Positions 1 through 64,000 of a DNA stretch of 64,000 bases are shown here, in pieces. Positions within the stretch are counted from its first letter, which is position 1. Every line of letters begins with the position of its first letter. Source of the DNA: Bacteriovoracia bacterium (GTDB lineage: Bacteria > Bdellovibrionota > Bacteriovoracia > Bacteriovoracales > Bacteriovoracaceae); assembly GCA_030431635.1 (NCBI GenBank), contig JAUIIL010000002.1, forward strand, positions 248,001-312,000, written 5' to 3'. The position numbers were made by a program, and so were the translations under genes. The notes under the pieces were generated by a model. The model worked only from the letters and a program-made list of their open reading frames with translations. It did no database searches and was not told the origin of the DNA.

Positions 1-987
1 AGAGATTCTTCTCGTAAGATATTTTCAGAATTTTACCCAGTTCCCTTACATTATTTTGATTTAATAAAAAAAAGTTTTTGTCAAACATTTCGCAGAAGTT
101 CTAAGGCCGCTATTGAAGATGACGCCGTTTATGTAAAACTTTTTGATGCGAATGAATTAGTTGTGAGAGAGAAAATTAGAGAGTTTAAAAAAATAGGAAT
201 TAAAAATCTCTACATTCTCTCTTCAGCTCGTTCTAAATTTGCTCATCAATTTACGATGATGATTTTAGAGCAAATTGAAAAAGAAAAAAATAAAGATAAA
301 CGTTTCCGTATATTTGAAGGTATCTCTCGAGTCATGACGCATGAACTTTTAAAATATGGCATGAACGTAAAAGTAATAAAACTGACTAAAGCCATGGTTG
401 AGAGAATTTATGATGAGTTAAATAAAGAAAGATCAATTATGAAGTTTCTTCATTTCTTAAATGCCGAAACTGATTACTATTTATTTCAAAAATCAATTCT
501 AACACTTATGATTTGCTATAAAATCATTGATAACATGGATTGGGGGACAGAAGAGCAGAAGAAAAAAATAACTTACGTTGGACTTTATAATGATATTGTT
601 TTTGATGATGAAAAACTTGCTCGAATTACAGATGATGAAGAGCTAAATAACGCTATACTTACTGATGATGAAAAAGATTTAGTCCTTAACCATGCCCAAA
701 TAGCTTCAGGTTTTTTAACCAAGCTTCCAGAAACTCCAATGGGGGTTGAGATTATTATTAAACAACATCATGGGACCCACAATGGAGTTGGATTCAAGCA
801 TCCTCCTCATCATGATATTTCTCCTTTAGCTGCTGTCTTTATGGTAGCTGAAGAAATAGCAATTCCCTTATTAGAGAAAAACGTTGCTATTGATACTGAA
901 GAGATTCTCTATAATATCGAAGAGAAATACCCAAACCATAATAAGTTTTTACAAGCAATAGAAGCTGCCAAGCTTATGACCCGTTAG
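1..987 (+). CDS. Degenerate HD-GYP domain protein, 5' end outside the window
   Basis: The reading frame is open from base 1, so the gene starts upstream; 328 residues are visible. The C-terminal half resembles an HD-GYP cyclic-di-GMP phosphodiesterase domain: a stretch reading HHGTHNGVGF stands where active members have HHExxDGxGYP. The HD metal-binding pair appears altered: the segment aligning with LLHDIGK reads GLYNDIVF, with Asn for His, and the downstream His-Thr helix start reads NHAQIASG. It is therefore probably a non-catalytic c-di-GMP-related receptor or scaffold rather than a phosphodiesterase. A GTG at 163 is a possible internal start, but upstream sequence stays open and reads as ordinary protein. 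The stop overlaps the end of the convergent miaA gene by 14 bases. The family call is by motif only. Confidence 0.7.
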   Translation, partial: RDSSRKIFSEFYPVPLHYFDLIKKSFCQTFRRSSKAAIEDDAVYVKLFDANELVVREKIREFKKIGIKNLYILSSARSKFAHQFTMMILEQIEKEKNKDKRFRIFEGISRVMTHELLKYGMNVKVIKLTKAMVERIYDELNKERSIMKFLHFLNAETDYYLFQKSILTLMICYKIIDNMDWGTEEQKKKITYVGLYNDIVFDDEKLARITDDEELNNAILTDDEKDLVLNHAQIASGFLTKLPETPMGVEIIIKQHHGTHNGVGFKHPPHHDISPLAAVFMVAEEIAIPLLEKNVAIDTEEILYNIEEKYPNHNKFLQAIEAAKLMTR

Positions 988-1921
988 GTTGAGTAATAAA
1001 ACGTTTAACCAGGGAGTAAATTTGCTCTTTTTCATCAATCGGATGGTAGCTTTTTTTCTCTTTCGTTTTAAACCAAGTTCTTTGAGATTTTGCGAGCCTT
1101 CTTGTTGCAATATTGATCCTTTCCTCTAATTCATCTTCTGCTGAGTATTGGCCATTTAAAAAACTAAGAACTTGCTTGTATCCAATTGAGGCAAGAGGTT
1201 TTTCTTCTCCAGTGAATCCATCTGTTAAAAGTTGTTTAACTTCATCAATTAAACCGTTTTTGAGCATTTGCTTAGTCCTTTGATAAATAAAGCCCAAGTG
1301 CTCTTCTTTAGGAATATCAAGGTAAATATGTAAAAGATCCCATTTTTTTTTCTTATATAGAGGTAGGTTTTCTTCTTCTAGTTGTTTCTTAGCAGAAGAG
1401 AATTTTTCTTCCGTTGTCCAAAAATGTTCAACGGCCCTTCTGATTCGATAGTGATCGTTTTCGTGCAAACGTTGAAAAGATTCAAGGTCTTTTTCCTTCA
1501 ACTCTTTCCAGAATGGAGCGATTCCTTCCTTGAAATATAAATCATTAGATTTTTGTATAATTTCAGCTGGAGTAGTGACAGAAGGAAACATTCCATTAAT
1601 AAGTGCTTGTAAATAAAACCCACTTCCTCCAACGAGCAAGGGAATTTTTTTTTGTTGATGGAGAGATTCAATCAGAGGAAGGGCATTGTTAACAAATCCT
1701 GAGGCATCAATAGGAGTTGAAATAGAACAAATATCAATACAGTGATGAATAATGTCTTGCCTTTCTTCTATTGTTGGCTTTGCAGTACCAATATTAAGTT
1801 CTTGGTAGAACAAAAGAGAGTCAAAATTAATGATTTCAAGGTTATTTTTCTGGGCAAGTTCAATCGATAAACTTGTTTTTCCTGAAGCAGTTGGACCTGA
1901 AAGAATAATAATTTTGTTCAT
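974..1921 (-). CDS. miaA: tRNA dimethylallyltransferase MiaA
   Basis: MiaA transfers a dimethylallyl group from DMAPP to N6 of A37 in tRNAs that read codons starting with U. The 315-residue protein is normal length. The N-terminus has the P-loop GPTASGKT (residues 9-16), followed by the substrate-binding NFDSLLFYQELNIGTAKP segment, and the C-terminal part has the family IGYKQ and RRLAKSQRTWFK motifs. Its ATG overlaps the TAA of mutL by one base (TAATG), so the two are translationally coupled, an arrangement common for mutL-miaA. miaB, which acts on the MiaA product, lies in the same window at 58595. Confidence 0.97.
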   Translation of the reverse strand: MNKIIILSGPTASGKTSLSIELAQKNNLEIINFDSLLFYQELNIGTAKPTIEERQDIIHHCIDICSISTPIDASGFVNNALPLIESLHQQKKIPLLVGGSGFYLQALINGMFPSVTTPAEIIQKSNDLYFKEGIAPFWKELKEKDLESFQRLHENDHYRIRRAVEHFWTTEEKFSSAKKQLEEENLPLYKKKKWDLLHIYLDIPKEEHLGFIYQRTKQMLKNGLIDEVKQLLTDGFTGEEKPLASIGYKQVLSFLNGQYSAEDELEERINIATRRLAKSQRTWFKTKEKKSYHPIDEKEQIYSLVKRFITQPNGS

Positions 1922-3567
1922 TAGTTTTTAAATAATTGAGAAAGGTTATTTGTATTTAACTCAACCGCAAGGTTTTCTTTAATTAGGTTATTGATTGTAT
2001 AAGATTGAAAAAGAACTTCGATGTCAGTGATAAGAAATGATGGGGTTAATAGTGAGTAGTTCTCTAAGTGATTAAAAAATTGTGTCAATTGAACTTTTCT
2101 TGAGAATAAATGTTCCAAAAACGTTGATATTCTTAATTTATCAAAGCAACGAGGGATTTCTCTTAAAAGATAATTTTTCTCGTTAATAGGGTCTAGTACA
2201 AAACCAAAGGCAGCAAGTTCTTTTAAGTAAGATGGTTCGATCTTCCAGTTTGTTTTAATAGGAATACTAATAAGAAGAGGAGTCGTTCTTTCTTCACTTT
2301 CTTCTTTTAAATTTTGTTCAAAAAGTGAACGTAAAATTTTAGGAAGAGAGATGAGGGTATAGGTGCTATTTGTTTGAACAAGGGCGTAGTCTTGATTGAT
2401 TTTTTTGATCGTACTCTCTTTATCACTTGCGTAAGATTCACTTAGTTCAAGAGAGTAATTAATAGAAGGCTTGAGATCTTTTGCTTGTTCGAGGGGGGGG
2501 AGAAAATTTTCTTGATTATAAGAGTGGGGTTGTGTGCTTAGTGGTAAATTATTTTTCTCATTTTGCTTTGAAGGAATGAGCTCTTTAACGACGGAGCGAA
2601 GAAGCGCTAATATTTCAGAGGTTTGATTGAATTTCACCTGAGTTTTGTGAGGATGGATATTGACATCAATCGCTGAAGGGTGTGCTGTAATAAAAATCAG
2701 AGAGTGCCCACTGAGACCTGGCCCCCAAATATCGTTAGATAAGTTTTGAAGAATGGCCTGAATCTGTTTGTCATAAATAGGTCTATTATTCACGAATACA
2801 TACTGAAGTTTACTTTTTCCTTTTAAAGCTTTTGAGCTAATATAAGCCGTTACTGAGTAGTTATCGTAATTTTGAGTTTTAGAGAGCCATTGAAAGTGTT
2901 GGCCTTGATTAATTATATCAGAAGCTCTTTGTTCTCTTTTTTCTCTTTTAGGAAATAAGAGTTTATCGTTTTCATCCCACTTAATATGAAATTCAATTTG
3001 TGGATTTGCGACTAAGTAAGAATGAATCACTTTTGTGAGATAGTTTTTCTCACTTCTTTGAGAGTTCATGAATTTAAGTCTGGCGGGGGTGTTGAAAAAA
3101 AGCTCTTTAATATATATTTCTGTGCCTGAAGGAGCAGTGTCGGTTAATTCGACATGGGATATAATTAATGGTCCTTCAGATTGAATACGGCTCCCTTTGC
3201 CTGACTTCACATAACTTTGGCATGTCATTTTAGAAACACTGGCCAAAGAAGCCAGAGCTTCTCCTCTAAAACCGAATGTTGATAAAGAGTAGATATCATC
3301 AAATTGATTGAGTTTTGAGGTTGCATGCCTACAAAAGGCAAGAGGGAGCTCGTTATGTTCGATTCCATGCCCGTTATCTTTAACAACGATAAGATCAAGT
3401 CCATTGTTAAGGAGAGTTATTTCAATTTTAGTACTACCGGCATCAATAGAGTTCTCTATGAGTTCTTTAATAATGTGTGCAGGTCTTTCTACAACTTCCC
3501 CAGCTTTTATCTGATCGATAACATGTTCAGGCAAAAGCTGAATTTTTTGATAAGATTGAATTTGCAT
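1921..3567 (-). CDS. mutL: DNA mismatch repair protein MutL
   Basis: MutL is the ATP-dependent coordinator of mismatch repair, linking MutS to strand incision. The N-terminal GHKL ATPase has its boxes: ELIENSIDAG (35-44), DNGHGI, TSKL and TFGFRGEALASL, and the transducer domain ends with DVNIHPHKTQVKF. At 548 residues it is shorter than typical homologues of around 600. In the C-terminal domain I find neither the DQHAxxExxxxE endonuclease motif nor the Cys/His motif of metal-dependent MutL nucleases, so it may be a non-nicking MutL. The ATG at 3567 follows an AGGA element and lies five bases after the stop of the GGDEF gene, so the genes are probably co-transcribed. Confidence 0.96.
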   Translation of the reverse strand: MQIQSYQKIQLLPEHVIDQIKAGEVVERPAHIIKELIENSIDAGSTKIEITLLNNGLDLIVVKDNGHGIEHNELPLAFCRHATSKLNQFDDIYSLSTFGFRGEALASLASVSKMTCQSYVKSGKGSRIQSEGPLIISHVELTDTAPSGTEIYIKELFFNTPARLKFMNSQRSEKNYLTKVIHSYLVANPQIEFHIKWDENDKLLFPKREKREQRASDIINQGQHFQWLSKTQNYDNYSVTAYISSKALKGKSKLQYVFVNNRPIYDKQIQAILQNLSNDIWGPGLSGHSLIFITAHPSAIDVNIHPHKTQVKFNQTSEILALLRSVVKELIPSKQNEKNNLPLSTQPHSYNQENFLPPLEQAKDLKPSINYSLELSESYASDKESTIKKINQDYALVQTNSTYTLISLPKILRSLFEQNLKEESEERTTPLLISIPIKTNWKIEPSYLKELAAFGFVLDPINEKNYLLREIPRCFDKLRISTFLEHLFSRKVQLTQFFNHLENYSLLTPSFLITDIEVLFQSYTINNLIKENLAVELNTNNLSQLFKN

Positions 3568-3572
3568 TTTTC

Positions 3573-4484
3573 CTAGCTAGCTTTGTAAAAATTAACTTGG
3601 TTCCTTCCGCCTTCTTTAGATTTATAGACTGCTTCGTCGGCTCTTTTGAAAAGATCGACTCCAGTATTAACCCCTTGGCGGTAATCAGCAACTCCAATGG
3701 AAGCACTGACAGGAAGCCGTTTCCCATCGTAGATGAATTGATGAGATTCGACAAGTTTTCTAAGACGCTCTGCAATTTCAAAGCCTTGCTTGAGATTAGT
3801 TTCTGGTAAAAGGACAACAAATTCTTCCCCACCATAGCGAGCAAAAATATCATTCTCTCTAATACCATTATCTCTTAGAAGAGAGGCCATTTCTTTGAGA
3901 ACATAGTCTCCAGCATCATGGCCATAATTATCATTAAGTTTTTTAAAATGATCGAGATCAAAAATAATAAGAGTCAGTGGTTTTCCGGTAATTCGAGATC
4001 TTTTTACTTGAAGATCAAGGGCCCTGTTAAAATACATTTTATTAAAACAACTAGTCAGACCATCTGTATTAGCATCTAAGTGAAGTTTATCGAAGGTTAA
4101 TCTGTCAGGATCTCCCATCGGAAAAAATTTAAGAGTAATCGCACCTAATTTAACAACGTCTCCTTTGATTAAGCTCTGAGGAACAGTGATTTTATTATCG
4201 TTAACAAAAGTTCCATTGCTAGAACCAAGATCGGTGATTGTCACTTCACCTTCAGAAGAGTCGATTTGAAAATGTCTTCTTGAGATTCCTTCAAACTCAA
4301 GAGGGATTTCATTATCAGGACTTCTTCCAACATTATGAACACCCTGAGGGAGATCAAAAACGCTCCCATTAAGTCTTCCCCCAACAACAACAAAGCAAGC
4401 AGGCTTACCGGCCACTTCATCATTTGCAGCTTTAAGGGCCGATTGAATATCTGTTATGACAACGGTTGCATTATCATCACTCAT
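3573..4484 (-). CDS. FHA-GGDEF diguanylate cyclase, DgcB-like
   Basis: This 303-residue cytoplasmic protein joins a forkhead-associated phosphothreonine-binding domain (about 30-122; VGRS at 52-55, SRRH at 68-71, SSNGT at 88-92) to a GGDEF domain (about 133-300). The active-site loop is GGEEF (218-222), preceded by an intact RxxD inhibitory site (209-212), so it should make cyclic di-GMP from two GTP and be product-inhibited. The short N-terminal tail has two threonines (T7, T11) among acidic and hydrophobic residues. Bdellovibrio DgcB has the same FHA-GGDEF architecture and is needed for prey invasion; orthology here is inferred from architecture. The start has a GGGAG site six bases upstream. 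It is probably in one operon with pgi, mutL and miaA. Confidence 0.9.
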   Translation of the reverse strand: MSDDNATVVITDIQSALKAANDEVAGKPACFVVVGGRLNGSVFDLPQGVHNVGRSPDNEIPLEFEGISRRHFQIDSSEGEVTITDLGSSNGTFVNDNKITVPQSLIKGDVVKLGAITLKFFPMGDPDRLTFDKLHLDANTDGLTSCFNKMYFNRALDLQVKRSRITGKPLTLIIFDLDHFKKLNDNYGHDAGDYVLKEMASLLRDNGIRENDIFARYGGEEFVVLLPETNLKQGFEIAERLRKLVESHQFIYDGKRLPVSASIGVADYRQGVNTGVDLFKRADEAVYKSKEGGRNQVNFYKAS

Positions 4485-4526
4485 TGAAGACTCCCATAAC
4501 TTATGACATTTAATGATCTAATCGGT

Positions 4527-5753
4527 CTATGCTCGTTGAGAGTTTAACCAATCCCAGGCAAATTTCTTACTTGATTCAACCCCTGGTTGATTGAAGGGGT
4601 CAATTTGAAAAAGCTCACCAGTTAAGACTGTAAGTGACTCAAAATAAAGGATAAGGTAGCCCAAATGAAAAGCTGTTAACTGCTCGAGTGAGATTTCAAT
4701 AATATTTCTTTTGGCTTCAAGGAGCGCTTTTACTGTACCTAGATACTCAGCTTTAAAAAGCTGGTTAAGTCCAAAATCAGATAGTTTTTGAAAACTTTCT
4801 CCTTCTTCTTTTGTCGCGAGAGGCAGGTCAAAATCCTTATTTTTTATATTGATAGTGATAAACGCTTTATCATTTGGTCCTTGAGTGAAGAGTTGTAAGG
4901 CAGAATGCTGATCTGTTGCACCAAGAGCGCACAGTGGAGTTAGTCCCTTACCTTCCTTGCCTAGACTTTCGGCCCATAGCTGAACAAACCAATCTCCAAG
5001 TAGCTTGAGTTTATCACTGTAGGGCATAAGAACTGTTTGATTCACTCCTTCTTTTGAAAGCTCAAAAAGAGTCTGAGCTTGTTCAAGAAAAAGAATCTTC
5101 TTTTGAGGAGATGTGACTTCTTCACTTGCCTTAAGCGCTCCATTCATGAGCTTTTCACAATCAATACCAGCAAATGCAGCAGGGAATAGACCAACAGAAG
5201 TTAAAGCGCTAAATCTTCCTCCAACATTTAACGGAATATCTAGGAAAGGAAGTTCATATTTCTCAGCAAAGTTTGCCAAAGACGATTTCTTTCTCTCAGT
5301 CGCTACAACAATGGATTCTTTCCACTTAGATGGGGTAATTTCTAAATTATTGAGTTTCGAGATAAGAATATTTAAAAGGGCCAGTGTTTCTGCTGTTGAA
5401 CCTGATTTAGAAACGAAATAAAAAACAGAATTTTCAAAATCTATTTTTTCTAAAAGAGGATAAATAGTATCTGAATCAATATTTTCTATAAAATGGAAAT
5501 TTTTTTCATTTTTTTGAAGGGCATGGACAAGCATCTTTGGTCCTAGAGCACTCCCTCCAATCCCAAAGTGATAGAAGTTCTTTTTCTGTTGAAATTGTTC
5601 AGCAAGTTTAAGGGAGCTCTGAAGAGCTTGAGTTTCTTTTGCAAGCCTAAAAAAGCCAATATCTTCTTTTTCGATAGTCTTTTGAAAGTTAGAGTAAAGA
5701 TCACTCGAGACTTTTGGTGTCAGCTGAAAATGGTGAGTAAAGTCTATAAACAT
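4527..5753 (-). CDS. pgi: Glucose-6-phosphate isomerase
   Basis: The enzyme interconverts glucose-6-phosphate and fructose-6-phosphate. Two SIS folds are recognisable: HFGIGGSALGPK near residue 60 and SKSGSTAETLA near 115, followed by a GGRFSALTSVGL phosphosugar-binding loop and the C-terminal FNQPGVESSK motif. At 408 residues it is a short form, below the 550 or so of the E. coli enzyme and closer to compact bacterial types. The ATG at 5753 is preferred over a TTG six bases upstream because a GAGGGG ribosome site sits nine bases before the ATG and only three before the TTG. The next gene downstream, the FHA-GGDEF cyclase, follows after about 40 bases. Confidence 0.93.
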   Translation of the reverse strand: MFIDFTHHFQLTPKVSSDLYSNFQKTIEKEDIGFFRLAKETQALQSSLKLAEQFQQKKNFYHFGIGGSALGPKMLVHALQKNEKNFHFIENIDSDTIYPLLEKIDFENSVFYFVSKSGSTAETLALLNILISKLNNLEITPSKWKESIVVATERKKSSLANFAEKYELPFLDIPLNVGGRFSALTSVGLFPAAFAGIDCEKLMNGALKASEEVTSPQKKILFLEQAQTLFELSKEGVNQTVLMPYSDKLKLLGDWFVQLWAESLGKEGKGLTPLCALGATDQHSALQLFTQGPNDKAFITINIKNKDFDLPLATKEEGESFQKLSDFGLNQLFKAEYLGTVKALLEAKRNIIEISLEQLTAFHLGYLILYFESLTVLTGELFQIDPFNQPGVESSKKFAWDWLNSQRA

Positions 5754-5819
5754 GAACAATTTCCCCTCAAAGCAAATTTATTTCCCATCTTTAAAGAGAA
5801 GGACAAAAAAGTAAAGGAG

Positions 5820-6860
5820 TTATTGGAGTATAAATTTGAGGATATCGTAATTGGCAAACTGCCCTGCATTACGTGTCGGAGGTGACGTATTTAAAACGTT
5901 ATGCTCAGCCCCTCTGATCTCGAGGTAATTAATTCCCTCGATTTCATCGGAGAGTTTTTGATAAAAACCTCTTTCATAATCAGTCATTTCAAGATCAGCA
6001 CTTCCTGTTCTAATGGCAGCCTTAACATCTCTCATATATTCAGGAGTCCACTGAACTTGCTTGACCATACTATGAAACCAGTTGATAGCTTCCCAATTAA
6101 AAATTCCGTTAAGTCCTTTTTCTCTTTGAACATCGACAGCATGTTTAAAAGCAACCATTTGCATTTCTAAGAGTTCATCGTTGCCTGGTAAGGCTGGGCT
6201 CATTAGGTAGAGCTTATCAATTAAACCTGGGTATTTTTTAAAAACTTCAACAGCAAATAAAGGAGATGCACTTCGGGTGACAACAACAAAAGGGACATCC
6301 GGTTGTTCTGATTTAGCGTACTTTAAGAATTCTCCGAGCCAGTAAGTGAAGTGGTGTATTGTCTCAAATTGAGAGGCATTTGGGCCTGCTGGAGCATAGG
6401 GAAGATCGATGGCCCTTAATGAAAAAGTAGGATTTTCCTCAAGAAGGCCTTCTTTTATAAGCATACGCCTGGTACTTTTCTTTTTCCCTTGTCCTGGTGT
6501 TCCCCATAAATGCAAAATAGAGCCCCAAGAGTCGGAGTTACTCATCATCCCGCCAAGACCATGGAGAAGAACAACATTGGCTTTGGCATTTTCAATGATT
6601 TTTCCACTTCTTGGGAAAAGCTCAAGAGTCCCAAATTTTTCGTTAAAAGTTGCAGAAAGTTTATGAGGGAGATCAGAGTTTAGGCCCTCATTAAAATAAG
6701 AAGCCCTCTCATGTCCTTTAGAAATATCTTCTCCTGAGACATGCCATTTCCAATTAGATGTTTTTAATTGCTCGAAGCTATTATCAAATTGGTGGCAAGA
6801 ATCCGCTGCTAAAGTTTGTAAGCAAAAAAGAAAAGAAATAAAAAAAAGAACTTTAATCAT
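5820..6860 (-). CDS. Secreted alpha/beta-hydrolase
   Basis: The protein of 346 residues begins with a clear signal peptide (MIKVLFFISFLFCLQTLAA). The mature part looks like an alpha/beta-hydrolase: a strand followed by the oxyanion-hole HGLGG motif (VVLLHGLGG), a candidate nucleophile elbow reading VVTRSASP in place of the usual GxSxG, and a late GAEHNVL segment that could hold the catalytic His. The substrate cannot be told; an exported esterase or lipase is plausible. The ATG at 6860 is chosen because it gives a compact signal peptide; a TTG at 6872 is also in frame. The elbow is non-canonical, so activity is uncertain. Confidence 0.72.
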   Translation of the reverse strand: MIKVLFFISFLFCLQTLAADSCHQFDNSFEQLKTSNWKWHVSGEDISKGHERASYFNEGLNSDLPHKLSATFNEKFGTLELFPRSGKIIENAKANVVLLHGLGGMMSNSDSWGSILHLWGTPGQGKKKSTRRMLIKEGLLEENPTFSLRAIDLPYAPAGPNASQFETIHHFTYWLGEFLKYAKSEQPDVPFVVVTRSASPLFAVEVFKKYPGLIDKLYLMSPALPGNDELLEMQMVAFKHAVDVQREKGLNGIFNWEAINWFHSMVKQVQWTPEYMRDVKAAIRTGSADLEMTDYERGFYQKLSDEIEGINYLEIRGAEHNVLNTSPPTRNAGQFANYDILKFILQ

Positions 6861-7047
6861 TAAACAACTCAACCTTAGATGAAAGACCCTTACTGGGTTT
6901 TGGCGCTACTGCAATACCAAATAGCTTAACCGTGACGCGTCGCAAAGTGAAGCATTAGACACAAAACCATGTAATATTTACAAAAATTACTTTTAACGTG
7001 ACTTTACTCAGCATTCTTGATGAAAAGTAAAATTTTGTATGGCATGA

Positions 7048-7056
7048 TGTTATAAT
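7048..7056 (+). promoter_or_regulatory. Extended -10 promoter
   Basis: TGtTATAAT is a perfect extended -10 element and no good -35 lies upstream, as is usual for this class. A start of transcription near 7063 would exclude the ATG at 7055, which sits inside the element, and would favour the in-frame TTG at 7085. Assigned by consensus only. Confidence 0.4.
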
Positions 7057-8500
7057 GTTAATTTCGCTTCGCGTAGTAAAATTATTGAAGTTTCAAACCC
7101 TCTTTATTGCACTATTTGTCGCAAACATTGTTTCAGCTGTTGAGACTCCACAAGAGGAAACCCTTCACAAAATAGTAAAGTTTTTGGCATCAAATGAAAT
7201 GGGCCAAACTTTGTTTGATCTCCCACGCCAAGGGGTGCGTTTCAAAAATAAATATAATGAAAAAGTTGATATTGCTCTTGAATCAAGTGTGATTCAAGTT
7301 AGTGGTAGAGAAGAGCAAAAAAAGTTTGCACAGTTTTTGGCCCAAGATATTGCACAAAAAAGAAGTGAATATCCTGAGATGAAAACCTATCATCACATAT
7401 TGGAATCTGAGGAAGAGGATTACTCCCAAACTTTAACACCAAATGAGTTTCTTCAAGAAATAAAGCCAAACGCAAAGTTTACTCTCAAAGGAGCCCAAGT
7501 CCTATTCAAAAATCAAGGACGAATGTTTGCAAATCAAGAACAGGATTTTTTTAAATATAGCAAAATACCTTCAGTAAGTTTGCCTTTAAACTGGATTAAA
7601 GAAGTAAAACAGGCTTGGAAAGATCCTTACACAAGAACGTATGTTATTGTTAGGGCCATTGTTAATTCTGGAATCAAGGTCTACCTTGTTTTCCAAGCAT
7701 CAAAACTTATCATGCCTTCAGTGAGCCATGCTGTATTGGCTTCTTCTGCCGTTGGATTAAGCGTTTTAATGGGGACTGCTGGCTATATGATTTTTAATCC
7801 TCAGGTTCAAAGCTTTTTAAATAAAAGAGGTCTGTTGGAAAAAGCCAATGAAAAAATCGTTAGTATTTATCAAAAATTCTACCCTCCTAAGAAAGCAACA
7901 TTTCTTGATATTGAATACAAACCTTTAACTTTTAAATCAGCTTGGAAAAAGGTTGTTGAAAAGTCCAGAGGTGTTAGAAGAAGTGGAATTGTTTTAACTG
8001 ATGATATTTTGAAGTTCTCAAGTCTTGAGTATCTCTTCCTTGGGATTGTTTATTCCACCATGGCCGCGGTAGGAGCGCCGTCTGAATTTTTTGGCCAAGG
8101 AGAGATCTACTTCATAGGGCAGTTCCTCTTCACGGGTTTTTTAACGGCCACTGGACAGGGGGCTCTTGAAACGTTGATTGCGAAAGTCACAAAGTTTTTA
8201 AATGATAAATATCCTTACTTAAAGCAAAGCATTAGGAGAGTAAGTGATGGCTTAGTTGCAGCGGCTTCTATTGTATTTGTTTCTTTAGCTCTGGCTGCTG
8301 ATAGTGAGTCTGTAGAAACGATCGCAAAACCGTTGCTTAGAGGAGCATCAATTACTTCGGCAGTTCTCTACGTATCAGGCCTATTCACCTTAAGGCCTTA
8401 TACGGCTCTTGCGGAGAAAATTATTGTAGGAAATCCTAAAAAACTATTTAAAAAATTTAAAGACAGTTTTATTGCGAAATGTAGTGATTTATTGAAGTAA
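7055..8500 (+). CDS. Exported multi-pass membrane protein of unknown function
   Basis: I do not recognise this 481-residue protein. It starts with a hydrophobic leader ending VANIVSA, compatible with a signal peptide. A hydrophilic region of about 150 residues follows, then several hydrophobic segments: around 195-215, 225-245, 325-345, 350-375, 405-420 and 430-445. It is thus probably an inner-membrane protein with a periplasmic N-terminal domain. The start is uncertain: the ATG at 7055 lies within an extended -10 element, while the TTG at 7085 would give a textbook leader (KFQTLFIALFVANIVSA) but has no ribosome site. The gene ends three bases before the convergent acyl-CoA dehydrogenase gene. 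Confidence 0.75.
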   Translation: MLISLRVVKLLKFQTLFIALFVANIVSAVETPQEETLHKIVKFLASNEMGQTLFDLPRQGVRFKNKYNEKVDIALESSVIQVSGREEQKKFAQFLAQDIAQKRSEYPEMKTYHHILESEEEDYSQTLTPNEFLQEIKPNAKFTLKGAQVLFKNQGRMFANQEQDFFKYSKIPSVSLPLNWIKEVKQAWKDPYTRTYVIVRAIVNSGIKVYLVFQASKLIMPSVSHAVLASSAVGLSVLMGTAGYMIFNPQVQSFLNKRGLLEKANEKIVSIYQKFYPPKKATFLDIEYKPLTFKSAWKKVVEKSRGVRRSGIVLTDDILKFSSLEYLFLGIVYSTMAAVGAPSEFFGQGEIYFIGQFLFTGFLTATGQGALETLIAKVTKFLNDKYPYLKQSIRRVSDGLVAAASIVFVSLALAADSESVETIAKPLLRGASITSAVLYVSGLFTLRPYTALAEKIIVGNPKKLFKKFKDSFIAKCSDLLK

Positions 8501-8503
8501 GTG

Positions 8504-9634
8504 TTATTGATGTTCTTTTTTAAGAGCTCTTGCAATAACAACTCGCTGAATCTGATTTGTTCCTTCAAAAATTTGCATCACTTTAGCATCTCTCATATAG
8601 CGCTCAACAGGGTATTCAGACGTATAACCAGCCCCTCCAAAAATCTGAACCGCATCTGTTGTGACTTTCATTGCAACATCAGTTGATTTGAGCTTGGCCA
8701 TAGAAGCCAGCTTAGAATCACTATTTTTGGCATCAAAGAGTCTTGCTGCTTCTAATACCATGAGCCAGCTTGCTGAAACTTCTGTTGCCATATCAGCCAT
8801 CATAAACTGTAGGCCTTGAAAGTTAAAAATTTCTTGTTGGAATTGTTTTCTTTCAAGTGAGTATTTAACTGATTCATCCAAGGACCTTTGAGCAAGGCCA
8901 CAAGCAATGGCCCCAATTGAAATTCTTCCTCTATCAAGTCCACTCATGGCGTATTTAAAACCTTCGCCTTCTTGGCCTAAAAGATTTTCTTCAGGAATAA
9001 AACAATTTTCAAAAAGAATTTCACATGTTGGAGACGTTCTAAACCCCATTTTTTTCTCTTTTTTTCCAATAGAGAAACCTTTTGTTCCTGCTTGAACGAT
9101 AAAAGCAGAAATCCCCTTAGCTCCTTCTCCTCCTGTTCGGGCTGTAACGAAATAGGTACTTGCCACACCGGCCGAAGTTATCCACATCTTAGAGCCATTG
9201 AGAATATAGCCCCCTTGAGTTTTTTTCGCTGTCATTTTCAAAGAGGCAGCATCTGAACCAGCGTGAGATTCAGATAAACAGAAAGCGCCAATTTCTTGGC
9301 CAGAAGTGAGAGGAGGGAGATACTTTTCTTTTTGGTCCTGATTTCCAAATTCATTAATAATATTTTGAACCATGGTAGAAACAGAAAGAGTCACAGCATA
9401 AGGAGCTGAGTATTTCGCAATCTCTCTTAAGACGTAAGCGAAGTCAGTATAGCTTAAATTGGCCCCACCAAACTCCTCAGGGAGTGGAACTCCTGTTACC
9501 CCATATTCACCAAGGCCTTTAAAAATTTCTGGACGAAACTTTCCCGAGGCGTCGTCCTCCTCCATGAAAGGTTCAATTTTGTCCTGGCAATACTTTCGTA
9601 GAGAGTTTGTGAGTTCTAATTGCAATTCGTTCAT
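8504..9634 (-). CDS. Acyl-CoA dehydrogenase, short/medium-chain type
   Basis: FAD-dependent dehydrogenase that introduces the alpha-beta double bond in acyl-CoA, passing electrons to ETF. The 376-residue length is standard. Visible motifs are AFCLSESHAGSDA and KMWITSAG in the FAD/substrate region, GFRTSPTCEI, and the C-terminal MQIFEGTNQIQR, which holds the catalytic Glu in the position used by short- and medium-chain (butyryl/MCAD) enzymes. Its ATG follows the TAA of the upstream paralogue by one base, so both are translated from one message. The pair points to beta-oxidation or branched-chain amino acid catabolism; the exact substrate is not determined. Confidence 0.93.
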   Translation of the reverse strand: MNELQLELTNSLRKYCQDKIEPFMEEDDASGKFRPEIFKGLGEYGVTGVPLPEEFGGANLSYTDFAYVLREIAKYSAPYAVTLSVSTMVQNIINEFGNQDQKEKYLPPLTSGQEIGAFCLSESHAGSDAASLKMTAKKTQGGYILNGSKMWITSAGVASTYFVTARTGGEGAKGISAFIVQAGTKGFSIGKKEKKMGFRTSPTCEILFENCFIPEENLLGQEGEGFKYAMSGLDRGRISIGAIACGLAQRSLDESVKYSLERKQFQQEIFNFQGLQFMMADMATEVSASWLMVLEAARLFDAKNSDSKLASMAKLKSTDVAMKVTTDAVQIFGGAGYTSEYPVERYMRDAKVMQIFEGTNQIQRVVIARALKKEHQ

Positions 9635-9635
9635 T

Positions 9636-10781
9636 TTAACTTCTCAATGCCTCATTTAATAAATTTTTTGCAATAATCATTATCATGACTTCATTTGTTC
9701 CAGCACCAATTTCATTGAGTTTGTTATCTCTCATGAGCCTTTCAACAGGAAACTCTCTGGAATAGCCATAACCGCCATGAAGTTGGATAGCATCAAGAGC
9801 GATTTTCGTGGCCCTTTTGGGAACTTCGAGTTTGACCATACTTGCAAGAACATTATCCCTATTTCCGTGATCATACTCATAGCAAACAGTATAGAGAAAG
9901 CGCTTAAGCATTTCAGTCTCACTCGCCATTTCAGCGATCATTTTTTGGATCATTTGAAAGTTGGCCAAGTTTTTACCAAACTGCTTTCTTTCTCCAGCAT
10001 ATTTAATACATTGCTCAGTACAGGCCTGTGCAACTCCAAGAGAAATCCCTGCTATTGTGATTCTTTCAATTTCAAGATTTTTCATCATATGAATAACTGA
10101 ATCACCTTCGGAGCCAACTCGCGCGCTTTCTGGAACTTGGCAGTTTTCGAAAGAAAGCTCACCGGTAGGAGAACCTCTCATTCCCATTTTGTGAATTTCT
10201 TTTGAGACACTAAAACCTGGAGTTCCTTTTTCGACAAGAAAAGTTGTTAAGTCTTTTTTTCCTGGTCCTGTTCTTGTGTAGAGGTAAACAAGGTCAGCGT
10301 ACTGAGCGTTGGTTATCCACATCTTGTTACCAGTGATGGAATAACCACTGGCATTTTTTGTGGCCTTAGTTTGCATTCCAACAGCATCAGAACCATATTC
10401 TGGTTCGCTCATTCCCATGCATCCAATCATTTCTCCTGAAATAAGTTTGGGTAAGTATTTTTCTTTTTGCTCTTTAGAGCCATTTGAATTGAGGTTATTT
10501 ACGCACAAAATAGTATGAGCAAGATAGCTTAGAGTTAATCCAGGACAAGCCCTTCCAAATTCTTCCATGACAATTGTGGCAGCTGTGGCCCCAAGTCCAG
10601 CTCCACCGTATTCAGGATCGGAGGTGATACCAAGAAGACCAAGTTCGGCCATTTTTTTAAAAGCGTCTAAGTTAAAAGTTTCATCAGTGTCGTGCTTTTC
10701 AGCGTAAGGAGCAATTTCATTTTTCGCAAATTCGCGACATGTTCTTTGAATTTCTTTTTCTTCGTCGGTAAAAAACCACAT
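9636..10781 (-). CDS. Acyl-CoA dehydrogenase, isovaleryl-CoA type
   Basis: Second acyl-CoA dehydrogenase, 381 residues. It has GCMGMSEPEYGSDA, KMWITNAQ, GMRGSPTGEL and the C-terminal EIGAGTNEV segment, where Ala replaces the catalytic Glu of medium-chain enzymes. Isovaleryl-CoA dehydrogenases show the same Ala and place the base in an earlier helix, matching the LEIERITIAG segment here, so a leucine-catabolic or branched-chain role is inferred. The ATG at 10781 is chosen over an upstream TTG at 10793 because GGAGAG lies just before the ATG and the TTG falls inside that ribosome site. First gene of a two-gene unit with the dehydrogenase at 8504. Confidence 0.93.
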   Translation of the reverse strand: MWFFTDEEKEIQRTCREFAKNEIAPYAEKHDTDETFNLDAFKKMAELGLLGITSDPEYGGAGLGATAATIVMEEFGRACPGLTLSYLAHTILCVNNLNSNGSKEQKEKYLPKLISGEMIGCMGMSEPEYGSDAVGMQTKATKNASGYSITGNKMWITNAQYADLVYLYTRTGPGKKDLTTFLVEKGTPGFSVSKEIHKMGMRGSPTGELSFENCQVPESARVGSEGDSVIHMMKNLEIERITIAGISLGVAQACTEQCIKYAGERKQFGKNLANFQMIQKMIAEMASETEMLKRFLYTVCYEYDHGNRDNVLASMVKLEVPKRATKIALDAIQLHGGYGYSREFPVERLMRDNKLNEIGAGTNEVMIMIIAKNLLNEALRS

Positions 10782-10805
10782 AAGGCTCTCCAAGTATTAG
10801 ACATT

Positions 10806-10842
10806 ATGTCAAATTTATACTTTGAAAGCTCTTTTTTGACAT
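10806..10842. promoter_or_regulatory. Inverted repeat in a divergent intergenic region
   Basis: ATGTCAAA (10806-10813) and TTTGACAT (10835-10842) form a perfect 8-base inverted repeat about three helical turns apart, between the acyl-CoA dehydrogenase pair and the divergent glycosidase-like gene. The right arm contains a consensus TTGACA -35 (10836-10841), with a possible GATGAT -10 at 10860-10865. It may be an operator for a dimeric repressor; inference only. Confidence 0.35.
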
Positions 10843-10846
10843 TACG

Positions 10847-10856
10847 CGCCTAGGCG
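10847..10856. promoter_or_regulatory. Ten-base perfect palindrome CGCCTAGGCG
   Basis: This GC-rich perfect palindrome stands out in AT-rich DNA and lies between a consensus TTGACA and the putative -10 of the gene at 10922, where a repressor would block RNA polymerase. Function inferred from position only. Confidence 0.3.
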
Positions 10857-10921
10857 GGAGATGATAGACAGAGCTGATAGAGCGGAACATAATAATAGAG
10901 TAAAAAAAGAGGGAAATAATT

Positions 10922-12649
10922 TTGGATCTAACTTATCCAGGGACAAAGTCTTTTGATGTCTCTAAACCAGAGAGTTATTGGTTTTTCTACTGGAAGACCT
11001 CTCCTAGTTTGTGGGAAGCCAAACTGCAAGATTTCGCTAGAGGAGAGCCAGTTTTTATTCCTGTTTATTGGGGACTACATGCAAATTCTGAACAAGAATT
11101 TGATTTTGGTCGATGGAAGCCAGAGACAGATTTAAAAAGGCTGGTTGAGCTTTGTCACAAGTATCAATTAAGAGCAGTCTTTCTTATACCCATTGGAGCC
11201 TTTGCTTTTCTGGCCAATGGAGGAGTTCCCGCTCATATTTTATATAAGACAGCACTTAATAAAGATCAAACTCTCATGTGCTTTATTAATGAAAGTGGAG
11301 AGATTCATAAGTTTCCTTCCTTTTTCCATATGGGGATACTTCAAGAGTTTCAAAAGTTCGTGAGCTCTTTAGGTAATTTTTTGACTTCTCTTCCTCTTGG
11401 TTGTGAAATTTTGGCCGCTGAATGTGGTTCCATTTCTGAGGATGGTTATTTTCGCTCTTTTTTTCAAGACTACTCCAGTGTTTTCTCTCAAAGTTTTTCT
11501 CAGTTTTTAAGAAAAAATGGAATGGACCCTTTTACAATGAATGATAAAAACCTCTTGAAAAAGAGGGAAATTGAATTTAGAAATTTAATGTTTGATCTTT
11601 ACTTTGAAGTGATTAAAGAGAATGCGAGAAAACTTTGGGGTGGGAAAATAAAACTTTCTTTCTTAGGAACTCATTCAGAGCAATTTCTCTCAAGGCTATT
11701 TGGTAATAATGATATTCTTCCTTCTTATATTCAGCAGTTTTTTAATTCTTTAAATTACGAAGTTCTTCCATCGTCGCTTTTAATACCAAGTGAATATAAA
11801 GAAGGAATCTTAGATAATCTTTTTCAAAAGTATGTAAACCGTTCTTACTTATCAACAGTTATGCAAGAAGGTTACTTTGAAGAGGATACCAATGGTTTAG
11901 TTCCTCTTCATTTTATCGAGTTTTTAGGAGTAAAAAGCGAACACGAAGCGAGGTCTAATATTTTTGAAAGCTGGTCTTTGAAAGCTTTCTTTGAGCAGAC
12001 GACGGGGCGTTGCTATCAATTGAGAGAGAATATTGAATTCAGCCCTGATGATGAAGGAGAAGATAAGTTTATCATTTTGGAGCCATCTGCTCTTACTGAG
12101 AATAATTTTAATGTCATCTATAAATATCTTTTTCAAGGAATGAGTGTTGTTATCTCTGATGAGTTTTCAACTGACTCCTTAAAGAAAAAATTAGATATTT
12201 TTCTAGTTGAAAATAATATATCTACCGAAGAGTTAAATATTCTTGGTGTGAATATCTTATTTTGTGAGTTAGGAACGGGGTCACTTTTTGTTGTCAATTC
12301 GCAGAGTCTAGAGAGTTTACCAGAACAGCAGAGAAGTGATTTTTGGAGTAGGGTTTTTTCTACCGGCAAAATTCAATTTCTTGAGATCTCAACGAAAGAA
12401 GAAATAGAGGTTTTTTGGTTTAAGCGAACTCCTTTTGATAATGAATTAAGTTATGAGCACATTCGTCGAGTCAGCCTTGTGAATCCCTTTTCTCATAAAG
12501 TAAAGGCCAGTATAAAAATGAAAGAGAACTTTGCTTTTATTAAAATGATAGATCAAGAAGGGGTTCAGTTTTCCCATGACCCTAAAATCATCAAGATGGA
12601 ATTTCAGCCTAAGAGTAAAATTTCATTAGAGTTTGGATATTATGAGTAA
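10922..12649 (+). CDS. Glycoside hydrolase-like TIM-barrel protein (GH35/GH42-like N-terminus)
   Basis: A 575-residue protein whose first 120 residues resemble the barrel start of GH35/GH42 beta-galactosidases: GEPVFIPVYWGLHAN, a FDFGRW segment, then DLKRLVELCHKYQLRAVFLIP and GGVPAHIL, which parallels GGLPAWL. The acid/base position, normally NE in a VQIENE-type motif, seems to read ILAAECGS, and I cannot point to the second catalytic Glu, so enzyme activity is doubtful. There is no signal peptide, so it should act in the cytoplasm. The start is TTG at 10922, with GAGG nine bases upstream. The stop overlaps the next gene by eight bases. It could be a glycan-related scaffold or a highly diverged glycosidase. 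Confidence 0.6.
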   Translation: MDLTYPGTKSFDVSKPESYWFFYWKTSPSLWEAKLQDFARGEPVFIPVYWGLHANSEQEFDFGRWKPETDLKRLVELCHKYQLRAVFLIPIGAFAFLANGGVPAHILYKTALNKDQTLMCFINESGEIHKFPSFFHMGILQEFQKFVSSLGNFLTSLPLGCEILAAECGSISEDGYFRSFFQDYSSVFSQSFSQFLRKNGMDPFTMNDKNLLKKREIEFRNLMFDLYFEVIKENARKLWGGKIKLSFLGTHSEQFLSRLFGNNDILPSYIQQFFNSLNYEVLPSSLLIPSEYKEGILDNLFQKYVNRSYLSTVMQEGYFEEDTNGLVPLHFIEFLGVKSEHEARSNIFESWSLKAFFEQTTGRCYQLRENIEFSPDDEGEDKFIILEPSALTENNFNVIYKYLFQGMSVVISDEFSTDSLKKKLDIFLVENNISTEELNILGVNILFCELGTGSLFVVNSQSLESLPEQQRSDFWSRVFSTGKIQFLEISTKEEIEVFWFKRTPFDNELSYEHIRRVSLVNPFSHKVKASIKMKENFAFIKMIDQEGVQFSHDPKIIKMEFQPKSKISLEFGYYE

Positions 12650-12992
12650 ATTTATTATTTTATATCAATACTATGTTAAAGATACTTCTCAGGGGCAAGT
12701 TCCTCAGTTTGATGTAAAACGCATCATTGATACCAACGGAGAAATTTATATTGAACCTCAGCTTCTAAAAATCTTTGAAAGTGAAGAAGAAATGCAGGAA
12801 TTATTCATTGAATGGGCAAAAGAAAATAAAGTTGTAGAACTCAATTTCATTGCCTTAAATGAGTTCAATCATCTTTTGCATAACTGCCATTCTGTTCAAG
12901 ACTTCTCAAAAAACTATTCTCAGTATTGTCAGATTTGGAAAACTCAAGAAAAAACAAAAGATTCTTTATTTAAAGGACTTTTTAAACAGTAA
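12642..12992 (+). CDS. Small protein coupled to the glycosidase-like gene
   Basis: This 116-residue protein (MSKFIILYQYYVKDTS...) is not recognised. It has no signal peptide or membrane segment. It is rich in charged residues, and the central part is probably helical (SEEEMQELFIEWAKE). The ATG at 12642 overlaps the end of the glycosidase-like gene by eight bases, which implies translational coupling and a shared function; the in-frame TTG at 12633 has no better ribosome site. Confidence 0.65.
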   Translation: MSKFIILYQYYVKDTSQGQVPQFDVKRIIDTNGEIYIEPQLLKIFESEEEMQELFIEWAKENKVVELNFIALNEFNHLLHNCHSVQDFSKNYSQYCQIWKTQEKTKDSLFKGLFKQ

Positions 12993-13010
12993 TTGCTTCA
13001 AGAGCTTGTT

Positions 13011-13943
13011 TCATAGCCATAAAAATCGGCATTTTCTTCTTTGAAGTTTAATATCTTTTCTTTGATTTAAAATTGTTTTATCAATTCGGGAAATAAATTT
13101 TTCTAGTTTTTTATTACTTATTTTATAATCAATAGCTCCAAAAAGGTTCAAAATAGAGGAGCTAATAAGATTCTGATCGCTTAAGAAAACAGCTCTTTGA
13201 GTTGCAGAACCAAAGTCTAAAACTAACCACCCCCTGTCTTCTGTATATACAATATTTTCTGCATGAAGATCTGTCGCAAATTTCAGAGGAGCAGTTTTTT
13301 TACAGAAGTTAAAAAATTCTTTTTCAACTGTTTGAAAGTTTATATCAGCACTACTTTTAAAATCTGGTTGATGAGTCCTGAGAAATTTGATTTTTTCATT
13401 TAAAATAGAATTAATCTGCCCGGGATTATCTAAATGTTGGATGTACTCAACTAAACTAAATATAACATTTAGTTTTTCTTGAACAATATATTCTGGTAGA
13501 TAGCTTTTTGCACTATTTAAATTTACGGTAGGAATCCCCCAAGATTGAAAGTTCTCCCATCCTCTTTCATATGCAAAAAGCCTATATCTAGGATCTTTGT
13601 AGTTTGTTGAGAACTCTTCTACATCATACCGATATGTTCCACCTGGTGCATCATAGGCCACATAGACATTTTGGTTGGAAGTTTCGGGAGTAATTCTTGG
13701 AATTCTTAATACTCTATTTTCTCCGATATCAATAACGAAGCTTTGATTCCCATCATTCGGATTTAAAAGACCAAAATAGTGAAAAGTGACTCCATTACTG
13801 AAGCTTATCAGATCTCCGAATTTAAGATTCATAATTTTTTGGTAATAATCTTTAACAGGCTCGCGATTTGAATCGAATAACTGCACCTCAGCTGAAAAGG
13901 CGGTAATAATACTAAGATATACCAACATAAAAACAAAGCTCAT
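13011..13943 (-). CDS. Exported protein with a kinase-like fold
   Basis: A 310-residue protein with a probable signal peptide (MSFVFMLVYLSIITAFSA). The mature part carries late kinase-fold motifs in order: a hinge-like EYIVQEKL (151-158), a catalytic-loop-like FATDLHAEN (222-230) and a DFG motif in LVLDFGSA (241-247). This resembles aminoglycoside/fructosamine kinase families more than eukaryotic Ser/Thr kinases. The beta-3 lysine position appears to be Arg80 (VLRIPR). If folded outside the cytoplasm it would lack ordinary ATP, unless delivered into a prey or host cell, so it is a candidate effector or a pseudokinase. I see no good ribosome site before the ATG. The neighbour upstream is another exported unknown in the same orientation. 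Confidence 0.65.
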   Translation of the reverse strand: MSFVFMLVYLSIITAFSAEVQLFDSNREPVKDYYQKIMNLKFGDLISFSNGVTFHYFGLLNPNDGNQSFVIDIGENRVLRIPRITPETSNQNVYVAYDAPGGTYRYDVEEFSTNYKDPRYRLFAYERGWENFQSWGIPTVNLNSAKSYLPEYIVQEKLNVIFSLVEYIQHLDNPGQINSILNEKIKFLRTHQPDFKSSADINFQTVEKEFFNFCKKTAPLKFATDLHAENIVYTEDRGWLVLDFGSATQRAVFLSDQNLISSSILNLFGAIDYKISNKKLEKFISRIDKTILNQRKDIKLQRRKCRFLWL

Positions 13944-14038
13944 AAAAGGTTTTTAACACATTGCGTTGTTCTCGTAAAGCCTTTTGCTACAACGTGTAAA
14001 AAGAACAAATTTATTCATAGCTTTAAATGAACGTGGCC

Positions 14039-15055
14039 TTATCGAAAGGCACAACTTCGATTATTTTTTTCAGTCGAGCAAACACAAACTCTATAAGCGT
14101 AGTCTTCAGAAGAAAGGAAAGAAGTTCTTTTTTTATGATTGGTATAGAGGAAAGATTTTTTGTTAATGCTATAGGTGAGAAACTCTTGTTCACCACTCTC
14201 TGTTGTTCTTGAATCTGATAACCAAATATTTTTTCCTTCAAGAAATCTAAAAAGCTTTGTTTGCGACAATTCTTTAAACTCTTCTTTTATTGTGTGGAAA
14301 CTAGGAACCCTCCAATCAGGTCCAAAAACAACTTCGCAGGTAAGATAATCAAACCCTGGTCCCCCAACTTGGTAATCAGGATTTGCTTTGTAAGAATTGA
14401 GGGTAATTAAGGCCCATTGACTAAGGTGTTTTTTAGACTCAGAAAGTAGAGTCGGTGCTCGACTCGTGTTTTCATCTCTTATTTTTCTAATAATTCCAGT
14501 TGGAGCGAAATCTCCAGTTCTCTCAAGAGAAAAACTCCAGGAAAGATCAACTAAGAAGTTAAAGAGTTCTGGTTCATCACTAGAGAAGCGATCGACAAGT
14601 TGGCTTTTTTCATACTCTTCTTTATGGTGCTTTTGGGTTAGAAAATTCCAAAACTCCTTTACATGCCCAAGGCTTTGTCGGGAGAGCGTCTCTATATTTT
14701 CTTTATTCTTCTCCGGAGTAAATTCTGTTTTAAGGTGAGAGACAAACTCTTTATGTTTGCTGCGAGAGAGAATCGATAAAAAACTATTTACAGGGAGAGT
14801 TGTTTTGATGTCACATTTATTCTCTAACTCTTGCTGATTAAGTTTGTAGAGAGAGTCTATCTCTTCAAGCTGAGGGCATATACGGTGAATAAGTTCAGTT
14901 TTATCCTCACTTACTGAAAAAATATGGAGAGGGAGAGGAGTTAAAAAGTTACTTGTTCTTTGTACCTTAATGGGAAGTCCTCTCACTAACTCTTGAGAAA
15001 AACTTTGGTTGAGAAAGAGTCCCATAAACATGAACAGAGAAAAACAAACTTTCAT
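14039..15055 (-). CDS. Exported protein of unknown function, possible DUF1566-like C-terminus
   Basis: This 338-residue protein begins with a signal peptide ending NQSFS. The central part is charged and helical. The last 100 residues include CEVVFGPDWRVPSFHTIKEE and end with a Cys-rich YRVCVCS stretch, a layout reminiscent of DUF1566/Lcl-type C-terminal domains (W-RLP-T-E followed by VRCV). That assignment is tentative. It lies upstream of, and in the same orientation as, the exported kinase-like protein, about 95 bases away, so the two may form a secreted pair. Confidence 0.65.
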   Translation of the reverse strand: MKVCFSLFMFMGLFLNQSFSQELVRGLPIKVQRTSNFLTPLPLHIFSVSEDKTELIHRICPQLEEIDSLYKLNQQELENKCDIKTTLPVNSFLSILSRSKHKEFVSHLKTEFTPEKNKENIETLSRQSLGHVKEFWNFLTQKHHKEEYEKSQLVDRFSSDEPELFNFLVDLSWSFSLERTGDFAPTGIIRKIRDENTSRAPTLLSESKKHLSQWALITLNSYKANPDYQVGGPGFDYLTCEVVFGPDWRVPSFHTIKEEFKELSQTKLFRFLEGKNIWLSDSRTTESGEQEFLTYSINKKSFLYTNHKKRTSFLSSEDYAYRVCVCSTEKNNRSCAFR

Positions 15056-15187
15056 AGGACTCTTTTAGACCTGGATGCCATTTTTTTCAAGTGGTTAGGT
15101 GGAAAAAGGTGAATAATGACACAGTGTATAAAAAATACAACTTATTTCTAACTATATGAGAGCCGGAATTGATTCAAATGAACCACT

Positions 15188-16273
15188 ATGCTAGAAAAGC
15201 CCATGTTGAATTTTCTTGATTTTACCTATGCTGAAGCACTTCAGAAACTCTCAGAACTTGGGATGGCCAAGTTTAGTGCCAAGCAGATTTTTGATTGGGT
15301 TTACAGAAAAGGCAATTACTCCCCAGGTGAGTGGAGTAATCTTTCTTCTAAAAACCGAGAGCTTTTTCAAAAAAATTTCACCCTTTCTCTACCTCAGGTT
15401 CTCTGGCATGGTTTGAGTAAAGATGGAACGAGGAAGTTTTTATTAAAACTTGATGACACTCAAACAATCGAGTCTGTTGTGATTGCAGCAAAAAACAGAC
15501 TTACTCTTTGTATTTCATCTCAAGTTGGCTGCGCGATTGGTTGTACTTTTTGCCATACAGGAACTCAGGGACTTAAAAGACATCTCAATACTTCTGAGGT
15601 GACGGGGCAATATCTAACTGTTTCCAAGTGGCTCAGAGAGAATGTTGGTGAAGACTGTAGGCTGACAAACATAGTATATATGGGACAAGGAGAGCCACTT
15701 CATAATTATGAAAATGTGAGGAAGGCCACAGAGATTTTTTTAGAGCCTCAAGGTTTAGGACTTGGACAAAGAAGAATAACTCTTTCGACATCAGGCCTAG
15801 TTCCTCAGATAAAAAAGCTAACGGATTTTCCACCTGTCAATATCGCTATCTCTCTTCATTCGGCCAAGAATGATGTGAGAAGTGAATTGATGCCCATTAA
15901 TAAAACTTATGATCTTGAAAGATTATTTGAGGCCATTAAGACGATTCCTCTTAAGGCCCATCGTAGAATTACTTATGAGTATCTTTTAATTAAAGATCTC
16001 AATGATACTCCTGAGGATGTGGAAGCGTTAAGTGAGTTGTTAACTCAGAAAGAGTCTAAAATAAATCTGATTCCCTTTAACGAATACCCAGGCTCTGAGT
16101 ACAAAAGACCTACCGATGAGAAAATTTACTGGTTCATGGAGCAAATGTCAGACAAAGGATTTACCTGTACAGTAAGGCATTCGAAAGGTGATGATATCCT
16201 TGCTGCTTGTGGTCAGTTGAAAACTCAATACGAAAAACTCAACCTGTGGAACTCTAGTACTTCCAGTATTTAA
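15188..16273 (+). CDS. rlmN: 23S rRNA (adenine2503-C2)/tRNA(A37) methyltransferase RlmN
   Basis: Radical SAM enzyme that methylates C2 of A2503 in 23S rRNA and often A37 in tRNA. The iron-sulphur cluster ligands are in CAIGCTFC (Cys115, Cys119, Cys122). Other family motifs are MGQGEPLHNYENV, SLHSAKNDVR, LIPFNEYPGSEY and the C-terminal GDDILAACGQL, whose Cys341 matches the methyl-carrier cysteine. The 361-residue length is normal. The ATG at 15188 lacks a clear ribosome site; a second in-frame ATG is at 15203. The 3' end overlaps a convergent small gene by 20 bases. Confidence 0.96.
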   Translation: MLEKPMLNFLDFTYAEALQKLSELGMAKFSAKQIFDWVYRKGNYSPGEWSNLSSKNRELFQKNFTLSLPQVLWHGLSKDGTRKFLLKLDDTQTIESVVIAAKNRLTLCISSQVGCAIGCTFCHTGTQGLKRHLNTSEVTGQYLTVSKWLRENVGEDCRLTNIVYMGQGEPLHNYENVRKATEIFLEPQGLGLGQRRITLSTSGLVPQIKKLTDFPPVNIAISLHSAKNDVRSELMPINKTYDLERLFEAIKTIPLKAHRRITYEYLLIKDLNDTPEDVEALSELLTQKESKINLIPFNEYPGSEYKRPTDEKIYWFMEQMSDKGFTCTVRHSKGDDILAACGQLKTQYEKLNLWNSSTSSI

Positions 16274-16517
16274 CACCCTCGCTCTTTTTTTGGAGCGCGT
16301 CATCACTCACTTCACCATCTGAAGCGAGATCTCTGTCTGGGTCTTCAATAACTTCCACTTTTTTGTTTGAAGGTTTAACTTTTTCGTTGGCAATGCCTCG
16401 ACGAGATTCTCCTGTCTCTTCCTCAAAACGATAAGAAAAAGCATCGTCTAAGTCCTGAGAAACTGGACCAGCAAAACTAGTAGTTATAAATAAAAGTAAA
16501 ATAATTATATATTTCAC
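16254..16517 (-). CDS. Small exported protein
   Basis: An 87-residue protein with a good signal peptide (MKYIIILLLFITTSFA) and a short, highly charged mature part of about 70 residues without cysteines or a recognisable fold, probably disordered. It starts at GTG 16517, preceded at ideal distance by a full GGAGGT ribosome site, which is the main support for its being a gene. The 3' end overlaps rlmN on the other strand. Function unknown. Confidence 0.7.
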   Translation of the reverse strand: MKYIIILLLFITTSFAGPVSQDLDDAFSYRFEEETGESRRGIANEKVKPSNKKVEVIEDPDRDLASDGEVSDDALQKKSEGVKYWKY

Positions 16518-16611
16518 TGCCTACCTCCAGATAACGCATCGGAGTATTGTACGCAGAGCTTGAATATTTTATAGGAAATCTGGGTGACAATGAGAGTTTA
16601 TTAAACGACAA

Positions 16612-16638
16612 TAATACTCAGTATTAGCTGTGCTAATA
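16612..16638. promoter_or_regulatory. Two interlocking palindromes upstream of the phospholipase gene
   Basis: TAATACT-c-AGTATTA (16612-16626) and TATTAGC-tgt-GCTAATA (16622-16638) share five bases, so only one can form at a time in RNA; as DNA they could be adjacent operator half-sites. They lie about 30 bases before the start of the secreted phospholipase D gene. Confidence 0.35.
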
Positions 16639-16667
16639 ATAAAGAAGAGAGAGAGGGGGGAGAAGAA

Positions 16668-18029
16668 ATGAAGGTTGTTACTTTTGGCCTACTGGTTTGT
16701 TTTTTAGGAACTTCCTTTGCTCAGTCAATTTCAGCTCATTTCAACCAAAACGAGCGTTTCTCTTACACAGATCCCTATAGAAAAATAAGAAGATATGGTG
16801 AAAATTTAGAGCAAATTTTGATTAACGTGATCCGTTCTGCCAAGAGAGAGATTCAAGTTGCTGTCCAAGAGATTTCACTTCCTCTGCTAGCAAGAGAGTT
16901 AATCCAAGCAAAAAATAGAGGTGTAGATGTTAAAATTGTCATGGAAAATATTTACAACAAACCCTTTATTAAACTGAGTGAAAGTCAGAAAAACGAACTA
17001 GATCCACAGCAAAGACAGAGGTATGAGGAAAAGTTCTCCTTTATAGATGTCGATGGAAACAACATTTTAACAAAGCATGAACTTCAAACTCGAGATGCAA
17101 TGACGATGCTCAAAGAGTCCTCTATTCCTATTGTCGATGATACTTTTGATGGATCCATGGGGTCGGGGTTAATGCATCATAAATTTGTTGTTGTGGATAA
17201 AATGCGCCTTGTTGTCTCTTCTGCTAATTTTACTTTAAGTGGAGTTCACGGAGATTTCAGAAATATTTATAGCAGGGGAAATGCCAATGCACTTGTTGTT
17301 ATGTTTGCTCCAAGTTTTGCCCTTCAATTTAGCAAGGAATTTGATGTCATGTTTGGCAATGGAGTGAAAGGGAGCGGACAAAGTCGTTTTGGAATTAATA
17401 AAAGATTGTTTCCTGAAGAGTTTGAGTTTAGAACTCAATCCTGGAGAGTTAGAGGGATGTTTTCAGCGACTTCAGAGTCTGCTGATTGGAGAAGATCGAC
17501 CAATGCTTTTATTGGTAGGCAATTAAGCTATGCTCAAAAGTCAGTTAAGATGGCGTTGTTTGTTTTCTCTGAACAAAAACTGGTTAATATTCTTGAACGT
17601 CGTCATGAAAAAGGATTGGATATTGGCTTGTTAATGCATCCATCTTTTATTTCTCAGTACTATAGTGAATCTCTGGATATGTGGGGATTAGAAATGAAGA
17701 AAGATAGCTGCCTCTATGAGTATGGCAATAGACCCTGGAGAGCTCCTTCTCAAAAAGTAGGAATTCCAAGGCTTGCAATGGGAGATAAATTACATCATAA
17801 GTTTGCCGTTATCGATGGGAAAAAAGTTATTTTTGGTTCTCAAAACTGGTCTCCAGCTGGAGCTCATAAGAACGATGAAAGTGTTCTTGTTATTGAGGAG
17901 AAAAAAGTTGCTGAAGCCTTCACAAGAGAATATGAGAGACTTGAGAGAACAGCTACATGGGGACCATCTAAAAAACTTTTGAGTGATATCAAAGAACGCG
18001 AGAGGTTATGCTCATTAAGAGGATTTTAA
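16668..18029 (+). CDS. Secreted phospholipase D-family protein with an EF-hand
   Basis: The 453-residue protein starts with a signal peptide (cleavage near TSFAQS). It has two HKD phosphodiesterase motifs: H170-x-K172-x4-D177, followed by SSANFT, and H376-x-K378-x4-D383, followed by GSQNWS; together these form the PLD active site that cleaves or transfers phosphodiester bonds. Between the first strand region and HKD1 is a perfect 12-residue EF-hand loop (127-138, D-V-D-G-N-N-I-L-T-K-H-E), suggesting calcium binding. Likely substrates are phospholipids or nucleic acids outside the cell; a role in digesting prey is inference. The ATG has a GGGGAG-type site. Two interlocking palindromes lie just upstream. 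Confidence 0.9.
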   Translation: MKVVTFGLLVCFLGTSFAQSISAHFNQNERFSYTDPYRKIRRYGENLEQILINVIRSAKREIQVAVQEISLPLLARELIQAKNRGVDVKIVMENIYNKPFIKLSESQKNELDPQQRQRYEEKFSFIDVDGNNILTKHELQTRDAMTMLKESSIPIVDDTFDGSMGSGLMHHKFVVVDKMRLVVSSANFTLSGVHGDFRNIYSRGNANALVVMFAPSFALQFSKEFDVMFGNGVKGSGQSRFGINKRLFPEEFEFRTQSWRVRGMFSATSESADWRRSTNAFIGRQLSYAQKSVKMALFVFSEQKLVNILERRHEKGLDIGLLMHPSFISQYYSESLDMWGLEMKKDSCLYEYGNRPWRAPSQKVGIPRLAMGDKLHHKFAVIDGKKVIFGSQNWSPAGAHKNDESVLVIEEKKVAEAFTREYERLERTATWGPSKKLLSDIKERERLCSLRGF

Positions 18030-18098
18030 AATAATCTACATTGATTTTTCGTGTCATTTCACTCAATATGAATAAGTAAGATTAGTAGTGGAGACTAT

Positions 18099-19019
18099 AT
18101 GACCAGCAATAAATCCAAAAGTATTGTAGGACTTTTTATTTTAATTTTTGTTTTATTCATTATCTTTATGATTTTTGCTTTTTATACAGTTGCAAGTCTT
18201 AAATCATCAAATATTAGTTCTAGGACTTCTCTTTTTAAAAAAGCTTCAAACGCTCCTATCGCCGTCATTCCTATAGAGGGGGTGATTATGGATTCACGCA
18301 AAACGGTAGAGAGGCTTCTTGAAGTTGAAAAAGATGAATCTATTAAGGCCATTATTTTAAGAATTGACTCACCAGGAGGAGCTGTTGCTCCCACTCAAGA
18401 AATTTACGAAGAAGTCATTCGAATCGACAAAGAGAAACCTATATACGCAAGTTTTGGTTCTGTTGCAGCTAGCGGTGGGTATTATGTTGGGGCAGCGACA
18501 AGAAAAATATTCTCTAATGGAGGAACCCTTACTGGTTCTATTGGAGTTATTATGCAATTTGTTGATATGTCTAAACTTTATGAATTCGCTAAACTTAAAC
18601 CTGAAACTATCAAGGCCGGAAAGTACAAAGATATAGGAAGTCCAAGTCGAAGCATGTCGCCACAAGAAAAAGAACTGATGGACAATGTTGTTGCAGGGGT
18701 TCATGTTCAGTTTATTGATGATATTCTTAAAAGAAGAAAGTCCAAAATAAAAGGTGAGATGATTGAGCATGCCCAAGGTCAAATTTTCTCAGGGAAGAAG
18801 GCCAAAGATATAGGATTGGTGGATGAAATCGCGGGGCTTTGGGAAGCAGGACGTGCTATTCATGATGAATTAAAACTAGAAGGTGAATTTGGTTTAAGAT
18901 TCATCGAGAAAAATAAACGCGTGAACTTGATGGATTTATTAGAAAACGTTGATGAATCAATTTCTCAGGTAAAGAAAAGTCTTAAAAGTCATTTTGCGCC
19001 AACCTTTATGTATCAGTAA
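18099..19019 (+). CDS. sppA: Signal peptide peptidase SppA (short form)
   Basis: Inner-membrane serine protease that degrades cleaved signal peptides and perhaps other membrane peptides. One transmembrane helix lies at residues 8-33. The S49 domain follows with RIDSPGG (89-94), the nucleophile serine in ASFGSVAASGGYY (Ser125) and the Ser/Lys-dyad lysine in the KAGKYKDIGSPSR segment (172-184). The 306-residue length fits the single-domain (36K-type) SppA. The ATG follows a GGAG site. lapB starts 12 bases after the stop, so the genes are probably co-transcribed. Confidence 0.94.
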   Translation: MTSNKSKSIVGLFILIFVLFIIFMIFAFYTVASLKSSNISSRTSLFKKASNAPIAVIPIEGVIMDSRKTVERLLEVEKDESIKAIILRIDSPGGAVAPTQEIYEEVIRIDKEKPIYASFGSVAASGGYYVGAATRKIFSNGGTLTGSIGVIMQFVDMSKLYEFAKLKPETIKAGKYKDIGSPSRSMSPQEKELMDNVVAGVHVQFIDDILKRRKSKIKGEMIEHAQGQIFSGKKAKDIGLVDEIAGLWEAGRAIHDELKLEGEFGLRFIEKNKRVNLMDLLENVDESISQVKKSLKSHFAPTFMYQ

Positions 19020-19031
19020 TTTAGGAACTTA

Positions 19032-20264
19032 ATGACAATTGCAACAGTTCTCCCTTGGATTGAAGATAATTTATTAGCAGTTATAGTTATTATTATTACT
19101 GTTATTCTTATCTATCATTACCTTATAGAAAAAGAGCAAGGAGTTAAGCTTTCCAAAAGGTTTAGGGACTCTATTTTTGAAGTTCAATCAAAGATTTTTT
19201 TAAATGCTTCTCAGTATTTAATTTCAGGAAATAAAGATCTTGCGATTAAAGAATTTCTTAATGCCGTTGATCTTAATAGAGAAACGATTGATACTTACTT
19301 CGCCCTTGGGAAGCTCTTTAGAAGTAATGGTCAAATTGATAAGGCCATTAGTATTCATCGCTCCTTAATCGCTAGAGAAAATATTTCTGAGTCAACGAGA
19401 CTTCAGGCCCTAAAAGAGTTGGCCGTTGATTTTGATAAGGGAGGCTTTATTGATAAGGCCATTGAAACCTATAAAGATGTTCTTAAGATTAATAGAGACC
19501 AGCATGAGGTGGTTCAGGCCCTATGCCGTATTTTTGAAGATATTGAAGATTGGGAACAAGCCTATAATTATAGGATAATGCTCTCAAAAGTCGGACATGA
19601 GAATCAATCGGAGACGATTTCTCATATTTTAGTTCAGAAAGCAAAACTTCATTTTAATAGCGGTAACTATAAAGATTGCTCGGAGGATTTGGAAGATGCT
19701 TTTCGCTTTGCTCCTTCTGTCTCTGCTTCGATTTTAAAGTTGAAGTTAGAGATTGTTTTTGGAAATTTAGAGCAAGCCAAAATACTACTGATAGAACTTC
19801 TTAAAGAACATCCTATGTACGCTGCGTTTGTTTTTGTTTCTCTTGAGGAATTTAATCCAAAGAGCAAAGACTATGCTGATTATCAAAAAAGACTTGAACT
19901 GATAAAAAATTACTACTTAGAAATTGAAGATGAAGATCTCAAGTCATCTCCTTCTGTTATTTTATCGCAAATTAGACTCTTAAAAGATATTAATAAATCA
20001 CAAAACGCTTATGAACTTCTTTCTAGCTGGTTAACGAAAAACCCTAATCAGAGTGATGTTATTAAAATGGAGTTTATTAAGTTATTAATTGAAACAGATA
20101 AAAAAGATGAAGCCCTTAAACAAACAAAAGACTTATTAGGGAGTATTAATAGCTCTTTAACAAGACACTATTGTTCTCATTGTGGTTTTAATTCAGATGA
20201 TATCTTTTGGCGTTGCCCTCAATGTCATAATTGGGAAACGATTCAGTTTCGTTGGAAAGTATAA
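19032..20264 (+). CDS. lapB: LapB/YciM-like TPR protein with rubredoxin-type metal site
   Basis: The 410-residue protein has one N-terminal transmembrane helix (about 10-30), a long array of tetratricopeptide repeats (about 50-370) and a C-terminal zinc/iron ribbon with two CxxC pairs (CSHCGF and CPQCHNW). This is the layout of LapB, which with FtsH controls LpxC turnover and so balances LPS against phospholipid synthesis at the inner membrane. It follows sppA closely with an AGGA site before the ATG. The assignment rests on architecture and is strong; partner FtsH is not in the window. Confidence 0.88.
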   Translation: MTIATVLPWIEDNLLAVIVIIITVILIYHYLIEKEQGVKLSKRFRDSIFEVQSKIFLNASQYLISGNKDLAIKEFLNAVDLNRETIDTYFALGKLFRSNGQIDKAISIHRSLIARENISESTRLQALKELAVDFDKGGFIDKAIETYKDVLKINRDQHEVVQALCRIFEDIEDWEQAYNYRIMLSKVGHENQSETISHILVQKAKLHFNSGNYKDCSEDLEDAFRFAPSVSASILKLKLEIVFGNLEQAKILLIELLKEHPMYAAFVFVSLEEFNPKSKDYADYQKRLELIKNYYLEIEDEDLKSSPSVILSQIRLLKDINKSQNAYELLSSWLTKNPNQSDVIKMEFIKLLIETDKKDEALKQTKDLLGSINSSLTRHYCSHCGFNSDDIFWRCPQCHNWETIQFRWKV

Positions 20265-20311
20265 GACTAATATGATTGAATTTTTTGCATAAAGTCTTTA
20301 ATCTATAGATA

Positions 20312-20707
20312 ATGAAAAGTGTATTTATAATTCTGTCTTTTTTAGTAGGGTATTGCCCTTGTGAAGTTCAATCTAAAGAATTAGGGGTACTTTATTTCAA
20401 TAGGACGTTTGGGCATGTCCACGTGAAGCCCGAGAACTTTTCTTCAAGTCTTACTACCTTGGCCTGTGCTCATCCGATCACAGTTCTAGAAGCCCCAAAA
20501 GAGCATATTCAAAATGACTGGTTCTTTGTTAAAGTTGGTGATGTGAAAGGATATATTCATCATGAGTTTTTATCTGAAAGAAGAGTTGATTGTTTACAAG
20601 ATAGATTTCCTAAATTTTTTAACGCTCTTAACTTAGATCTTGGTGAACTTTATTATTGGGGAAGGCTTTTTGATCATTTTGCTGAAGGGGAGTCTAAGGC
20701 AAAATGA
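20312..20707 (+). CDS. Exported SH3-like protein
   Basis: A 131-residue protein with a signal peptide (MKSVFIILSFLVGY...). The mature part has the pattern of a bacterial SH3 domain: HVHVKPENFSSSLTTLACAHPITVLE, then DWFFVKVGDVKGYIHHEFLS. Such domains often bind peptidoglycan or peptides. The last codons overlap the next gene (ATGA), so it is coupled to the M48-like gene. Function is otherwise unknown. Confidence 0.68.
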   Translation: MKSVFIILSFLVGYCPCEVQSKELGVLYFNRTFGHVHVKPENFSSSLTTLACAHPITVLEAPKEHIQNDWFFVKVGDVKGYIHHEFLSERRVDCLQDRFPKFFNALNLDLGELYYWGRLFDHFAEGESKAK

Positions 20708-21573
20708 AAAAAATGATATTAGGACTCTTTATTTTATCTCTATCTTTTTTAAATGCTCAAGAGTCAGAAGAAAAAGCAATTGATGGAATTAATTTTTCTG
20801 AGTTAAAAGACGTTATTAAGTCAGATTTTTTGGCCCCTACTGTAGAAAAAAAGGTGGAAAGAGTTCAGGCCATAAAAATCCAAAAGAAAAAAATAGATAA
20901 GAAAAAATATAACTACCCAACGAAAGATTATTTTTGGACTTTTTTATCAGAATATTGGTTAGTCAAAAATGCAGCTATTTTAAAATGGGATTTTCAAAAA
21001 CCAGATTATGGACTTAAAAATGCTATAGAGGAGTTATTTGAAAAGTTAGGACTATACCAAGTAAAATTTAGAGTTCTACCTATCAACTCTCCTGTTATTT
21101 CTCATTTTTCTCTACCTGGGGATAATGAAGAGAATATTTATCTCTTGTCGGTTCCATTTATGAGAGCTCTTGACCTATCAAAAACAGAAATAGCATTACT
21201 GGTGCTTGAAGATTACTTTCGTTTAAAACTTAACTTTTTTGAAAAAAATATTAATGCGAAACAAGCAGATAGTATTATAGGTAAAAACTTTTATCAGAAA
21301 AAAGTAGACTTAAAATCGATTGAAGGTCTTTTAAAAAATATTTCAAATCTTGCTTTTGAAAAGGGATTTAATTTTCAACAACAGTTTGAAGTAACTAAGA
21401 AAATGGATATTATGTTAAAGTCTCACCCCGTAGTTTGGAATAAGTATTTTAACCTTTTAGAGAAGATAGATAAACTTGTTAAGACAAATGCCTTGTTCTC
21501 TAATTATAACAAAATATACCCATCTCCTGAAATGCAAAAGAATTGGTTATCTCCCAAAAAGAATGTTCTTTAA
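20704..21573 (+). CDS. Exported M48 peptidase-like protein lacking HExxH
   Basis: A 289-residue protein with a signal peptide ending SLSFLNAQ. The centre resembles M48 metallopeptidases: a HFSLPGDNEENIYLLSVPFMRAL segment equivalent to the ALPGGxIxV-GLL region, then LSKTEIALLVLEDYFRLK, where active members have ELAAVLAHEIGH. The zinc-binding HExxH is not present, so this looks like a pseudo-protease. The match is by eye and tentative. The gene overlaps the SH3-like gene by four bases, and the next membrane protein gene begins three bases after its stop. Confidence 0.6.
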   Translation: MKKMILGLFILSLSFLNAQESEEKAIDGINFSELKDVIKSDFLAPTVEKKVERVQAIKIQKKKIDKKKYNYPTKDYFWTFLSEYWLVKNAAILKWDFQKPDYGLKNAIEELFEKLGLYQVKFRVLPINSPVISHFSLPGDNEENIYLLSVPFMRALDLSKTEIALLVLEDYFRLKLNFFEKNINAKQADSIIGKNFYQKKVDLKSIEGLLKNISNLAFEKGFNFQQQFEVTKKMDIMLKSHPVVWNKYFNLLEKIDKLVKTNALFSNYNKIYPSPEMQKNWLSPKKNVL

Positions 21574-21576
21574 AAA

Positions 21577-22419
21577 ATGAGTAAAAAAAACAATTTTATA
21601 GACAAATTTTTTCACTCCCATCTGAAAAACATTTTTTTTTATTATTTGTTTTTTAGTTTTCTTTTTGTTGTTCTAAGTGTTGTCATAATATCAGTAGTTG
21701 CCTTTTTTCATTTCCAATTAGAGCACGATATGAGTGTTATTGAGAATTGGGTTTATTTAAATAATTGGGAAATCATATCTTTGTGTAAAGTGCTCTCTCT
21801 CTTTATCGTCTTAAAAACAATTCGACTGCGTTTTTACGATACTCAATTTATCAAAAATTTTCTTTTTAAGGTGATTAACTTTCCCAGACACTATGTATTT
21901 GTCATCGTTATTTTTCTCATAAGTTTTATTCTTTCGATTGGGAAAGTAGGGAGAGTTAATGATGATATTTCTTTATCTACTCACCAGTTTGTCTCTTTTA
22001 TGGGAAATTTTGTTTTTTATTTTGTTGATTATGTTCTTCTTATTTATCTCAGATCTCTTTTTTCAATATCTCAAAAGTGGGAAAACTATACTTTCTTACT
22101 TTTGTCAGGCTTTCTTTTTTCAGTAACTTCAACTCTGGCAATTCCTTCCATTCAACCTGTCATTATTTATCTCTTTCTTCATATGCTTACACTTCTCACA
22201 GTAACTCTGCCGTTTAGGAATAATATTTTAATGGGGGGATTCTATCTTGTATTATTCGTCTCTCCTCTAGCAAGTTTTGTTGGACTAGATCCTATTTGGG
22301 GGACTGAATTCAGTCCATTTGAGCTTAAAAATCCCTTACCTTTTTTCTATATTGTTATTTTATGGGGATTGTCATTTGTCTATTTCTATCGAGTAAGAGG
22401 AAAACGTCTGGTTGACTAA
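21577..22419 (+). CDS. Multi-pass membrane protein of unknown function
   Basis: A 280-residue, strongly hydrophobic protein with about seven predicted membrane segments (near 20-45, 65-85, 105-125, 140-165, 175-200, 210-230 and 255-275) and short polar loops. No family is recognised. It starts three bases after the M48-like gene and ends about 50 bases before tolQ, so it probably belongs to an envelope operon leading into the Tol genes. Confidence 0.65.
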   Translation: MSKKNNFIDKFFHSHLKNIFFYYLFFSFLFVVLSVVIISVVAFFHFQLEHDMSVIENWVYLNNWEIISLCKVLSLFIVLKTIRLRFYDTQFIKNFLFKVINFPRHYVFVIVIFLISFILSIGKVGRVNDDISLSTHQFVSFMGNFVFYFVDYVLLIYLRSLFSISQKWENYTFLLLSGFLFSVTSTLAIPSIQPVIIYLFLHMLTLLTVTLPFRNNILMGGFYLVLFVSPLASFVGLDPIWGTEFSPFELKNPLPFFYIVILWGLSFVYFYRVRGKRLVD

Positions 22420-22469
22420 AATGTCGAGTGCTTTGATAATGAAATATAACTAAGTTTCAAAGGATTGAG

Positions 22470-23183
22470 ATGGAATCTGGTGATATGAATCTGCTTTTAA
22501 TCATTTGGGAATCAGGCTTTGTTGTTAAAGTTGTTCTTTTACTACTTATTGCAATGTCAGTGGTTTCTTGGACCATTATTTTTCAGAAAAATAAATTTTT
22601 AAAATCAGTAGAGTTTGATGATAATAAATTTCAAGAAGCTTTTGAAAGCCAAATGGGATTAGCGGAAATTTATCAAGTCTCTAAAGATTTTCCCAATTCA
22701 ACAACAAGTCTCATGTATAAGTATGGCTTTGAAGAATTAAAGAAAATATCGCAAAAAATTGGAAAAAAAGGTTCTGGATTAACGTTAGCAGATTACTTTA
22801 GTCGGTATGGTCTAGAACCTCTTGAAAGGGCCTTAAAAAAAGGTTCTGTGCAATCCAATGAAAAATTGGGACATATGCTCTCATTTTTGGCCAGTATTGG
22901 CTCGATTGCTCCTTTCGTAGGACTTTTTGGAACGGTATGGGGAATTATTAACTCTTTCACTGGCCTATCTAGTGGAGGTGGAACAATAGAAGCAGTTGCA
23001 CCGGGGATTGCGGAAGCTCTTGTTGCAACAGCAGTTGGTTTAGCTGCAGCTATACCAGCTGTTTGGTTTTATAATATTTTTTCAAATCGTATTCAAAAGC
23101 TAAATTCTCAAATGGAAGCCTTTGGGGAGGATTATATTAATATGATTTCAAGGGCCATTTTAATATCAAAGGATGAGATTTAA
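22470..23183 (+). CDS. tolQ: TolQ/ExbB-family proton channel subunit
   Basis: Inner-membrane component of the proton-driven Tol motor that acts on the outer membrane during constriction. One membrane helix is at about 10-32, a cytoplasmic segment follows, and the paired C-terminal helices contain the family signature: IGSIAPFVGLFGTVWGIINSF and VAPGIAEALVATAVGLAAAIPAVW. The 237-residue length is typical. AAGGA precedes the ATG. The stop overlaps the start of tolR (TAATG), and tolA and tolB follow, so the Tol assignment over ExbB or MotA is supported by synteny. Confidence 0.94.
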   Translation: MESGDMNLLLIIWESGFVVKVVLLLLIAMSVVSWTIIFQKNKFLKSVEFDDNKFQEAFESQMGLAEIYQVSKDFPNSTTSLMYKYGFEELKKISQKIGKKGSGLTLADYFSRYGLEPLERALKKGSVQSNEKLGHMLSFLASIGSIAPFVGLFGTVWGIINSFTGLSSGGGTIEAVAPGIAEALVATAVGLAAAIPAVWFYNIFSNRIQKLNSQMEAFGEDYINMISRAILISKDEI

Positions 23184-23596
23184 TGGGATTTAACCCGTCA
23201 AATAAAAACTCAGGTCCTATTTCTGAGATAAATGTGACACCTCTCGTGGATGTCATGCTAGTTTTATTGGTTATTTTTATGATTAGCGCTCCATTAATGT
23301 TTAATGGAATTAAATTGGATTTACCTAAAACGGAAAAAGTGAATAGTTTAAGACTAACGGCAGATCAAGTGATCTTATCCTTTACTCCAAGTCTGGAGTA
23401 TTATATTGGTGAAAATAAAATTCTAAAGAATGAACTTCTCAATGAGATAAAAAGTCTTTTTCAAAAAAATAAAACATCAACACTCTATCTAAGGGCCGAT
23501 TACGAAATTCAATATGGCCAAGTGGCCAAATTAATGTCTTTTCTTAAAAAAGGGGGCATTTCTAATATTGCGCTCGTAACTGATATTGAGAAATGA
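23183..23596 (+). CDS. tolR: TolR/ExbD-family protein
   Basis: A 137-residue motor subunit with a single membrane helix containing the proton-carrying aspartate (Asp23) in the conserved INVTPLVDVMLVLLVIFM segment, followed by a small periplasmic domain. It couples proton flow through TolQ to movement of TolA. The gene overlaps tolQ by one base and tolA by four bases, so all three are co-translated. Confidence 0.94.
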   Translation: MGFNPSNKNSGPISEINVTPLVDVMLVLLVIFMISAPLMFNGIKLDLPKTEKVNSLRLTADQVILSFTPSLEYYIGENKILKNELLNEIKSLFQKNKTSTLYLRADYEIQYGQVAKLMSFLKKGGISNIALVTDIEK

Positions 23597-24390
23597 ATAT
23601 TTTATTAAATAAATTCAGTACTGAAAGTTTAGTATCTCATCAATTTAAGAATGCATTCATTTTATCGATTGGTGCCCATCTTCTTTGCTTCATTATTGTT
23701 TTTACTATTGGAAAACTAAGTTTTAGTTTTTTACAGAGTTCACATTTAAGCCAAGAAAAAATTAAACAAATAAACTCAGCGGTAAAAGTTGATGTTGTAG
23801 GAATGCCTAAGTATACCCTACAAGAACTACAAAAGATGAAGTTACCAGCAATTTCAACTGAAATAAAAGAGCCATCAAAAAGTACACCGAAAGAGCAAGC
23901 CCAAGAAGTAATTGATAAGAATAGTTTTAAAACTAAGGGAAAGAACTTAGATGCGATTTTAAAAAAGTTTAGTTCTCGTAACGTAGAGTCGAAGCAAAAA
24001 AAAGGTAAAGTCGAAGAGAATCCTCAAATAAAAAAACTTATTATTGAAGGAAACAAAATTAGTAGCGGAAGCGCTTTGGTAGGAGACCTATCTCAAGAGG
24101 TTTTAACTGATTTTGAAAATTATATTGGGAAGATACCAGATCTTGTTAGAGAGTATTGGGAACTTCCTACATTTCTAAGAACACAAAAAGATTTAAAGTG
24201 TAGAGTCCGGATTTTTATTTCAAGCAAGGGCAAACTCATCAATAGTGCTATTTATGAAAGCAGTGGCAATGAGGAATATGATGCAGAGGCCTTGAGAGCA
24301 ATTCAAAAAGTAAAGTCCTTTCCAGTTCCTCCTCAGTCTATTGTTCACAAAGTGAGTTCTGGTGAAATTGTCCTAGGGTTCCCTCTATAA
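23593..24390 (+). CDS. tolA: TolA/TonB-like periplasm-spanning protein
   Basis: The 265-residue protein has one membrane helix (about 22-45), a Lys/Glu-rich stalk (about 60-150) and a TonB/TolA C-terminal domain (about 175-265) with CRVRIFISSKGKLINSAIYE and the SSGNEEYDAEALRAI motif. It carries energy from TolQR to the outer membrane. The stalk is shorter than in enterobacterial TolA. It overlaps tolR by four bases and is followed after eight bases by tolB. TonB would be an alternative by domain alone; the operon favours TolA. Confidence 0.88.
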   Translation: MNILLNKFSTESLVSHQFKNAFILSIGAHLLCFIIVFTIGKLSFSFLQSSHLSQEKIKQINSAVKVDVVGMPKYTLQELQKMKLPAISTEIKEPSKSTPKEQAQEVIDKNSFKTKGKNLDAILKKFSSRNVESKQKKGKVEENPQIKKLIIEGNKISSGSALVGDLSQEVLTDFENYIGKIPDLVREYWELPTFLRTQKDLKCRVRIFISSKGKLINSAIYESSGNEEYDAEALRAIQKVKSFPVPPQSIVHKVSSGEIVLGFPL

Positions 24391-24398
24391 GGATTTTT

Positions 24399-25748
24399 AT
24401 GAAAAAATTAATAGTTGTTTTTTTTATCTTATTATTAGCTCCAGTTCGTTCACAAGATGAGATGACGATTGTAGCTATTGGTGAAGCTAAGCTTAAGAAA
24501 GTCAAAATAGCTATTGCTCCACCTTTATTTATTTCAAACCTCAACAAACAAAAATCAAAAGTAATGGCCGAGCTCTACGAACTTTTAAAGAATGATTTTT
24601 CATTTTATCGTCATAAACTCCAGCTTTTTGAATATGATAAAAAGGAAGGAGGCGAACCTTTTAATACGGCCAAATATGATTATTGGAAATTGAAGGATTA
24701 TAGTTATGTCATTTCTTTTAGAGTAACAGACTCGAAAAGCGATAAGTTTAATATTTCAACGAAAATGTATAATGTAGGCTCTAATGAAATTGAATCGGAA
24801 AGAGAGTTTACGATTTCAACAAAGGAAGTCAGGGAAATCGGACACCAGGTTTCAGATTTTCTCTACCAAGGAGTATTTGGCAAAGAATCGATTTTTAAAA
24901 CTCAAATTGTGTTTGTCTCTGATGAAGCAACAAAGAATAGGAAAATCAATCAAATAAAAGAGCTCTATATAATGGACTTTGATGGATATAACGTGAAGAG
25001 GCTTACCTATCATAAAGGAAATGTTATCTCTCCGGCGATCTCTCCTGATAAGAGTAAGATTGTTTATAGTCTTGTTCAAAATTTCAAAGTGAAAAAGAAA
25101 AGAAATGTGGATTTAAGAATTCTAGATCTTAAAACACTTAACTCACAAGTTCTCTCCGATAAATCAGGTTTAAATACTGGTGCTTCTTTTACAGCTGATG
25201 GAGGAAGTATTCTTCTTACTCTAAGTTTAGGTGGGAATGCTGATATTTATAAAATGAATTTGTCTTCAAAAAAGTTATCTAGATTAACATCTCACTACTC
25301 TGATGATGTTGATCCTTCATTGAGTTCTGATGGAAAACTGATGAGCTTCCTCTCAGGTCGCTCTGGAAGGGCCCATATATATACAGCAGATGCCAGTGGT
25401 CTTGAAAAAAATGTTCAACGAATAAGTTACGTTGGACGTTTCAATGCGACCCCAAGGTTTTCCCCTGACAGTAAAGAAATTGTATTTAGTTCATGGGTAG
25501 ATAATCGCTTCGATCTTTATCGGATCGGTAGTAATGGCAGGGGTTTAGTGAGGTTGACCAAGAATTTTGGGTCAAATGAAGAGCCTATGTTTTCCAAAGA
25601 CAACGAGTTTATCATATTCACTTCTCAACGTGTTTTATCGGCCCAAAAAGCCATTCAAGACGTTTATATCATGAATCGCGAAGGGGAGATCCTTGGACAA
25701 ATTACAAAGGACTTTGGAAATTGTTCAGCCCCAAGATGGTCTAACTAG
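24399..25748 (+). CDS. tolB: Tol-Pal system beta-propeller protein TolB
   Basis: A 449-residue periplasmic protein with a signal peptide (MKKLIVVFFILLLAPVRS), an N-terminal TolB_N domain (about 30-170) and a C-terminal WD40-like propeller with repeats such as SPAISPDKSKIVY, DPSLSSDGKLMSF, TPRFSPDSKEIVF and EPMFSKDNEFIIF. TolB binds Pal and TolA in the Tol-Pal complex. It ends the tolQRAB operon. No pal gene follows; the next gene is a transcriptional regulator. Confidence 0.95.
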   Translation: MKKLIVVFFILLLAPVRSQDEMTIVAIGEAKLKKVKIAIAPPLFISNLNKQKSKVMAELYELLKNDFSFYRHKLQLFEYDKKEGGEPFNTAKYDYWKLKDYSYVISFRVTDSKSDKFNISTKMYNVGSNEIESEREFTISTKEVREIGHQVSDFLYQGVFGKESIFKTQIVFVSDEATKNRKINQIKELYIMDFDGYNVKRLTYHKGNVISPAISPDKSKIVYSLVQNFKVKKKRNVDLRILDLKTLNSQVLSDKSGLNTGASFTADGGSILLTLSLGGNADIYKMNLSSKKLSRLTSHYSDDVDPSLSSDGKLMSFLSGRSGRAHIYTADASGLEKNVQRISYVGRFNATPRFSPDSKEIVFSSWVDNRFDLYRIGSNGRGLVRLTKNFGSNEEPMFSKDNEFIIFTSQRVLSAQKAIQDVYIMNREGEILGQITKDFGNCSAPRWSN

Positions 25749-25798
25749 TTAAAATTTCATAGGGTGTGTATTTTTTTCAACACCTGAGCACTTTAGTC

Positions 25799-25826
25799 TT
25801 GTAAATTTTCCAGACAATGCTATACT
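25799..25826 (+). promoter_or_regulatory. Sigma-70-type promoter
   Basis: TTGTAA (25799-25804) and TATACT (25821-25826), separated by 16 bases, precede the GAF-AAA+ regulator gene by about 65 bases. Five of six -10 bases match consensus. Confidence 0.5.
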
Positions 25827-25891
25827 GAACAGGATTATGCATCGCGTAATAAATTTACAATATTGAACATTTGTCTGTAAAGGAGTTTGAC

Positions 25892-27397
25892 ATGACTACA
25901 GCTGCTAAGGTTAACGAACTTAACGAGCTCTCTAATCTTCTCGTTTCAACATTAGATGAAGGTGTCTTTTTTGGAAGCCTTTCCTCGTTCATTCACTCAC
26001 ATTTTAATGAACATAAGGTGCTTATCTATAAAAGTTACGACGATGGCTCGACTCAATTAGTGGCCGAAAATAACCGTTCAGTCATTGACTCTGAAATCTC
26101 AACAAGGGCCCATGGTTTATCTAGCTATGTAACGCGTACTAGAAGAGCTTATTATAGCAATGCAGTGAAAAGAGACCCCCTACTTGTTAATGTTGAGTAT
26201 GATAACGATGTAAGAGCGGAGCTTTGTGTTCCTATTAATTCAAAAGGAACAGTTATTGGAACAATTCATATCCGTTCAAAGAAAGAGTCAGGTGCCTTTT
26301 CAGAACTTGATATTCAAGAAGTTCAAAATATTCTGAGCGCATTAGAAGCTCCACTTAATAATATGAGAATTTATCTACTTGCTAAGAACTTAAATAGAGA
26401 GCTTATCAAGAGAATTGAAGCAAGAGAAAAGGAAACTAACAAAGGTGGATTTGTTAGAACCGGAACAACAGAACAATTAAAAGATCTAAAGGTAATAGGG
26501 CATTCAAAGGTTTTCACCGATACTATGAATCTCGTAAAGAAAATTGCTCCAGAAGATTTTCCTGTACTTATTGAAGGAGAGAATGGAGTAGGGAAAAAGC
26601 TTATTTCTAAAAAGATACATGATTTAAGTGAAAGAAGAGACTCTGCTTGTATTGTGGTTCACTGTAGTTCATTAAATGACGATGTTCTTGAAACAGAATT
26701 ATTTGGAAAAGATGAAAATAAGGGACTAATAGAGCTTTCAAATGGTGGGACTATCATTCTTAATGAGGTTTCTGAGCTTTCTTTAAACCTTCAAGGTAAA
26801 CTTCTACGCTTCCTTTTAAGTGGAGAAATATACAGAGTTGGTGGAGAAAGAGGAATTCCTGTTAATGTAAGAATTCTCTCTACTTCTAAGAAGCAACTTC
26901 AAAAAGAAGTTGATGAAGGAAAATTTAGAGAAGATCTTCTCTATAGGCTCAATACTGTCTCTTTGTTCATCCCAGCTCTTAAAGAAAGAACTGATGATAT
27001 TAAAGTGTTGGCGGAACATTTTTTAAACCTAAATAGAGATAAAGAACAATTTAAAGTTTTAACTAACAAAGCAGTAGATGTTCTTGTTAACTATAATTGG
27101 CCAGGAAATGCTCAAGAGCTAAGAAATATTATGGAAAGAACGTATGTTCTTGCCGATGGAAAGTATATCGATGAAAACCATCTTCCACACTTAGTTGTTG
27201 AGGATAAGAAAACTGAAGTAAACTCTGTAGAAGAGTTTGCAGAGATAACTTTAGCTGAGCTTGAGAAAAGACATATCATCAGAACTCTTGACCATCTCAA
27301 TGGAAATAAGACAAAGGCAGCAAGAGCTCTAGGTATTACAGTTAAGACTCTTTATAACAAGCTTCACAGTTATGGACTTGTTGCCGCAAAAAATTAG
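25892..27397 (+). CDS. GAF-AAA+-Fis regulator, sigma-54-activator family without GAFTGA
   Basis: A 501-residue protein: GAF sensory domain (about 10-165), AAA+ domain (about 200-425) and Fis-type helix-turn-helix (about 467-492, NKTKAARALGITVKTLYNKL). Walker A is GENGVGK (229-235) and the sensor region FREDLLYRLN is kept. The GAFTGA loop that contacts sigma-54 is deleted: ELFGKDENKG runs straight into LIELSNGGT. Walker B reads IILNEV, with Asn291 for Asp. It is therefore probably not a conventional sigma-54 activator, but a DNA-binding regulator that may act as a repressor or with sigma-70, as TyrR-like members do. The ATG at 25892 follows AAGGAG; a TTG 21 bases upstream overlaps no ribosome site. 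Confidence 0.9.
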   Translation: MTTAAKVNELNELSNLLVSTLDEGVFFGSLSSFIHSHFNEHKVLIYKSYDDGSTQLVAENNRSVIDSEISTRAHGLSSYVTRTRRAYYSNAVKRDPLLVNVEYDNDVRAELCVPINSKGTVIGTIHIRSKKESGAFSELDIQEVQNILSALEAPLNNMRIYLLAKNLNRELIKRIEAREKETNKGGFVRTGTTEQLKDLKVIGHSKVFTDTMNLVKKIAPEDFPVLIEGENGVGKKLISKKIHDLSERRDSACIVVHCSSLNDDVLETELFGKDENKGLIELSNGGTIILNEVSELSLNLQGKLLRFLLSGEIYRVGGERGIPVNVRILSTSKKQLQKEVDEGKFREDLLYRLNTVSLFIPALKERTDDIKVLAEHFLNLNRDKEQFKVLTNKAVDVLVNYNWPGNAQELRNIMERTYVLADGKYIDENHLPHLVVEDKKTEVNSVEEFAEITLAELEKRHIIRTLDHLNGNKTKAARALGITVKTLYNKLHSYGLVAAKN

Positions 27398-27412
27398 GAT
27401 AAACAAATAAAA

Positions 27413-27441
27413 ACGACTAGCTGCGCAAAGTGGCTAGTCGT
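27413..27441 (-). terminator. Hairpin with T-rich tail on the minus strand
   Basis: ACGACTAGC (27413-27421) and GCTAGTCGT (27433-27441) form a perfect 9-bp stem with an 11-base loop. Read on the minus strand it is followed by TTTTATTTGTTT, a classical intrinsic terminator tail; on the plus strand the tail (CTGTTGAAATT) is poor. It may still end plus-strand transcripts of the upstream regulator gene. Confidence 0.55.
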
Positions 27442-27490
27442 CTGTTGAAATTCAGTTATTTAAAAAGTAGAATGAAGGAGCCTATAGAGT

Positions 27491-27694
27491 ATGGGAGACA
27501 ATATGACAGACACCACACAAGAGAAAAAAAGTACTGTAGTTGAATTTAAATCATTCAAAAGCAACCCAGATGTAGAGAATTTTTATCGTTTTGTTTATGA
27601 AAATTCTTTGCGTTTTGAAGCAAGAAAACTTCTAGAGCATGTTCTTCATAAAACAAAGAAGAAAAGATCTAGAAGAAGCAAAACGCTTCAATAG
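27491..27694 (+). CDS. Small basic protein
   Basis: A 67-residue protein with an acidic to neutral N-terminus and a strongly basic tail (HKTKKKRSRRSKTLQ), which could bind nucleic acid. No family is recognised. Two starts are possible: ATG 27491, with AAGGAG ten bases upstream, and ATG 27503, with GGGAG six bases upstream. It lies between a regulator and an HD phosphohydrolase gene in the same orientation, 21 bases before the latter. Confidence 0.6.
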   Translation: MGDNMTDTTQEKKSTVVEFKSFKSNPDVENFYRFVYENSLRFEARKLLEHVLHKTKKKRSRRSKTLQ

Positions 27695-27715
27695 AAATAA
27701 GGAATTTTCAATTCC

Positions 27716-29134
27716 ATGGATGGAAACTCGAAGCAAAAAATCATTTACGATGTTCTTTATGGTTTTATCGATATAACTCCCGTTGAATGGGAGCTCATTC
27801 ATAGTCCCTTTTACCAAAGATTACGTTGGATTAAACAATTAGGTTTTTCTTTTTATACTTTCCCTGGTGCTGAACACTCGCGTTTTGGGCATTCGATTGG
27901 GGTTATGTTTAATTCCCATAAAATTTTGGAATCTATTGGTAAGGCAGTTCCGATTTCAGAGCTGATTAAGAGTGGAAACCTCTCAACTCAGGCCCATTAT
28001 AACCAAACAATCAGAATTGCAGCTCTTTTACATGACATTGGAACATTTCCATTTTCCCATACCACTGAAGCTGCTTACATTGATTTTGGTGAAACGAAGA
28101 AAAAGAAAGGGCATCAAGATGATCATGAACATCTTGGATCTTTTATCATAAAAAATACTGATTATGAGGGAGGAATTACTTATATCCTTAAAAAGTATCA
28201 CATAGACCCTCAGCAGATATCTAATCTTGTCAAAGGTGTCGATGATTCCTATCTGGCCAATCAAATTTTACATTCAGAAATAGATTGCGATCGTATGGAC
28301 TATTTACTAAGAGATGCTCACTATACAGGGCTTCAATATGGAACTTATGATAGAGATTATTTACTCCATCATTTTGTCGCTAAAGACATTGGTGGGCATA
28401 ATGTCTTGGCCATTAAAAAAAATGCTCTTCATTGTGTGGAAGATTTTTTAATGTCAAGGTTTGCCTGGTACTCACAAGTTGTTCGTTCTGCAAGAGGAGC
28501 GAAGTTCGATGCTATGGCCCAAGAGATTACCTATTTCTTATTAGAAAAAAAGATGATTCACAGATACTCAGAACTACTAGATATGGTTAGCAAGAAACCA
28601 GTTGATTTTTATCACTTTAACGATAATTACTTCATGAGTCTTTTGCATGAGCATTTTGTTAAAGAGAATTTTAAATCTAATGAGAGAATTGAATCTCTGG
28701 TAGAAGGTGTATTATTTGAAAAAAGTCCTAAAACGGTTAAATGTGAAGAACTTGCTCAAAGGCTTCTTAATCAGGATGAAGAACAAAAAAATCAAAAAAT
28801 AGTTAAGAAGGCAATGGAGAAAATTGAAGAAATAGAAAAAGTTTTAGAGAAATATGGAACAGAGAAAGATTGGATTTTAATTGATCTGCCAGAAAAAGAT
28901 ATAAGTTTTGTTCGTTCAAAAAAGAGAATTGTTAAAAATAAGGTTTTTGATAATGTTTTACATGAGAGGGATCCTGTTAAAATCTCTCTTGGTGGAGATG
29001 AAGTTTGTCTACTTGTTGATGTTGAAGAGTCTGTTATTTCTCAATTACAAAAAACAATTAATTTTATTCCAAATGTTTTTTGTTCAGAATCGGCCTATAA
29101 AATTTTGCAAGAGCAGGGTGTAATAGAAGAGTAA
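27716..29134 (+). CDS. HD-domain phosphohydrolase (SAMHD1/dGTPase-like)
   Basis: The 472-residue cytoplasmic protein carries an intact HD metal site in order: an early SRFGHSIGV histidine (about 55-62), LLHDIGTFPFSH (105-115) and the later HSEIDCDRMDYLLRDA. This is the pattern of the YdhJ/SAMHD1-type dNTP or nucleotide phosphohydrolases. The C-terminal 200 residues are charged and helical. A role in dNTP hydrolysis is inferred from the family; the substrate is not shown. The ribosome site (AAGGA) is rather far, about 13 bases, from the ATG. Confidence 0.88.
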   Translation: MDGNSKQKIIYDVLYGFIDITPVEWELIHSPFYQRLRWIKQLGFSFYTFPGAEHSRFGHSIGVMFNSHKILESIGKAVPISELIKSGNLSTQAHYNQTIRIAALLHDIGTFPFSHTTEAAYIDFGETKKKKGHQDDHEHLGSFIIKNTDYEGGITYILKKYHIDPQQISNLVKGVDDSYLANQILHSEIDCDRMDYLLRDAHYTGLQYGTYDRDYLLHHFVAKDIGGHNVLAIKKNALHCVEDFLMSRFAWYSQVVRSARGAKFDAMAQEITYFLLEKKMIHRYSELLDMVSKKPVDFYHFNDNYFMSLLHEHFVKENFKSNERIESLVEGVLFEKSPKTVKCEELAQRLLNQDEEQKNQKIVKKAMEKIEEIEKVLEKYGTEKDWILIDLPEKDISFVRSKKRIVKNKVFDNVLHERDPVKISLGGDEVCLLVDVEESVISQLQKTINFIPNVFCSESAYKILQEQGVIEE

Positions 29135-29236
29135 AAAAGTCAGAAAGTGAAAGAGTTACCTTCTAAGTTCTTTAAATTTATATGATTACTTTACTTTACT
29201 TTAAAAAGAAAAAGCGAGAGAATTAAAGAAGGATTT

Positions 29237-29257
29237 ATGCCAAGAAGGCATGCCTAG
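29237..29257 (+). other. Six-codon leader ORF before ftsE
   Basis: ATG at 29237 is preceded by AAGAAGG at good spacing and encodes MPRRHA, then stops at TAG 29255-29257, on the AGGGA site that serves the ftsE ATG at 29268. It may be a coupling leader peptide, or a chance ORF. Evidence is positional. Confidence 0.3.
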
Positions 29258-29267
29258 GGAAAGTCAT

Positions 29268-29966
29268 ATGGAAATGACGCGAAATAGTAATCAACATCAG
29301 TCTTTTTCTCAAAAAACAATTCATTTTCAGCTTGAAAATGTTGATGTTTGCTATTCAAAAACAGTGGCTTTAAGTCAAATTAGCTTAGTTATCAACAAAT
29401 CAGAGATCTTGTTTGTAACTGGTCCAAGTGGAGCAGGTAAGTCAACACTTCTTAAAATTTTGGCCGGACGATTGAAACAAACGAGAGGAAAAGTAAAAGA
29501 GAACATGAGTCTTTCTGGTCAATTTAGTGCAGAGGTTTTTCAAGATCTTAAATTAGTTGAGAATATGAGTGTTAAGGATAATCTTTTTTTTACCTATAAT
29601 AAGTCACTCTACAAAACCAAGAAGAATTATGAGAGCTACCGGGACGATCTTTTATCGGTTTTAGGTATCCAAGATAAGTTAGAACAAAAAATATCACAAC
29701 TAAATAGAGGGGCCAAACAAAAGGTAGCTATTGTGAGAGCACTTTTAACTAAGCCTGATGTTTTTATTGCTGATGAACCAACAAGTGCACTGGATAAAGA
29801 AAATTCTTTGAAAGTTTTTGAGCTTTTAAACTATATGAATACAAAGCAGGGAATGACGATTATTTGGGCGACTCATGATAAGGAGCTTGTTAGGCAATTT
29901 CCTGGTAAGATTATTCACTTAGATAAAGGTAAACTTATCCATTCAGGAAATACATGTTTTATTTAA
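29268..29966 (+). CDS. ftsE: FtsE-like ABC ATPase
   Basis: ATPase of the FtsEX complex that activates cell-wall hydrolases at division. It has Walker A GPSGAGKST (52-60), a Q-loop in FQDLKLVENM, Walker B DVFIADEPTSALD (164-176) and the switch His in ATHDKEL. The ABC signature is unusual: LNRGAKQK (145-152) instead of LSGGEQQR. The chosen ATG at 29268 follows AGGGA at seven bases; ATG 29250 has its ribosome site only one base away. It overlaps ftsX by 13 bases, and the EnvC-like gene comes next, which supports FtsE rather than another ABC protein. Confidence 0.85.
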   Translation: MEMTRNSNQHQSFSQKTIHFQLENVDVCYSKTVALSQISLVINKSEILFVTGPSGAGKSTLLKILAGRLKQTRGKVKENMSLSGQFSAEVFQDLKLVENMSVKDNLFFTYNKSLYKTKKNYESYRDDLLSVLGIQDKLEQKISQLNRGAKQKVAIVRALLTKPDVFIADEPTSALDKENSLKVFELLNYMNTKQGMTIIWATHDKELVRQFPGKIIHLDKGKLIHSGNTCFI

Positions 29967-30742
29967 AAATTTTTGTAACAATTTTTAAAAATGATTTTCT
30001 TAAAAGTTCTTTACTTTTTTTTAGTTTTTTCCTTTCTTTGAATGTGGCTCTATTTAATAATAAAATTGCGGATAGGGTTCTCTCAAGTGTGAGTGAAGAA
30101 AAATCAAAAGATTATTTTAACCTTTTAATTGAAGCTGATATTGATAAAAATAAACTTGCTCATAAAATTTATAAACTTCCAGGGATTGAGAAAGTTTATT
30201 TTAAGTCTCAAAAAAAATTAGAGAACAAAGTAAGGAATGTATTAGAGAATTTAAGCATTGAGGTTCCTAGTGCGATTAAGAATTCTCAGTTTCATGCCTT
30301 AGAGGTTGCAGTTCATCAAAATTTTGATGAAAATAAATTACCATTAGTAAAAGAATATCTTGATAGGGTCTTTGGGACCGAAAAAGTGACAATTGGAGAA
30401 CTGAAAAAAAATACCAATTCACTTAAGCAAAATAATGTTTTTTATCAAAATATACCTATATTGTTAATTGCTTTAAGCCTTACGTTTCTTATTTTAATTT
30501 TTATGGGTCAAAGTTCGAGTCTATTTAAGCAAGCTTATTTAATCGAGCATTTCCAAAGAAGAAAGAAGAGTTTTGAAATTTCTTTTGCTTTAGGTTTTTT
30601 CTTACTTTCTTTTTTGAATATTGCAGTAGGATATTTTTATTTCAAGGCATCAACGATTTCAGCAGTAACTTCTTTAGGGATATCTTTTTTCTTCATTCTG
30701 GTGAGTCTTTTAAGTTATCAAATTAAGAGAAGTAGAATATGA
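29954..30742 (+). CDS. ftsX: FtsX-like membrane protein
   Basis: A 262-residue protein with the FtsX layout: one membrane helix near the N-terminus (about 15-35), a periplasmic domain of about 110 residues with YKLPGIEKVYF early in it, as in FtsX extracellular domains, and three C-terminal helices (about 165-185, 207-228, 232-255). It is divergent and slightly short. It should recruit and activate the EnvC-like hydrolase factor encoded next, with which it overlaps by four bases. Assignment relies on topology and gene order. Confidence 0.78.
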   Translation: MFYLKIFVTIFKNDFLKSSLLFFSFFLSLNVALFNNKIADRVLSSVSEEKSKDYFNLLIEADIDKNKLAHKIYKLPGIEKVYFKSQKKLENKVRNVLENLSIEVPSAIKNSQFHALEVAVHQNFDENKLPLVKEYLDRVFGTEKVTIGELKKNTNSLKQNNVFYQNIPILLIALSLTFLILIFMGQSSSLFKQAYLIEHFQRRKKSFEISFALGFFLLSFLNIAVGYFYFKASTISAVTSLGISFFFILVSLLSYQIKRSRI

Positions 30743-31761
30743 AATTTTTTTTTTATATAATTGTCCTTTCTTTCTCTTCATATTCTTTTGCTAGCATAAA
30801 GAATGTGAGCCCTCAAAAAGAAGAAATTAAAAAAATTTCAGATTTGATTATTGAAAAAAGAAATAAAATTTTAAAGTTAGATGCATCAATAAGTTCTCTT
30901 GAAAAAGATTTAGGTAGAAAAAACAATAATTACCTACTAAATGTTTCAAAAATAAAAGAGTTAGAAAATGAAATTTGGACAACTCAAAAAAATCTTCAAA
31001 ATGCCAAAAAAGAATCAAAGTCACTACTATTAAAAGTGAAAGAGGTTTTTAACAAATTTGTTCTCAATCAAATAGAGGGCCCTGAAGAAGAATTACTTGA
31101 AAGAAGAGTTTTACAAAGTGTTTTAGAAGAAAAGATAGAAAACTTAAAATATACGATAAAGAACTATCATGAAATTAGTAAAAAACTAAGTTTTATTCAA
31201 AATAGATTAAACTCTTATAAAAAGAATGAAAAAGAGCTCTACGAAATCATTTTAAGCTTGGAGCAAAGAAAAAAAGAGATGGCTTCAGAGTATATCGAAA
31301 GTACTTATGACAAAGAGACAATGGAGAACCAATTATTGGGGTTGAAAAGCCGCGTGCGCAAAAAAGAGCAACTAGTTGAAAAAGCTAGTGAGAAAACAGT
31401 TGGTATAAAACTAAAACTTCCACTGGCCGAGTTTAAAAAAGTGAAAAAAAACAAAAAAGGGATTTCTTTCATCCCTGCTGATAAAAACATCGAAGCTCCT
31501 CAAGATGGTAAAGTTGTTTATTCTGGTCAACTTTCAACCTACGGAAACCTTATCATCATAGAGCATAAGGACCAGATACGCTCTGTTGTACTAGGAGAAT
31601 TTCTTCCTTCTAAGAAAAAAGGTGATATTGTCAAAAAGTCAGAATCCATAGGAACGATTTTAGATCTTACTAAAGAAGTTTACTTTGAAATTCGTCAAAA
31701 AAATAAAACTCAGAAAATAAGTCAATGGCTTGAAAGTAGTAGTTTAAACAGAGTATTATAG
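30739..31761 (+). CDS. envC: EnvC-like murein hydrolase activator
   Basis: A 340-residue exported protein: signal peptide (to about residue 18), a long coiled coil (about 30-215) and a C-terminal LytM/M23-type domain (about 250-335; EAPQDGKVVYSGQLSTYGNLIIIEHK). The zinc-binding residues of active M23 peptidases (HxxxD and HxH) are missing, as in EnvC, which activates amidases instead of cutting peptidoglycan. It follows ftsX with a four-base overlap, the usual partner. Gene symbol given by analogy. Confidence 0.85.
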   Translation: MKFFFYIIVLSFSSYSFASIKNVSPQKEEIKKISDLIIEKRNKILKLDASISSLEKDLGRKNNNYLLNVSKIKELENEIWTTQKNLQNAKKESKSLLLKVKEVFNKFVLNQIEGPEEELLERRVLQSVLEEKIENLKYTIKNYHEISKKLSFIQNRLNSYKKNEKELYEIILSLEQRKKEMASEYIESTYDKETMENQLLGLKSRVRKKEQLVEKASEKTVGIKLKLPLAEFKKVKKNKKGISFIPADKNIEAPQDGKVVYSGQLSTYGNLIIIEHKDQIRSVVLGEFLPSKKKGDIVKKSESIGTILDLTKEVYFEIRQKNKTQKISQWLESSSLNRVL

Positions 31762-31779
31762 ATAAATCAAAGGTGTAAT

Positions 31780-33153
31780 ATGCTAAAGCTGACTATAATT
31801 ATCTGTTTGCTCTCATCCATTTCTTTTTCTACTTTTTCCAAAGAAAAGAAAAGTCGCTTTGAACAGCTGGAACTTTTTAATAAAATTCTTTATCTAATTG
31901 AAACACAATATTATAGAGAAGTTGATTCTGAAAAATTAATTGAAGGGGCCATCAAAGGGATGATGGATACTCTAGATCCTCATTCAGCTTTTCTAAATAA
32001 GGAACTCTTTCAAAAAGTTCAAGAAGATACTTCAGGTGAATTTGGTGGTTTAGGTATAGAGGTCACTCAGAAAGATGGAGTTATTTATATTATCACTCCC
32101 ATTGATGATACTCCCGCCTACAAAGCAGGGATTCAACCTAAAGATAAAATTGTTGAGATCAATGGAGAGTCTGTATTAGGAGCAACTCTAGGAGAAACAA
32201 TTAAAAAAATGCAAGGTCCTCCAGGTTCAAGTATTCAACTGGGAATTAGCCGAGAAGGACATGAAGGGATCAAAATATTTAATATCAAAAGAGCTAAAAT
32301 AAAAATTAAACCTATTAAATTTGAAATCGTTAAAAATAATTATGCTTACGTTCGATTAACTCAATTTCAAAAAAGGTCAGGCTCCTCTATTGTCTCTGCT
32401 TTAAAAGAAATGAAAGAAAAACTGAAAAAGAAAGGTGGAGTAAAGGGTATTATATTGGATTTGAGGGCCAATCCAGGAGGACTTTTAGATCAAGCAGTCG
32501 AGGTTTCTTCTATTTTCTTGAGTGATGGCGTTGTTGTTTCAACAGAAGCAAGAGATCCTAATAATAAGGATATTCGCTATGTTAAAAAAACAGGTTATAA
32601 AGATTTAGAAACTCCAATGGTAACACTTATTAATGGAGCGTCCGCTTCGGCTTCTGAAATTGTTGCAGGAGCTCTACAAGACCACAAAAGATCTATTATT
32701 ATGGGGTCACAATCTTTTGGTAAGGGATCGGTTCAAACAGTTGCTCAAGTTGACGAAGAAAATGGAGTCAAACTCACAATTGCTCAGTATATGACCCCTA
32801 AAGGGAGAAAAATTCAGGCGATTGGAATAAAACCAGATGTAGAGGTGGCTGATATTGATTATGACATCATTCTCAAAAATCAGAAAACAGGTAGTTTTAT
32901 AAGAGAAAAAGATTTAAAAAATCATTTAACTGCAACGGTTGAAACTGCTGAAGAAAAAGCAAGAAGACTTGAAAGAGAAAAGGTTGAGAGAAAAGAGCGC
33001 ATTGCAGAACTCAAAAGACAGAAAACGTTAAATGATAAGAGCGATATTTTTAAAAAATATGATCCACAAAATGACTACCAGGTTTTACAGGCCATAAACT
33101 ATCTTAACTCTTATAAGGTGTTTAAAGGCTTTATTTCAAACCAAACAAAGTAG
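31780..33153 (+). CDS. ctpA: C-terminal processing peptidase (S41, CtpA/Prc-like)
   Basis: An exported 457-residue serine protease. After the signal peptide come an N-terminal helical part, a PDZ domain (about 85-170; GGLGIEVTQ, AGIQPKDKIVEING) and the S41 catalytic domain, with LRANPGG, the nucleophile serine in NGASASASEIVAGAL and the general-base lysine in QSFGKGSVQT. It trims C-termini of periplasmic proteins, often cell-wall hydrolases or their partners, which fits its place directly after ftsEX-envC. The C-terminal tail of about 80 residues is Lys/Glu-rich. Confidence 0.95.
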   Translation: MLKLTIIICLLSSISFSTFSKEKKSRFEQLELFNKILYLIETQYYREVDSEKLIEGAIKGMMDTLDPHSAFLNKELFQKVQEDTSGEFGGLGIEVTQKDGVIYIITPIDDTPAYKAGIQPKDKIVEINGESVLGATLGETIKKMQGPPGSSIQLGISREGHEGIKIFNIKRAKIKIKPIKFEIVKNNYAYVRLTQFQKRSGSSIVSALKEMKEKLKKKGGVKGIILDLRANPGGLLDQAVEVSSIFLSDGVVVSTEARDPNNKDIRYVKKTGYKDLETPMVTLINGASASASEIVAGALQDHKRSIIMGSQSFGKGSVQTVAQVDEENGVKLTIAQYMTPKGRKIQAIGIKPDVEVADIDYDIILKNQKTGSFIREKDLKNHLTATVETAEEKARRLEREKVERKERIAELKRQKTLNDKSDIFKKYDPQNDYQVLQAINYLNSYKVFKGFISNQTK

Positions 33154-33158
33154 TTTCG

Positions 33159-33187
33159 TTCACATAATGTAGATAAAAGAATACAAT
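33159..33187 (+). promoter_or_regulatory. Promoter giving a leaderless xseA message
   Basis: TTCACA (33159-33164), 17 bases, TACAAT (33182-33187); each hexamer matches consensus at five of six. The expected start, seven bases after the -10, falls on the A of the xseA ATG at 33194, and no ribosome site precedes that ATG. Confidence 0.55.
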
Positions 33188-33193
33188 ACTGTC

Positions 33194-34450
33194 ATGGAAC
33201 CAATTAGTGTCAGTGACTTTATTTTTGATTTAAAAAAATCCATCGAATCTGAATATAAGAATTGTTTTATTGTAGGAGAAATTTCAAACCTCAGTCACTC
33301 CAGTGCAGGTCACTATTACTTTACGCTTTCAGATGAAGAAGCCTCAATTCAATGTGCTTTTTTTAGAGCTGATGCTATGAGAAATCATCTTTCAAGACAA
33401 CTAAAAGATGGAGATAAAGTCATTGTAGGAGGCCCCGTTAGTCTTTATGCTAAAAGAGGAGGACTACAGCTCATTGTTAAATCAATTAGAAAGTATGGGA
33501 TTGGAGATCTCAAAGAAAAGTTTGAACAACTTAAGAGAAAATTAGCTGCAGAGGGACTATTTGATATTGATAGAAAAAAAACAATCCCTTTATTACCTCA
33601 AAAAATAGCTGTTGTGACGTCTTTGCAAGCAGCGGCTTTAGAAGATTTTTTAAATGTCATGAAAAGAAGAAGTCTATGGACAGATATTCTTATTATCCCT
33701 GCAGTTGTACAAGGAGAGAGTTCTGCAGGCTCTCTTATTAAGGCCTTAGAACACGTTGAGAAAATCAAAGATATCGATGTATGTGTTCTCACACGTGGAG
33801 GAGGCTCTTTAGAGGATCTTTGGTCGTTTAATGACGAAAAATTAGCAAGAAAAATAGCGTCATTATCGGTTCCTGTTATTTCTGCTGTTGGGCACCAAGT
33901 TGATTATAGTATTTGTGATTTTGTCGCTGATTTGAGATGTGAAACTCCAACAGCTGCCGCTGAAATACTCACTCAAGAACAAACAAAAATTCTAGATAAA
34001 CTTTTTTTCTTACGTAAGTCTCTCTACTCAAAAATGAAAGAAGAACTCTCAACTTTATCTTCAATCACTCATCAATTTCACCCTAAAATGCTTATTGATA
34101 AACTTTGGGAACTTCTCTCAATGGAGAGAAGGAAATTAGAGAAATTAAGCCTTATGAACCGTTTTAACGATCTTTCTAGGTTCTATGAGTATCAACAAAT
34201 AACAGACTCTCTTCACTCTCGTTTGCGTGAAGCAGCGTCTAAGGTGGTGAGGAATTCATATGAGAAGAATGAACAACTTTATTCTGTTCTCAAGGCCACT
34301 AATCCTAAAAAAGTTCTCACAAGAGGGTATTGTTACATTGAAGATGAAAACAAGAATGTGTTAGGATCTAAACGAGAATTTGATGAAGTGAAGCCAAAAG
34401 AAAAGGTTTTTATTAATTTTTATGATGGAAAAAGCTATGTACTTAAATAA
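33194..34450 (+). CDS. xseA: Exodeoxyribonuclease VII large subunit
   Basis: Catalytic subunit of ExoVII, which digests single-stranded DNA from both ends. The N-terminal OB fold (about 1-100; VGEISNLSHSSAGHYYFTL) is followed by the catalytic domain with VLTRGGGSLEDLWSFND, ISAVGHQVDYSICDFVAD and RCETPTAAAE. The C-terminal part is coiled coil. Its 418 residues are near the usual length. No xseB is seen nearby. The ATG lacks a ribosome site and may be leaderless. The end overlaps the start of the M23 lipoprotein gene. Confidence 0.95.
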   Translation: MEPISVSDFIFDLKKSIESEYKNCFIVGEISNLSHSSAGHYYFTLSDEEASIQCAFFRADAMRNHLSRQLKDGDKVIVGGPVSLYAKRGGLQLIVKSIRKYGIGDLKEKFEQLKRKLAAEGLFDIDRKKTIPLLPQKIAVVTSLQAAALEDFLNVMKRRSLWTDILIIPAVVQGESSAGSLIKALEHVEKIKDIDVCVLTRGGGSLEDLWSFNDEKLARKIASLSVPVISAVGHQVDYSICDFVADLRCETPTAAAEILTQEQTKILDKLFFLRKSLYSKMKEELSTLSSITHQFHPKMLIDKLWELLSMERRKLEKLSLMNRFNDLSRFYEYQQITDSLHSRLREAASKVVRNSYEKNEQLYSVLKATNPKKVLTRGYCYIEDENKNVLGSKREFDEVKPKEKVFINFYDGKSYVLK

Positions 34451-35303
34451 AATGATTCTTCTTACTTTTTTTCTATTTCTTTCATGTTCAAGTATTAAAC
34501 CCAAAGTAACGAAGCCTGTAGAACTCAAGCCTGCCGATATAAAACTCCAGCCAGGAAGAGTAGCTTTTTCTCGTTTTTCTATCCCTGATGGATGGGAGGA
34601 AGCAAAGCTTATGTGTAAAGATAAAGTACTACCTTATACTGTTGAAGGGCAAAAGGGAGATGTCTATTTAAGTGAGTCTTATTTTTCTAATAAACAACCA
34701 TATAAGTGTTATTTGAAAATGGGGAAAAAGCAGAAGCTTGTTTTTAAAGTTCGTATTGCAAACTATTCTTACAAAGAAGAGAAACTACGGGTTAATCGCA
34801 AAAAAGTTGTTCTATCAAAAAAAGATTTGGCCAGAGTTATTAAAGAAAAAGAGGCATTAAAAAAAGTTTACGCTAAATCATCTCCAACACCCTATTTCAC
34901 AAAGCCTTTCATTGCCCCTTTGAACTCATATGTCACAAGCGACTTTGGAACAAGAAGAGTGTTCAATGGGATAAAAAAGGGCCAACATTTAGGAATTGAT
35001 TTTCGTGCTGCAGTGGGAGTTCCGTTGCCAAGTTCTAATAGGGGAAAGGTTGTCTTTGTTGGAGATCTTTTTTATACAGGAAACACAGTCATTATCGATC
35101 ACGGTCTTGATATTTTCATGGTTTATGCTCACATGTCTGAGACTCTAGTTAGCCAAGGAGATATCGTTGAGCAAGGTGATATTTTGGGTAAAGCTGGAAT
35201 GACAGGAAGAGTTAGTGGACCACATCTTCACTGGGGTGTTAAAGTTCATGGGAATAGAGTTTCTGGTTTTTCACTAATGGATGCCAGTAAAAAACACCTT
35301 TAG
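34437..35303 (+). CDS. M23-family peptidase lipoprotein
   Basis: A 288-residue lipoprotein with a type II signal peptide (LLTFFLFLSCSS; lipidated Cys about residue 17), a middle region of about 130 residues and a C-terminal LytM/M23 domain with complete zinc ligands: HLGIDFRA (HxxxD) and HLHWGV (HxH). It should cleave peptidoglycan peptide bridges from its membrane anchor. ATG 34437 is preferred over 34422 because GGA precedes it and the leader is compact. It overlaps xseA and lies three bases before the histidine-kinase-like gene. Confidence 0.9.
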   Translation: MYLNKMILLTFFLFLSCSSIKPKVTKPVELKPADIKLQPGRVAFSRFSIPDGWEEAKLMCKDKVLPYTVEGQKGDVYLSESYFSNKQPYKCYLKMGKKQKLVFKVRIANYSYKEEKLRVNRKKVVLSKKDLARVIKEKEALKKVYAKSSPTPYFTKPFIAPLNSYVTSDFGTRRVFNGIKKGQHLGIDFRAAVGVPLPSSNRGKVVFVGDLFYTGNTVIIDHGLDIFMVYAHMSETLVSQGDIVEQGDILGKAGMTGRVSGPHLHWGVKVHGNRVSGFSLMDASKKHL

Positions 35304-35306
35304 GGT

Positions 35307-37073
35307 ATGAGCACACACACAAATCAAATCATTTCAGATAAAAGCCAAATACAGGTTTTTATCGACATTAATCTCAAAGAGAGAAACGAAATTATTTATC
35401 AAAATCTTGTTGATGAGACGAAAGTTTTTTCGCAAAAATTTATTCTTGGGGCCGAAGACTTAAAAACAAATCTTGAAAAGCAACCACTCGTTAACGAGCC
35501 TTTTGTTATTGTTTCAGAAAATGATTTAAAATCTTTCTTGCGTTTTTCAAATGAAACAAAAATTTTTTATCTCGAAGAGCAAGAACTCTCATTCTTATCT
35601 GAGCCAGAAAACGAAAGAATAACAGAACATTTTGAAAAAATTGATATCCATGAAATTAAGCTTCTTCCTTTTAGACTAGAGAAGAAGTTTTTTGATTATT
35701 TTCACAAGGAAATCACTGAAATAAAAGAAAGAGCATTTAAAAGTTTAAAAAAAATAAAAAAACTTGAATCTCACCATCATAAGTATCTTCTTGATAAACT
35801 CTCTGTATTGAAAAACAAGACAATTGAAGTTCAGATAATAGAAGAGTTAAATCGATTTGAGGAGTTTAGTTTTCAGATTAAATCAAAAGACGAACTCAAG
35901 GTCGCCATTATCAATTTTTGGTTTGAATATTTTGGCGAGGAATTAAGTTTTATTCCAGTTGCTAATATTGAAGATCTTAAAAAAGCTAATTTTCTTTTAC
36001 CCATTGTCATTAATGAAGAAGTGGAAGAATTTATAAGTATTTCTAAATTTAACTTCTCCCTAGATAGCTCTTTTATTCTGGCCCATCTTTTTAGGGTTTA
36101 TGCTAATTTCTTTCTACGTCATAATCTTCTTAACCGTTTTGAAGATGAACATAAAATTTGGGAAGATGCTTTTTTCAAAATTAAAACTCCAATGGCTTTA
36201 TTCGATGAGCAAGGAGAGCTGATTCGACATAATAACAAGTTTATTAATTTGAGACTTATGGGAAAAGAATGTCTACAGTTGGAGAATAATCAAACGATAA
36301 ACATTTCGTCTGGTACATATAAGGTATTAAGAAAGAAAATTTTACTTAATGAATCAACAAATAATTTTTTTGTGTTTTTAACTGACTCTCGTTCAAGTGA
36401 GAAAAGAACATCAATGTCTTCTAATGAAGAACTTGGGATTGTGAGTTCATCGATTGCTCATGAATTAAACAACCCTCTAGCGGGTATTTTAGCAGCACTA
36501 AATGTATTTGAGCTTGAAGATGAACTTTCTGATGAAATCAAATTTCATCTTAATGAAATGAAGAAGGGGGCGCAGAGATGTCGAGACCTCATTCAAACCT
36601 TCCTTGGCTTTTCAAAAATTAAACCTGTTTCAAATTTAGATGAGAACCAAGATTTTCCTAAAAACTCTGTCATAAAATCTTTTGAACAAGCTTTTCATTT
36701 AATAAGATTCCGCTTGATTGAAAATAATTTAAAGTTAAACTTCAAGCAAAAAATGATCAAAAGATTTAACTATTCTTTTAATAGCTCAGTTCTTGCCATG
36801 GTTTTTTATCTTATCTTAGGAGAAATTATTACTTCTTTCTCCCACTTTCTTCTTGTTTCAGGAGAAGGGAGTAAAACCCTTAATGCAGAGTTTATAGAAT
36901 CACAAAACTATATTGAAATTAAGCTTTATAGTGAATTTGAATATAAAAATAAAATTTTGGAATCTAAATTAATTATGCATTTAATTCAATATTTAAACTT
37001 AGAAATTTCACTAGAAGAAACGATTAAAATATTTCCTTCTGCTTCTCGTATTTTAGTTAAAGATGTGATGTAG
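35307..37073 (+). CDS. Histidine-kinase-like protein with degenerate ATPase domain
   Basis: A 588-residue soluble protein: a long N-terminal region with coiled coil (about 130-180), a PAS-like segment (about 290-350; MALFDEQGELIRHNNKF), an intact dimerisation/H-box helix with phospho-acceptor His385 (SSIAHELNNPLAG), and a C-terminal part that aligns with the HATPase domain but lacks the N-box asparagine (VFYLILGEII), the DxG box and the GxGxG loop. Autophosphorylation is therefore unlikely; it could be a phosphotransfer protein, a partner of another kinase or a pseudokinase. No response regulator is adjacent. The end overlaps the convergent exonuclease gene by 17 bases. Confidence 0.8.
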   Translation: MSTHTNQIISDKSQIQVFIDINLKERNEIIYQNLVDETKVFSQKFILGAEDLKTNLEKQPLVNEPFVIVSENDLKSFLRFSNETKIFYLEEQELSFLSEPENERITEHFEKIDIHEIKLLPFRLEKKFFDYFHKEITEIKERAFKSLKKIKKLESHHHKYLLDKLSVLKNKTIEVQIIEELNRFEEFSFQIKSKDELKVAIINFWFEYFGEELSFIPVANIEDLKKANFLLPIVINEEVEEFISISKFNFSLDSSFILAHLFRVYANFFLRHNLLNRFEDEHKIWEDAFFKIKTPMALFDEQGELIRHNNKFINLRLMGKECLQLENNQTINISSGTYKVLRKKILLNESTNNFFVFLTDSRSSEKRTSMSSNEELGIVSSSIAHELNNPLAGILAALNVFELEDELSDEIKFHLNEMKKGAQRCRDLIQTFLGFSKIKPVSNLDENQDFPKNSVIKSFEQAFHLIRFRLIENNLKLNFKQKMIKRFNYSFNSSVLAMVFYLILGEIITSFSHFLLVSGEGSKTLNAEFIESQNYIEIKLYSEFEYKNKILESKLIMHLIQYLNLEISLEETIKIFPSASRILVKDVM

Positions 37074-38361
37074 GAAATTGAAACAAATTAGATTTTTTTA
37101 AAACAAATTCTTCTATTTTGGTTGTCTCCTCTTGGAGAGAGCTTTTAAAAGAAGACCTTTCAATAAATAAGTAATTATCGCTTGAGCTAATTCGAGACAC
37201 ATATGTTGAAAAAAATGGGATCAGAGGTTTAAGGATTTGATTTCTTTTTTTCCCTTTTGCGTTTTTTTCAAACCTCGTGATTTGGTTTTTGATATATTGT
37301 TGAAATTTTTTCTTATGACCAGGGAACTTAAAAATGAGCTGGTTTTTAGAACTGAGGTTTAAAAAAGAGTAGACTGTGAGTTGGTTTGCAATAAGATGAG
37401 GAGCTACAAGAAAATCTACTTTATTCAGAATATTCTTATCATAGTTGATGGAGTCTACTTCAAATTTTTTATGCAGATAATCTAAAACCTTCTCTCTATT
37501 TTCTTCAGGGAATTTATTAAAATGAGTATTTAGTTGAAGAAGAGCTTCAAAATAAGGGCCAACGAGTTTGATAGTAATGATTTTCCAATCAACAAAATTA
37601 AGCATTTCTTTTACATATTCGAGATCTTCGCTGACTTCCTCTAGAGGGAGTGTGCACAAAAGAGTTCCTTGTTCACCTTTAAAAGTCATCACAATAGGTG
37701 CTTTTGTTTTCTTCAGTAAATCAAGGATAAATTGATTCGAGTGAGTTCTATCAATGTGAATGCGGTCGAGTTCAAATTTATTGCGTGGATAATAAAGCTG
37801 GTTTATTTTTCTAATTTTTTTTTCAATAAAAATATCAAGGTATTTTAATAGCAGAATGGCCGTAGCTTTTGCATCCTCTATGGCCCTATGAGCTTTAACA
37901 TGTTCAATATTAAAGAGCTGGCTCATATAATTTAAGTTTGAATTCATAATTTCAGGAATGAGATACTTCGTCATAACGTTTGTACATAAAACTTTATTCT
38001 GAAGTTCTTTTTTTCCCAGTTTTTTTAAAATACCATTTAAAAAAGGAATATCAAACGAAGTGTTATGGGCCACTAGAATTCGATCACCAATGAAAGATAA
38101 AACCTCGTCAATGATTTCCTGAATAGTAGGACAATCCTTGATATCGTCCTGCTTAATTGAAGTTAGTTTTTGAATAAAATCAGGAATAGTCATCTCAGGG
38201 TTGATAAGAAAGTTTTTACTCTTAGTAATTTCTTTATTTTTAATTTGAACAAGACCAATTTCAATAATTTGATCAGACTTAGGGTTACCACCTGTCGTTT
38301 CTAAGTCGATAACACAAAATTCGAGGCTTTTAACTAGTTCTTCTGAATTAACTTCATCCAT
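37057..38361 (-). CDS. DEDDh 3'-5' exonuclease (DnaQ-like) with unknown C-terminal domain
   Basis: Residues 14-175 form a DnaQ-type exonuclease: DLET (Asp19, Glu21), HNTSFDIPFLN (Asp104) and HRAIEDAKA (His158, Asp163), the complete DEDDh set. The remaining 250 residues have no recognisable domain. Such stand-alone enzymes act as polymerase III epsilon-like proofreaders, or trim RNA or DNA. It is downstream of punA in a minus-strand cluster with deoA, so it could help degrade nucleic acid to nucleotides; that link is inference. AAAGG lies eight bases before the ATG. Confidence 0.88.
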   Translation of the reverse strand: MDEVNSEELVKSLEFCVIDLETTGGNPKSDQIIEIGLVQIKNKEITKSKNFLINPEMTIPDFIQKLTSIKQDDIKDCPTIQEIIDEVLSFIGDRILVAHNTSFDIPFLNGILKKLGKKELQNKVLCTNVMTKYLIPEIMNSNLNYMSQLFNIEHVKAHRAIEDAKATAILLLKYLDIFIEKKIRKINQLYYPRNKFELDRIHIDRTHSNQFILDLLKKTKAPIVMTFKGEQGTLLCTLPLEEVSEDLEYVKEMLNFVDWKIITIKLVGPYFEALLQLNTHFNKFPEENREKVLDYLHKKFEVDSINYDKNILNKVDFLVAPHLIANQLTVYSFLNLSSKNQLIFKFPGHKKKFQQYIKNQITRFEKNAKGKKRNQILKPLIPFFSTYVSRISSSDNYLFIERSSFKSSLQEETTKIEEFVLKKSNLFQFPTSHL

Positions 38362-38397
38362 TCGTAACCTTTTAGGAACATTCGCTCCAGATTTTAT

Positions 38398-39216
38398 CTA
38401 ACTTTGCAAAAGTGAAATTGTCTCAAGAAGTAGGTTTGAGAACTTATCTTTCACCTTGTTTGCTTCATCTTTAACATCTTCGTGCTTCAGCACTTCTAAT
38501 GATATACCAGAAGCGAGGTTGGTAATACAGGCAATTCCTGCAACTCTTAAACCGCAATGGTGTGCTGCTATCGCTTCAGGAACAGTACTCATTCCAACCA
38601 TGTCTGCTCCAAGAGTTTTAAACATTCGAACCTCTGCTGGAGTTTCATAACTAGGTCCTAAAACTGAGCAGTATATTCCAGTTTGAAAATTCAATCCAAT
38701 CTTTTTAAAAGCTGTTTCGAGTTGGTGAAGAAGCTCTTTGTTATAAACTTCACTCATATCTGGAAATCTTGGCCCGATTTCATCAATGTTTTTTCCAATA
38801 AGAGGATTTTTTCCTGTCATGTTAATATGATCTTTAATACAGATAAGATCACCAGGTTTATATTGTGAGTTAATCCCGCCCGAAGCGTTTGTTAAAATTA
38901 AGTTTTCAACACCTAGAAGTTTAAATGTTCTAACAGGCAAGACAACATCAGTAATATCATGCCCTTCGTACATGTGAAGACGCCCTTGTTGAACAATGAC
39001 AGAATGCCCATTAATTTTGCCCAAAATTATTTTTCCAGCGTGTCCGGTTACACTGGTTTGTTTAAAATGAGGGATATCTTCGTAACGAATTTCAATAGGC
39101 CCTTGGATATTTTGGGCAAAGTCACCTAGTCCTGAGCCAAGAACGATGGCCGTTTGAGGAGCATGGTTCATTTTTTTTCTTATATAATCTGCAGCTTCTT
39201 GAATTTGATTTAGCAT
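38398..39216 (-). CDS. punA: Purine nucleoside phosphorylase
   Basis: Trimeric-type PNP of 272 residues that converts inosine or guanosine and phosphate to base and ribose-1-phosphate. Motifs: VLGSGLGDFA phosphate loop, GRLHMYEGHD, NASGGIN and the purine-site segments YETPAEVRM (Glu) and ACITNLASGIS, whose Asn is typical of 6-oxopurine-specific enzymes. AAGG precedes the ATG. It starts eight bases after deoA, forming a salvage operon. Confidence 0.93.
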   Translation of the reverse strand: MLNQIQEAADYIRKKMNHAPQTAIVLGSGLGDFAQNIQGPIEIRYEDIPHFKQTSVTGHAGKIILGKINGHSVIVQQGRLHMYEGHDITDVVLPVRTFKLLGVENLILTNASGGINSQYKPGDLICIKDHINMTGKNPLIGKNIDEIGPRFPDMSEVYNKELLHQLETAFKKIGLNFQTGIYCSVLGPSYETPAEVRMFKTLGADMVGMSTVPEAIAAHHCGLRVAGIACITNLASGISLEVLKHEDVKDEANKVKDKFSNLLLETISLLQS

Positions 39217-39224
39217 AAATGGCC

Positions 39225-40544
39225 TTAAGTTAAAATTTCATAAATAAGATCTGGAGCATCTGTTTTTGTTTTACTTATCTTAATAATATCGTTTATGAAT
39301 TGATTTTTTATAGATTCAACAATGGATTCTTGTCCTTTATTAAAATAGACAGTCAGTAATGCTTCATCTTTTTTAACTTTATCTCCAATTTTTTTGTGAA
39401 AGTAGAACCCAACTCCATGATCAATTTCATTCTTCTTCATTTTTCTTCCACCACCTAAATCGTTTAAGAGATGACCGACATGTTCATTTTTAAATGACTT
39501 AACATAGCCAGCTTCTTTAGAAAGAATATCTATTTTTTGAGAAGCTAACTTCATTAAAGAATAATCTCCAATAACTTTTTCATTTCCGTCTTGATTGATA
39601 ATTAGTTTTCTAAAAACCTCTAGCGCTTTTCCGTTTTTAAGAACTTCTTTTGCTTTCGTGATTCCTTTAGCTGGAGTTGATGCTTTTCCTGCAAGGTGAA
39701 TCATGTGACCAGCAAGCTCAACAGAGAGTTTTTGAAGATCCTTTGGGCCTCTTCCTTTAAGAGTTTCAATTGACTCGATAATCTCTAAAGTATTTCCAAC
39801 TGCGAACCCAAGAGGTTGGTTCATATCAGTAATAAGCGCAGTCATCTTTCTATTAAATCTTTTTGCTGTTTGAAGAAGAGACTTGGCGACTAGTCTTGCT
39901 TCTTTTTTTGTCTTCATAAAAGCTCCGCTTCCAACTTTAACATCCATGACGATACCTGCGGCACCTTCTGCGAGTTTCTTACTCATAATTGAAGCTGTAA
40001 TAAGTGGGATTGAATCAATCGTTGCTGTAACATCTCTTAAAGCGTAGAGCTGTTTATCTGCCGGAGCTATTTGTTCAGTTTGGCCAATCAAAGCAAGTCC
40101 AAATTGTTTAACATGGTTTTGAAATTTCTCTAATGAAATATCTGTTCTAAAACCTGGGATTGATTCAATTTTATCTACGGTTCCACCAGTGAACCCGAGA
40201 CTTCTTCCTGCCATCATAGGCACTTTAACTCCAGCAGCAGTTGCGATTGGAGCAAGAATAAAAGAAGCTTTATCTCCAATTCCTCCTAAAGAATGTTTAT
40301 CGATAACGCTTTCATCGTTGAAATCAAGAACATGGCCAGAAAAAGTCATGAGGTCCGTCAATGCAGCTGTTTCTGATTGACTCATTCCTCGTATAAAGCA
40401 GCACATGAGTAAAGCTGACATTTGATAGTCAGGTATTTCCTTAGTCAAAAAACCGTTTAAAAAATACTTAATTTCTTCAGGCGAGAGCTCGATGCCTCTC
40501 TTTTTTTTGTCAATAATTTCATAAGGAAAAAAACGATCGCCCAT
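39225..40544 (-). CDS. deoA: Thymidine/pyrimidine-nucleoside phosphorylase
   Basis: A 439-residue enzyme that phosphorolyses thymidine, and possibly uridine, to the base and (deoxy)ribose-1-phosphate. The family signature is clear: DKHSLGGIGDKASFILAPI and MMAGRSLGFTGGTVDK in the phosphate site, with KVGSGAFM further on and the C-terminal RKMKKNEIDHGVGF region. It is first in the minus-strand operon with punA. With the NupC transporter gene nearby, it points to uptake and breakdown of nucleosides. Confidence 0.94.
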   Translation of the reverse strand: MGDRFFPYEIIDKKKRGIELSPEEIKYFLNGFLTKEIPDYQMSALLMCCFIRGMSQSETAALTDLMTFSGHVLDFNDESVIDKHSLGGIGDKASFILAPIATAAGVKVPMMAGRSLGFTGGTVDKIESIPGFRTDISLEKFQNHVKQFGLALIGQTEQIAPADKQLYALRDVTATIDSIPLITASIMSKKLAEGAAGIVMDVKVGSGAFMKTKKEARLVAKSLLQTAKRFNRKMTALITDMNQPLGFAVGNTLEIIESIETLKGRGPKDLQKLSVELAGHMIHLAGKASTPAKGITKAKEVLKNGKALEVFRKLIINQDGNEKVIGDYSLMKLASQKIDILSKEAGYVKSFKNEHVGHLLNDLGGGRKMKKNEIDHGVGFYFHKKIGDKVKKDEALLTVYFNKGQESIVESIKNQFINDIIKISKTKTDAPDLIYEILT

Positions 40545-40639
40545 AATGCCTAAATACGTTGTCTTATTTGTCTGTTAAAATTAAACTAATAATATAGGTG
40601 AAAGCATTCTGTTTATAAACTGAATAATTAGGACGCGCA

Positions 40640-41065
40640 ATGTTAAGAAATTTAATGTGTTTATTAATGACCATAATTTTCATTTCCTACTCTAGTGCAC
40701 AGGCCCAAGAGCAGGAAAAGGGGGGCATTGTTGATGACACAAAGAAAGATCTGATTGTCATTACTGGATGTGGGCTTGGAGGAGCGATTTTAGGGTTATC
40801 AACGTTATCATTTGTTGATGAACCAGAAGATCATTATAAGAACATTATCGTTGGTGGTGCGATTGGAGTCATCGCTGGAGTTATTGTTGTTGCTTCACTT
40901 CAGGCCAACAGAACTGGAAACTATATTGAACAAGATGTGACTTCAATAAGAAGTCTATCTCCTCAATTTGACACAACGGGGCGAAAAATTTGGCATCAAT
41001 CAAGCGTGGCAGAAAACTCAGTCTCTCATAAAAATCAATTCTTTTCGATGAACTATTCATTTTAA
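40640..41065 (+). CDS. Small exported glycine-zipper-like membrane protein
   Basis: A 141-residue protein with a signal peptide (cleavage near SSAQAQ) and two hydrophobic, glycine-rich segments: about 38-62 (VITGCGLGGAILGLSTLSF) and 70-95 (IIVGGAIGVIAGVIVVASL). The pattern is like glycine-zipper proteins that insert into membranes. Function unknown. It sits between the nucleoside phosphorylases and the nucleoside transporter but shows no link to either. Confidence 0.65.
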   Translation: MLRNLMCLLMTIIFISYSSAQAQEQEKGGIVDDTKKDLIVITGCGLGGAILGLSTLSFVDEPEDHYKNIIVGGAIGVIAGVIVVASLQANRTGNYIEQDVTSIRSLSPQFDTTGRKIWHQSSVAENSVSHKNQFFSMNYSF

Positions 41066-41157
41066 CCGAATCTATCGATCTTGCTTGCCTTTAGGTTAAG
41101 AAAAAGTTAATCCAATCTCATTGGTTGTTTCATCTCGTTGGAATTTAAGGGGAAATA

Positions 41158-42372
41158 ATGGAAAGGCTCGTTTCTGCTTTTGGATTACTTTGTATGATCT
41201 TTATCGCTTATTTATTAAGCGACAAGAAAAAAGAAGTTCAATGGAAGATGGTTCTAATGGGAGTTGGGCTTCAAATTATTTTTGCTCTTCTTATTCTCAA
41301 AACTCAAACAGGAAAAGAAGTTTTTGTTTTGGCCAAAATTGCCTTTGAAAAAGTTTTAGGATTCTCTGCTGAGGGTGGGGCTTTTATTTTTGGACAAATG
41401 GCCGATATTACGAAAATGGGATTTGTTTTTGCAACAATGGTCTTACCTACAATTATCTTTACGAGTTCTTTGATGAGTGTTCTTTATCACGTAGGAGTGA
41501 TGCAAAAATTAGTTAAATATACAGCTGTTGTTATGCAAAAAACTCTTGGAACTTCAGGATCTGAATCACTGGCTTCAGCTGCTAATATATTCGCTGGGCA
41601 AACAGAAGCTCCACTTGTTGTTGGCCCCTATGTAAAAACAATGACAAGATCAGAAATTATGTCTCTTATGACTGGGGGAATGGCCACTGTCGCTGGTGGG
41701 GTTTTGGCCGCTTATGTTGGAATGGGAATTGATGCTGGTCACTTGTTAGCAGCATCTGTTATGTCAGCTCCAGCAGCTCTTGTTTGTGCAAAAATTATGG
41801 TTCCTGAAACCCAAAAGTCTGAGACCGCTGGTTCAGTGAACGTGAGTTTTGAGAAGACCACTTATAATCTTGTCGATGCTGCTGCTCATGGGGCGGGGGA
41901 AGGACTCAAGCTTGCTTTGAACGTGGCGGGAATGCTTTTGGCCTTCATTGCCTTAATTGCTTTATTAAATGGTCTTCTCTCTTGGGTAGGAGGCTGGTTT
42001 GGTTTTCCTCAGCTAAGCTTTGAAATGATCACAGGCTATTTATTTGCTCCTTTCTCTTTTCTTATGGGAGTTCCTTGGGAGGACTGTGTTCAAGTAGGTT
42101 CTCTATTGGGAAAAAAAATGGTCATCAACGAGTTCGTTGCCTATCTTGATCTAAAAACTATGACAACGGAGATATCTGCTCGCTCAAAAGTTATTGCGAC
42201 TTATGCTCTTTGTGGCTTTGCTAATTTTAGTTCCATAGCAATTCAGTTAGGTGGAATAGGGACCCTCGCTCCAACGAGGCGACAGGATTTAGCGAGTTTA
42301 GGGATAAAGTCGATGGTAGCGGGGACACTTGCTTGTTTTATGACTGCATGTATTGCAGGGCTTCTGATCTAG
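41158..42372 (+). CDS. nupC: NupC-type concentrative nucleoside transporter
   Basis: A 404-residue inner-membrane symporter that brings nucleosides into the cell with H+ or Na+. Family hallmarks are GQTEAPLVVGPYVKTMTRSE, MATVAGGVLAAYVG, GEGLKLALNVAGMLLAF and the C-terminal LCGFANFSSIAIQLGGIGTLAP. AAGGGGA precedes the ATG. Diverging deoA and punA genes supply the cytoplasmic enzymes, so imported nucleosides can be broken down at once; in a predator the source would be prey nucleic acid (inference). Confidence 0.94.
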   Translation: MERLVSAFGLLCMIFIAYLLSDKKKEVQWKMVLMGVGLQIIFALLILKTQTGKEVFVLAKIAFEKVLGFSAEGGAFIFGQMADITKMGFVFATMVLPTIIFTSSLMSVLYHVGVMQKLVKYTAVVMQKTLGTSGSESLASAANIFAGQTEAPLVVGPYVKTMTRSEIMSLMTGGMATVAGGVLAAYVGMGIDAGHLLAASVMSAPAALVCAKIMVPETQKSETAGSVNVSFEKTTYNLVDAAAHGAGEGLKLALNVAGMLLAFIALIALLNGLLSWVGGWFGFPQLSFEMITGYLFAPFSFLMGVPWEDCVQVGSLLGKKMVINEFVAYLDLKTMTTEISARSKVIATYALCGFANFSSIAIQLGGIGTLAPTRRQDLASLGIKSMVAGTLACFMTACIAGLLI

Positions 42373-42449
42373 GTCGATTAAGGCTATACTAGAGTTAAGT
42401 TAAAAATTTATAGAATTTAAATATATTATATTTCAAGGATTAACATTCA

Positions 42450-44027
42450 ATGGCCAAAGAGCTCATCATCAACCGGACTCATAATGAGAGTCGGGTGGCA
42501 CTCGTTGAAAACGGGGAAGTTCTAGATTTCCTCGTTGATAGAGGAAGTCTCACTGACGAAACCAAACCTAGCGTGGGAAACATTTACTTAGGCAAAGTTC
42601 TAAGAGTCTTACCCGGAATGCAGTCAGCTTTTGTTGATATTGGATATCAGAAAGCGGCTTTTCTCTATGTTCATGATGCCTACATTCCTACCCTTGAAGA
42701 ACAAAGGGAATTAGCGGCCAGGGCCCAAGAAAAAAGAGAGCAAGAAGAGAAGTTTGGAGAAATGATTCCAGATGAAATGAGTACATTGGCAGAAGCTGTT
42801 GATATGCGTTTTAGACCTGATGTTAAAATAGAAGAGGTTGTAAAAGAGGGCGATGTTATTGTTGTTCAAGTTGCAAAAGAGCCTATTTCAACCAAAGGTC
42901 CCCGTGTAACAACTCATATTACTTTGGCCGGTCGGTATGTTGTTTATATGCCAGTGATTGAGCATACAGGTGTTTCAAGAAGAATTGAAAACGAAGAGGA
43001 AAGAGAGAGATTAAGAGAGGTACTTGACTCTATTAGACCAGAGGGAGTTGGAATTATTGCCAGGACTGTTGCTGAGGGGCAGTCTTACAAAGTTCTTAAA
43101 TCTGACTACAACATGCTGGTCAAGATATGGAAAGATGTTCAAAAAGCTCAGCAAAATAAAATGCAACCCCCTGTTCTTTTGCATAAAGATCTCTCTTTTA
43201 TCCAAAAATCACTTCGAGATATTACAGATGAAGATGTGGACGCTATTATTGTTGATGATAAAAGTTCATTAAAACAAGTCGAGAAGTTTGTTTCGAAATT
43301 TATTCCAAGTTTTAAAGGGAAAGTTAAACTGTGGGAAGATGATACCCCTGTTTTTGAAAAGATGGGAATTGATATTGAGATGGAGCGTGCTCTTAGTAAT
43401 CAAGTTTATCTCAAGTCCGGAGGACATCTTACAATTGATCAAACAGAGGCTTTGGTTTCGATTGATGTTAACACAGGTAAATTTGTAGGAAAGAAAACTC
43501 TTGAAGATACGATTCTTAAAACAAACCTGGAAGCAGTAAAAGAAATTACTTATCAGTTAAGAATTAGAAACTGTGGTGGAATTATTATTATTGATTTCAT
43601 TGATATGGAAAAATTAGAAAACAGGGAAATGGTTTTTGAAGCCTTACTTGAGGCGCTTAAAAAAGATCGGGCCAAAACCAACGTTCTTCCCATATCAGGT
43701 CTAGGTCTTGTTGAGATGACTCGTAAAAGGACGAGAGATACTTTAACTCGGATTATGTGTGAGCCTTGTCCTTATTGTGAAGGAATTGGTCGAGTAAAGT
43801 CCGTGACCTCTGTTTGCTATGAATTACTAAGAGAGCTGTATAAAGTTTTAAAAAAATCTAGCGCTAATAAAATCTCTGTTTTTGCTCATCCAGAGGTGAG
43901 TGCGAGATTGACTGCAGATTTGGGGATCATAGAAACGATTGAAGAAGTATATGATAAAGATGTCACTATTCGAGCTGATAATAACTATCATATAGAGCAA
44001 TACGAAATTTACTCACACGATTTATAA
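42450..44027 (+). CDS. rng: Ribonuclease G
   Basis: A 525-residue endoribonuclease of the RNase E/G family, acting in 16S rRNA 5' maturation and mRNA decay. An N-terminal S1 domain (about 35-150) has GNIYLGKVLRVLPGMQSAFVD. The catalytic metal-site aspartates lie in VSIDVNTGKFVGKK and IIIDFIDME, and the zinc-link CEPCPYC follows. There is no RNase E-like C-terminal scaffold. Its end overlaps the convergent phosphopantetheinyl transferase gene by six bases. Confidence 0.94.
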   Translation: MAKELIINRTHNESRVALVENGEVLDFLVDRGSLTDETKPSVGNIYLGKVLRVLPGMQSAFVDIGYQKAAFLYVHDAYIPTLEEQRELAARAQEKREQEEKFGEMIPDEMSTLAEAVDMRFRPDVKIEEVVKEGDVIVVQVAKEPISTKGPRVTTHITLAGRYVVYMPVIEHTGVSRRIENEEERERLREVLDSIRPEGVGIIARTVAEGQSYKVLKSDYNMLVKIWKDVQKAQQNKMQPPVLLHKDLSFIQKSLRDITDEDVDAIIVDDKSSLKQVEKFVSKFIPSFKGKVKLWEDDTPVFEKMGIDIEMERALSNQVYLKSGGHLTIDQTEALVSIDVNTGKFVGKKTLEDTILKTNLEAVKEITYQLRIRNCGGIIIIDFIDMEKLENREMVFEALLEALKKDRAKTNVLPISGLGLVEMTRKRTRDTLTRIMCEPCPYCEGIGRVKSVTSVCYELLRELYKVLKKSSANKISVFAHPEVSARLTADLGIIETIEEVYDKDVTIRADNNYHIEQYEIYSHDL

Positions 44028-44657
44028 AAATTTAACTTCTGATAAATTTTTAATTTGATAGGGGATTTTCTTGACCATACACAAATGGCCACAAATCCCA
44101 TCAGGTAAAGGAATTTCACTAAAAAAATAATCACGACTTCTGTATTTGATGACTTCTTGATCAACTCTGAAGCTATCTAGGTTTTGCGTAAGTCCTATTC
44201 CTACACACTTTAGAAGAGCTTCTTTTTTGGTCCATAAATGGTAAAAATCTTTTTGGTTTTGAACACATTTTTTTTCTTCTTCATGAAAAAAGCGCTCAAG
44301 AAGTTTTTTCCAATCTTTTTTACGAGCAGTGTCTTCTATATCGACACCTACTTTAACGGTTGAAATAGCAATAACAACATAATCTCCTGAGTGAGAAAGA
44401 TTAAAAAAGATGTCTCCATCAACAATAGGTTTACCAAATTCATTAGTTCTAATAGGAACGTCTACTCCTTCTCTATTCATACTTTGCCCCAGAAGCATTC
44501 TTAAAAATCCTCGTCCCGCGATATATTCTAGACGTCTTTGCTCATGCCAAGGTTTAATAAGGGATTGCTCTTGGTTGTTAAGTTGGTGGTAGAGAGTTCT
44601 ATAGTGTTGCTCAATCAGTTTTTTTCTATCAATGAGGTAGAGGTTTAAAGAATCCAT
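44022..44657 (-). CDS. 4'-phosphopantetheinyl transferase (Sfp type)
   Basis: A 211-residue enzyme that moves the phosphopantetheine arm of coenzyme A to carrier proteins. The metal-binding GVDIED motif and the downstream LWTKKEALLKC motif are both intact, and FFHEEEK lies between them as expected. Sfp-type enzymes usually serve non-ribosomal peptide/polyketide or lysine-pathway carriers, and sometimes replace AcpS. No carrier-protein gene lies nearby, so its target is unknown. Confidence 0.92.
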   Translation of the reverse strand: MDSLNLYLIDRKKLIEQHYRTLYHQLNNQEQSLIKPWHEQRRLEYIAGRGFLRMLLGQSMNREGVDVPIRTNEFGKPIVDGDIFFNLSHSGDYVVIAISTVKVGVDIEDTARKKDWKKLLERFFHEEEKKCVQNQKDFYHLWTKKEALLKCVGIGLTQNLDSFRVDQEVIKYRSRDYFFSEIPLPDGICGHLCMVKKIPYQIKNLSEVKFL

Positions 44658-44690
44658 TTTTTAATTATAGTAATTTTTAAGAATAAAAAA

Positions 44691-44711
44691 AGGGCCGCTA
44701 CTTACGACCCT
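44691..44711. terminator. Bidirectional intrinsic terminator
   Basis: AGGGCCG (44691-44697) and CGACCCT (44705-44711) pair over seven bases (one G-U on the minus strand) with a seven-base loop. On the minus strand a T7 run follows directly, ending the coiled-coil membrane protein gene at 44741; the plus-strand tail TTCTTATTTT is weaker. Confidence 0.75.
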
Positions 44712-44740
44712 TTCTTATTTTCAGTATGAGATATAATGAG

Positions 44741-45766
44741 TTAACAACCAGCAATAAAAAGAACACCACTAATGACAGCGGCAGCTCCAGCTCCCCATCC
44801 AAGACGAGTGGCCCACTCATTTTTTGTTGGAATGTTTTCAATTTTATTTCTTTCCTGTGTATCGTAATAAGCGATATCAATCTCGTATTGAGCTTCTAAC
44901 TGAGCAATTTCAAAAGCTCTGTTTTCTTCACTACTATAGTAAGCCCTATCGTTTTGAAGATTCTCGATCTCTCCTTCAATTCTTGTAATATCGTTTGAAA
45001 GTTGTTCATACTCAGCTCTTAACTCTTCTTTTTCTTGAGGAGTCAAACTCTCGTCAAAGGCTAGTTGGTTCACAATTGTTTCTTGTCTGTCTCTTTTGAT
45101 TTCAACTTCAGAGTTAAGGTTGTTAATTTCATTTGTTAAAACCCTCACTCTATCTTCAACATATTGAATGTCATTTTCAAAAGTTCTTAAACGAGAAGCT
45201 CTCTTTCTATCATATCTTCTTTTTATCCCAGCTTCTGTCACACTTAAAGCGAGAGCAAGAGCACCCGAAACAATAGCAACTCCAAGCATAACTTTGGCAA
45301 CAGTCGTTGTTTTTTTACAGGCCTTGTAACTAAGGCCTGTTTGCTTAAAAGAGGCAGCAGAGTAACCAATAAGCATCCCAACTTCTCTTGGGTCTAGTTG
45401 AGAGTTCTCTGACTCTTTTGCTAACTCATACATTTGTTCTTTGTGCTCATTAAAAGCAATATAGTTATCAACAGGAATTTCTCCTGAATTAACTCTAATT
45501 TGAAGGGCCTGATCAATTTCAGATATCGTCGCATTCATTTCAAAAATGTTATTGGCGAGTCCTTGTGCAGCTTCATCAGATGAGATGAAACCGGAGTCCC
45601 CTAGGTCTTCGAACTCTCTCATTAGGTTTGCAAGTGCTAAAGATTTCTCATAGTTAGGTTTAAGAAGCTCTTCTGTTTCTTGAGTTGTTTTTGCCCAAAG
45701 AGCTGAGCTTTGAAAAACAAAACAAATGATAAGCATGAAACTAATTTTTCTTGATAATAATGTCAT
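44741..45766 (-). CDS. Exported coiled-coil membrane protein
   Basis: The 341-residue protein starts with a signal-peptide-like segment ending SSALWA. A hydrophobic stretch lies at about 155-177 (VAKVMLGVAIVSGALALALSV), a long Glu/Arg/Gln-rich coiled coil at about 185-310 and a C-terminal hydrophobic end (GWGAGAAAVISGVLFIAGC). The two hydrophobic segments flank the coiled coil, so it may be a hairpin-like spacer anchored at both ends. No family recognised. It is transcribed divergently from the next secreted coiled-coil gene and followed by a good terminator. Confidence 0.7.
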   Translation of the reverse strand: MTLLSRKISFMLIICFVFQSSALWAKTTQETEELLKPNYEKSLALANLMREFEDLGDSGFISSDEAAQGLANNIFEMNATISEIDQALQIRVNSGEIPVDNYIAFNEHKEQMYELAKESENSQLDPREVGMLIGYSAASFKQTGLSYKACKKTTTVAKVMLGVAIVSGALALALSVTEAGIKRRYDRKRASRLRTFENDIQYVEDRVRVLTNEINNLNSEVEIKRDRQETIVNQLAFDESLTPQEKEELRAEYEQLSNDITRIEGEIENLQNDRAYYSSEENRAFEIAQLEAQYEIDIAYYDTQERNKIENIPTKNEWATRLGWGAGAAAVISGVLFIAGC

Positions 45767-45933
45767 GTAATGACTCCCCTGAAATGTTGTGTGGTCCCCT
45801 TAGGTCGACAAACCTGTGTCCTAGCTAGCATAAAAGCAGCGAAAAAAACATAAGATTTGAGAATTATTTACATTTGGAATTTTCCTCCAAAGTAGACTGT
45901 GCTATGTGTTATTGCTTCGATGAGGAATAAATA

Positions 45934-47277
45934 TTGAATAAGTACTTAATTTTGTTATTTTTGCTTATCCTTCCTATTTATGGGCAGGTGAGGAGCTCAG
46001 CTGAGAAGGTAATTGCTTTTCATTTATCTCAAGTGAGGCGTTCAAACTCTAACTCACACCGAAATCAATATGAAATTCTTAACGAAATAACCAGTGAGCT
46101 TTTTGAACGTGGTTTTCTTTGTCCAAAGAGAACAATGGTTTCTACTGATTGTTTCAGAGAAGATTTTCTTCGAAGTATGAGAAAAGCTCGTCGCAAAAAA
46201 ATGATTGATAAGGTAACGTTTCTCTCCTTGAAACAACTTGTGTTGAGGGCCACATTTGAAGGTATTCTTGTTATTCCTGAGATATCAAGAGTAAACGCTC
46301 TTCAAGATACTCTGGGGCCATTAAGTACATACTTAAAAAACAAAAATGAATTTGATAGCAAAAAAATAGATGCACAAAAACACGAAGAGATATTAAAGAG
46401 ATTAAACAAACTTTACAAAAGAAAAAAAGCTCTTCTTGGAAAACTTTCTGTCAGAGAATATATCTTATTAAGTTTTAATAGAGCTCAGATGAGCGAGCTT
46501 TTTTCGATAGTCAATAAAGCAATCAACGGATACCAAATAGGGTTATCAAATGCCTGTACTTTTTTTACTCAGGATTTTGATAGAAAAGCATTAAACTTAA
46601 AACTCAAAGAAAAAGAAAAACTTCTTGATATCAAGCTGAATCTCTTTGAACTTGACCCAGCTCTAAGGGAAAAACTCAAAGAGGAGATTTATCAACTCAG
46701 AGATGAAATTAAAGCAATTAGAGAAGACATTCAAAATTCGGACTTAATAGGACAACTTGAATCACTGAAAGCTGAAAAGATGAAACTGAAGTTTGATTAT
46801 ATAGAAACGAGACTGCCAAAATATCAAAAAGAAATTGAACTTTTGAGTCTAGAGCAAAAAGTTTTAGAAGAGAGGATTGAAAGTGAAACATACTCCTTTG
46901 AAATGGATCCTGTGTCTTGTTACAGATTGATTGTCAATAAACTGGAGCAGGATCTCTCTTTGTTGCCAGTTAATAAACCCGAGACTTTTTTCAATAAACA
47001 AGTCAGTTTGGGAGATGCTGTGCTCGCTTTTTATCTCTATGGAAGCATTGACCCAGAAGGAATTGAGGGTATTATCAACCTTGAAGAGTTTCAAGAAAAC
47101 CACCAAGGTTTTCTCAAAAATGCTCAAGGAATCGTCTTAAGCTTATCTCGTATTTTCTTAGTAAGTAACCCGGCAACATCACCTTACGCCATTTTAGGGT
47201 TTATTCTTTATGACTCTTTAAAACAGAAAAGGAGGTATGAAAATGAAGAAAGTCGTCGTTCTCATTTGGTTCATTAG
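45934..47277 (+). CDS. Exported coiled-coil protein
   Basis: A 447-residue protein with a signal peptide (NKYLILLFLLILPIYG) and long charged helices, especially about 220-330, which read as coiled coil. Two short hydrophobic stretches occur near the C-terminus, around 340-360 and 405-430. No domain recognised. The start is TTG at 45934, with GAGGAA upstream. The last 35 bases overlap the metallopeptidase gene, whose ribosome site lies inside this gene, so the two products are likely made together and may work together. Confidence 0.7.
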   Translation: MNKYLILLFLLILPIYGQVRSSAEKVIAFHLSQVRRSNSNSHRNQYEILNEITSELFERGFLCPKRTMVSTDCFREDFLRSMRKARRKKMIDKVTFLSLKQLVLRATFEGILVIPEISRVNALQDTLGPLSTYLKNKNEFDSKKIDAQKHEEILKRLNKLYKRKKALLGKLSVREYILLSFNRAQMSELFSIVNKAINGYQIGLSNACTFFTQDFDRKALNLKLKEKEKLLDIKLNLFELDPALREKLKEEIYQLRDEIKAIREDIQNSDLIGQLESLKAEKMKLKFDYIETRLPKYQKEIELLSLEQKVLEERIESETYSFEMDPVSCYRLIVNKLEQDLSLLPVNKPETFFNKQVSLGDAVLAFYLYGSIDPEGIEGIINLEEFQENHQGFLKNAQGIVLSLSRIFLVSNPATSPYAILGFILYDSLKQKRRYENEESRRSHLVH

Positions 47278-48553
47278 CTCCTTTTCAACTTCGCTCGTCG
47301 CTCAGACGTTTTTTACAAAGGAATTTGATGTTAACTTTAGAGAGACAAAAAATTATAGTGAAAAAGGGCAGGTTGTTTATAAGAAGCCTAAAGCTTTGGT
47401 GAAGAGAAAAGTCATTCTTGAAAACTTGATTTCGGAAAATAGTTTTGATGGAGAGTATTTTAAAATAGTAGAGAGTGACTCAAATGATGCTATCTCATTT
47501 AATCATTCAGATAAGAAACTACTCTTTAAAGCAGCAACGACTTATTATTATTTGAGTAAAACAAGAGAGAGGTTTTTGGAAATTTTCCCTCATTTCGCTG
47601 GTGGAAAACAAAAAACAGTGGTGAGAATAGAAATGAGTAAAAGGTTTTCACCAAGAACTCATTTCGACGAGAGAACTCATATTTTTAATGACGCCAGAAC
47701 AGTTCCTGCTAGTTTATTTCAACAACAAAAAGAAATAGATCCTTGTCGTCTCTTCAAGCAAGAGGATTGCTCTATTCAAACTATTTTACCTTGGAATGAA
47801 GAGATTTGGTTTTATCGTCCCCGACTGGAAAAGGATGAATCAACATACGAACAAGTGGCCACTCAAATTAACTCAAGAGAAATGAAAAATATCCTTCTAG
47901 GGAATTTTATTTATGCAGATCTCTCACAAGCTTTGTATGAAATTTCTAATGGAGGAGTTGTTGATGATTTATTTTTTGAGTATCACTTAGTTTCTTTGGG
48001 TCTCTCTCTTGGAGTTTCTGAAATTATTCCTCAAATACTGGAACTTTCTTCAAAAATATTTAAAAATCGAACCTATTTAGACACCGCCCTAATCCCCGAA
48101 GTGATTTCCCATGAGTATATGCATATTTTACTTAAGAATTTTCTTCCTTTAGATAACTCCAATCACATTAATGAAGGGTTCGCGAACTTTTTCACTTATA
48201 GGGTGAATCTTATTCCTTCCATTGGAAAAAAATCACGAAAATACCACAAAGGTCTTTTGTCCAAACAGCTTCACTCTAAAGAAAAGTATAGACTCTCTCT
48301 TGAAACCGTTCCCGATCTTGCTCATGGCAGTTTTGTTTTTTCCTTATTAGGGGATCTGCAAGAAGCTTTAGGAGAATATGCTGACGCTGTCTTTTTGAGC
48401 TCTTTGCGCTATTTAGATGGCGCCAGTTTCCTTAATAAAGGACTGGTCATGGCCATCAATAAAGGAATTGATGATGTATCCAAAGGAAGACCTGAGCTCA
48501 ACTTTTCACTAAAAAACAAATGTTTAGCTGTTTTCTTGAAGAGAGGTCTTTAG
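47243..48553 (+). CDS. Secreted gluzincin metallopeptidase
   Basis: A 436-residue protein with a signal peptide (MKKVVVLIWFISSFSTSLVA). The zinc site is HEYMH (His290, Glu291, His294), followed 17 residues later by Glu311 in NEGFANFF, the gluzincin pattern. The N-terminal 280 residues do not match a family I recognise, nor does the C-terminal part. ATG 47243 is preferred over 47237 because a perfect GGAGGT ends at 47236, giving six bases of spacing. It is translationally coupled to the coiled-coil gene before it. Likely a periplasmic or extracellular peptidase; substrate unknown. Confidence 0.82.
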   Translation: MKKVVVLIWFISSFSTSLVAQTFFTKEFDVNFRETKNYSEKGQVVYKKPKALVKRKVILENLISENSFDGEYFKIVESDSNDAISFNHSDKKLLFKAATTYYYLSKTRERFLEIFPHFAGGKQKTVVRIEMSKRFSPRTHFDERTHIFNDARTVPASLFQQQKEIDPCRLFKQEDCSIQTILPWNEEIWFYRPRLEKDESTYEQVATQINSREMKNILLGNFIYADLSQALYEISNGGVVDDLFFEYHLVSLGLSLGVSEIIPQILELSSKIFKNRTYLDTALIPEVISHEYMHILLKNFLPLDNSNHINEGFANFFTYRVNLIPSIGKKSRKYHKGLLSKQLHSKEKYRLSLETVPDLAHGSFVFSLLGDLQEALGEYADAVFLSSLRYLDGASFLNKGLVMAINKGIDDVSKGRPELNFSLKNKCLAVFLKRGL

Positions 48554-48577
48554 TTTTCCTCTTCTTGCGTTATTTCT

Positions 48578-48606
48578 TTGAACTTCTCTGACCTCTATGC
48601 TACATT
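48578..48606 (+). promoter_or_regulatory. Putative promoter of the ribosomal protein operon
   Basis: TTGAAC (48578-48583), 17 bases, TACATT (48601-48606). Both hexamers match consensus at four of six. A start near 48613 would give a leader of about 78 bases before the fused rpsF-rpsR gene. Confidence 0.4.
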
Positions 48607-48643
48607 CTGCGGACATTTAGATTATCGAAATCACGTTAAACTC

Positions 48644-48668
48644 GCTCCTAGCGAAAGAGACTAGGGGC
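48644..48668 (+). promoter_or_regulatory. Leader hairpin upstream of rpsF-rpsR
   Basis: GCTCCTAG (48644-48651) and CTAGGGGC (48661-48668) form an eight-base stem, one pair being G-U, around a nine-base loop, 22 bases before the start codon and its AGGAGG site. rpsF leaders in several bacteria carry an RNA motif bound by S6:S18 for autoregulation; I cannot show that this hairpin is that motif. Confidence 0.4.
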
Positions 48669-48690
48669 TTAATATAACCCAGGAGGTAAT

Positions 48691-49299
48691 ATGATTTACG
48701 AGACAGCAGTCGTCGTGCGTGCTGAGGCGGGAGAGGAAGAACTCGCCAAAATCAAAGCAAGTGTTAAAGATGTCATTTCATCATCAAAAGCCGAGGTCAT
48801 TATTGAAGATGACTGGGGTGTAAAGTCTTTTGCTCAACCAACAGAGAAAGGCGTTCAAAAAGGTCGCTATGTATACTTTATGTATAAAGCGGAAACTGGA
48901 GAACTAAACTCAGAGTTAGAGCGAAGATACAGAATCTCTGAAGACGTCATTAAGTTTATTGTTCTTAAGCTTGGAAGAGATGAAGAGCTTAAAAAAATCC
49001 AAGAAAACTACAGAAATCCAAACAGCAAATCTGCTGATGAAGGAAAAAGTCGTTTGGATTTAGAGAAAGAGAAAAAACTTTTTGCTAAAAGAAAGTCTTG
49101 TTGGTTTTCGGCCAAAAAAGTTGAACCTGATTGGAAAGATCCAAGCACATACAGCTGGCTTGTAAACGAGTTTGGAAAAATTTCTCCAGCAAGAATTACT
49201 GGATTAAGGCCTAAGTATCAACGTTCTGCTACAACTGCTGTAAAGAGAGCGAGAGCGATGGGGCTTATCAGTTATATGTCGGGCAGAACAATAAGATAG
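48691..49299 (+). CDS. rpsF-rpsR: Fused ribosomal proteins bS6-bS18
   Basis: One uninterrupted 202-codon frame encodes both proteins. Residues 1-97 match bS6 (IYETAVVVR, EDDWGVKSFAQP, KGRYVYFMYKA, RRYRISEDVIKFIVLKL). Residues 98-130 are a charged linker. Residues 131-202 match bS18 (FAKRKSCWFSAKKV, GKISPARITGLRPKYQR, AVKRARAMGLISYM). bS6 and bS18 are neighbours on the 30S platform and are normally separate proteins from one operon. No second rpsR lies before rplI. The ATG has a full AGGAGG site and no internal stop, frameshift or obvious second start occurs at the junction. The DUF2232, rplI and dnaB genes follow in the usual order. Confidence 0.93.
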   Translation: MIYETAVVVRAEAGEEELAKIKASVKDVISSSKAEVIIEDDWGVKSFAQPTEKGVQKGRYVYFMYKAETGELNSELERRYRISEDVIKFIVLKLGRDEELKKIQENYRNPNSKSADEGKSRLDLEKEKKLFAKRKSCWFSAKKVEPDWKDPSTYSWLVNEFGKISPARITGLRPKYQRSATTAVKRARAMGLISYMSGRTIR

Positions 49300-49309
49300 G
49301 TTTGGAGTA

Positions 49310-50296
49310 ATGGATAAAAAAGAGAACTCTAAACAATTTCAAGCCCCTTCTGGAAGACTTGTTCTTCTTGGTCTTTCTTCTTTGATTTTAAGTATGAGCT
49401 TTATTATGGCAGTCTTTGCTCCATTTCCATTGTCTCTTGCTTCAGTCATCTATGGAAGATTTGTTGGTTATTTACTTGGAGTTGCTTGTTTAGGAGTTAT
49501 TCTCTTTATTTCCTTAACTATTTTTAAACAGACAACAATGTTTTTTTTCTACGGAGTAGCTTTTCTTCTTTCAATTTTTATTACAGAAATTGTTTTAAGA
49601 GGAATGACTCCAATGAAAGGGATTGTTCGCTTTGGGGTTGGTTTTTTCGTTTTTCTTATTTTAGGTGGAGGGATTATTGTTCAATCTTCTAATTTAAGTT
49701 TGAAAGAAATGGTGATTGCTGAAGTGAAAAAAAGCACTACAGAGCTGAATAAGCAGAAAGAGGAAATTTTAAACCAAAACGATAGTGATGAAGCTGTCAG
49801 GATTTTGAATCTTTTGTCTCAACCAGAAGAGTTAGCGCAAGAGATCATTAAAACACTTCCAAGCTACTTCTTTATCAGCATCTTTTTTGTTTTGTGGGCA
49901 AATTTATACCTTGTCCTAAAATCAAGGAGAATGCTTTTTATTACTCGTCGTTATAAGTTTAATGAAGAAAACCTTTTGCGTTTTAAGATGCCTGAACAGG
50001 CCATTTGGTTTTTGGTTTTAGGTCTTTTCCTCTCAATGTGGGGAAGTGAGCTATTTCAAACTGAGTGGGCCAGTGACATTGGTCTAACCGTTGTAAAGTG
50101 TTTAGGGCTTTTTTATTTTTTTCAAGGGTTTGGAATCTATATCCAGTTTTTGGATCATATTAGATTAACAGGACTCTTAAGAACATTTCTTGTTATGTTT
50201 ACTGTTCTTATTGCACCTTGGCTATTGGCCCTAGGTGGTGTTTTTGATATGTGGATTGATTTTAAAAAGTTTTTTTCGAAAAATAAAAATGATTAA
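49310..50296 (+). CDS. DUF2232-like membrane protein
   Basis: A 328-residue inner-membrane protein with about eight hydrophobic segments: five in the first 130 residues, and three after a charged region (about 140-180), near 185-200, 225-245 and 285-310. DUF2232 (YybS-like) proteins are commonly encoded between rpsR and rplI, which is exactly its position here. Function unknown. It starts ten bases after the fused ribosomal gene and ends 11 bases before rplI. Confidence 0.8.
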   Translation: MDKKENSKQFQAPSGRLVLLGLSSLILSMSFIMAVFAPFPLSLASVIYGRFVGYLLGVACLGVILFISLTIFKQTTMFFFYGVAFLLSIFITEIVLRGMTPMKGIVRFGVGFFVFLILGGGIIVQSSNLSLKEMVIAEVKKSTTELNKQKEEILNQNDSDEAVRILNLLSQPEELAQEIIKTLPSYFFISIFFVLWANLYLVLKSRRMLFITRRYKFNEENLLRFKMPEQAIWFLVLGLFLSMWGSELFQTEWASDIGLTVVKCLGLFYFFQGFGIYIQFLDHIRLTGLLRTFLVMFTVLIAPWLLALGGVFDMWIDFKKFFSKNKND

Positions 50297-50307
50297 AGGA
50301 GTTTGAT

Positions 50308-50874
50308 ATGAAAGTCATATTGACTGAATCTGTAAAATCTTTAGGAAGTGTTGGCGAAGTTGTTAACGTTTCTGAAGGCTATGCAAGGAATTTTTTGATT
50401 CCTAGAAATTATGCGATACTAGCTGATGCTGGTAACAAAAAAATCTTAGAAAACCATGAAAAGAAACTGGCAAAGAAAGTCCTGGCTGCCAAAGATGAAG
50501 CCAAAGCTATCAAAGCCAAAATAGATGGTTTAACTTTAGAATTCTCTAAAAGAGTTGCTGGAACGGGGAAAATTTTTGGAACTGTTTCTCCAAGTGACTT
50601 GGCCAAAGAATTGGAGAAAAGAGAAGTCTCTGTTGAAAGAAGAATGATCGTTATTCCGACGCCTATTAAAACATTAGGAACTTTTAATGTTTCAGTGAAA
50701 TTGTTTGAAGGAATTGAGTCTAGTTTCAAAGTAAAAGTTGAACTTGATCAAGACCAAGCTGAAGAGATGAAAAAAGCTCAGGCGAAAGCTGAAGCTAGAA
50801 AAAAAGCCGCTCCTAAAGAGGAAGAGGCAGCTCAAGAGAGCGTTGAAGAAAGTGTAGAAGAGACAGAAGCTTAA
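50308..50874 (+). CDS. rplI: 50S ribosomal protein bL9
   Basis: bL9 binds 23S rRNA near the L1 stalk. The N-terminal domain is unmistakable (MKVILTESVKSLGSVGEVV, then GYARNFLIPRNYA), followed by the long connecting helix and a C-terminal domain (about 75-150). A 35-residue Ala/Glu-rich acidic tail (about 150-188) makes it longer than the usual 150 residues. AAAGGAG precedes the ATG. Confidence 0.96.
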   Translation: MKVILTESVKSLGSVGEVVNVSEGYARNFLIPRNYAILADAGNKKILENHEKKLAKKVLAAKDEAKAIKAKIDGLTLEFSKRVAGTGKIFGTVSPSDLAKELEKREVSVERRMIVIPTPIKTLGTFNVSVKLFEGIESSFKVKVELDQDQAEEMKKAQAKAEARKKAAPKEEEAAQESVEESVEETEA

Positions 50875-50881
50875 TTTAAAT

Positions 50882-50921
50882 TTTAAGAGGACAGTGTTTT
50901 TTATAATGCTGTCCTCTTAAA
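50882..50921. terminator. Thirteen-base-pair hairpin between rplI and dnaB
   Basis: TTTAAGAGGACAG (50882-50894) pairs perfectly with CTGTCCTCTTAAA (50909-50921) around a 14-base loop that contains T6 and TATAAT (50902-50907). It may terminate or attenuate the ribosomal protein message, and the loop could serve as a -10 for dnaB. Confidence 0.6.
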
Positions 50922-50935
50922 TTATTAGGGAGTCT

Positions 50936-52270
50936 ATGAATAACGAATTACCTCATGATTTATTGGCCGAAAAATCTCTTTTAGGATGTCTTCTCATTGA
51001 TAGCGGCTCTTATGATGAAATTAATGATCTTAATTTAATAAAAGATGATTTTTACCATCCTCAATATGGGGTTATTTTTGATACGGTAAGAAGTTTACAC
51101 ATTAATAACGAACCAATCGATATGGTTACAGTTTGCTCTAAACTCAATGATATGGGCAAACTAGATATGATTGGAGGACAGTCTGCTATCCTTAATATGA
51201 TAGAGGATCAAGCTTCTTCAGCCAACGTTTATCATTACGCTAAGAATATTAAAGATAAATCCCTACTTAGAGAAATTGTTAGAACGGCTACTAGAGTTAT
51301 TGAAAGTGGAACAAATTTCAAAGGGAATCTAGATGACTTCATTAATGAAGTTGAGTCAGGTTTTTTTAAGCTAACCAGTCAAACAAAAAACGAAGGTCTT
51401 AAAGATCTAAAAAATATTTTAAAATTAAATTTAAAAGAACTAGAAAATACACAACGTAATAAAGGTGAGATATCTGGTCTACCGACGGGCTTTAAAGAGA
51501 TTGATAAAAGGCTTTTAGGACTTCAACCTGGTCAGCTTATTGTCCTTGCAGCTAGACCAGCAATGGGGAAGACTGCCTTGGCCTTAAACTTGGCCATCAA
51601 TTCAGCGAAGCACTCAGGCTTACCGGTTGCTATATTTTCTCTGGAGATGTTGGCCCCAGAACTGAGTATGAGAATTCTTGCCAGTGAAGCAGCTGTAGAT
51701 TCGATGAGACTTAGAACTAAAAATTATCTTGATAGTGATCTAAGAAATATTGCCACAGCTGTGCAGTCATTATCCAATTTACCTCTTTTTATTAACGATG
51801 CAGCAGATATAACTCTTATTGATATTAGAAGCCAATGCCGAAAAATCAAAATAGAACAAGGTCTAGGGTTAGTTGTTATCGATTACCTTCAATTAATGCA
51901 ATCTCACTCAAAAAATCCGTCAAGAGAGCAGCAAATTTCTGAAATTTCTAGAGGGCTCAAGAATTTGGCCAAAGAATTAGAGTGTCCAGTAATTGCTCTT
52001 TCTCAGCTTAACCGTGCCGTTGAAGCGAGAACAGAAAAAAGACCTATGGTTTCAGATTTAAGAGAATCTGGTTCAATTGAGCAAGATGCGGATATCGTTA
52101 TGCTTCTTTATAGAGATGAAGTTTATAATAAAGAAACCAAAGATAAGGGTATTGCTGAAGTTATTGTCGGAAAAAATAGGGCAGGGGAAACAGGAACGGC
52201 CAAGCTTGCTTGGATTGGTTCTCAAACAAAATTCGCTAATTTGGCTTTTGAGGCCCATCCTGAAAATTAA
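50936..52270 (+). CDS. dnaB: Replicative DNA helicase DnaB
   Basis: Hexameric helicase at the replication fork. N-terminal domain about 1-110; RecA-like motor about 175-440 with GLPTGFKEID, Walker A ARPAMGKTA, FSLEM, Walker B LVVIDYLQLM, SQLNRAVE and DLRESGSIEQDAD. The 444-residue length is normal and no intein is present. Placement directly after rplI is common in bacteria. Confidence 0.97.
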   Translation: MNNELPHDLLAEKSLLGCLLIDSGSYDEINDLNLIKDDFYHPQYGVIFDTVRSLHINNEPIDMVTVCSKLNDMGKLDMIGGQSAILNMIEDQASSANVYHYAKNIKDKSLLREIVRTATRVIESGTNFKGNLDDFINEVESGFFKLTSQTKNEGLKDLKNILKLNLKELENTQRNKGEISGLPTGFKEIDKRLLGLQPGQLIVLAARPAMGKTALALNLAINSAKHSGLPVAIFSLEMLAPELSMRILASEAAVDSMRLRTKNYLDSDLRNIATAVQSLSNLPLFINDAADITLIDIRSQCRKIKIEQGLGLVVIDYLQLMQSHSKNPSREQQISEISRGLKNLAKELECPVIALSQLNRAVEARTEKRPMVSDLRESGSIEQDADIVMLLYRDEVYNKETKDKGIAEVIVGKNRAGETGTAKLAWIGSQTKFANLAFEAHPEN

Positions 52271-53455
52271 ATGAGCCTATTCTCGGATAAGATGAGGACT
52301 TTTTTCTTCCTCAAAGAGAAAAATGAATACATAAAATTATCTGAAGCCCAAAAGGCTTTTCTGTATTTCAAAAAGAAAAAACTCAATCTTTTAACAGGTC
52401 AGTATTCTCACTCTTCTCAAAATGAACTTCAAAAAAAATTGACCGGAGTAGACTTTAAAACAAACCAACAAAGACCACTCGTGATTCACTTATTTTATGA
52501 ATATGGAAAACTCCTCCAGGAAATAGATGTTTCTGAAGATGATGAACTTGCTATTATCATTGAATATAAAAAAGTCCAGAGAGCTGAAGCTTTTCATAAG
52601 AAGAAAGAGAAGGGCTTGCCGAATAATTTGAAAATTTCACTGGATTTCTACAAAGAGCAATTTCGACTTGTTCAAGAAAATCTTTATAAGGGCAACTGCT
52701 ATCAACTCAATCTTACTCATAGGTTTTCTTTTGAACTTCTAGAAAATAAAACACTAGAAGATTGGGAGAAAAGCTTTCTAGGTAACAGTGAGTATTTATC
52801 AGCTTACGCTCATGCGAGTTTTATTCCTTTGTTGAAAAGAGCATTGGTTAGTAATTCTCCTGAATGTTTATTTAATTACGATAGAGAGAAGAGGGAAGTT
52901 TATTCAATGCCAATTAAAGGAAGTTATAAAATTGAAAACTCCCGGATGAAAAAATCGTTAAAAAGAAAAATGAAAAAAGATAAAAAAGAGCAGGCAGAGC
53001 TATTTATGATCGCTGATATGGTTAGAAACGATTTAGCGAGAGTAACAAATTATAGTTCTTTTTTTGTTTCTTCAAAAAAATTTTTAGAAGTAACAGGAAT
53101 CCTTCATCAGTATTCCCTAATCTCTGGAAAGATAGAAGAATCACTCAGTCTTTTTGATGTCTTGTGTTCATTGTTTCCAGGAGCAAGTGTCACAGGAGCT
53201 CCTAAAAAAAGAGTCATGCAACTCATTGATCAAATTGAAACCTCACCGAGGGGGATTTATTGTGGAAGTACGATTCTTTGCATGGGAAAAAATAAGAGTG
53301 CCTCAATTAATATAAGGACTGCTGATATTAATTTTAAAACAGGAGAGCTTCTGTATGGCTCAGGAGGTGGAATTACCTTAGAATCAGATTCTGAGAGAGA
53401 ATTGAGTGAACTCAAAACTAAAATCCAAAGTTTTTTCACAAGCCTGCCCCTATAG
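52271..53455 (+). CDS. pabB: Aminodeoxychorismate synthase component I
   Basis: Chorismate-binding enzyme of 394 residues that makes 4-amino-4-deoxychorismate for folate. Motifs: GNCYQLNLTHRF, SNSPECLF, MPIKGSYK, EQAELFMIADMVRNDLARV and FPGASVTGAPK. The PIKG lysine is characteristic of PabB; anthranilate synthase (TrpE) has PIAGT. The ATG directly follows the dnaB stop codon. No pabA or pabC is adjacent. Confidence 0.92.
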   Translation: MSLFSDKMRTFFFLKEKNEYIKLSEAQKAFLYFKKKKLNLLTGQYSHSSQNELQKKLTGVDFKTNQQRPLVIHLFYEYGKLLQEIDVSEDDELAIIIEYKKVQRAEAFHKKKEKGLPNNLKISLDFYKEQFRLVQENLYKGNCYQLNLTHRFSFELLENKTLEDWEKSFLGNSEYLSAYAHASFIPLLKRALVSNSPECLFNYDREKREVYSMPIKGSYKIENSRMKKSLKRKMKKDKKEQAELFMIADMVRNDLARVTNYSSFFVSSKKFLEVTGILHQYSLISGKIEESLSLFDVLCSLFPGASVTGAPKKRVMQLIDQIETSPRGIYCGSTILCMGKNKSASINIRTADINFKTGELLYGSGGGITLESDSERELSELKTKIQSFFTSLPL

Positions 53456-53538
53456 ATTTTTCTTCACCTAAGCTTAATTTGATTTTCAGATAAAATTGCT
53501 AGAGTACTAATAAAAGCTTACATCTCAATATTTGTGAA

Positions 53539-53566
53539 TTGACATGTAAAAGAGTGTATTTATATG
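53539..53566 (+). promoter_or_regulatory. Promoter upstream of the small gene and motAB
   Basis: A consensus TTGACA (53539-53544) is followed by TATATG (53561-53566) at 16 bases, or TATGCT (53563-53568) at 18. It excludes the ATG at 53564 as the start of the downstream gene. Confidence 0.5.
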
Positions 53567-53608
53567 CTTTTATGCAAGGTGCTATGTAAAGCACATTTTG
53601 GGGGAGAT

Positions 53609-53815
53609 ATGACATTGACCGTTGAGGGGACATCAAGGATGAGTGAAGATACAGAAAAAATTAGTTTAGAAACATTATCTCAACTAACAGGTTTCTCAAG
53701 TGAATTGATAAAAAGAGAACTGCTTCTTGATGAAGCGGAAAGTAATCAAGACATTTCTTTGGAGAAATTAAGAGAGGTAATTCTTAAGTTTATTAATCAG
53801 GAAATGGGGGCCTAG
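53609..53815 (+). CDS. Small protein upstream of motAB
   Basis: A 68-residue protein. The C-terminal 45 residues (ETLSQLTGFSSELIKRELLL...SLEKLREVILKFINQEM) have the look of a small helix-turn-helix, MerR- or TraR-like, without being assignable. ATG 53609 is chosen because GGGGGAG lies just before it and the promoter at 53539-53566 rules out ATG 53564. It lies about 95 bases before motA. Confidence 0.55.
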   Translation: MTLTVEGTSRMSEDTEKISLETLSQLTGFSSELIKRELLLDEAESNQDISLEKLREVILKFINQEMGA

Positions 53816-53869
53816 TATTTGTTGCTCTAGGTAATATTGTCTCAGTTATTTTTCTTTCTAAATAAGTCT

Positions 53870-53875
53870 TATAAT
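53870..53875 (+). promoter_or_regulatory. Consensus -10 before motA
   Basis: TATAAT at 53870-53875 lies 35 bases upstream of the motA ATG. No good -35 is visible at 16-18 bases, so this is a weak promoter call. Confidence 0.3.
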
Positions 53876-53910
53876 AGTAGTGAACCAAAAACTTTAAGAA
53901 GGTTAGAAAA

Positions 53911-54675
53911 ATGGATATCGCTACTGTTATTGGAATGGTTACTGCCACTGTTGCTATTATCGGTTCAATTCTCGCTGGTGGTTCTCTTTTAATTTTTGTC
54001 GATGTACCCTCTGTACTAGTTGTCGGTTTAGGAGTTATCGGGGCCACCTTTATCAAATGGCCTATGGAGAAGGTGACTAGTCTCGTAACAGTTTTCATGA
54101 AAAGTTTGTTTTTTACTCCAGCTGATCCAAAAGTCATGATTGAAGAAATTCAAAAACTTGCAGAAACAGCTAGGAGAGAATCAGTTTTTGCTCTCGAGAA
54201 AGTGCCTATAGAGGATGCTTTTCTAAAAAAAGCAGTAACTCTCGCAGCTGATAACAGACCTCCTGAAGTCATTCAAGCGATTTTGCAATTAGAAATAGAT
54301 GCTATGGAAGATAGGCATAAATCTGGGGTTGCTATTATGTCTGGGATAGGAGCCGATGGGCCAGCTTTTGGTATGATTGGGACGTTAATTGGTCTTGTTC
54401 AGATGCTTCAAAACTTATCTGATCCTTCTGCAATTGGTCCTGCGATGGCGGTCGCTCTTCTTACCACATTTTATGGAGCGGTATTAGCAAACGCAATAGC
54501 ATTACCTATTTCTTCAAAGTTAGGTTTTCGTTCAAAAATGGAATCGACAAAAATGAATATTATAGTTGCTGGAGTTCTTGGGATCGTTGCAGGTGAGAAC
54601 CCGAGAGTAATTAGAGAAAAATTAGACTCTTTTCTCGCTCCTGGAGATAGATTAGTAGAGGATAAAGAAGGATAA
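53911..54675 (+). CDS. motA: Flagellar motor stator protein MotA
   Basis: Stator subunit of 254 residues with four membrane helices (about 5-25, 30-50, 145-170, 180-200). MotA features include the VDVPSVLVVGLGVIGAT region and GPAFGMIGTLIGLVQMLQNL and GPAMAVALLTTFYGAVLAN in helices 3 and 4. With MotB it forms the proton or sodium channel that turns the flagellum. motB starts two bases after its stop. Low similarity to the TolQ protein in this window reflects their shared superfamily. Confidence 0.95.
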   Translation: MDIATVIGMVTATVAIIGSILAGGSLLIFVDVPSVLVVGLGVIGATFIKWPMEKVTSLVTVFMKSLFFTPADPKVMIEEIQKLAETARRESVFALEKVPIEDAFLKKAVTLAADNRPPEVIQAILQLEIDAMEDRHKSGVAIMSGIGADGPAFGMIGTLIGLVQMLQNLSDPSAIGPAMAVALLTTFYGAVLANAIALPISSKLGFRSKMESTKMNIIVAGVLGIVAGENPRVIREKLDSFLAPGDRLVEDKEG

Positions 54676-54677
54676 AT

Positions 54678-55514
54678 ATGGCCGATGAAGACGGTGGTGG
54701 CTCAGGAGCCGCTGAAGCAGTAAAGTGTCCAGAATGTCCGCCTGAAGGATTGCCCTTATGGATGGGAACTTTCTCTGATCTAGTTACACTTCTTCTCACT
54801 TTTTTTGTTCTTCTCTTATCTTTTGCCAAAACAGAGACTGATAAATACAAGGCTGCTGTCGGTTCTTTAAGAAAAGCTTTTGGTGGAAACACTCAAGTTA
54901 TGGGAGATGTGCCTAGACCTGGAAAATCACCAGAAAATTCTCCTGAGATAATGGATAGTCAGGAGCCAGTGAAACCTTTTCCCATCGATTTTCTTACAAC
55001 AGAGGGTTTTTTAGATAAACATGAAATTAATAGAGCTGGGGATGAAGATCTCAAGTCAATGCGAAGTTTATTAAAGAAGTATTACCTGTCCGATAATGTT
55101 GAAATATATGAAATGAGCGAAGGAATCAAAGTAAGAGTTAAAGATAAGGTATTCTTTGATAAAGGTTCTGTTCAAATTAAAAAAGTTAATATTAAAGTTT
55201 TTGAAAGGATGACGAATCTAGTGCGTGAGAATGATTGGACTGTTTTTGTTGAAGGGCACTCCTATTTAGGTGAGAGAAGCTTAGACGGAAAAGATGATTC
55301 AATTATGTTATCAAGCAAAAGGGCCATTGTTGTTTCAAGATTTTTAATGAAGAAAGGTGTGAAGGCCGATAAGATTTCGACTGTCATTTACGGTGATTCT
55401 CGTCCGGCCAAAAGCTTTAATGGAGATATACTCCCCAATGAAAGTCGAAGAGTAGAGTTTTTGATAAGAAAAACAGACTTAAGAACAAAGGGTCATAGAG
55501 TTGAGCCAAGATAA
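54678..55514 (+). CDS. motB: Flagellar motor protein MotB
   Basis: A 278-residue stator protein. A short cytoplasmic head has four residues of a possible Cys pair (KCPECPPEG); the single membrane helix (about 31-49; TFSDLVTLLLTFFVLLLSF) carries the ion-binding Asp34. The C-terminal OmpA-like peptidoglycan-binding domain (about 160-272) has VEGHSYLG and SSKRAIVVSRFLM. It overlaps the next gene by 14 bases. Confidence 0.95.
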   Translation: MADEDGGGSGAAEAVKCPECPPEGLPLWMGTFSDLVTLLLTFFVLLLSFAKTETDKYKAAVGSLRKAFGGNTQVMGDVPRPGKSPENSPEIMDSQEPVKPFPIDFLTTEGFLDKHEINRAGDEDLKSMRSLLKKYYLSDNVEIYEMSEGIKVRVKDKVFFDKGSVQIKKVNIKVFERMTNLVRENDWTVFVEGHSYLGERSLDGKDDSIMLSSKRAIVVSRFLMKKGVKADKISTVIYGDSRPAKSFNGDILPNESRRVEFLIRKTDLRTKGHRVEPR

Positions 55515-56367
55515 CTCACTTGATGTTTGTTTTCTTGAAAATAATATCTGTATAAATGAATTTCTCAATGGACTTGGTGTTCCCAAAGCTCAACAGAAGA
55601 AGTATCTCACTAAAAAACAACTCAGTTTTGTTCCTCGTCATAAACAAAGTGTAAAGCTGCCTATTGAACTTATTAACTATCTGAAGATAAATCCATGCTA
55701 CTCAGGACCAGAAATTAAAGTTTTATATGAAGACGATATCTTCTTGGCCTTTCATAAACCTCAAGGAGTTCACTCGCATCCATTATCTTATATTGATACT
55801 TTGAATTGTCTTAGTTTTTTTGAGAGTAAAAAAAGTCTTCAAAATACCAGTTCTTATGATCGAACACTTCTCTATCGTTTAGACTTTGTAACATCTGGAG
55901 TACTTGTTCTATGCAAAAATGAGAGAGACTATTTTTCCATGAGAGAGAATTTTCATGAAGTAGCAAAAGAGAAAGTTTACTTCGCCATTGTTGAAGGAGT
56001 AGGGATTAAAGAAGGTTATTATCAACATTTAATTTCTTCAATGGGGGCAAAAAAAGCGAAAATGAAAGAAGATCCTCAAGGCAAGAAAGCTCAGTTAGAA
56101 ATTGTGGAGGTTCATTCGCTTGAGAAGTCAAAGCTAAGTCTGGTGAAAATAAAACTCAAAACAGGACTTCGGCATCAAATTAGACTTCAACTCTCTTTAT
56201 TGGGTTATCCTATATTAGGTGATACTCTTTACGGAGGAAGCGAGCATCAAAGAGTTTTTCTGCATGCTTATCAATACAGCTTTATCTTTAATGGAAAAGA
56301 ACATTCTTTTTGCTCACAAGAAGCAACTTTATTCGATACTTTCTTTAACTTGAACAGTTTTCTTTAA
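55501..56367 (+). CDS. RluA-family pseudouridine synthase
   Basis: A 288-residue enzyme that isomerises uridine in rRNA or tRNA. It has the catalytic aspartate motif (LLYRLDFVTSGVLVLCKN), KVYFAIVEG and LKTGLRHQIRLQLSLLGYPILGDTLYGG. An N-terminal part of about 75 residues may be an S4-like domain in weak form (FLNGLGVPKAQQKKYL). The start is TTG at 55501 inside the end of motB, preceded by AAGGG. The 3' end overlaps a convergent gene by 39 bases. The exact RNA target cannot be told. Confidence 0.9.
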   Translation: MSQDNSLDVCFLENNICINEFLNGLGVPKAQQKKYLTKKQLSFVPRHKQSVKLPIELINYLKINPCYSGPEIKVLYEDDIFLAFHKPQGVHSHPLSYIDTLNCLSFFESKKSLQNTSSYDRTLLYRLDFVTSGVLVLCKNERDYFSMRENFHEVAKEKVYFAIVEGVGIKEGYYQHLISSMGAKKAKMKEDPQGKKAQLEIVEVHSLEKSKLSLVKIKLKTGLRHQIRLQLSLLGYPILGDTLYGGSEHQRVFLHAYQYSFIFNGKEHSFCSQEATLFDTFFNLNSFL

Positions 56368-56802
56368 GTGCTCACTAATATAATCAGGATCTCTCATTGT
56401 CGCGAGTTTTGAGAGGTATTGTCCTTCACTAACAGCATTAATGATAAGACCAGGTTGTTGGGAGCGGACTCTGACAATAAAAACATTCATTAATGTTTCT
56501 TCTGGGGAATTTTGTGCAATAAAAGAGAGATCGTTGGCAAGCCTTCTATAACTGATGGCCTTAGCATTTTTGCTCCCTAGTTCAGGCGTTTGGTACTTGA
56601 TTTCAACGGAGAGGTTATTGTGTTCACAATAGACTTTCCAATTATCAGGGACACGTCTTTCGAGTTTAACGATAACTGCTTTACAGGAATGGGCGATAAA
56701 ATCCTCTCGGTAAAACAAGGACTTACCATCTCTCATACGGTACAAATCAAGCAAAAAAGCCAGCATCATGAGTAAGCCCATTGTAAGTACTGGTTTTTTC
56801 AT
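56329..56802 (-). CDS. Membrane-anchored protein of unknown function
   Basis: A 157-residue protein with an N-terminal hydrophobic anchor (KKPVLTMGLLMMLAFLLDL) and a hydrophilic domain of about 130 residues containing two cysteines. No family recognised. The ATG at 56802 is preferred over 56820 because a GGA element precedes it; 56820 has none. It overlaps the end of the pseudouridine synthase gene on the other strand. Confidence 0.6.
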   Translation of the reverse strand: MKKPVLTMGLLMMLAFLLDLYRMRDGKSLFYREDFIAHSCKAVIVKLERRVPDNWKVYCEHNNLSVEIKYQTPELGSKNAKAISYRRLANDLSFIAQNSPEETLMNVFIVRVRSQQPGLIINAVSEGQYLSKLATMRDPDYISEHLKKTVQVKESIE

Positions 56803-56904
56803 AAGTAATTTCCATAACATGTTGTAATTATCTCATTATTTTAGAAATGGTTAAAGAAAAGAAAATAATACCCGATTAGTCTAGTCAGGGAAATGGAGTG
56901 GTAT

Positions 56905-57915
56905 ATGAGTAAGAAATTAGAGTTAAAAGACCAAGAGTTCTGGAAAGCCGTCAAGTACTTACTAGAGCTAGACCAAGAGACCCCAAAGCAGAAGATATTA
57001 GATGAACTAGAGCTCTCAGATGACGAGTTCTCCTCTCTTCTCTCTTTCTTTGATTCTATTCATTACTCTTTTAAGCAAAAGAATGGATTTTTGATGCCAT
57101 CAGAAGACAGGCCTCTGATTAATGTTGAATTCTCCTTATTGGAGTGGTTACAGTTTCAGGCCAACTTTCCAGCCATTTCAGAAAATATGGCCCGGCTCAA
57201 CCTTTTTGATGATTTAAAAAATAAGCTCACTTCTTTAGAGGTTCAATATTCAAAGTATGATCTTTTTGCGCCCATTGAAGTGATGAATAAGGTCACGTGT
57301 TTAGAAAGTAGTATGTCAAACATTATACAAGAGTGTGTGAATAGTGAACTTCCACATGAAGAACTACTACACTATCATTTGGATGAAAAAATGCTGGCCC
57401 AAATCGAGAGCTGTATCGAAGGGAATCACTCTCTTAGCTTATTTCTTTTAAATGGGAAAAAAATAGATGTTTATCCACACCGACTTGTTCACTTTGATGG
57501 AAGAATGTCTCTTGTTTGTGAAGATAAAGTCGATAAATCTATTGTTCATCTTTATTTAAATGATGTTGAGAAAATTGAAATTTTTGAAACGAATCATCCT
57601 CCTGCCTTCACAAAAATTGAGATTGATGATTTTATAAATTCTTTAAGGGCAATCAGTGAAACGGAAATTAGATTGATTCTTAAATTTAATCCTAATAAAG
57701 CCCCAAAAGAAAAACCATCCTTTCAACATTTAGGAAATCCATGTTTAATAACAAATACTAAAGGTGAGCATATTTGGGCCGCATCAGTTGAGCCATGTGA
57801 AGCACTCATGGAGTGGTTATATGAGATAGGACCTGATATTGAGATATTGGACCCAGCAAATTTTCGAGAGGATTTTCTCTCTTACTGTGAAGACAAACTA
57901 AAGAAAATTGCCTAA
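56905..57915 (+). CDS. WYL-domain regulator
   Basis: A 336-residue protein with a helical N-terminus that could hold a winged helix, a WYL domain (about 185-235; NGKKIDVYPHRLVHFDGRM, then LYLNDVEKIEIFE) and a C-terminal WCX-like extension (WLYEIGPDIEILDPANF). WYL proteins bind ligands, including nucleotides, and regulate transcription. ATG 56905 has GGAG six bases upstream; the upstream in-frame ATG 56893 overlaps it. The next gene starts ten bases after its stop. Confidence 0.82.
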   Translation: MSKKLELKDQEFWKAVKYLLELDQETPKQKILDELELSDDEFSSLLSFFDSIHYSFKQKNGFLMPSEDRPLINVEFSLLEWLQFQANFPAISENMARLNLFDDLKNKLTSLEVQYSKYDLFAPIEVMNKVTCLESSMSNIIQECVNSELPHEELLHYHLDEKMLAQIESCIEGNHSLSLFLLNGKKIDVYPHRLVHFDGRMSLVCEDKVDKSIVHLYLNDVEKIEIFETNHPPAFTKIEIDDFINSLRAISETEIRLILKFNPNKAPKEKPSFQHLGNPCLITNTKGEHIWAASVEPCEALMEWLYEIGPDIEILDPANFREDFLSYCEDKLKKIA

Positions 57916-57925
57916 TCTTTAGGAA

Positions 57926-58501
57926 ATGGAAAGCTCACACTCAAATAAATTTTTTCTGATTTCTTTTCTTCCTGCTCTGGCATACTGGTACTTAGAAAGC
58001 CATTATTCTTTAAAAGTAGCTCTTTTTGGTGGATTGGTTTTGGCCATCTTGGAAATTGGTCTAGAGAAAGTTTTTACGAAGCATGTTCATTCGATATCAA
58101 AACTCAATTTTTTTCTGATTGTGTTTTTAGCAATGATTTCTTTTATTGGAGATGAAGGGATTTGGTTCAAGCTCCAACCTTTTTTTACGGGATTATTTAT
58201 GGGGGGATTACTTATTTATAAAACTTATAAGAATGACAGTTATTTTTTAGAAATGATGGAAGCGATGAATCGCCCTATACCCTCAGCTGAAATAATCAAA
58301 TATCTTGAAAAACACACTGGTTTTTTCATGCTTGGATACGGCTTATTCATGGCCTATGTTGCTTTTGAATTCTCTACTGAAAAATGGCTTTTTTTTAAAA
58401 CGATTGGCTTTTATATCTGTTTCATTCTTTTTTTTATCGGTGAGATGTTTCTTCTGCGTAAAAAAGCTATGAGTCAAAGTAAAATCATAAAAAATCAATA
58501 G
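57926..58501 (+). CDS. YciB/IspZ-like septation membrane protein
   Basis: A 191-residue inner-membrane protein with about five helices. The pattern FIGDEGIWFKLQPFFTGLFMGG in the middle and the overall size resemble YciB/IspZ proteins, which affect cell-envelope synthesis and septation. The match is moderate. AGGAA lies immediately before the ATG. It closely follows the WYL regulator gene. Confidence 0.6.
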   Translation: MESSHSNKFFLISFLPALAYWYLESHYSLKVALFGGLVLAILEIGLEKVFTKHVHSISKLNFFLIVFLAMISFIGDEGIWFKLQPFFTGLFMGGLLIYKTYKNDSYFLEMMEAMNRPIPSAEIIKYLEKHTGFFMLGYGLFMAYVAFEFSTEKWLFFKTIGFYICFILFFIGEMFLLRKKAMSQSKIIKNQ

Positions 58502-58530
58502 GTTAGATAAAAAAATATCCCCTCATCGCG

Positions 58531-58559
58531 TTTACAAATTTCATGGATTTTACTACTAT
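58531..58559 (+). promoter_or_regulatory. Promoter of miaB
   Basis: TTTACA (58531-58536), 17 bases, TACTAT (58554-58559). Predicted transcript start near 58567 gives a leader of about 28 bases with AGGT before the ATG. Confidence 0.5.
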
Positions 58560-58594
58560 GCGTCGATACGAATACCTTCAACATAGGTCAGAAA

Positions 58595-59965
58595 ATGATT
58601 AAAGTAGGGGACATAGAGTTTCCAAAAAGAAAAGTTTGGATGAAAACTTACGGGTGTCAGATGAATTATCATGACACTGAGAGGATCCTCTCCCATCTCA
58701 AAGAACTAAACTTTGAACACACAGAAGATCAAGAAGATGCCGATCTCTTGTTATTTAATACTTGTGCCATAAGAGACTTAGCAAACCAAAAATTTTATTC
58801 TCATCTTGGAAATACAAAGAAATATAAAGAAGTGAAAATCGGAGTTGGAGGCTGTATTGCCCAAACTGATAGTAAGGATCTTTTAAAAAAATACCAACAT
58901 CTTAATTTTGCTTTTGGGACTGATGCTATTGATAATATCAAAGAAATGGTTTTTAGGGCCTATTCTGGTGATAATAAGTTTGCTGTGACTTCTTGGGATA
59001 GAAGTGAGAACTATTCTATTGAAACCAAAATAACTCATGGTTCTCCTCAAGCTTTTGTTAATATCATCAAAGGCTGTGATAAATTTTGCTCCTACTGTAT
59101 TGTTCCTTTCACAAGAGGAAGAGAGAAATCAAGAAAGTTACAAGAGATTGTCGATGATACGAAAAAGCTTGTTGAGTATTCAGGGATTCAAGAAGTGACT
59201 CTATTAGGGCAAAATGTAAACTCATTTGGAAAAGATAACGGTGAGTCTCTTGCTCAGTTAATACAAGAATTAGAGAAGATTAATGGTCTTGAGTTAATTA
59301 GGTATACAACCTCTCACCCTTATGATGTCTCTGATGAGCTGATTGAAGTACATGGCAGTTCTAAAAAATTGGCCAATCATCTTCATCTTCCCATTCAATC
59401 AGGTTCCAATACAGTTTTACAGAGAATGCTTAGGCAATACACAGTTGAGCATTACTTAGAATTAGTAGAGAAACTTCGAAAGGCCAATCCTGAAATCGTT
59501 CTCTCTACTGATATTATTGCGGGCTTCCCTAATGAAACGAGACAAGAGCATGAGGCCACTTTAGAACTTTTAAATAAAGCACAATACGACTTTATTTATT
59601 CATATAATTTCTCTGCTAGACCGGGAACGAAAGCTTCCCGAATGAAAGATATTTTAACTGCTGATATTCGAGGGGAGCGTTTGAGGGAAATCCAGGCCCA
59701 TCAACTCGAGATTCAAGAAAAAATACGCTCTCAAATGGTAGGGAAAACTTATAGGGTTCTTGTGGAAGGAAAAAGTAGTTTTAAAGGTGAAACAAAGTGG
59801 AGAGGGAGAACTAATTGTTACCGGATTGTGCATTTTCTGCCTAAGGAGTTAGAGCAAAACTATCAGTGGCATTGGGTTGATGTCAAAATAACTTCGGCAA
59901 CGGCCCTAAGCTGCCAAGGTGAAGTCGTTCAAGATTTTGGCCGACGCCTTCCTATCTTTAGTTAG
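58595..59965 (+). CDS. miaB: tRNA-2-methylthio-N6-dimethylallyladenosine synthase MiaB
   Basis: Radical SAM methylthiotransferase that adds a methylthio group to i6A37, the product of MiaA. It has the N-terminal UPF0004 domain (MKTYGCQMNYHDTERI; cysteines also in NTCAIR and GGCIAQ), the radical SAM cluster motif CDKFCSYC, LGQNVNSFG and a C-terminal TRAM domain. The length, 456 residues, is typical. Confidence 0.97.
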   Translation: MIKVGDIEFPKRKVWMKTYGCQMNYHDTERILSHLKELNFEHTEDQEDADLLLFNTCAIRDLANQKFYSHLGNTKKYKEVKIGVGGCIAQTDSKDLLKKYQHLNFAFGTDAIDNIKEMVFRAYSGDNKFAVTSWDRSENYSIETKITHGSPQAFVNIIKGCDKFCSYCIVPFTRGREKSRKLQEIVDDTKKLVEYSGIQEVTLLGQNVNSFGKDNGESLAQLIQELEKINGLELIRYTTSHPYDVSDELIEVHGSSKKLANHLHLPIQSGSNTVLQRMLRQYTVEHYLELVEKLRKANPEIVLSTDIIAGFPNETRQEHEATLELLNKAQYDFIYSYNFSARPGTKASRMKDILTADIRGERLREIQAHQLEIQEKIRSQMVGKTYRVLVEGKSSFKGETKWRGRTNCYRIVHFLPKELEQNYQWHWVDVKITSATALSCQGEVVQDFGRRLPIFS

Positions 59966-59966
59966 A

Positions 59967-60350
59967 ATGAATTTTTTAAGGAAAAATATTTTTATTTTCC
60001 TCGGATTTATCAGTTTACTCTTAGGAATTATTGGTATTTTTTTGCCGGTATTACCAACAACTCCATTTGCTATTCTTGCGGCTTTTCTTTTTTCAAAAAG
60101 CTCTCCTAAGCTTCATCGTTGGTTGTTAGATCTTAAATACATAGGCCCATTAGTGAGGGATTGGGAAGAGAACAAAGTCATACGACCAAGGGCCAAAGTT
60201 TTTTGCACGATTCTTATCGTTGCTGTCATTGGTAGTAGTCTCTTTTGGGGGAAAATGCATTCACTTTTAAAACTAATGTTGTTTATAATAGGAGTAAGCG
60301 TTTTAGGTTTCGTTTTAACCAGAAAATCTTATCCAGGAAATTCGCTTTGA
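59967..60350 (+). CDS. DUF454 (YbaN-like) membrane protein
   Basis: A 127-residue protein with three or four hydrophobic segments and the family motifs LGIIGIFLPVLPTTPFAILAAFLFSKSSPKLHRWLL and IGPLVRDWEENKVIRPRAK, which mark DUF454/YbaN. Function is not known. The ATG at 59967 lies one base after the miaB stop; an in-frame ATG 48 bases upstream sits inside miaB and adds a non-homologous stretch. Its stop overlaps the next start. Confidence 0.88.
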   Translation: MNFLRKNIFIFLGFISLLLGIIGIFLPVLPTTPFAILAAFLFSKSSPKLHRWLLDLKYIGPLVRDWEENKVIRPRAKVFCTILIVAVIGSSLFWGKMHSLLKLMLFIIGVSVLGFVLTRKSYPGNSL

Positions 60351-61399
60351 AGTTTGTCTTTTTATTTCTTCTGTTTTCATGTTCAAAAACAAGCTATCTG
60401 TTTGAGCAAGGATGGAATCATTTAGATATTTTCTATTTTCGGCCTATCGATAATCAAAAAGTTTTAGAAGATAATAAAATAAGTGAAGAAGTAAAAAACA
60501 AAATAAAACTAATAGAGGAGTATAAAAAGTTTTTTTATCAATATTTTAGTAAAGAAGAGACAGGAATTTATACTCAAACAGTCTTTTTAGAATCTGATGT
60601 TTTAACTTATCTCGTAATTGCTTCAAACTATAATGAAATAAAGGCCAGAAAGTTCTCTTTCCCTTTTGTGGGAGAATTTCCTTATATTGGATTTTATCAT
60701 TTAAGTTCTGCTCAAAAATTTCAAAAAAAATTAGAAAACGAAGGAATGGTAACATATATTAGAAAGGTAGATGCTTATTCGAGTTTAGGATATTTTGATG
60801 ATCCCATTTTATCTACTTTTTTTTCCTATGATAAAATAGAGCTTGCACGACTTATTTTCCATGAGCTTTTTCATACTATTTTTTTTATTGAGAATAATGT
60901 TGAACTGAATGAAAATATGGCCAACTTCTTCTCTGATAAATTAACCCAGAAATACTTTGCCATTAAAGAAAGTGAGATCAGTGACAGAAAAAAACAGCAT
61001 CAAAACTATTTAGAGATTAAAAAGCTGATTGTTCAAAAGGCCCAAGAATTGCAAACCATTTATCAAAGTCATCCTAACTTAACTAAAGAAGAGGCCCAAA
61101 AGTATCTGAAGGATTTTTTAGAAAAAAACTATCTTCCTAACGTTCGCCTTGCGTGTCAAAAACTAAAGATAAAAATAAAGCATTGCTTTCCACTAAAGTA
61201 TGAGTGGAATAATGCTGTTTTTGCAGCGTTTATGACTTATGAAAAAAATAGGCTTCAAATTGAAGATCTTTTTAAAAAAATGAATATGTCTTTACTTGAT
61301 TTTTACCACTTTCTTCACAACAATTATGAAATCTATCAAAAGAATGATTTTGATGAAATAATGAGCTTTAGACGCTTTCTTGAACAAAAGGTGAATTAG
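60347..61399 (+). CDS. HExxH lipoprotein, putative aminopeptidase (PF10023-like)
   Basis: A 350-residue lipoprotein with a type II leader (KFVFLFLLFSCSKTS). The zinc site is HELFH (His172, Glu173, His176), followed by ENMANFF (Glu189), the gluzincin pattern. The segment AYSSLGYFDDPILSTFF directly before it and LARLIFHELFH are characteristic of the 'Aminopep' family PF10023. The start is TTG 60347, overlapping the TGA of the DUF454 gene, with AGGA nine bases upstream. Anchored in a membrane, it may finish peptide digestion in the periplasm; inference. Confidence 0.85.
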   Translation: MKFVFLFLLFSCSKTSYLFEQGWNHLDIFYFRPIDNQKVLEDNKISEEVKNKIKLIEEYKKFFYQYFSKEETGIYTQTVFLESDVLTYLVIASNYNEIKARKFSFPFVGEFPYIGFYHLSSAQKFQKKLENEGMVTYIRKVDAYSSLGYFDDPILSTFFSYDKIELARLIFHELFHTIFFIENNVELNENMANFFSDKLTQKYFAIKESEISDRKKQHQNYLEIKKLIVQKAQELQTIYQSHPNLTKEEAQKYLKDFLEKNYLPNVRLACQKLKIKIKHCFPLKYEWNNAVFAAFMTYEKNRLQIEDLFKKMNMSLLDFYHFLHNNYEIYQKNDFDEIMSFRRFLEQKVN

Positions 61400-61401
61400 C
61401 A

Positions 61402-62355
61402 TTGAGACACTTAATCTTTATCGACCCTCTTGAAAAATTAAATATCAAAAAAGATTCTTCTCTACTTTTGGCCCATACCTTTAAGGAGCTCGGTAAAGAA
61501 GTTTATATTGTTTTTGAAAAAGATTTTTATCTACTTGATTCCGAGTTACCGGCGCTAGAGGTCTATCCTTTCGCTTCTGAACTAAAAAAGAACTCTTTTT
61601 ATTTAAGTGATTTTAAGCTTAAACCAAAATCTCTACTCAAACTGAAAAAGGGAGATGTTATTCATATGCGAATCGACCCTCCTTATGATGGTCGTTATCA
61701 GCGTTATTTATGGATGCTGGAGTATTTAGAGAGCTTTGGAATCAGGATTATTAATAATCCTAAAGGGATAATGCTTCATAATGAAAAACTTCATGCTTTT
61801 AAACAAAAGCAATCTCAAATTGGCTCCTTTGTAGGGCTTTCCTTAAAAGGATTTGAATCTTACCTTCTCACCGTTAAAGATAGGCTTTATAAGGAAATCA
61901 TAATGAAGCCTTTGGATGGATTTAGCGGCATTGGGGTTGAAAAATTTGATGTCTCTCATAAGGATCTGAAAGAAATATTCAAGCGCAAGATTAAAGAGTC
62001 AGATGGTCCTATTATTGTTCAGCCCTTTATAGATAAGGTTTATCAAGGGGAGCAAAGGGCGTTGTATTACGCAGGTAGAGAGCTGGGGACGATTCTTAAA
62101 AAGCCTTTAGAAGGGGAGTTTTTAAGTAATATTGCTCAAGGAGCTGCCTTTGAGCGCTCGAAGCTTGATTCTCATACAAAGAACCTCTGTGATGAAATAG
62201 CATGGGATTTAAAAGCGTATGATGTGCCTCTTGTGGCCTATGATATTCTAGATGGAAAAATTACTGAAGTTAATATCACTTGTCCTGGTCTTATCGTAGA
62301 AGTTTCACATGCGATGGGGGTGAATTTGGCTGAAGAGATAGCTAATTCTTTCTAG
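61402..62355 (+). CDS. gshB: Glutathione synthase-like ATP-grasp enzyme
   Basis: A 317-residue ATP-grasp ligase matching GshB: HMRIDPPYDGRYQRYLWML (GshB N-domain), NNPKGIMLHNEKL, MKPLDGFSGIGVEKF, VQPFIDKVYQGEQRALY and the metal-site VNITCPGLIVE. GshB joins gamma-glutamylcysteine and glycine. The start is TTG with AAAGGTG upstream. No gshA is seen in this window. It follows the HExxH lipoprotein by two bases. Confidence 0.9.
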   Translation: MRHLIFIDPLEKLNIKKDSSLLLAHTFKELGKEVYIVFEKDFYLLDSELPALEVYPFASELKKNSFYLSDFKLKPKSLLKLKKGDVIHMRIDPPYDGRYQRYLWMLEYLESFGIRIINNPKGIMLHNEKLHAFKQKQSQIGSFVGLSLKGFESYLLTVKDRLYKEIIMKPLDGFSGIGVEKFDVSHKDLKEIFKRKIKESDGPIIVQPFIDKVYQGEQRALYYAGRELGTILKKPLEGEFLSNIAQGAAFERSKLDSHTKNLCDEIAWDLKAYDVPLVAYDILDGKITEVNITCPGLIVEVSHAMGVNLAEEIANSF

Positions 62356-63107
62356 TTAAAGTCATCAGTTGTATCTGTGACCCATTGTAATTTGATTCTC
62401 CAGCATGAACGGCTAGTAACATCTTTTTCCGCTGGACAACGAGGAGTCGTTCCACCTTCTCCGTGAAACACACATTCAAAGTCTGAGCGGACATCTTCAA
62501 CACCCATCACAACTGGAGTTGCGTAAGCTGCTGCCACTTGGTTTTTGAAAGGAATGTCAAAAATTTCAGAGCAACTATTCACATTAACAGGGTTTGTCGG
62601 TTCATACACAAAAGGAGTAGGCTCGATTTGGTTTGTCGATTGATTAAGAGTATAGAAGCGAATCTTAAATCTTAATTTGGTATAAAGAGGATAAGTTGGA
62701 GAACCAGTTGTTCTTCCTGGACAGTCACTTGGCTGAGAGAGGACTTGTGCTCTAACTCTTAAACGGCTATCAACGCTGTTAAGAAGAATTTGGGCCGTCG
62801 AATAATCAATCTGACCAGAAGGAGCAGAGCCATTAACTGGTACCCAATCTGTTTTTCCAGGAAGTTGTATATCAGAAGTAAAAACAGGAGAGCTTCCAGA
62901 GCCATCTCCATCTTGTGAATTTCCGTAGCAAGTTCCGCCGGTGCTACCACCAGAACTAGAACCAGTTGTTGTTCCTCCACTCGTTGAACCTGTTGAAATA
63001 GGGTTAGACCCTCCAGTTTGGTTCTGAGAGTTTGATGAACCATCACTACTGCCATTTAGACAGGATTGTAGTAATATAAAACTGAGTAAAATAGTGAGTT
63101 TCTTCAT
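62352..63107 (-). CDS. Lipoprotein with a Ser/Gly/Thr-rich linker
   Basis: A 251-residue lipoprotein: type II signal (LTILLSFILLQSC, lipidated Cys16), a low-complexity stretch of Ser, Gly, Thr and Asn (about 18-72), then a domain with six cysteines (about 72-251) of unknown fold. Flexible linkers of this sort carry domains away from the membrane. It overlaps gshB at the 3' end by four bases on opposite strands. Confidence 0.8.
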   Translation of the reverse strand: MKKLTILLSFILLQSCLNGSSDGSSNSQNQTGGSNPISTGSTSGGTTTGSSSGGSTGGTCYGNSQDGDGSGSSPVFTSDIQLPGKTDWVPVNGSAPSGQIDYSTAQILLNSVDSRLRVRAQVLSQPSDCPGRTTGSPTYPLYTKLRFKIRFYTLNQSTNQIEPTPFVYEPTNPVNVNSCSEIFDIPFKNQVAAAYATPVVMGVEDVRSDFECVFHGEGGTTPRCPAEKDVTSRSCWRIKLQWVTDTTDDFN

Positions 63108-63220
63108 TAAAATAATTCCCCATTCAGAATCTCTATAAATATTATCGGTAGCTTGTTAGGAATATTTAAGAAATAAATCATCAGTAAATGTCTGAAAATA
63201 CTTCAAAATCAGGAAAATGA

Positions 63221-63250
63221 TTGATTTGCCCTATTATTAAAGGGTAGAAT
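63221..63250 (+). promoter_or_regulatory. Promoter very close to the sigma-factor start
   Basis: TTGATT (63221-63226), 18 bases, TAGAAT (63245-63250). The -10 ends nine bases before the ATG at 63260, so the message has almost no leader. There is no ribosome site. Confidence 0.45.
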
Positions 63251-63259
63251 AAATGGCAT

Positions 63260-63691
63260 ATGAATGATGAATATCCAAAGTGGATAGAAAACACATCTCG
63301 AAAACTTTACTCCTTTGTCTTTTGCCTGATTCCCGATGAGCTTCAAAGCAGGCAACTCGTTATTGATAGCATCTCTAAAGTTTTTATTGAACACAGAGGC
63401 ACCGTTAAAGACAAAAGTCGAATTAAGTTATTGATTTATAAAACAGCTTTTCTTTTGGCCAAGAAAAGGGCTTATCAACTTGACGGTCTTCTTATTGATA
63501 ATGAAGAGATTGAGGTGAGTTGGAAGCGCTTTTATGAGAGATTACCTATAGAGAGAAGGGCCGTTATGTATTTAGATATGAAACTTAGAATGTCTGTTGA
63601 AGAAATAATGGAAGTGACTGAACTTCCACGATTTGAAGTGATTGAAAAAATTTATGGCTCAAGAGATTTATTAATTCAACAAGAGTTATAA
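63260..63691 (+). CDS. ECF-like RNA polymerase sigma factor (short)
   Basis: A 143-residue protein. The C-terminal part (about 95-143; LPIERRAVMYLDMKLRMSVEEIMEVTELPRFEVIEKI) fits sigma region 4, and the N-terminal part may be a weak region 2 (about 12-50). It is shorter than usual ECF factors (170-190) and the region 2 match is poor, so it may be a sigma-like regulator. Seemingly leaderless. The following gene looks like an anti-sigma factor. Confidence 0.72.
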   Translation: MNDEYPKWIENTSRKLYSFVFCLIPDELQSRQLVIDSISKVFIEHRGTVKDKSRIKLLIYKTAFLLAKKRAYQLDGLLIDNEEIEVSWKRFYERLPIERRAVMYLDMKLRMSVEEIMEVTELPRFEVIEKIYGSRDLLIQQEL

Positions 63692-63699
63692 AGGAGAAT

Positions 63700-64000
63700 A
63701 TGCAAAGCATTTTTGAAAAACCAAACTTTGGAACAGATTTTATCGCCCAAGCAAGAATGGAAGAGGCCTTAAGATTTGTAAGAGAGAACGTGAGTTTTTA
63801 TTTAGATGGTAAGTTAAATCATTTTGAAAAAAAGAAATTTGATTCCTACTTAAAAGACTATCCTGCTTGTGTAAAACTTTATCAAAAAAATAAAACGAAA
63901 AGAGACCTATTAGAAAATCTCATTCCATCAAAGGACTTATCTCTCACTGACGCTCAAGCCCTATCTTTTGAATTAAAAGAGCTCTTTGAGAACTTCAGAC
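63700..64000 (+). CDS. Probable anti-sigma factor, 3' end outside the window
   Basis: The frame from ATG 63700, after AAGGAG, stays open for 100 codons to the window edge. The segment RENVSFYLDGKLNHFEKKKF and the following YLKDYPACVKLYQK resemble zinc-finger anti-sigma factors (YLDGELSxxE..LxxCxxC), with one cysteine visible. Adjacent to the sigma-like gene, eight bases after its stop, it is likely the partner. Confidence 0.6.
   Translation, partial: MQSIFEKPNFGTDFIAQARMEEALRFVRENVSFYLDGKLNHFEKKKFDSYLKDYPACVKLYQKNKTKRDLLENLIPSKDLSLTDAQALSFELKELFENFR

Follow-up and report, generated by a model that had tools for sequence, protein, structure and literature searches.

A GAF-containing relative of sigma-54 enhancer-binding proteins that has lost GAFTGA in nearly all of the Bacteriovoracaceae, and its probable role at sigma-70 promoters

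The window analysed here is a stretch of 64,000 nucleotides from a Bacteriovoracia genome (G000; 3.32 Mb in 19 contigs). On its forward strand, an open reading frame at 25892-27397 (ATG at 25892, stop codon at 27395-27397, Shine-Dalgarno sequence AAGGAG at 25880-25885) encodes a 501-residue protein, here called the window protein, which is an enhancer-binding protein (EBP)-like regulator without GAFTGA: a GAF domain is followed by a degenerate sigma-54 activator AAA+ domain, a lid and a Fis helix-turn-helix (HTH). Pfam places GAF_2 at residues 12-148 (25925-26335, +), Sigma54_activat (PF00158) at 201-358, AAA_lid_14 at 364-443 and HTH_8 at 453-493, and the two domains that mark a bEBP, the Sigma54_activat AAA+ domain and the Fis HTH, are recognized with 153 and 47.8 bits. 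The GAF domain contains YYSNAVKRDP (residues 87-96), of which Y87, S89, N90, R94, D95 and P96 are nearly invariant among the orthologues. A TolB-like protein is encoded upstream (24399-25748, +), and a conserved 63-residue open reading frame with no Pfam match (27503-27694, +) and an HD-domain protein (27716-29134, +) lie downstream; these neighbours were matched in 51, 53 and 47, respectively, of the 54 family loci examined, with some of the misses being contig ends. A strong hairpin just past the stop codon (27413-27441, +; -20.2 kcal/mol for 27400-27460, z -5.3) has no strict T-run and is absent from the terminator scan output, and is possibly the end of a single-gene transcript. An open reading frame similar to the 63-residue one also occurs near the EBP in two genomes from another family (L060 and L063).

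At the level of sequence, the GAFTGA segment of the window protein is missing and Walker B and sensor II are altered, and Walker A and the Fis HTH are kept. In the L1 region, intact relatives read ELFGHEKG[AS]FTGA...GLxEx, and the window protein has ELFGKDENKGLIELSNG instead (26696-26746, +). Its segment from ELFG to Walker B has 17 residues, nine fewer than the 26 found in each of the 13 intact rows of our alignment, and lacks the GAFTGA that characterizes the L1 of a functional bEBP. The Walker B motif, GTIILNEV (26747-26770, +), reads IILNEV with Asn 291 replacing Asp, giving Asn-Glu where a functional bEBP has Asp-Glu. Walker A (GENGVGKK, residues 229-236; 26576-26599, +) is conserved, and the residue after its lysine is Lys in the window protein versus Glu in all intact rows. 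The arginine-finger region FREDLLYRLN (26924-26953, +) retains both arginines of RxDxxxR, and the recognition region of the Fis HTH, GNKTKAARALGITVKTLYNKLHSYG (residues 471-495; 27302-27376, +), is near invariant in the family. An earlier note on this DNA had described a deleted GAFTGA loop, LNEV rather than LDEI at Walker B, and an intact Walker A, arginine-finger region and Fis HTH, all of which is borne out here; it had overlooked the sensor II region WPGNAQEL (27098-27121, +), where Gln 408 takes the place of the usual Arg (GNAQEL versus GNVREL). The window protein therefore has the EBP architecture with GAFTGA lost, which is the description of the GAFTGA-less sigma-70 relatives of EBPs.

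A search of 129 Bacteriovoracaceae genomes (E<=1e-55) found an orthologue in 123, and the best match of each was aligned together with 11 relatives from other families; rows incomplete at contig ends include L184, L185, L221, L236 and L237. The same proteins in named records are mostly from Bacteriovoracaceae, Bacteriovorax or Halobacteriovorax. G[AS]FTGA is absent from 121 of the 123 orthologues, the window protein included, and is kept in two, L030 (genome G027) and L175 (G103), both with LDEV at Walker B; all 11 relatives from other families are intact for it. One of the six genomes below the threshold, G024, holds a divergent orthologue, L306, which is also without GAFTGA and is adjoined by tolB and the small open reading frame. 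An assembly fault, which close homologues with GAFTGA would have revealed according to the earlier note, is ruled out, since L021, 73% identical and from another genome, has the same loop length and reads LNEI, and since the loss is common to 121 of 123 orthologues.

The remaining catalytic motifs differ among the 121 proteins without GAFTGA. The Walker B pair is DD in 31, NN in 30, NS in 14, KN in 10, NE in five and DE in one, with others besides, and the lysine corresponding to Lys 235 of Walker A is K in 119 and R in two. Of the two RxDxxxR arginines, the first is retained as R in 78 proteins and is K in 35, and the second is retained in 52 and not Arg in 69. Sensor II is R in 62 and not Arg in 59; the 69 and the 59 include rows cut off at contig ends. 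The clade of the window protein has a shorter loop and has lost sensor II, and most members of the other large clade have lost Walker B and the second arginine. Because the Walker B, arginine and sensor II states vary by lineage, the sublineages have shed different sets of motifs. A single protein without GAFTGA, L178 (G076), retains the Walker B Asp-Glu, as IDEI.

Conservation is distributed very unevenly along the protein. Among 43 GAFTGA-less genus representatives, mean pairwise identity is 0.40 in the AAA+ core (residues 201-363), 0.77 in the HTH and 0.91 in the recognition region (residues 471-495), versus 0.69, 0.64 and 0.80 in 11 intact outgroup rows; the two sets differ in depth, and it is the contrast inside each set that counts. 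Intact proteins thus conserve the AAA+ core slightly more than the HTH, whereas those without GAFTGA conserve it far less. With Walker A and the recognition region kept while the AAA+ core drifts, the gene resembles a maintained pseudo-activator rather than a decaying gene, and the pattern looks like that of a maintained DNA-binding protein.

The gene order tolB, regulator, small open reading frame and HD protein is also found around the intact L030, and at the locus of the intact L175 (named copy L127) the small open reading frame and the HD gene are present and tolB was not found; this conserved order supports orthology. In a tree of 50 rows, from which the columns of Walker A, of the loop with Walker B, of the arginine finger and of sensor II were excluded, the family is separated from the intact outgroups (100/100). 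The intact L030 and then L175 branch first, and the 38 rows that have lost GAFTGA lie on one side of one branch, so that one state change is needed; that branch is weak (66/29), and the bootstraps allow one to three changes, which indicates one or a few losses. GAFTGA was probably lost early in the history of the family, in one or a few events that followed the divergence of the G027 and G103 lineages. The loss is old, and the later erosion was piecemeal, with disused catalytic parts eroding differently in each sublineage.

An AlphaFold2 (AF2) model based on 24 family sequences keeps the AAA+ fold (mean pLDDT 83.5, pTM 0.48), and the AAA+ part of the model matches NtrC1, ZraR, FlrC and PspF with TM-scores by target of 0.82-0.90 (single-domain chains); NtrX and VpsR (7v2b) are also among the structure matches. 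Of the 35 solved chains listed by sequence similarity, ZraR and NtrC1 are the closest, with VpsR 7v2b behind them. None of the 25 NCBIfam models listed reaches its cut-off on the window protein: TyrR gives 194.7 bits against a cut-off of 576, DhaR 232 against 551, ntrC (TIGR01818) 210.5 against 558.6, and nifA, aligned over residues 6-431, 259.8 against 528.85. NifA-type GAF-AAA-Fis activators have the same domain order as the window protein, which differs from them in being below the nifA cut-off and without GAFTGA. NtrC of Rhodobacter capsulatus carries a receiver domain where the window protein has GAF, and VpsR has a receiver-type N-terminus and differs further in that it binds c-di-GMP.

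EBP relatives without GAFTGA are not a new class, as TyrR, DhaR, HupR, VpsR and the NtrC proteins of Rhodobacter and Caulobacter are known examples; one survey names TyrR, DhaR, HupR, VpsR and YplP, and counts about 110 homologues with minor deviations beside 4850 true and 121 putative activators (PMC3162934). In R. capsulatus NtrC, the GAFTGA loop is deleted, as in the window protein, sigma-70 is used, and ATP binding is needed but not hydrolysis (PMC10274813); its targets are nitrogen genes, and the description cited mentions no altered Walker B. VpsR of Vibrio cholerae shares a deletion within GAFTGA, as well as the structural match to our model, and is reported at sigma-70 promoters with no need for ATP (PMC3162934, PMC10274813). 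TyrR and DhaR of Escherichia coli have lost the interaction with sigma-54 and are sigma-70 dependent (PMC3162934), but the window protein is far below both of their NCBIfam cut-offs. Caulobacter NtrC has an eight-residue L1 deletion covering GAFTGA and acts at sigma-70 promoters, whereas it possesses and requires both the Walker A Lys and the Walker B Asp (PMC10274813). Point mutants of Caulobacter NtrC without GAFTGA nevertheless activated some sigma-54 genes (PMC12421884), a warning against certainty about lost sigma-54 function. The literature search found no paper on the orthologue group described here, which does not prove its absence from print.

Upstream of the gene lies a sigma-70-type promoter (25799-25826, +), with TTGTAA at 25799-25804, a 16-bp spacer, TATACT at 25821-25826 and TG before the -10 box. 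A promoter scan gave seven promoter-like sites against 5.9 expected, and the evidence for this one is its conservation across genera and not the match. Of 47 genus representatives, 44 have CTTGTA upstream and, about 16-17 bp further on, a -10-like box; the three without it (L050, L069 and L238) were left out of the promoter profile and of the 44-genus palindrome count below. The conservation at 25768-25815 goes beyond the needs of a plain promoter, extending upstream of the -35 box (consensus ACACCTGAG...TTTTAGTCTTGTAAA) and into the spacer (TTCAGAC).

A conserved palindrome, TTRYGC-N3-GCRYAA, lies across the expected start of transcription at an almost constant position. It reads TTATGCATCGCGTAA in the window (25835-25849, +; about +2 to +16), has the half-site TTRYGC and is a candidate autoregulatory operator. 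With up to two mismatches, it follows the promoter in 24 of 44 genera, whereas 359 palindromes with a permuted half-site are matched in 1.0 genera on average and in no more than 15; no match at this level was found in the other 20. It occurs somewhere in 75 of the 119 upstream regions that are 100 nt or longer (L082, L230 and L237, with shorter ones, were left out) versus 4.6% of shuffles. Both intact orthologues have it nearby, L175 as TTGTGCGTTGCATTA with one mismatch and L030 with two, and in 10 outgroup upstream regions the best match has at least three. An RNA hairpin in place of a DNA operator is less likely, because 9 of 113 half-site-fitting pair cells would be unable to pair as RNA; over all cells, 37 of 144 cannot pair, and the predicted fold of the 60-nt leader is no more stable than those of shuffled sequences (z 0.57). 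Given the position of the palindrome and the parallel conservation of site and HTH, we would guess that the window protein binds it.

The regulon was sought by pattern searches with up to one mismatch, using the reversed pattern as control. In its own genome, the palindrome occurs 25 times versus 20 for the control, with no clear enrichment, and the counts are 36 versus 46 in G034, 30 versus 25 in G035 and 51 versus 26, about double, in G009; in the genomes of the intact sisters, they are 63 versus 36 (G103) and 9 versus 25 (G027). With no clear enrichment in these counts, no regulon was found. The 20 of the 25 own-genome sites that were inspected, the own-promoter site not being among them, share no common theme and several are inside open reading frames. 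Within the genome, the promoter block CTTGTAANNNNTNCAGAC is matched exactly at this gene alone and so pointed to no co-regulated genes. A possible second target is the palindrome TTACGCACTGTGTAA at G000:C11:52204-52218 (L255), which resembles the operator form of a related genus and lies in the intergenic space between divergent open reading frames.

The explanation we favour, and regard as fairly probable, is that the window protein is a GAF-controlled regulator descended from a sigma-54 enhancer-binding protein, which has lost sigma-54 remodelling and regulates its own and other sigma-70 promoters. In our best reading, it would be an ATP-binding, probably non-hydrolysing and autoregulated protein, similar to R. 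capsulatus NtrC and VpsR. The lack of GAFTGA should prevent contact with sigma-54, and replacement of the Walker B Asp should make hydrolysis poor, as in PspF D107A, whose ATPase is highly defective (PMC3419264); the retained Walker A suggests an ATP-binding switch like that of R. capsulatus NtrC (PMC10274813). PspF E108Q hydrolyses poorly and yet remodels sigma-54 complexes (PMC4132715). Since the Walker B Glu and both arginines are kept, a residual ATPase activity of the window protein is possible. ATP would be bound without efficient hydrolysis, and the binding of ATP and of a ligand to the GAF domain, the likely sensor, may switch the conformation or the assembly of the protein. In dimeric or higher oligomeric form, the protein could then bind palindromes of TTRYGC half-sites and, by occupying the start of transcription, repress its own sigma-70 promoter; other sigma-70 promoters may also be regulated. 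Both the action on sigma-70 promoters and the lack of ATPase are inferred. The earlier note suggested that the protein is built like an EBP but should not remodel sigma-54 holoenzyme, and that it may be a GAF-controlled sigma-70 regulator. This is supported by the loss of GAFTGA in 121 of 123 orthologues, the presence of rpoN, the conserved HTH and Walker A, and the conserved sigma-70-like promoter with a palindrome over the start.

The main rival is that the protein is a pseudo-subunit or a dominant negative, co-assembling with an intact EBP of the same cell into mixed hexamers and tuning or blocking its sigma-54 activity. It was prompted by the Caulobacter NtrC mutants without GAFTGA that raise sigma-54 genes (PMC12421884), and PspF subunits with different defects do complement each other (PMC3419264, PMC4132715). 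Partners would be available, as the genome encodes nine further PF00158 proteins with G[AS]FTGA (L001-L009), and the window protein keeps the Walker A and arginine fingers that a ring interface needs. However, the second arginine and sensor II are not Arg in 69 and 59 of 121 orthologues, meaning that conservation of the interface is uneven, the almost invariant HTH suggests a DNA site of its own, and the conserved neighbourhood holds no partner gene; we therefore regard this rival as unlikely. We find it quite unlikely that the protein is purely an autorepressor or DNA-organising protein, with the AAA+ domain as an oligomerization scaffold, no useful ATP binding and its own promoter as the main target. 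That promoter is indeed the only well supported site, and there are two exact palindromes in the 3.3 Mb genome, but degenerate secondary sites would escape a pattern search, a Walker A Lys in 119 of 121 proteins is not expected if ATP binding is useless, and the nearly invariant residues of the GAF domain suggest that a signal is sensed.

A sigma-54 activator still working through other contacts is very improbable. The genome does encode RpoN (one match to its DNA-binding domain), which the earlier note had wanted checked, and the Caulobacter report of an EBP without GAFTGA affecting sigma-54 genes (PMC12421884) is a published hint in this direction; against it, GAFTGA, Walker B and sensor II are all changed in the window protein, and the losses differ among lineages, as disuse predicts. 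Scarcely credible is a decaying pseudogene, even though the catalytic part varies freely between lineages and the match in G001 (L069) spans one TAA: the matches from the other 122 of 123 genomes are free of stop codons, the recognition region stays conserved across genera (identity 0.91), and so does the promoter. A recent pseudogene is rejected by the sharing of the loss among 121 of 123 orthologues.

Returning to the GAF-controlled regulator of sigma-70 promoters, a wider reading is plausible but more tentative: the family may have turned a sigma-54 activator, orthologous throughout, into a pseudo-AAA+ protein that is maintained as an ATP-bound, GAF-gated regulator of sigma-70 promoters, with an ancestral operator over its own start site. 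ATP binding and the DNA code would have been frozen, while hydrolysis and sigma-54 contact were discarded and eroded by different routes in each sublineage. If so, the two intact orthologues place the ancestral beside the derived state of the switch with nearly the same recognition helix. The previously described EBP relatives without GAFTGA that we found are single cases or single genera, and as far as our searches go, a stepwise conversion throughout a family, with intact sister proteins and a candidate operator that is conserved, is new to the literature. With about 120 orthologues, a conserved gene order, two intact sisters and intact outgroups, the route from sigma-54 to probable sigma-70 regulation becomes reconstructable, including which motifs go first, what selection keeps and whether the target DNA was inherited. 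More practically, the label 'sigma-54-dependent regulator' would mislead across this family.

The genome G000 has 18 PF00158 matches, nine of which (L001-L009) combine G[AS]FTGA with a Walker B of DE or DD. Two further proteins are degenerate. L011 (G000:C3:110760-111224, +) is a second EBP-like protein without GAFTGA, with FSNI at Walker B, in a 318-codon open frame that has no N-terminal sensor and lies about 4 kb from the intact response-regulator EBP L004. An earlier tree joined L011 and the other paralogue, L012, to the orthologue group with a long-branch warning, and this join was discarded. L012 (G000:C4:272920-273369, +) is the third degenerate EBP of the genome: EIFGSET replaces the GAFTGA loop, Walker B reads FHEI, and its 663-codon open frame includes a GAF-like stretch.

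Follow-up and report, generated by a model that had tools for sequence, protein, structure and literature searches.

Nearly all members of Bacteriovoracia, a bacterial class that includes known predators, carry the ribosomal proteins S6 (bS6) and S18 (bS18) joined in one gene. The fusion itself is as good as certain, and it is class-wide and old. To our knowledge, in the bacteria studied so far S6 and S18 are made as two proteins, which bind one another ahead of rRNA binding. The best explanation of the data, held with high confidence, is that the gene product is a covalently tethered bS6:bS18 heterodimer that acts as one assembly unit and has probably kept the ability to repress its own mRNA. 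A fuller account appears reasonably probable, namely that in nearly the whole class the 30S platform is built from S6 and S18 covalently joined in the ribosome, that the contact between the two was rewired first and the zinc site of S18 dropped after, and that the chain is a one-molecule repressor of its own mRNA.

The gene lies in the window, that is, the whole stretch of DNA analysed (64,000 nucleotides), and its features are collected in Table 1. The S6 half of the translated frame is matched by Ribosomal_S6 (Pfam PF01250) at residues 3-93 (68.1 bits against a cut-off of 27, profile positions 2-90 of 90) and by the NCBIfam S6 profile TIGR00166 at residues 1-94 (43.9 vs 42.9 bits), and the S18 half by Ribosomal_S18 (Pfam PF01084) at residues 142-193 (61.3 bits against 21, profile positions 1-52 of 52) and by the NCBIfam S18 profile TIGR00165 at residues 131-197 (62.2 vs 38.75 bits). 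These profiles agree with the initial annotation of the window, which had described a natural union of bS6, a charged linker and bS18 in one open frame. The bS6 part is not free-standing, as it lacks a C-terminus of its own and the frame runs on into S18. Across the source genome (19 contigs, 100% complete, 1% contamination) S18 and S6 each gave a single match, and both fall in the fused frame, so that the search for a separate rpsR, proposed with the annotation, returned none and the fused chain is the sole source of both proteins.

Table 1. Coordinates of the fused gene, its parts and its surroundings in the window
Feature	Position	Strand	Basis or remark
rpsF_leader-type RNA (predicted)	48641..48686	+	CUC 48641-48643, hairpin, AU-rich spacer, CC, AGGAGG 48681-48686
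Leader hairpin arms	GCUCCUAG 48644-48651 / CUAGGGGC 48661-48668	+	
Shine-Dalgarno AGGAGG	48681-48686	+	four bases ahead of ATG
Fused bS6-bS18 gene	48691-49299	+	single ATG-to-TAG frame, 202 aa, no internal stops
bS6 domain, residues 1-97	48691..48981	+	PF01250 and TIGR00166 over cut-off; AlphaFold part matches solved S6 chains
S6 Gln49 codon (E. coli Tyr48 position)	48835-48837		
Linker, residues 98-130	48982..49080	+	charged; low AlphaFold confidence
bS18 domain, residues 131-202	49081..49296	+	PF01084 and TIGR00165 over cut-off; alignment
S18 Trp148 codon (E. coli Tyr23 position)	49132-49134		
Stop codon TAG of the fused gene	49297..49299	+	
DUF2232 membrane protein, next gene downstream, before rplI	49310..50296	+	PF09991, 82 bits
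rplI (bL9)	50308..50874	+	TIGR00158, 128.7 bits

The next genes downstream are those for the DUF2232 membrane protein, rplI and dnaB, and there is thus no separate rpsR before rplI, as had been read from the letters. A conserved gene of unknown function after rpsF-rpsR and before rplI has been reported mostly in Pseudomonadales (eLife, PMC9132574). Upstream, positions 45934-48553 of the window hold two long genes (447 and 438 aa) with no Pfam or NCBIfam match. Elsewhere in the source genome there are two bS21 genes (G000:C4:102374-102532 and G000:C5:185-346); two are also present in many class members, and one or none was found in others. Another genome of the class, G035, has two long rpoB matches (G035:C12:2030-3706 and G035:C22:149140-150822).

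The distribution of the fusion was followed in 129 Bacteriovoracia genomes, Bacteriovorax and Halobacteriovorax included, a set that represents the family, the order and the class of the window alike. S18 was found in 118 of them, and in 110 of these it belongs to a single open S6-S18 frame of 203-252 aa; two further fused frames are interrupted by contig ends (G008 and G161). Separate rpsF and rpsR genes, each S18 with its own start, are present in five of the 118 (G001, G019, G024, G130 and G027), which fall in four genera. In the remaining one, G025, the S18 is of the fused type, but the linker is interrupted by a lone TAA after which no start codon follows; if real, this stop would break S18, which counts against the best explanation. 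For that gene (L068, G025:C61, about 2700-2703, reverse strand) the TAA could be a sequencing error, a fresh mutation or a site of readthrough. S18 is present in one copy per genome across the class, with no hidden second rpsR, and in a second, named genome collection 79 of 80 loci are fused, including those of Bacteriovorax sp. BSW11_IV and DB6_IX and a Halobacteriovorax marinus record. The profile searches over related genomes that had been suggested for the single genome therefore extend the fusion to nearly the whole class. Among the S18 frames listed from elsewhere in the phylum none exceeds 161 aa, and none of those is therefore fused.

The contact between the two proteins is altered in the class as a whole. 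In E. coli the S6:S18 interface includes Tyr23 and Lys24 of S18 and residues 44-49 of S6 (PMC4647458). S6 Tyr48 is replaced by Gln and S18 Tyr23 by Trp (E. coli numbering) in 53/53 class members examined, so that the Tyr/Tyr contact of E. coli stands against Gln/Trp in the fused class, while nine outgroup pairs have Tyr in S18 and Tyr (one Phe) in S6 at the same positions. Since the change is common to members with fused and with separate genes, the interface must have been altered before the genes were fused.

The zinc site of S18, on the other hand, separates the two groups. The members with separate genes have an S18 with the full set of zinc ligands, CxxC/CxxH, whereas the fused S18 has lost two or three of them, and the second and third cysteines were kept in none examined; the pattern CxxC + CxxH that marks a C+ (zinc) bS18 is thus absent from the fused proteins. 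The S18 of the window retains the first ligand (C137), a cysteine invariant in an alignment of 43, and has lost the other three. A tree of S6 and S18 places the fused forms and G025 in one clade (87/88), while the separate members form a grade at the base, a topology partly driven by the zinc columns themselves. A single origin of the fusion is preferred on these grounds, though it is not proven. In an independent tree of RpoB and RpoC the deep order is open, and the earliest lineage to branch off is a fused genus, G011 (SH-aLRT 87), the separate genera being nested inside; this placement would fit a later split or several fusions. The fusion would then be ancestral to the class and re-split in the four separate genera, or would have arisen independently in several lineages. 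Either course seems unlikely to us, because a single fused clade is not rejected by the rpoBC data (log-likelihood difference 18.5, p 0.19, in a test run on the set less G013 and G040, in neither of which S18 was found), because the separate members are basal in the S6 and S18 tree, even if the zinc columns help to cause that, and because the full CxxC/CxxH is found in all separate members examined and in no fused one, its re-gain after a split being improbable.

In the genomes with separate genes, S6 ends shortly after an NYKxP-like motif, and S18 starts with a long charged extension that ends in a DKDRRMFxRKK-like motif. By comparison, the linker looks like the old S6 tail (KxYxxP), a variable spacer and the old N-terminal extension of S18. 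The simplest route to the fusion would be a stop lost in place: in the ancestor from which most Bacteriovoracia descend, rpsF would have lost its stop, together with the few letters that set it apart from the neighbouring rpsR, and the old tail, the gap and the old extension would have become a flexible linker.

The AlphaFold model built with the family alignment (mean pLDDT 81, pTM 0.75) has a well predicted S6 half, the S18 helices and a weak linker, with a pLDDT of 54-65 over most of residues 98-130. Its S6 part superposes on S6 of a 70S structure with a TM score of 0.94 (target-normalised), and the 60 matches listed from a sequence search of the Protein Data Bank are all annotated as S6 or S18 alone. 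The chain would fold as an S6 domain docked onto an S18 domain and, tethered in this way, would join the 16S platform as a single unit, its two parts in a fixed 1:1 ratio. A forced 1:1 stoichiometry had already been proposed, and equal synthesis of both parts does follow if the gene is translated as one piece.

The fused protein is likely to stay joined in the ribosome. One alternative on this point is that a protease cleaves a fused precursor within its flexible linker and leaves the ribosomes with an ordinary separate S6 and S18. The linker is indeed charged and of low confidence in the model, and the eukaryotic ubiquitin-ribosomal protein fusions (RPS27A and UBA52), in which a ribosomal protein is likewise made within a fusion, are cut post-translationally, even though their partner is not ribosomal. 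Cleavage nevertheless seems quite improbable, as the middle of the linker is highly variable in sequence and length (the first S18 Cys lies at position 133 to 152) and no common cleavage-like motif is visible by eye in the alignment; the conserved KxYxxP also occurs close to the C-terminus of S6 where S6 is a separate protein, and therefore predates the fusion. It is very unlikely that S18 is additionally made alone from a translation start inside the linker. In the window an in-frame TTG (codon 122) is preceded by GAAGGAAAAAGTCGT and has a 5-base Shine-Dalgarno match, and 12/48 linkers contain a start codon whose Shine-Dalgarno match is 4 or more, but codon shuffling leads one to expect 10.5, and in 23 of the 48 there is no in-frame ATG, GTG or TTG. 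Among the latter is that of the nearest relative of the window protein (69% identical). Conserved linker starts with a Shine-Dalgarno sequence would be expected if S18 started internally, and their lack of conservation speaks against it. A sequencing or assembly error that took out a stop, which the initial annotation had listed among the findings that would overturn its reading, had nothing found in its favour and is excluded by the recurrence of the fused frame in independent genomes, more than 110 of them (110/118 in the class sample, besides 79/80 named loci).

The RNA ahead of the gene bears on its regulation. In E. coli, rpsF is repressed by the S6:S18 complex and by neither protein alone, the leader response is abolished when the two cytosines are mutated, and Lys60 and Arg63 of S18 touch the conserved cytosine pair in rRNA and in the leader (PMC4647458). 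A hairpin is present upstream of 43/48 fused genes in the order CU(C/U)G, hairpin, spacer (often AU-rich), CC and Shine-Dalgarno sequence, with the CC columns invariant or nearly so and with pairing of the stem maintained despite letter changes. The stems score 7.5 on average, whereas dinucleotide shuffles average 4.13, the highest of 100 shuffled-set means being 4.74. The hairpin, CC and Shine-Dalgarno sequence stand directly ahead of the S6 coding region, as in the rpsF_leader layout. Read by eye, the E. coli leader has the same order of elements (CCUUGC - GCCUCC/GGAGGC hairpin - AAUAAU - CCG - UAAGGAG), and so do outgroups of the same phylum. In Rfam, searched in a copy that may lack an rpsF leader family, no family matched the leader at this locus, and the search gave only a chance S15-leader match. 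In two of the separate-gene genera (L066 and L067, in G019 and G024) no recognisable rpsF leader hairpin was seen, unlike in fused relatives and outgroups.

With E. coli as a guide to the alignment, Lys24, Lys60 and Arg63 of S18 are invariant in 48/48 fused proteins. It had been suggested that fusion would alter autoregulation; since both the S6:S18-type leader and the S18 residues that bind RNA are kept, the regulation looks retained instead. The kept leader argues for continued repression of translation by the fused protein itself, acting as one molecule. Autoregulation by a single chain is a supported prediction: by analogy with E. coli, the fused protein would attach to the leader hairpin on the mRNA that encodes it and repress itself, one chain being the effector where E. 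coli uses a two-protein complex.

Two other proposed consequences fared less well. The fusion had been expected to block RimK, but no RimK-family protein over the cut-off was found in the source genome (best 92 vs 143 bits), and there is therefore perhaps nothing to block; a RimK-family protein is present in many fused relatives. As for RimI, whose action was also thought to be blocked, none over the cut-off was found here either (71 vs 86 bits), and matches over the cut-off occur in 3/43 class members vs 13/26 outside. RimI does not track the fusion, because separate-gene members are also without it, and a causal link is unsupported.

The closest known system is that of E. coli and B. subtilis, with separate bS6 and bS18 and an rpsF_leader, which shares with the fused locus the domains, the RNA-contact residues, the order of leader elements and the gene order rpsF, rpsR, rplI (PMC4647458). 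It differs in that the E. coli proteins are distinct, their genes lying on either side of priB, and that the leader responds to both together, whereas in the fused class there is one chain, which would be the leader's target if the leader acts at all. The bifunctional signalling protein/ribosomal protein L9 (NF011110, NCBIfam) is likewise a natural bacterial fusion of a ribosomal protein, but its partner is neither a ribosomal protein nor the ribosome contact of L9. An S18 without a zinc site is known as the C- (zinc-free) bS18 paralogue of Mycobacterium smegmatis (PMC9976891), which is a spare for zinc starvation, while the S18 of the fused class is the only copy and is joined to S6. A survey of ribosomal proteins from 2012 makes no mention of fusions (PMC3353972), and a search confined to open-access full texts brought up no paper that describes S6 fused to S18. 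The class-wide fusion is thus apparently undescribed, in line with the initial annotation, whose author knew of no described case.

Pipelines that expect one gene per marker may mis-call or drop S6 or S18 in Bacteriovoracia. If the reading given here is true, two ribosomal proteins have been joined by nature in this class at the place where they normally touch. Being class-wide, it offers a ready-made test of whether the S6:S18 dimer ever must come apart, of whether an equal supply of S6 and S18 is what the leader RNA controls, and of whether tethering can replace the zinc site of S18, with the genera that have separate genes as matched controls for their fused relatives.
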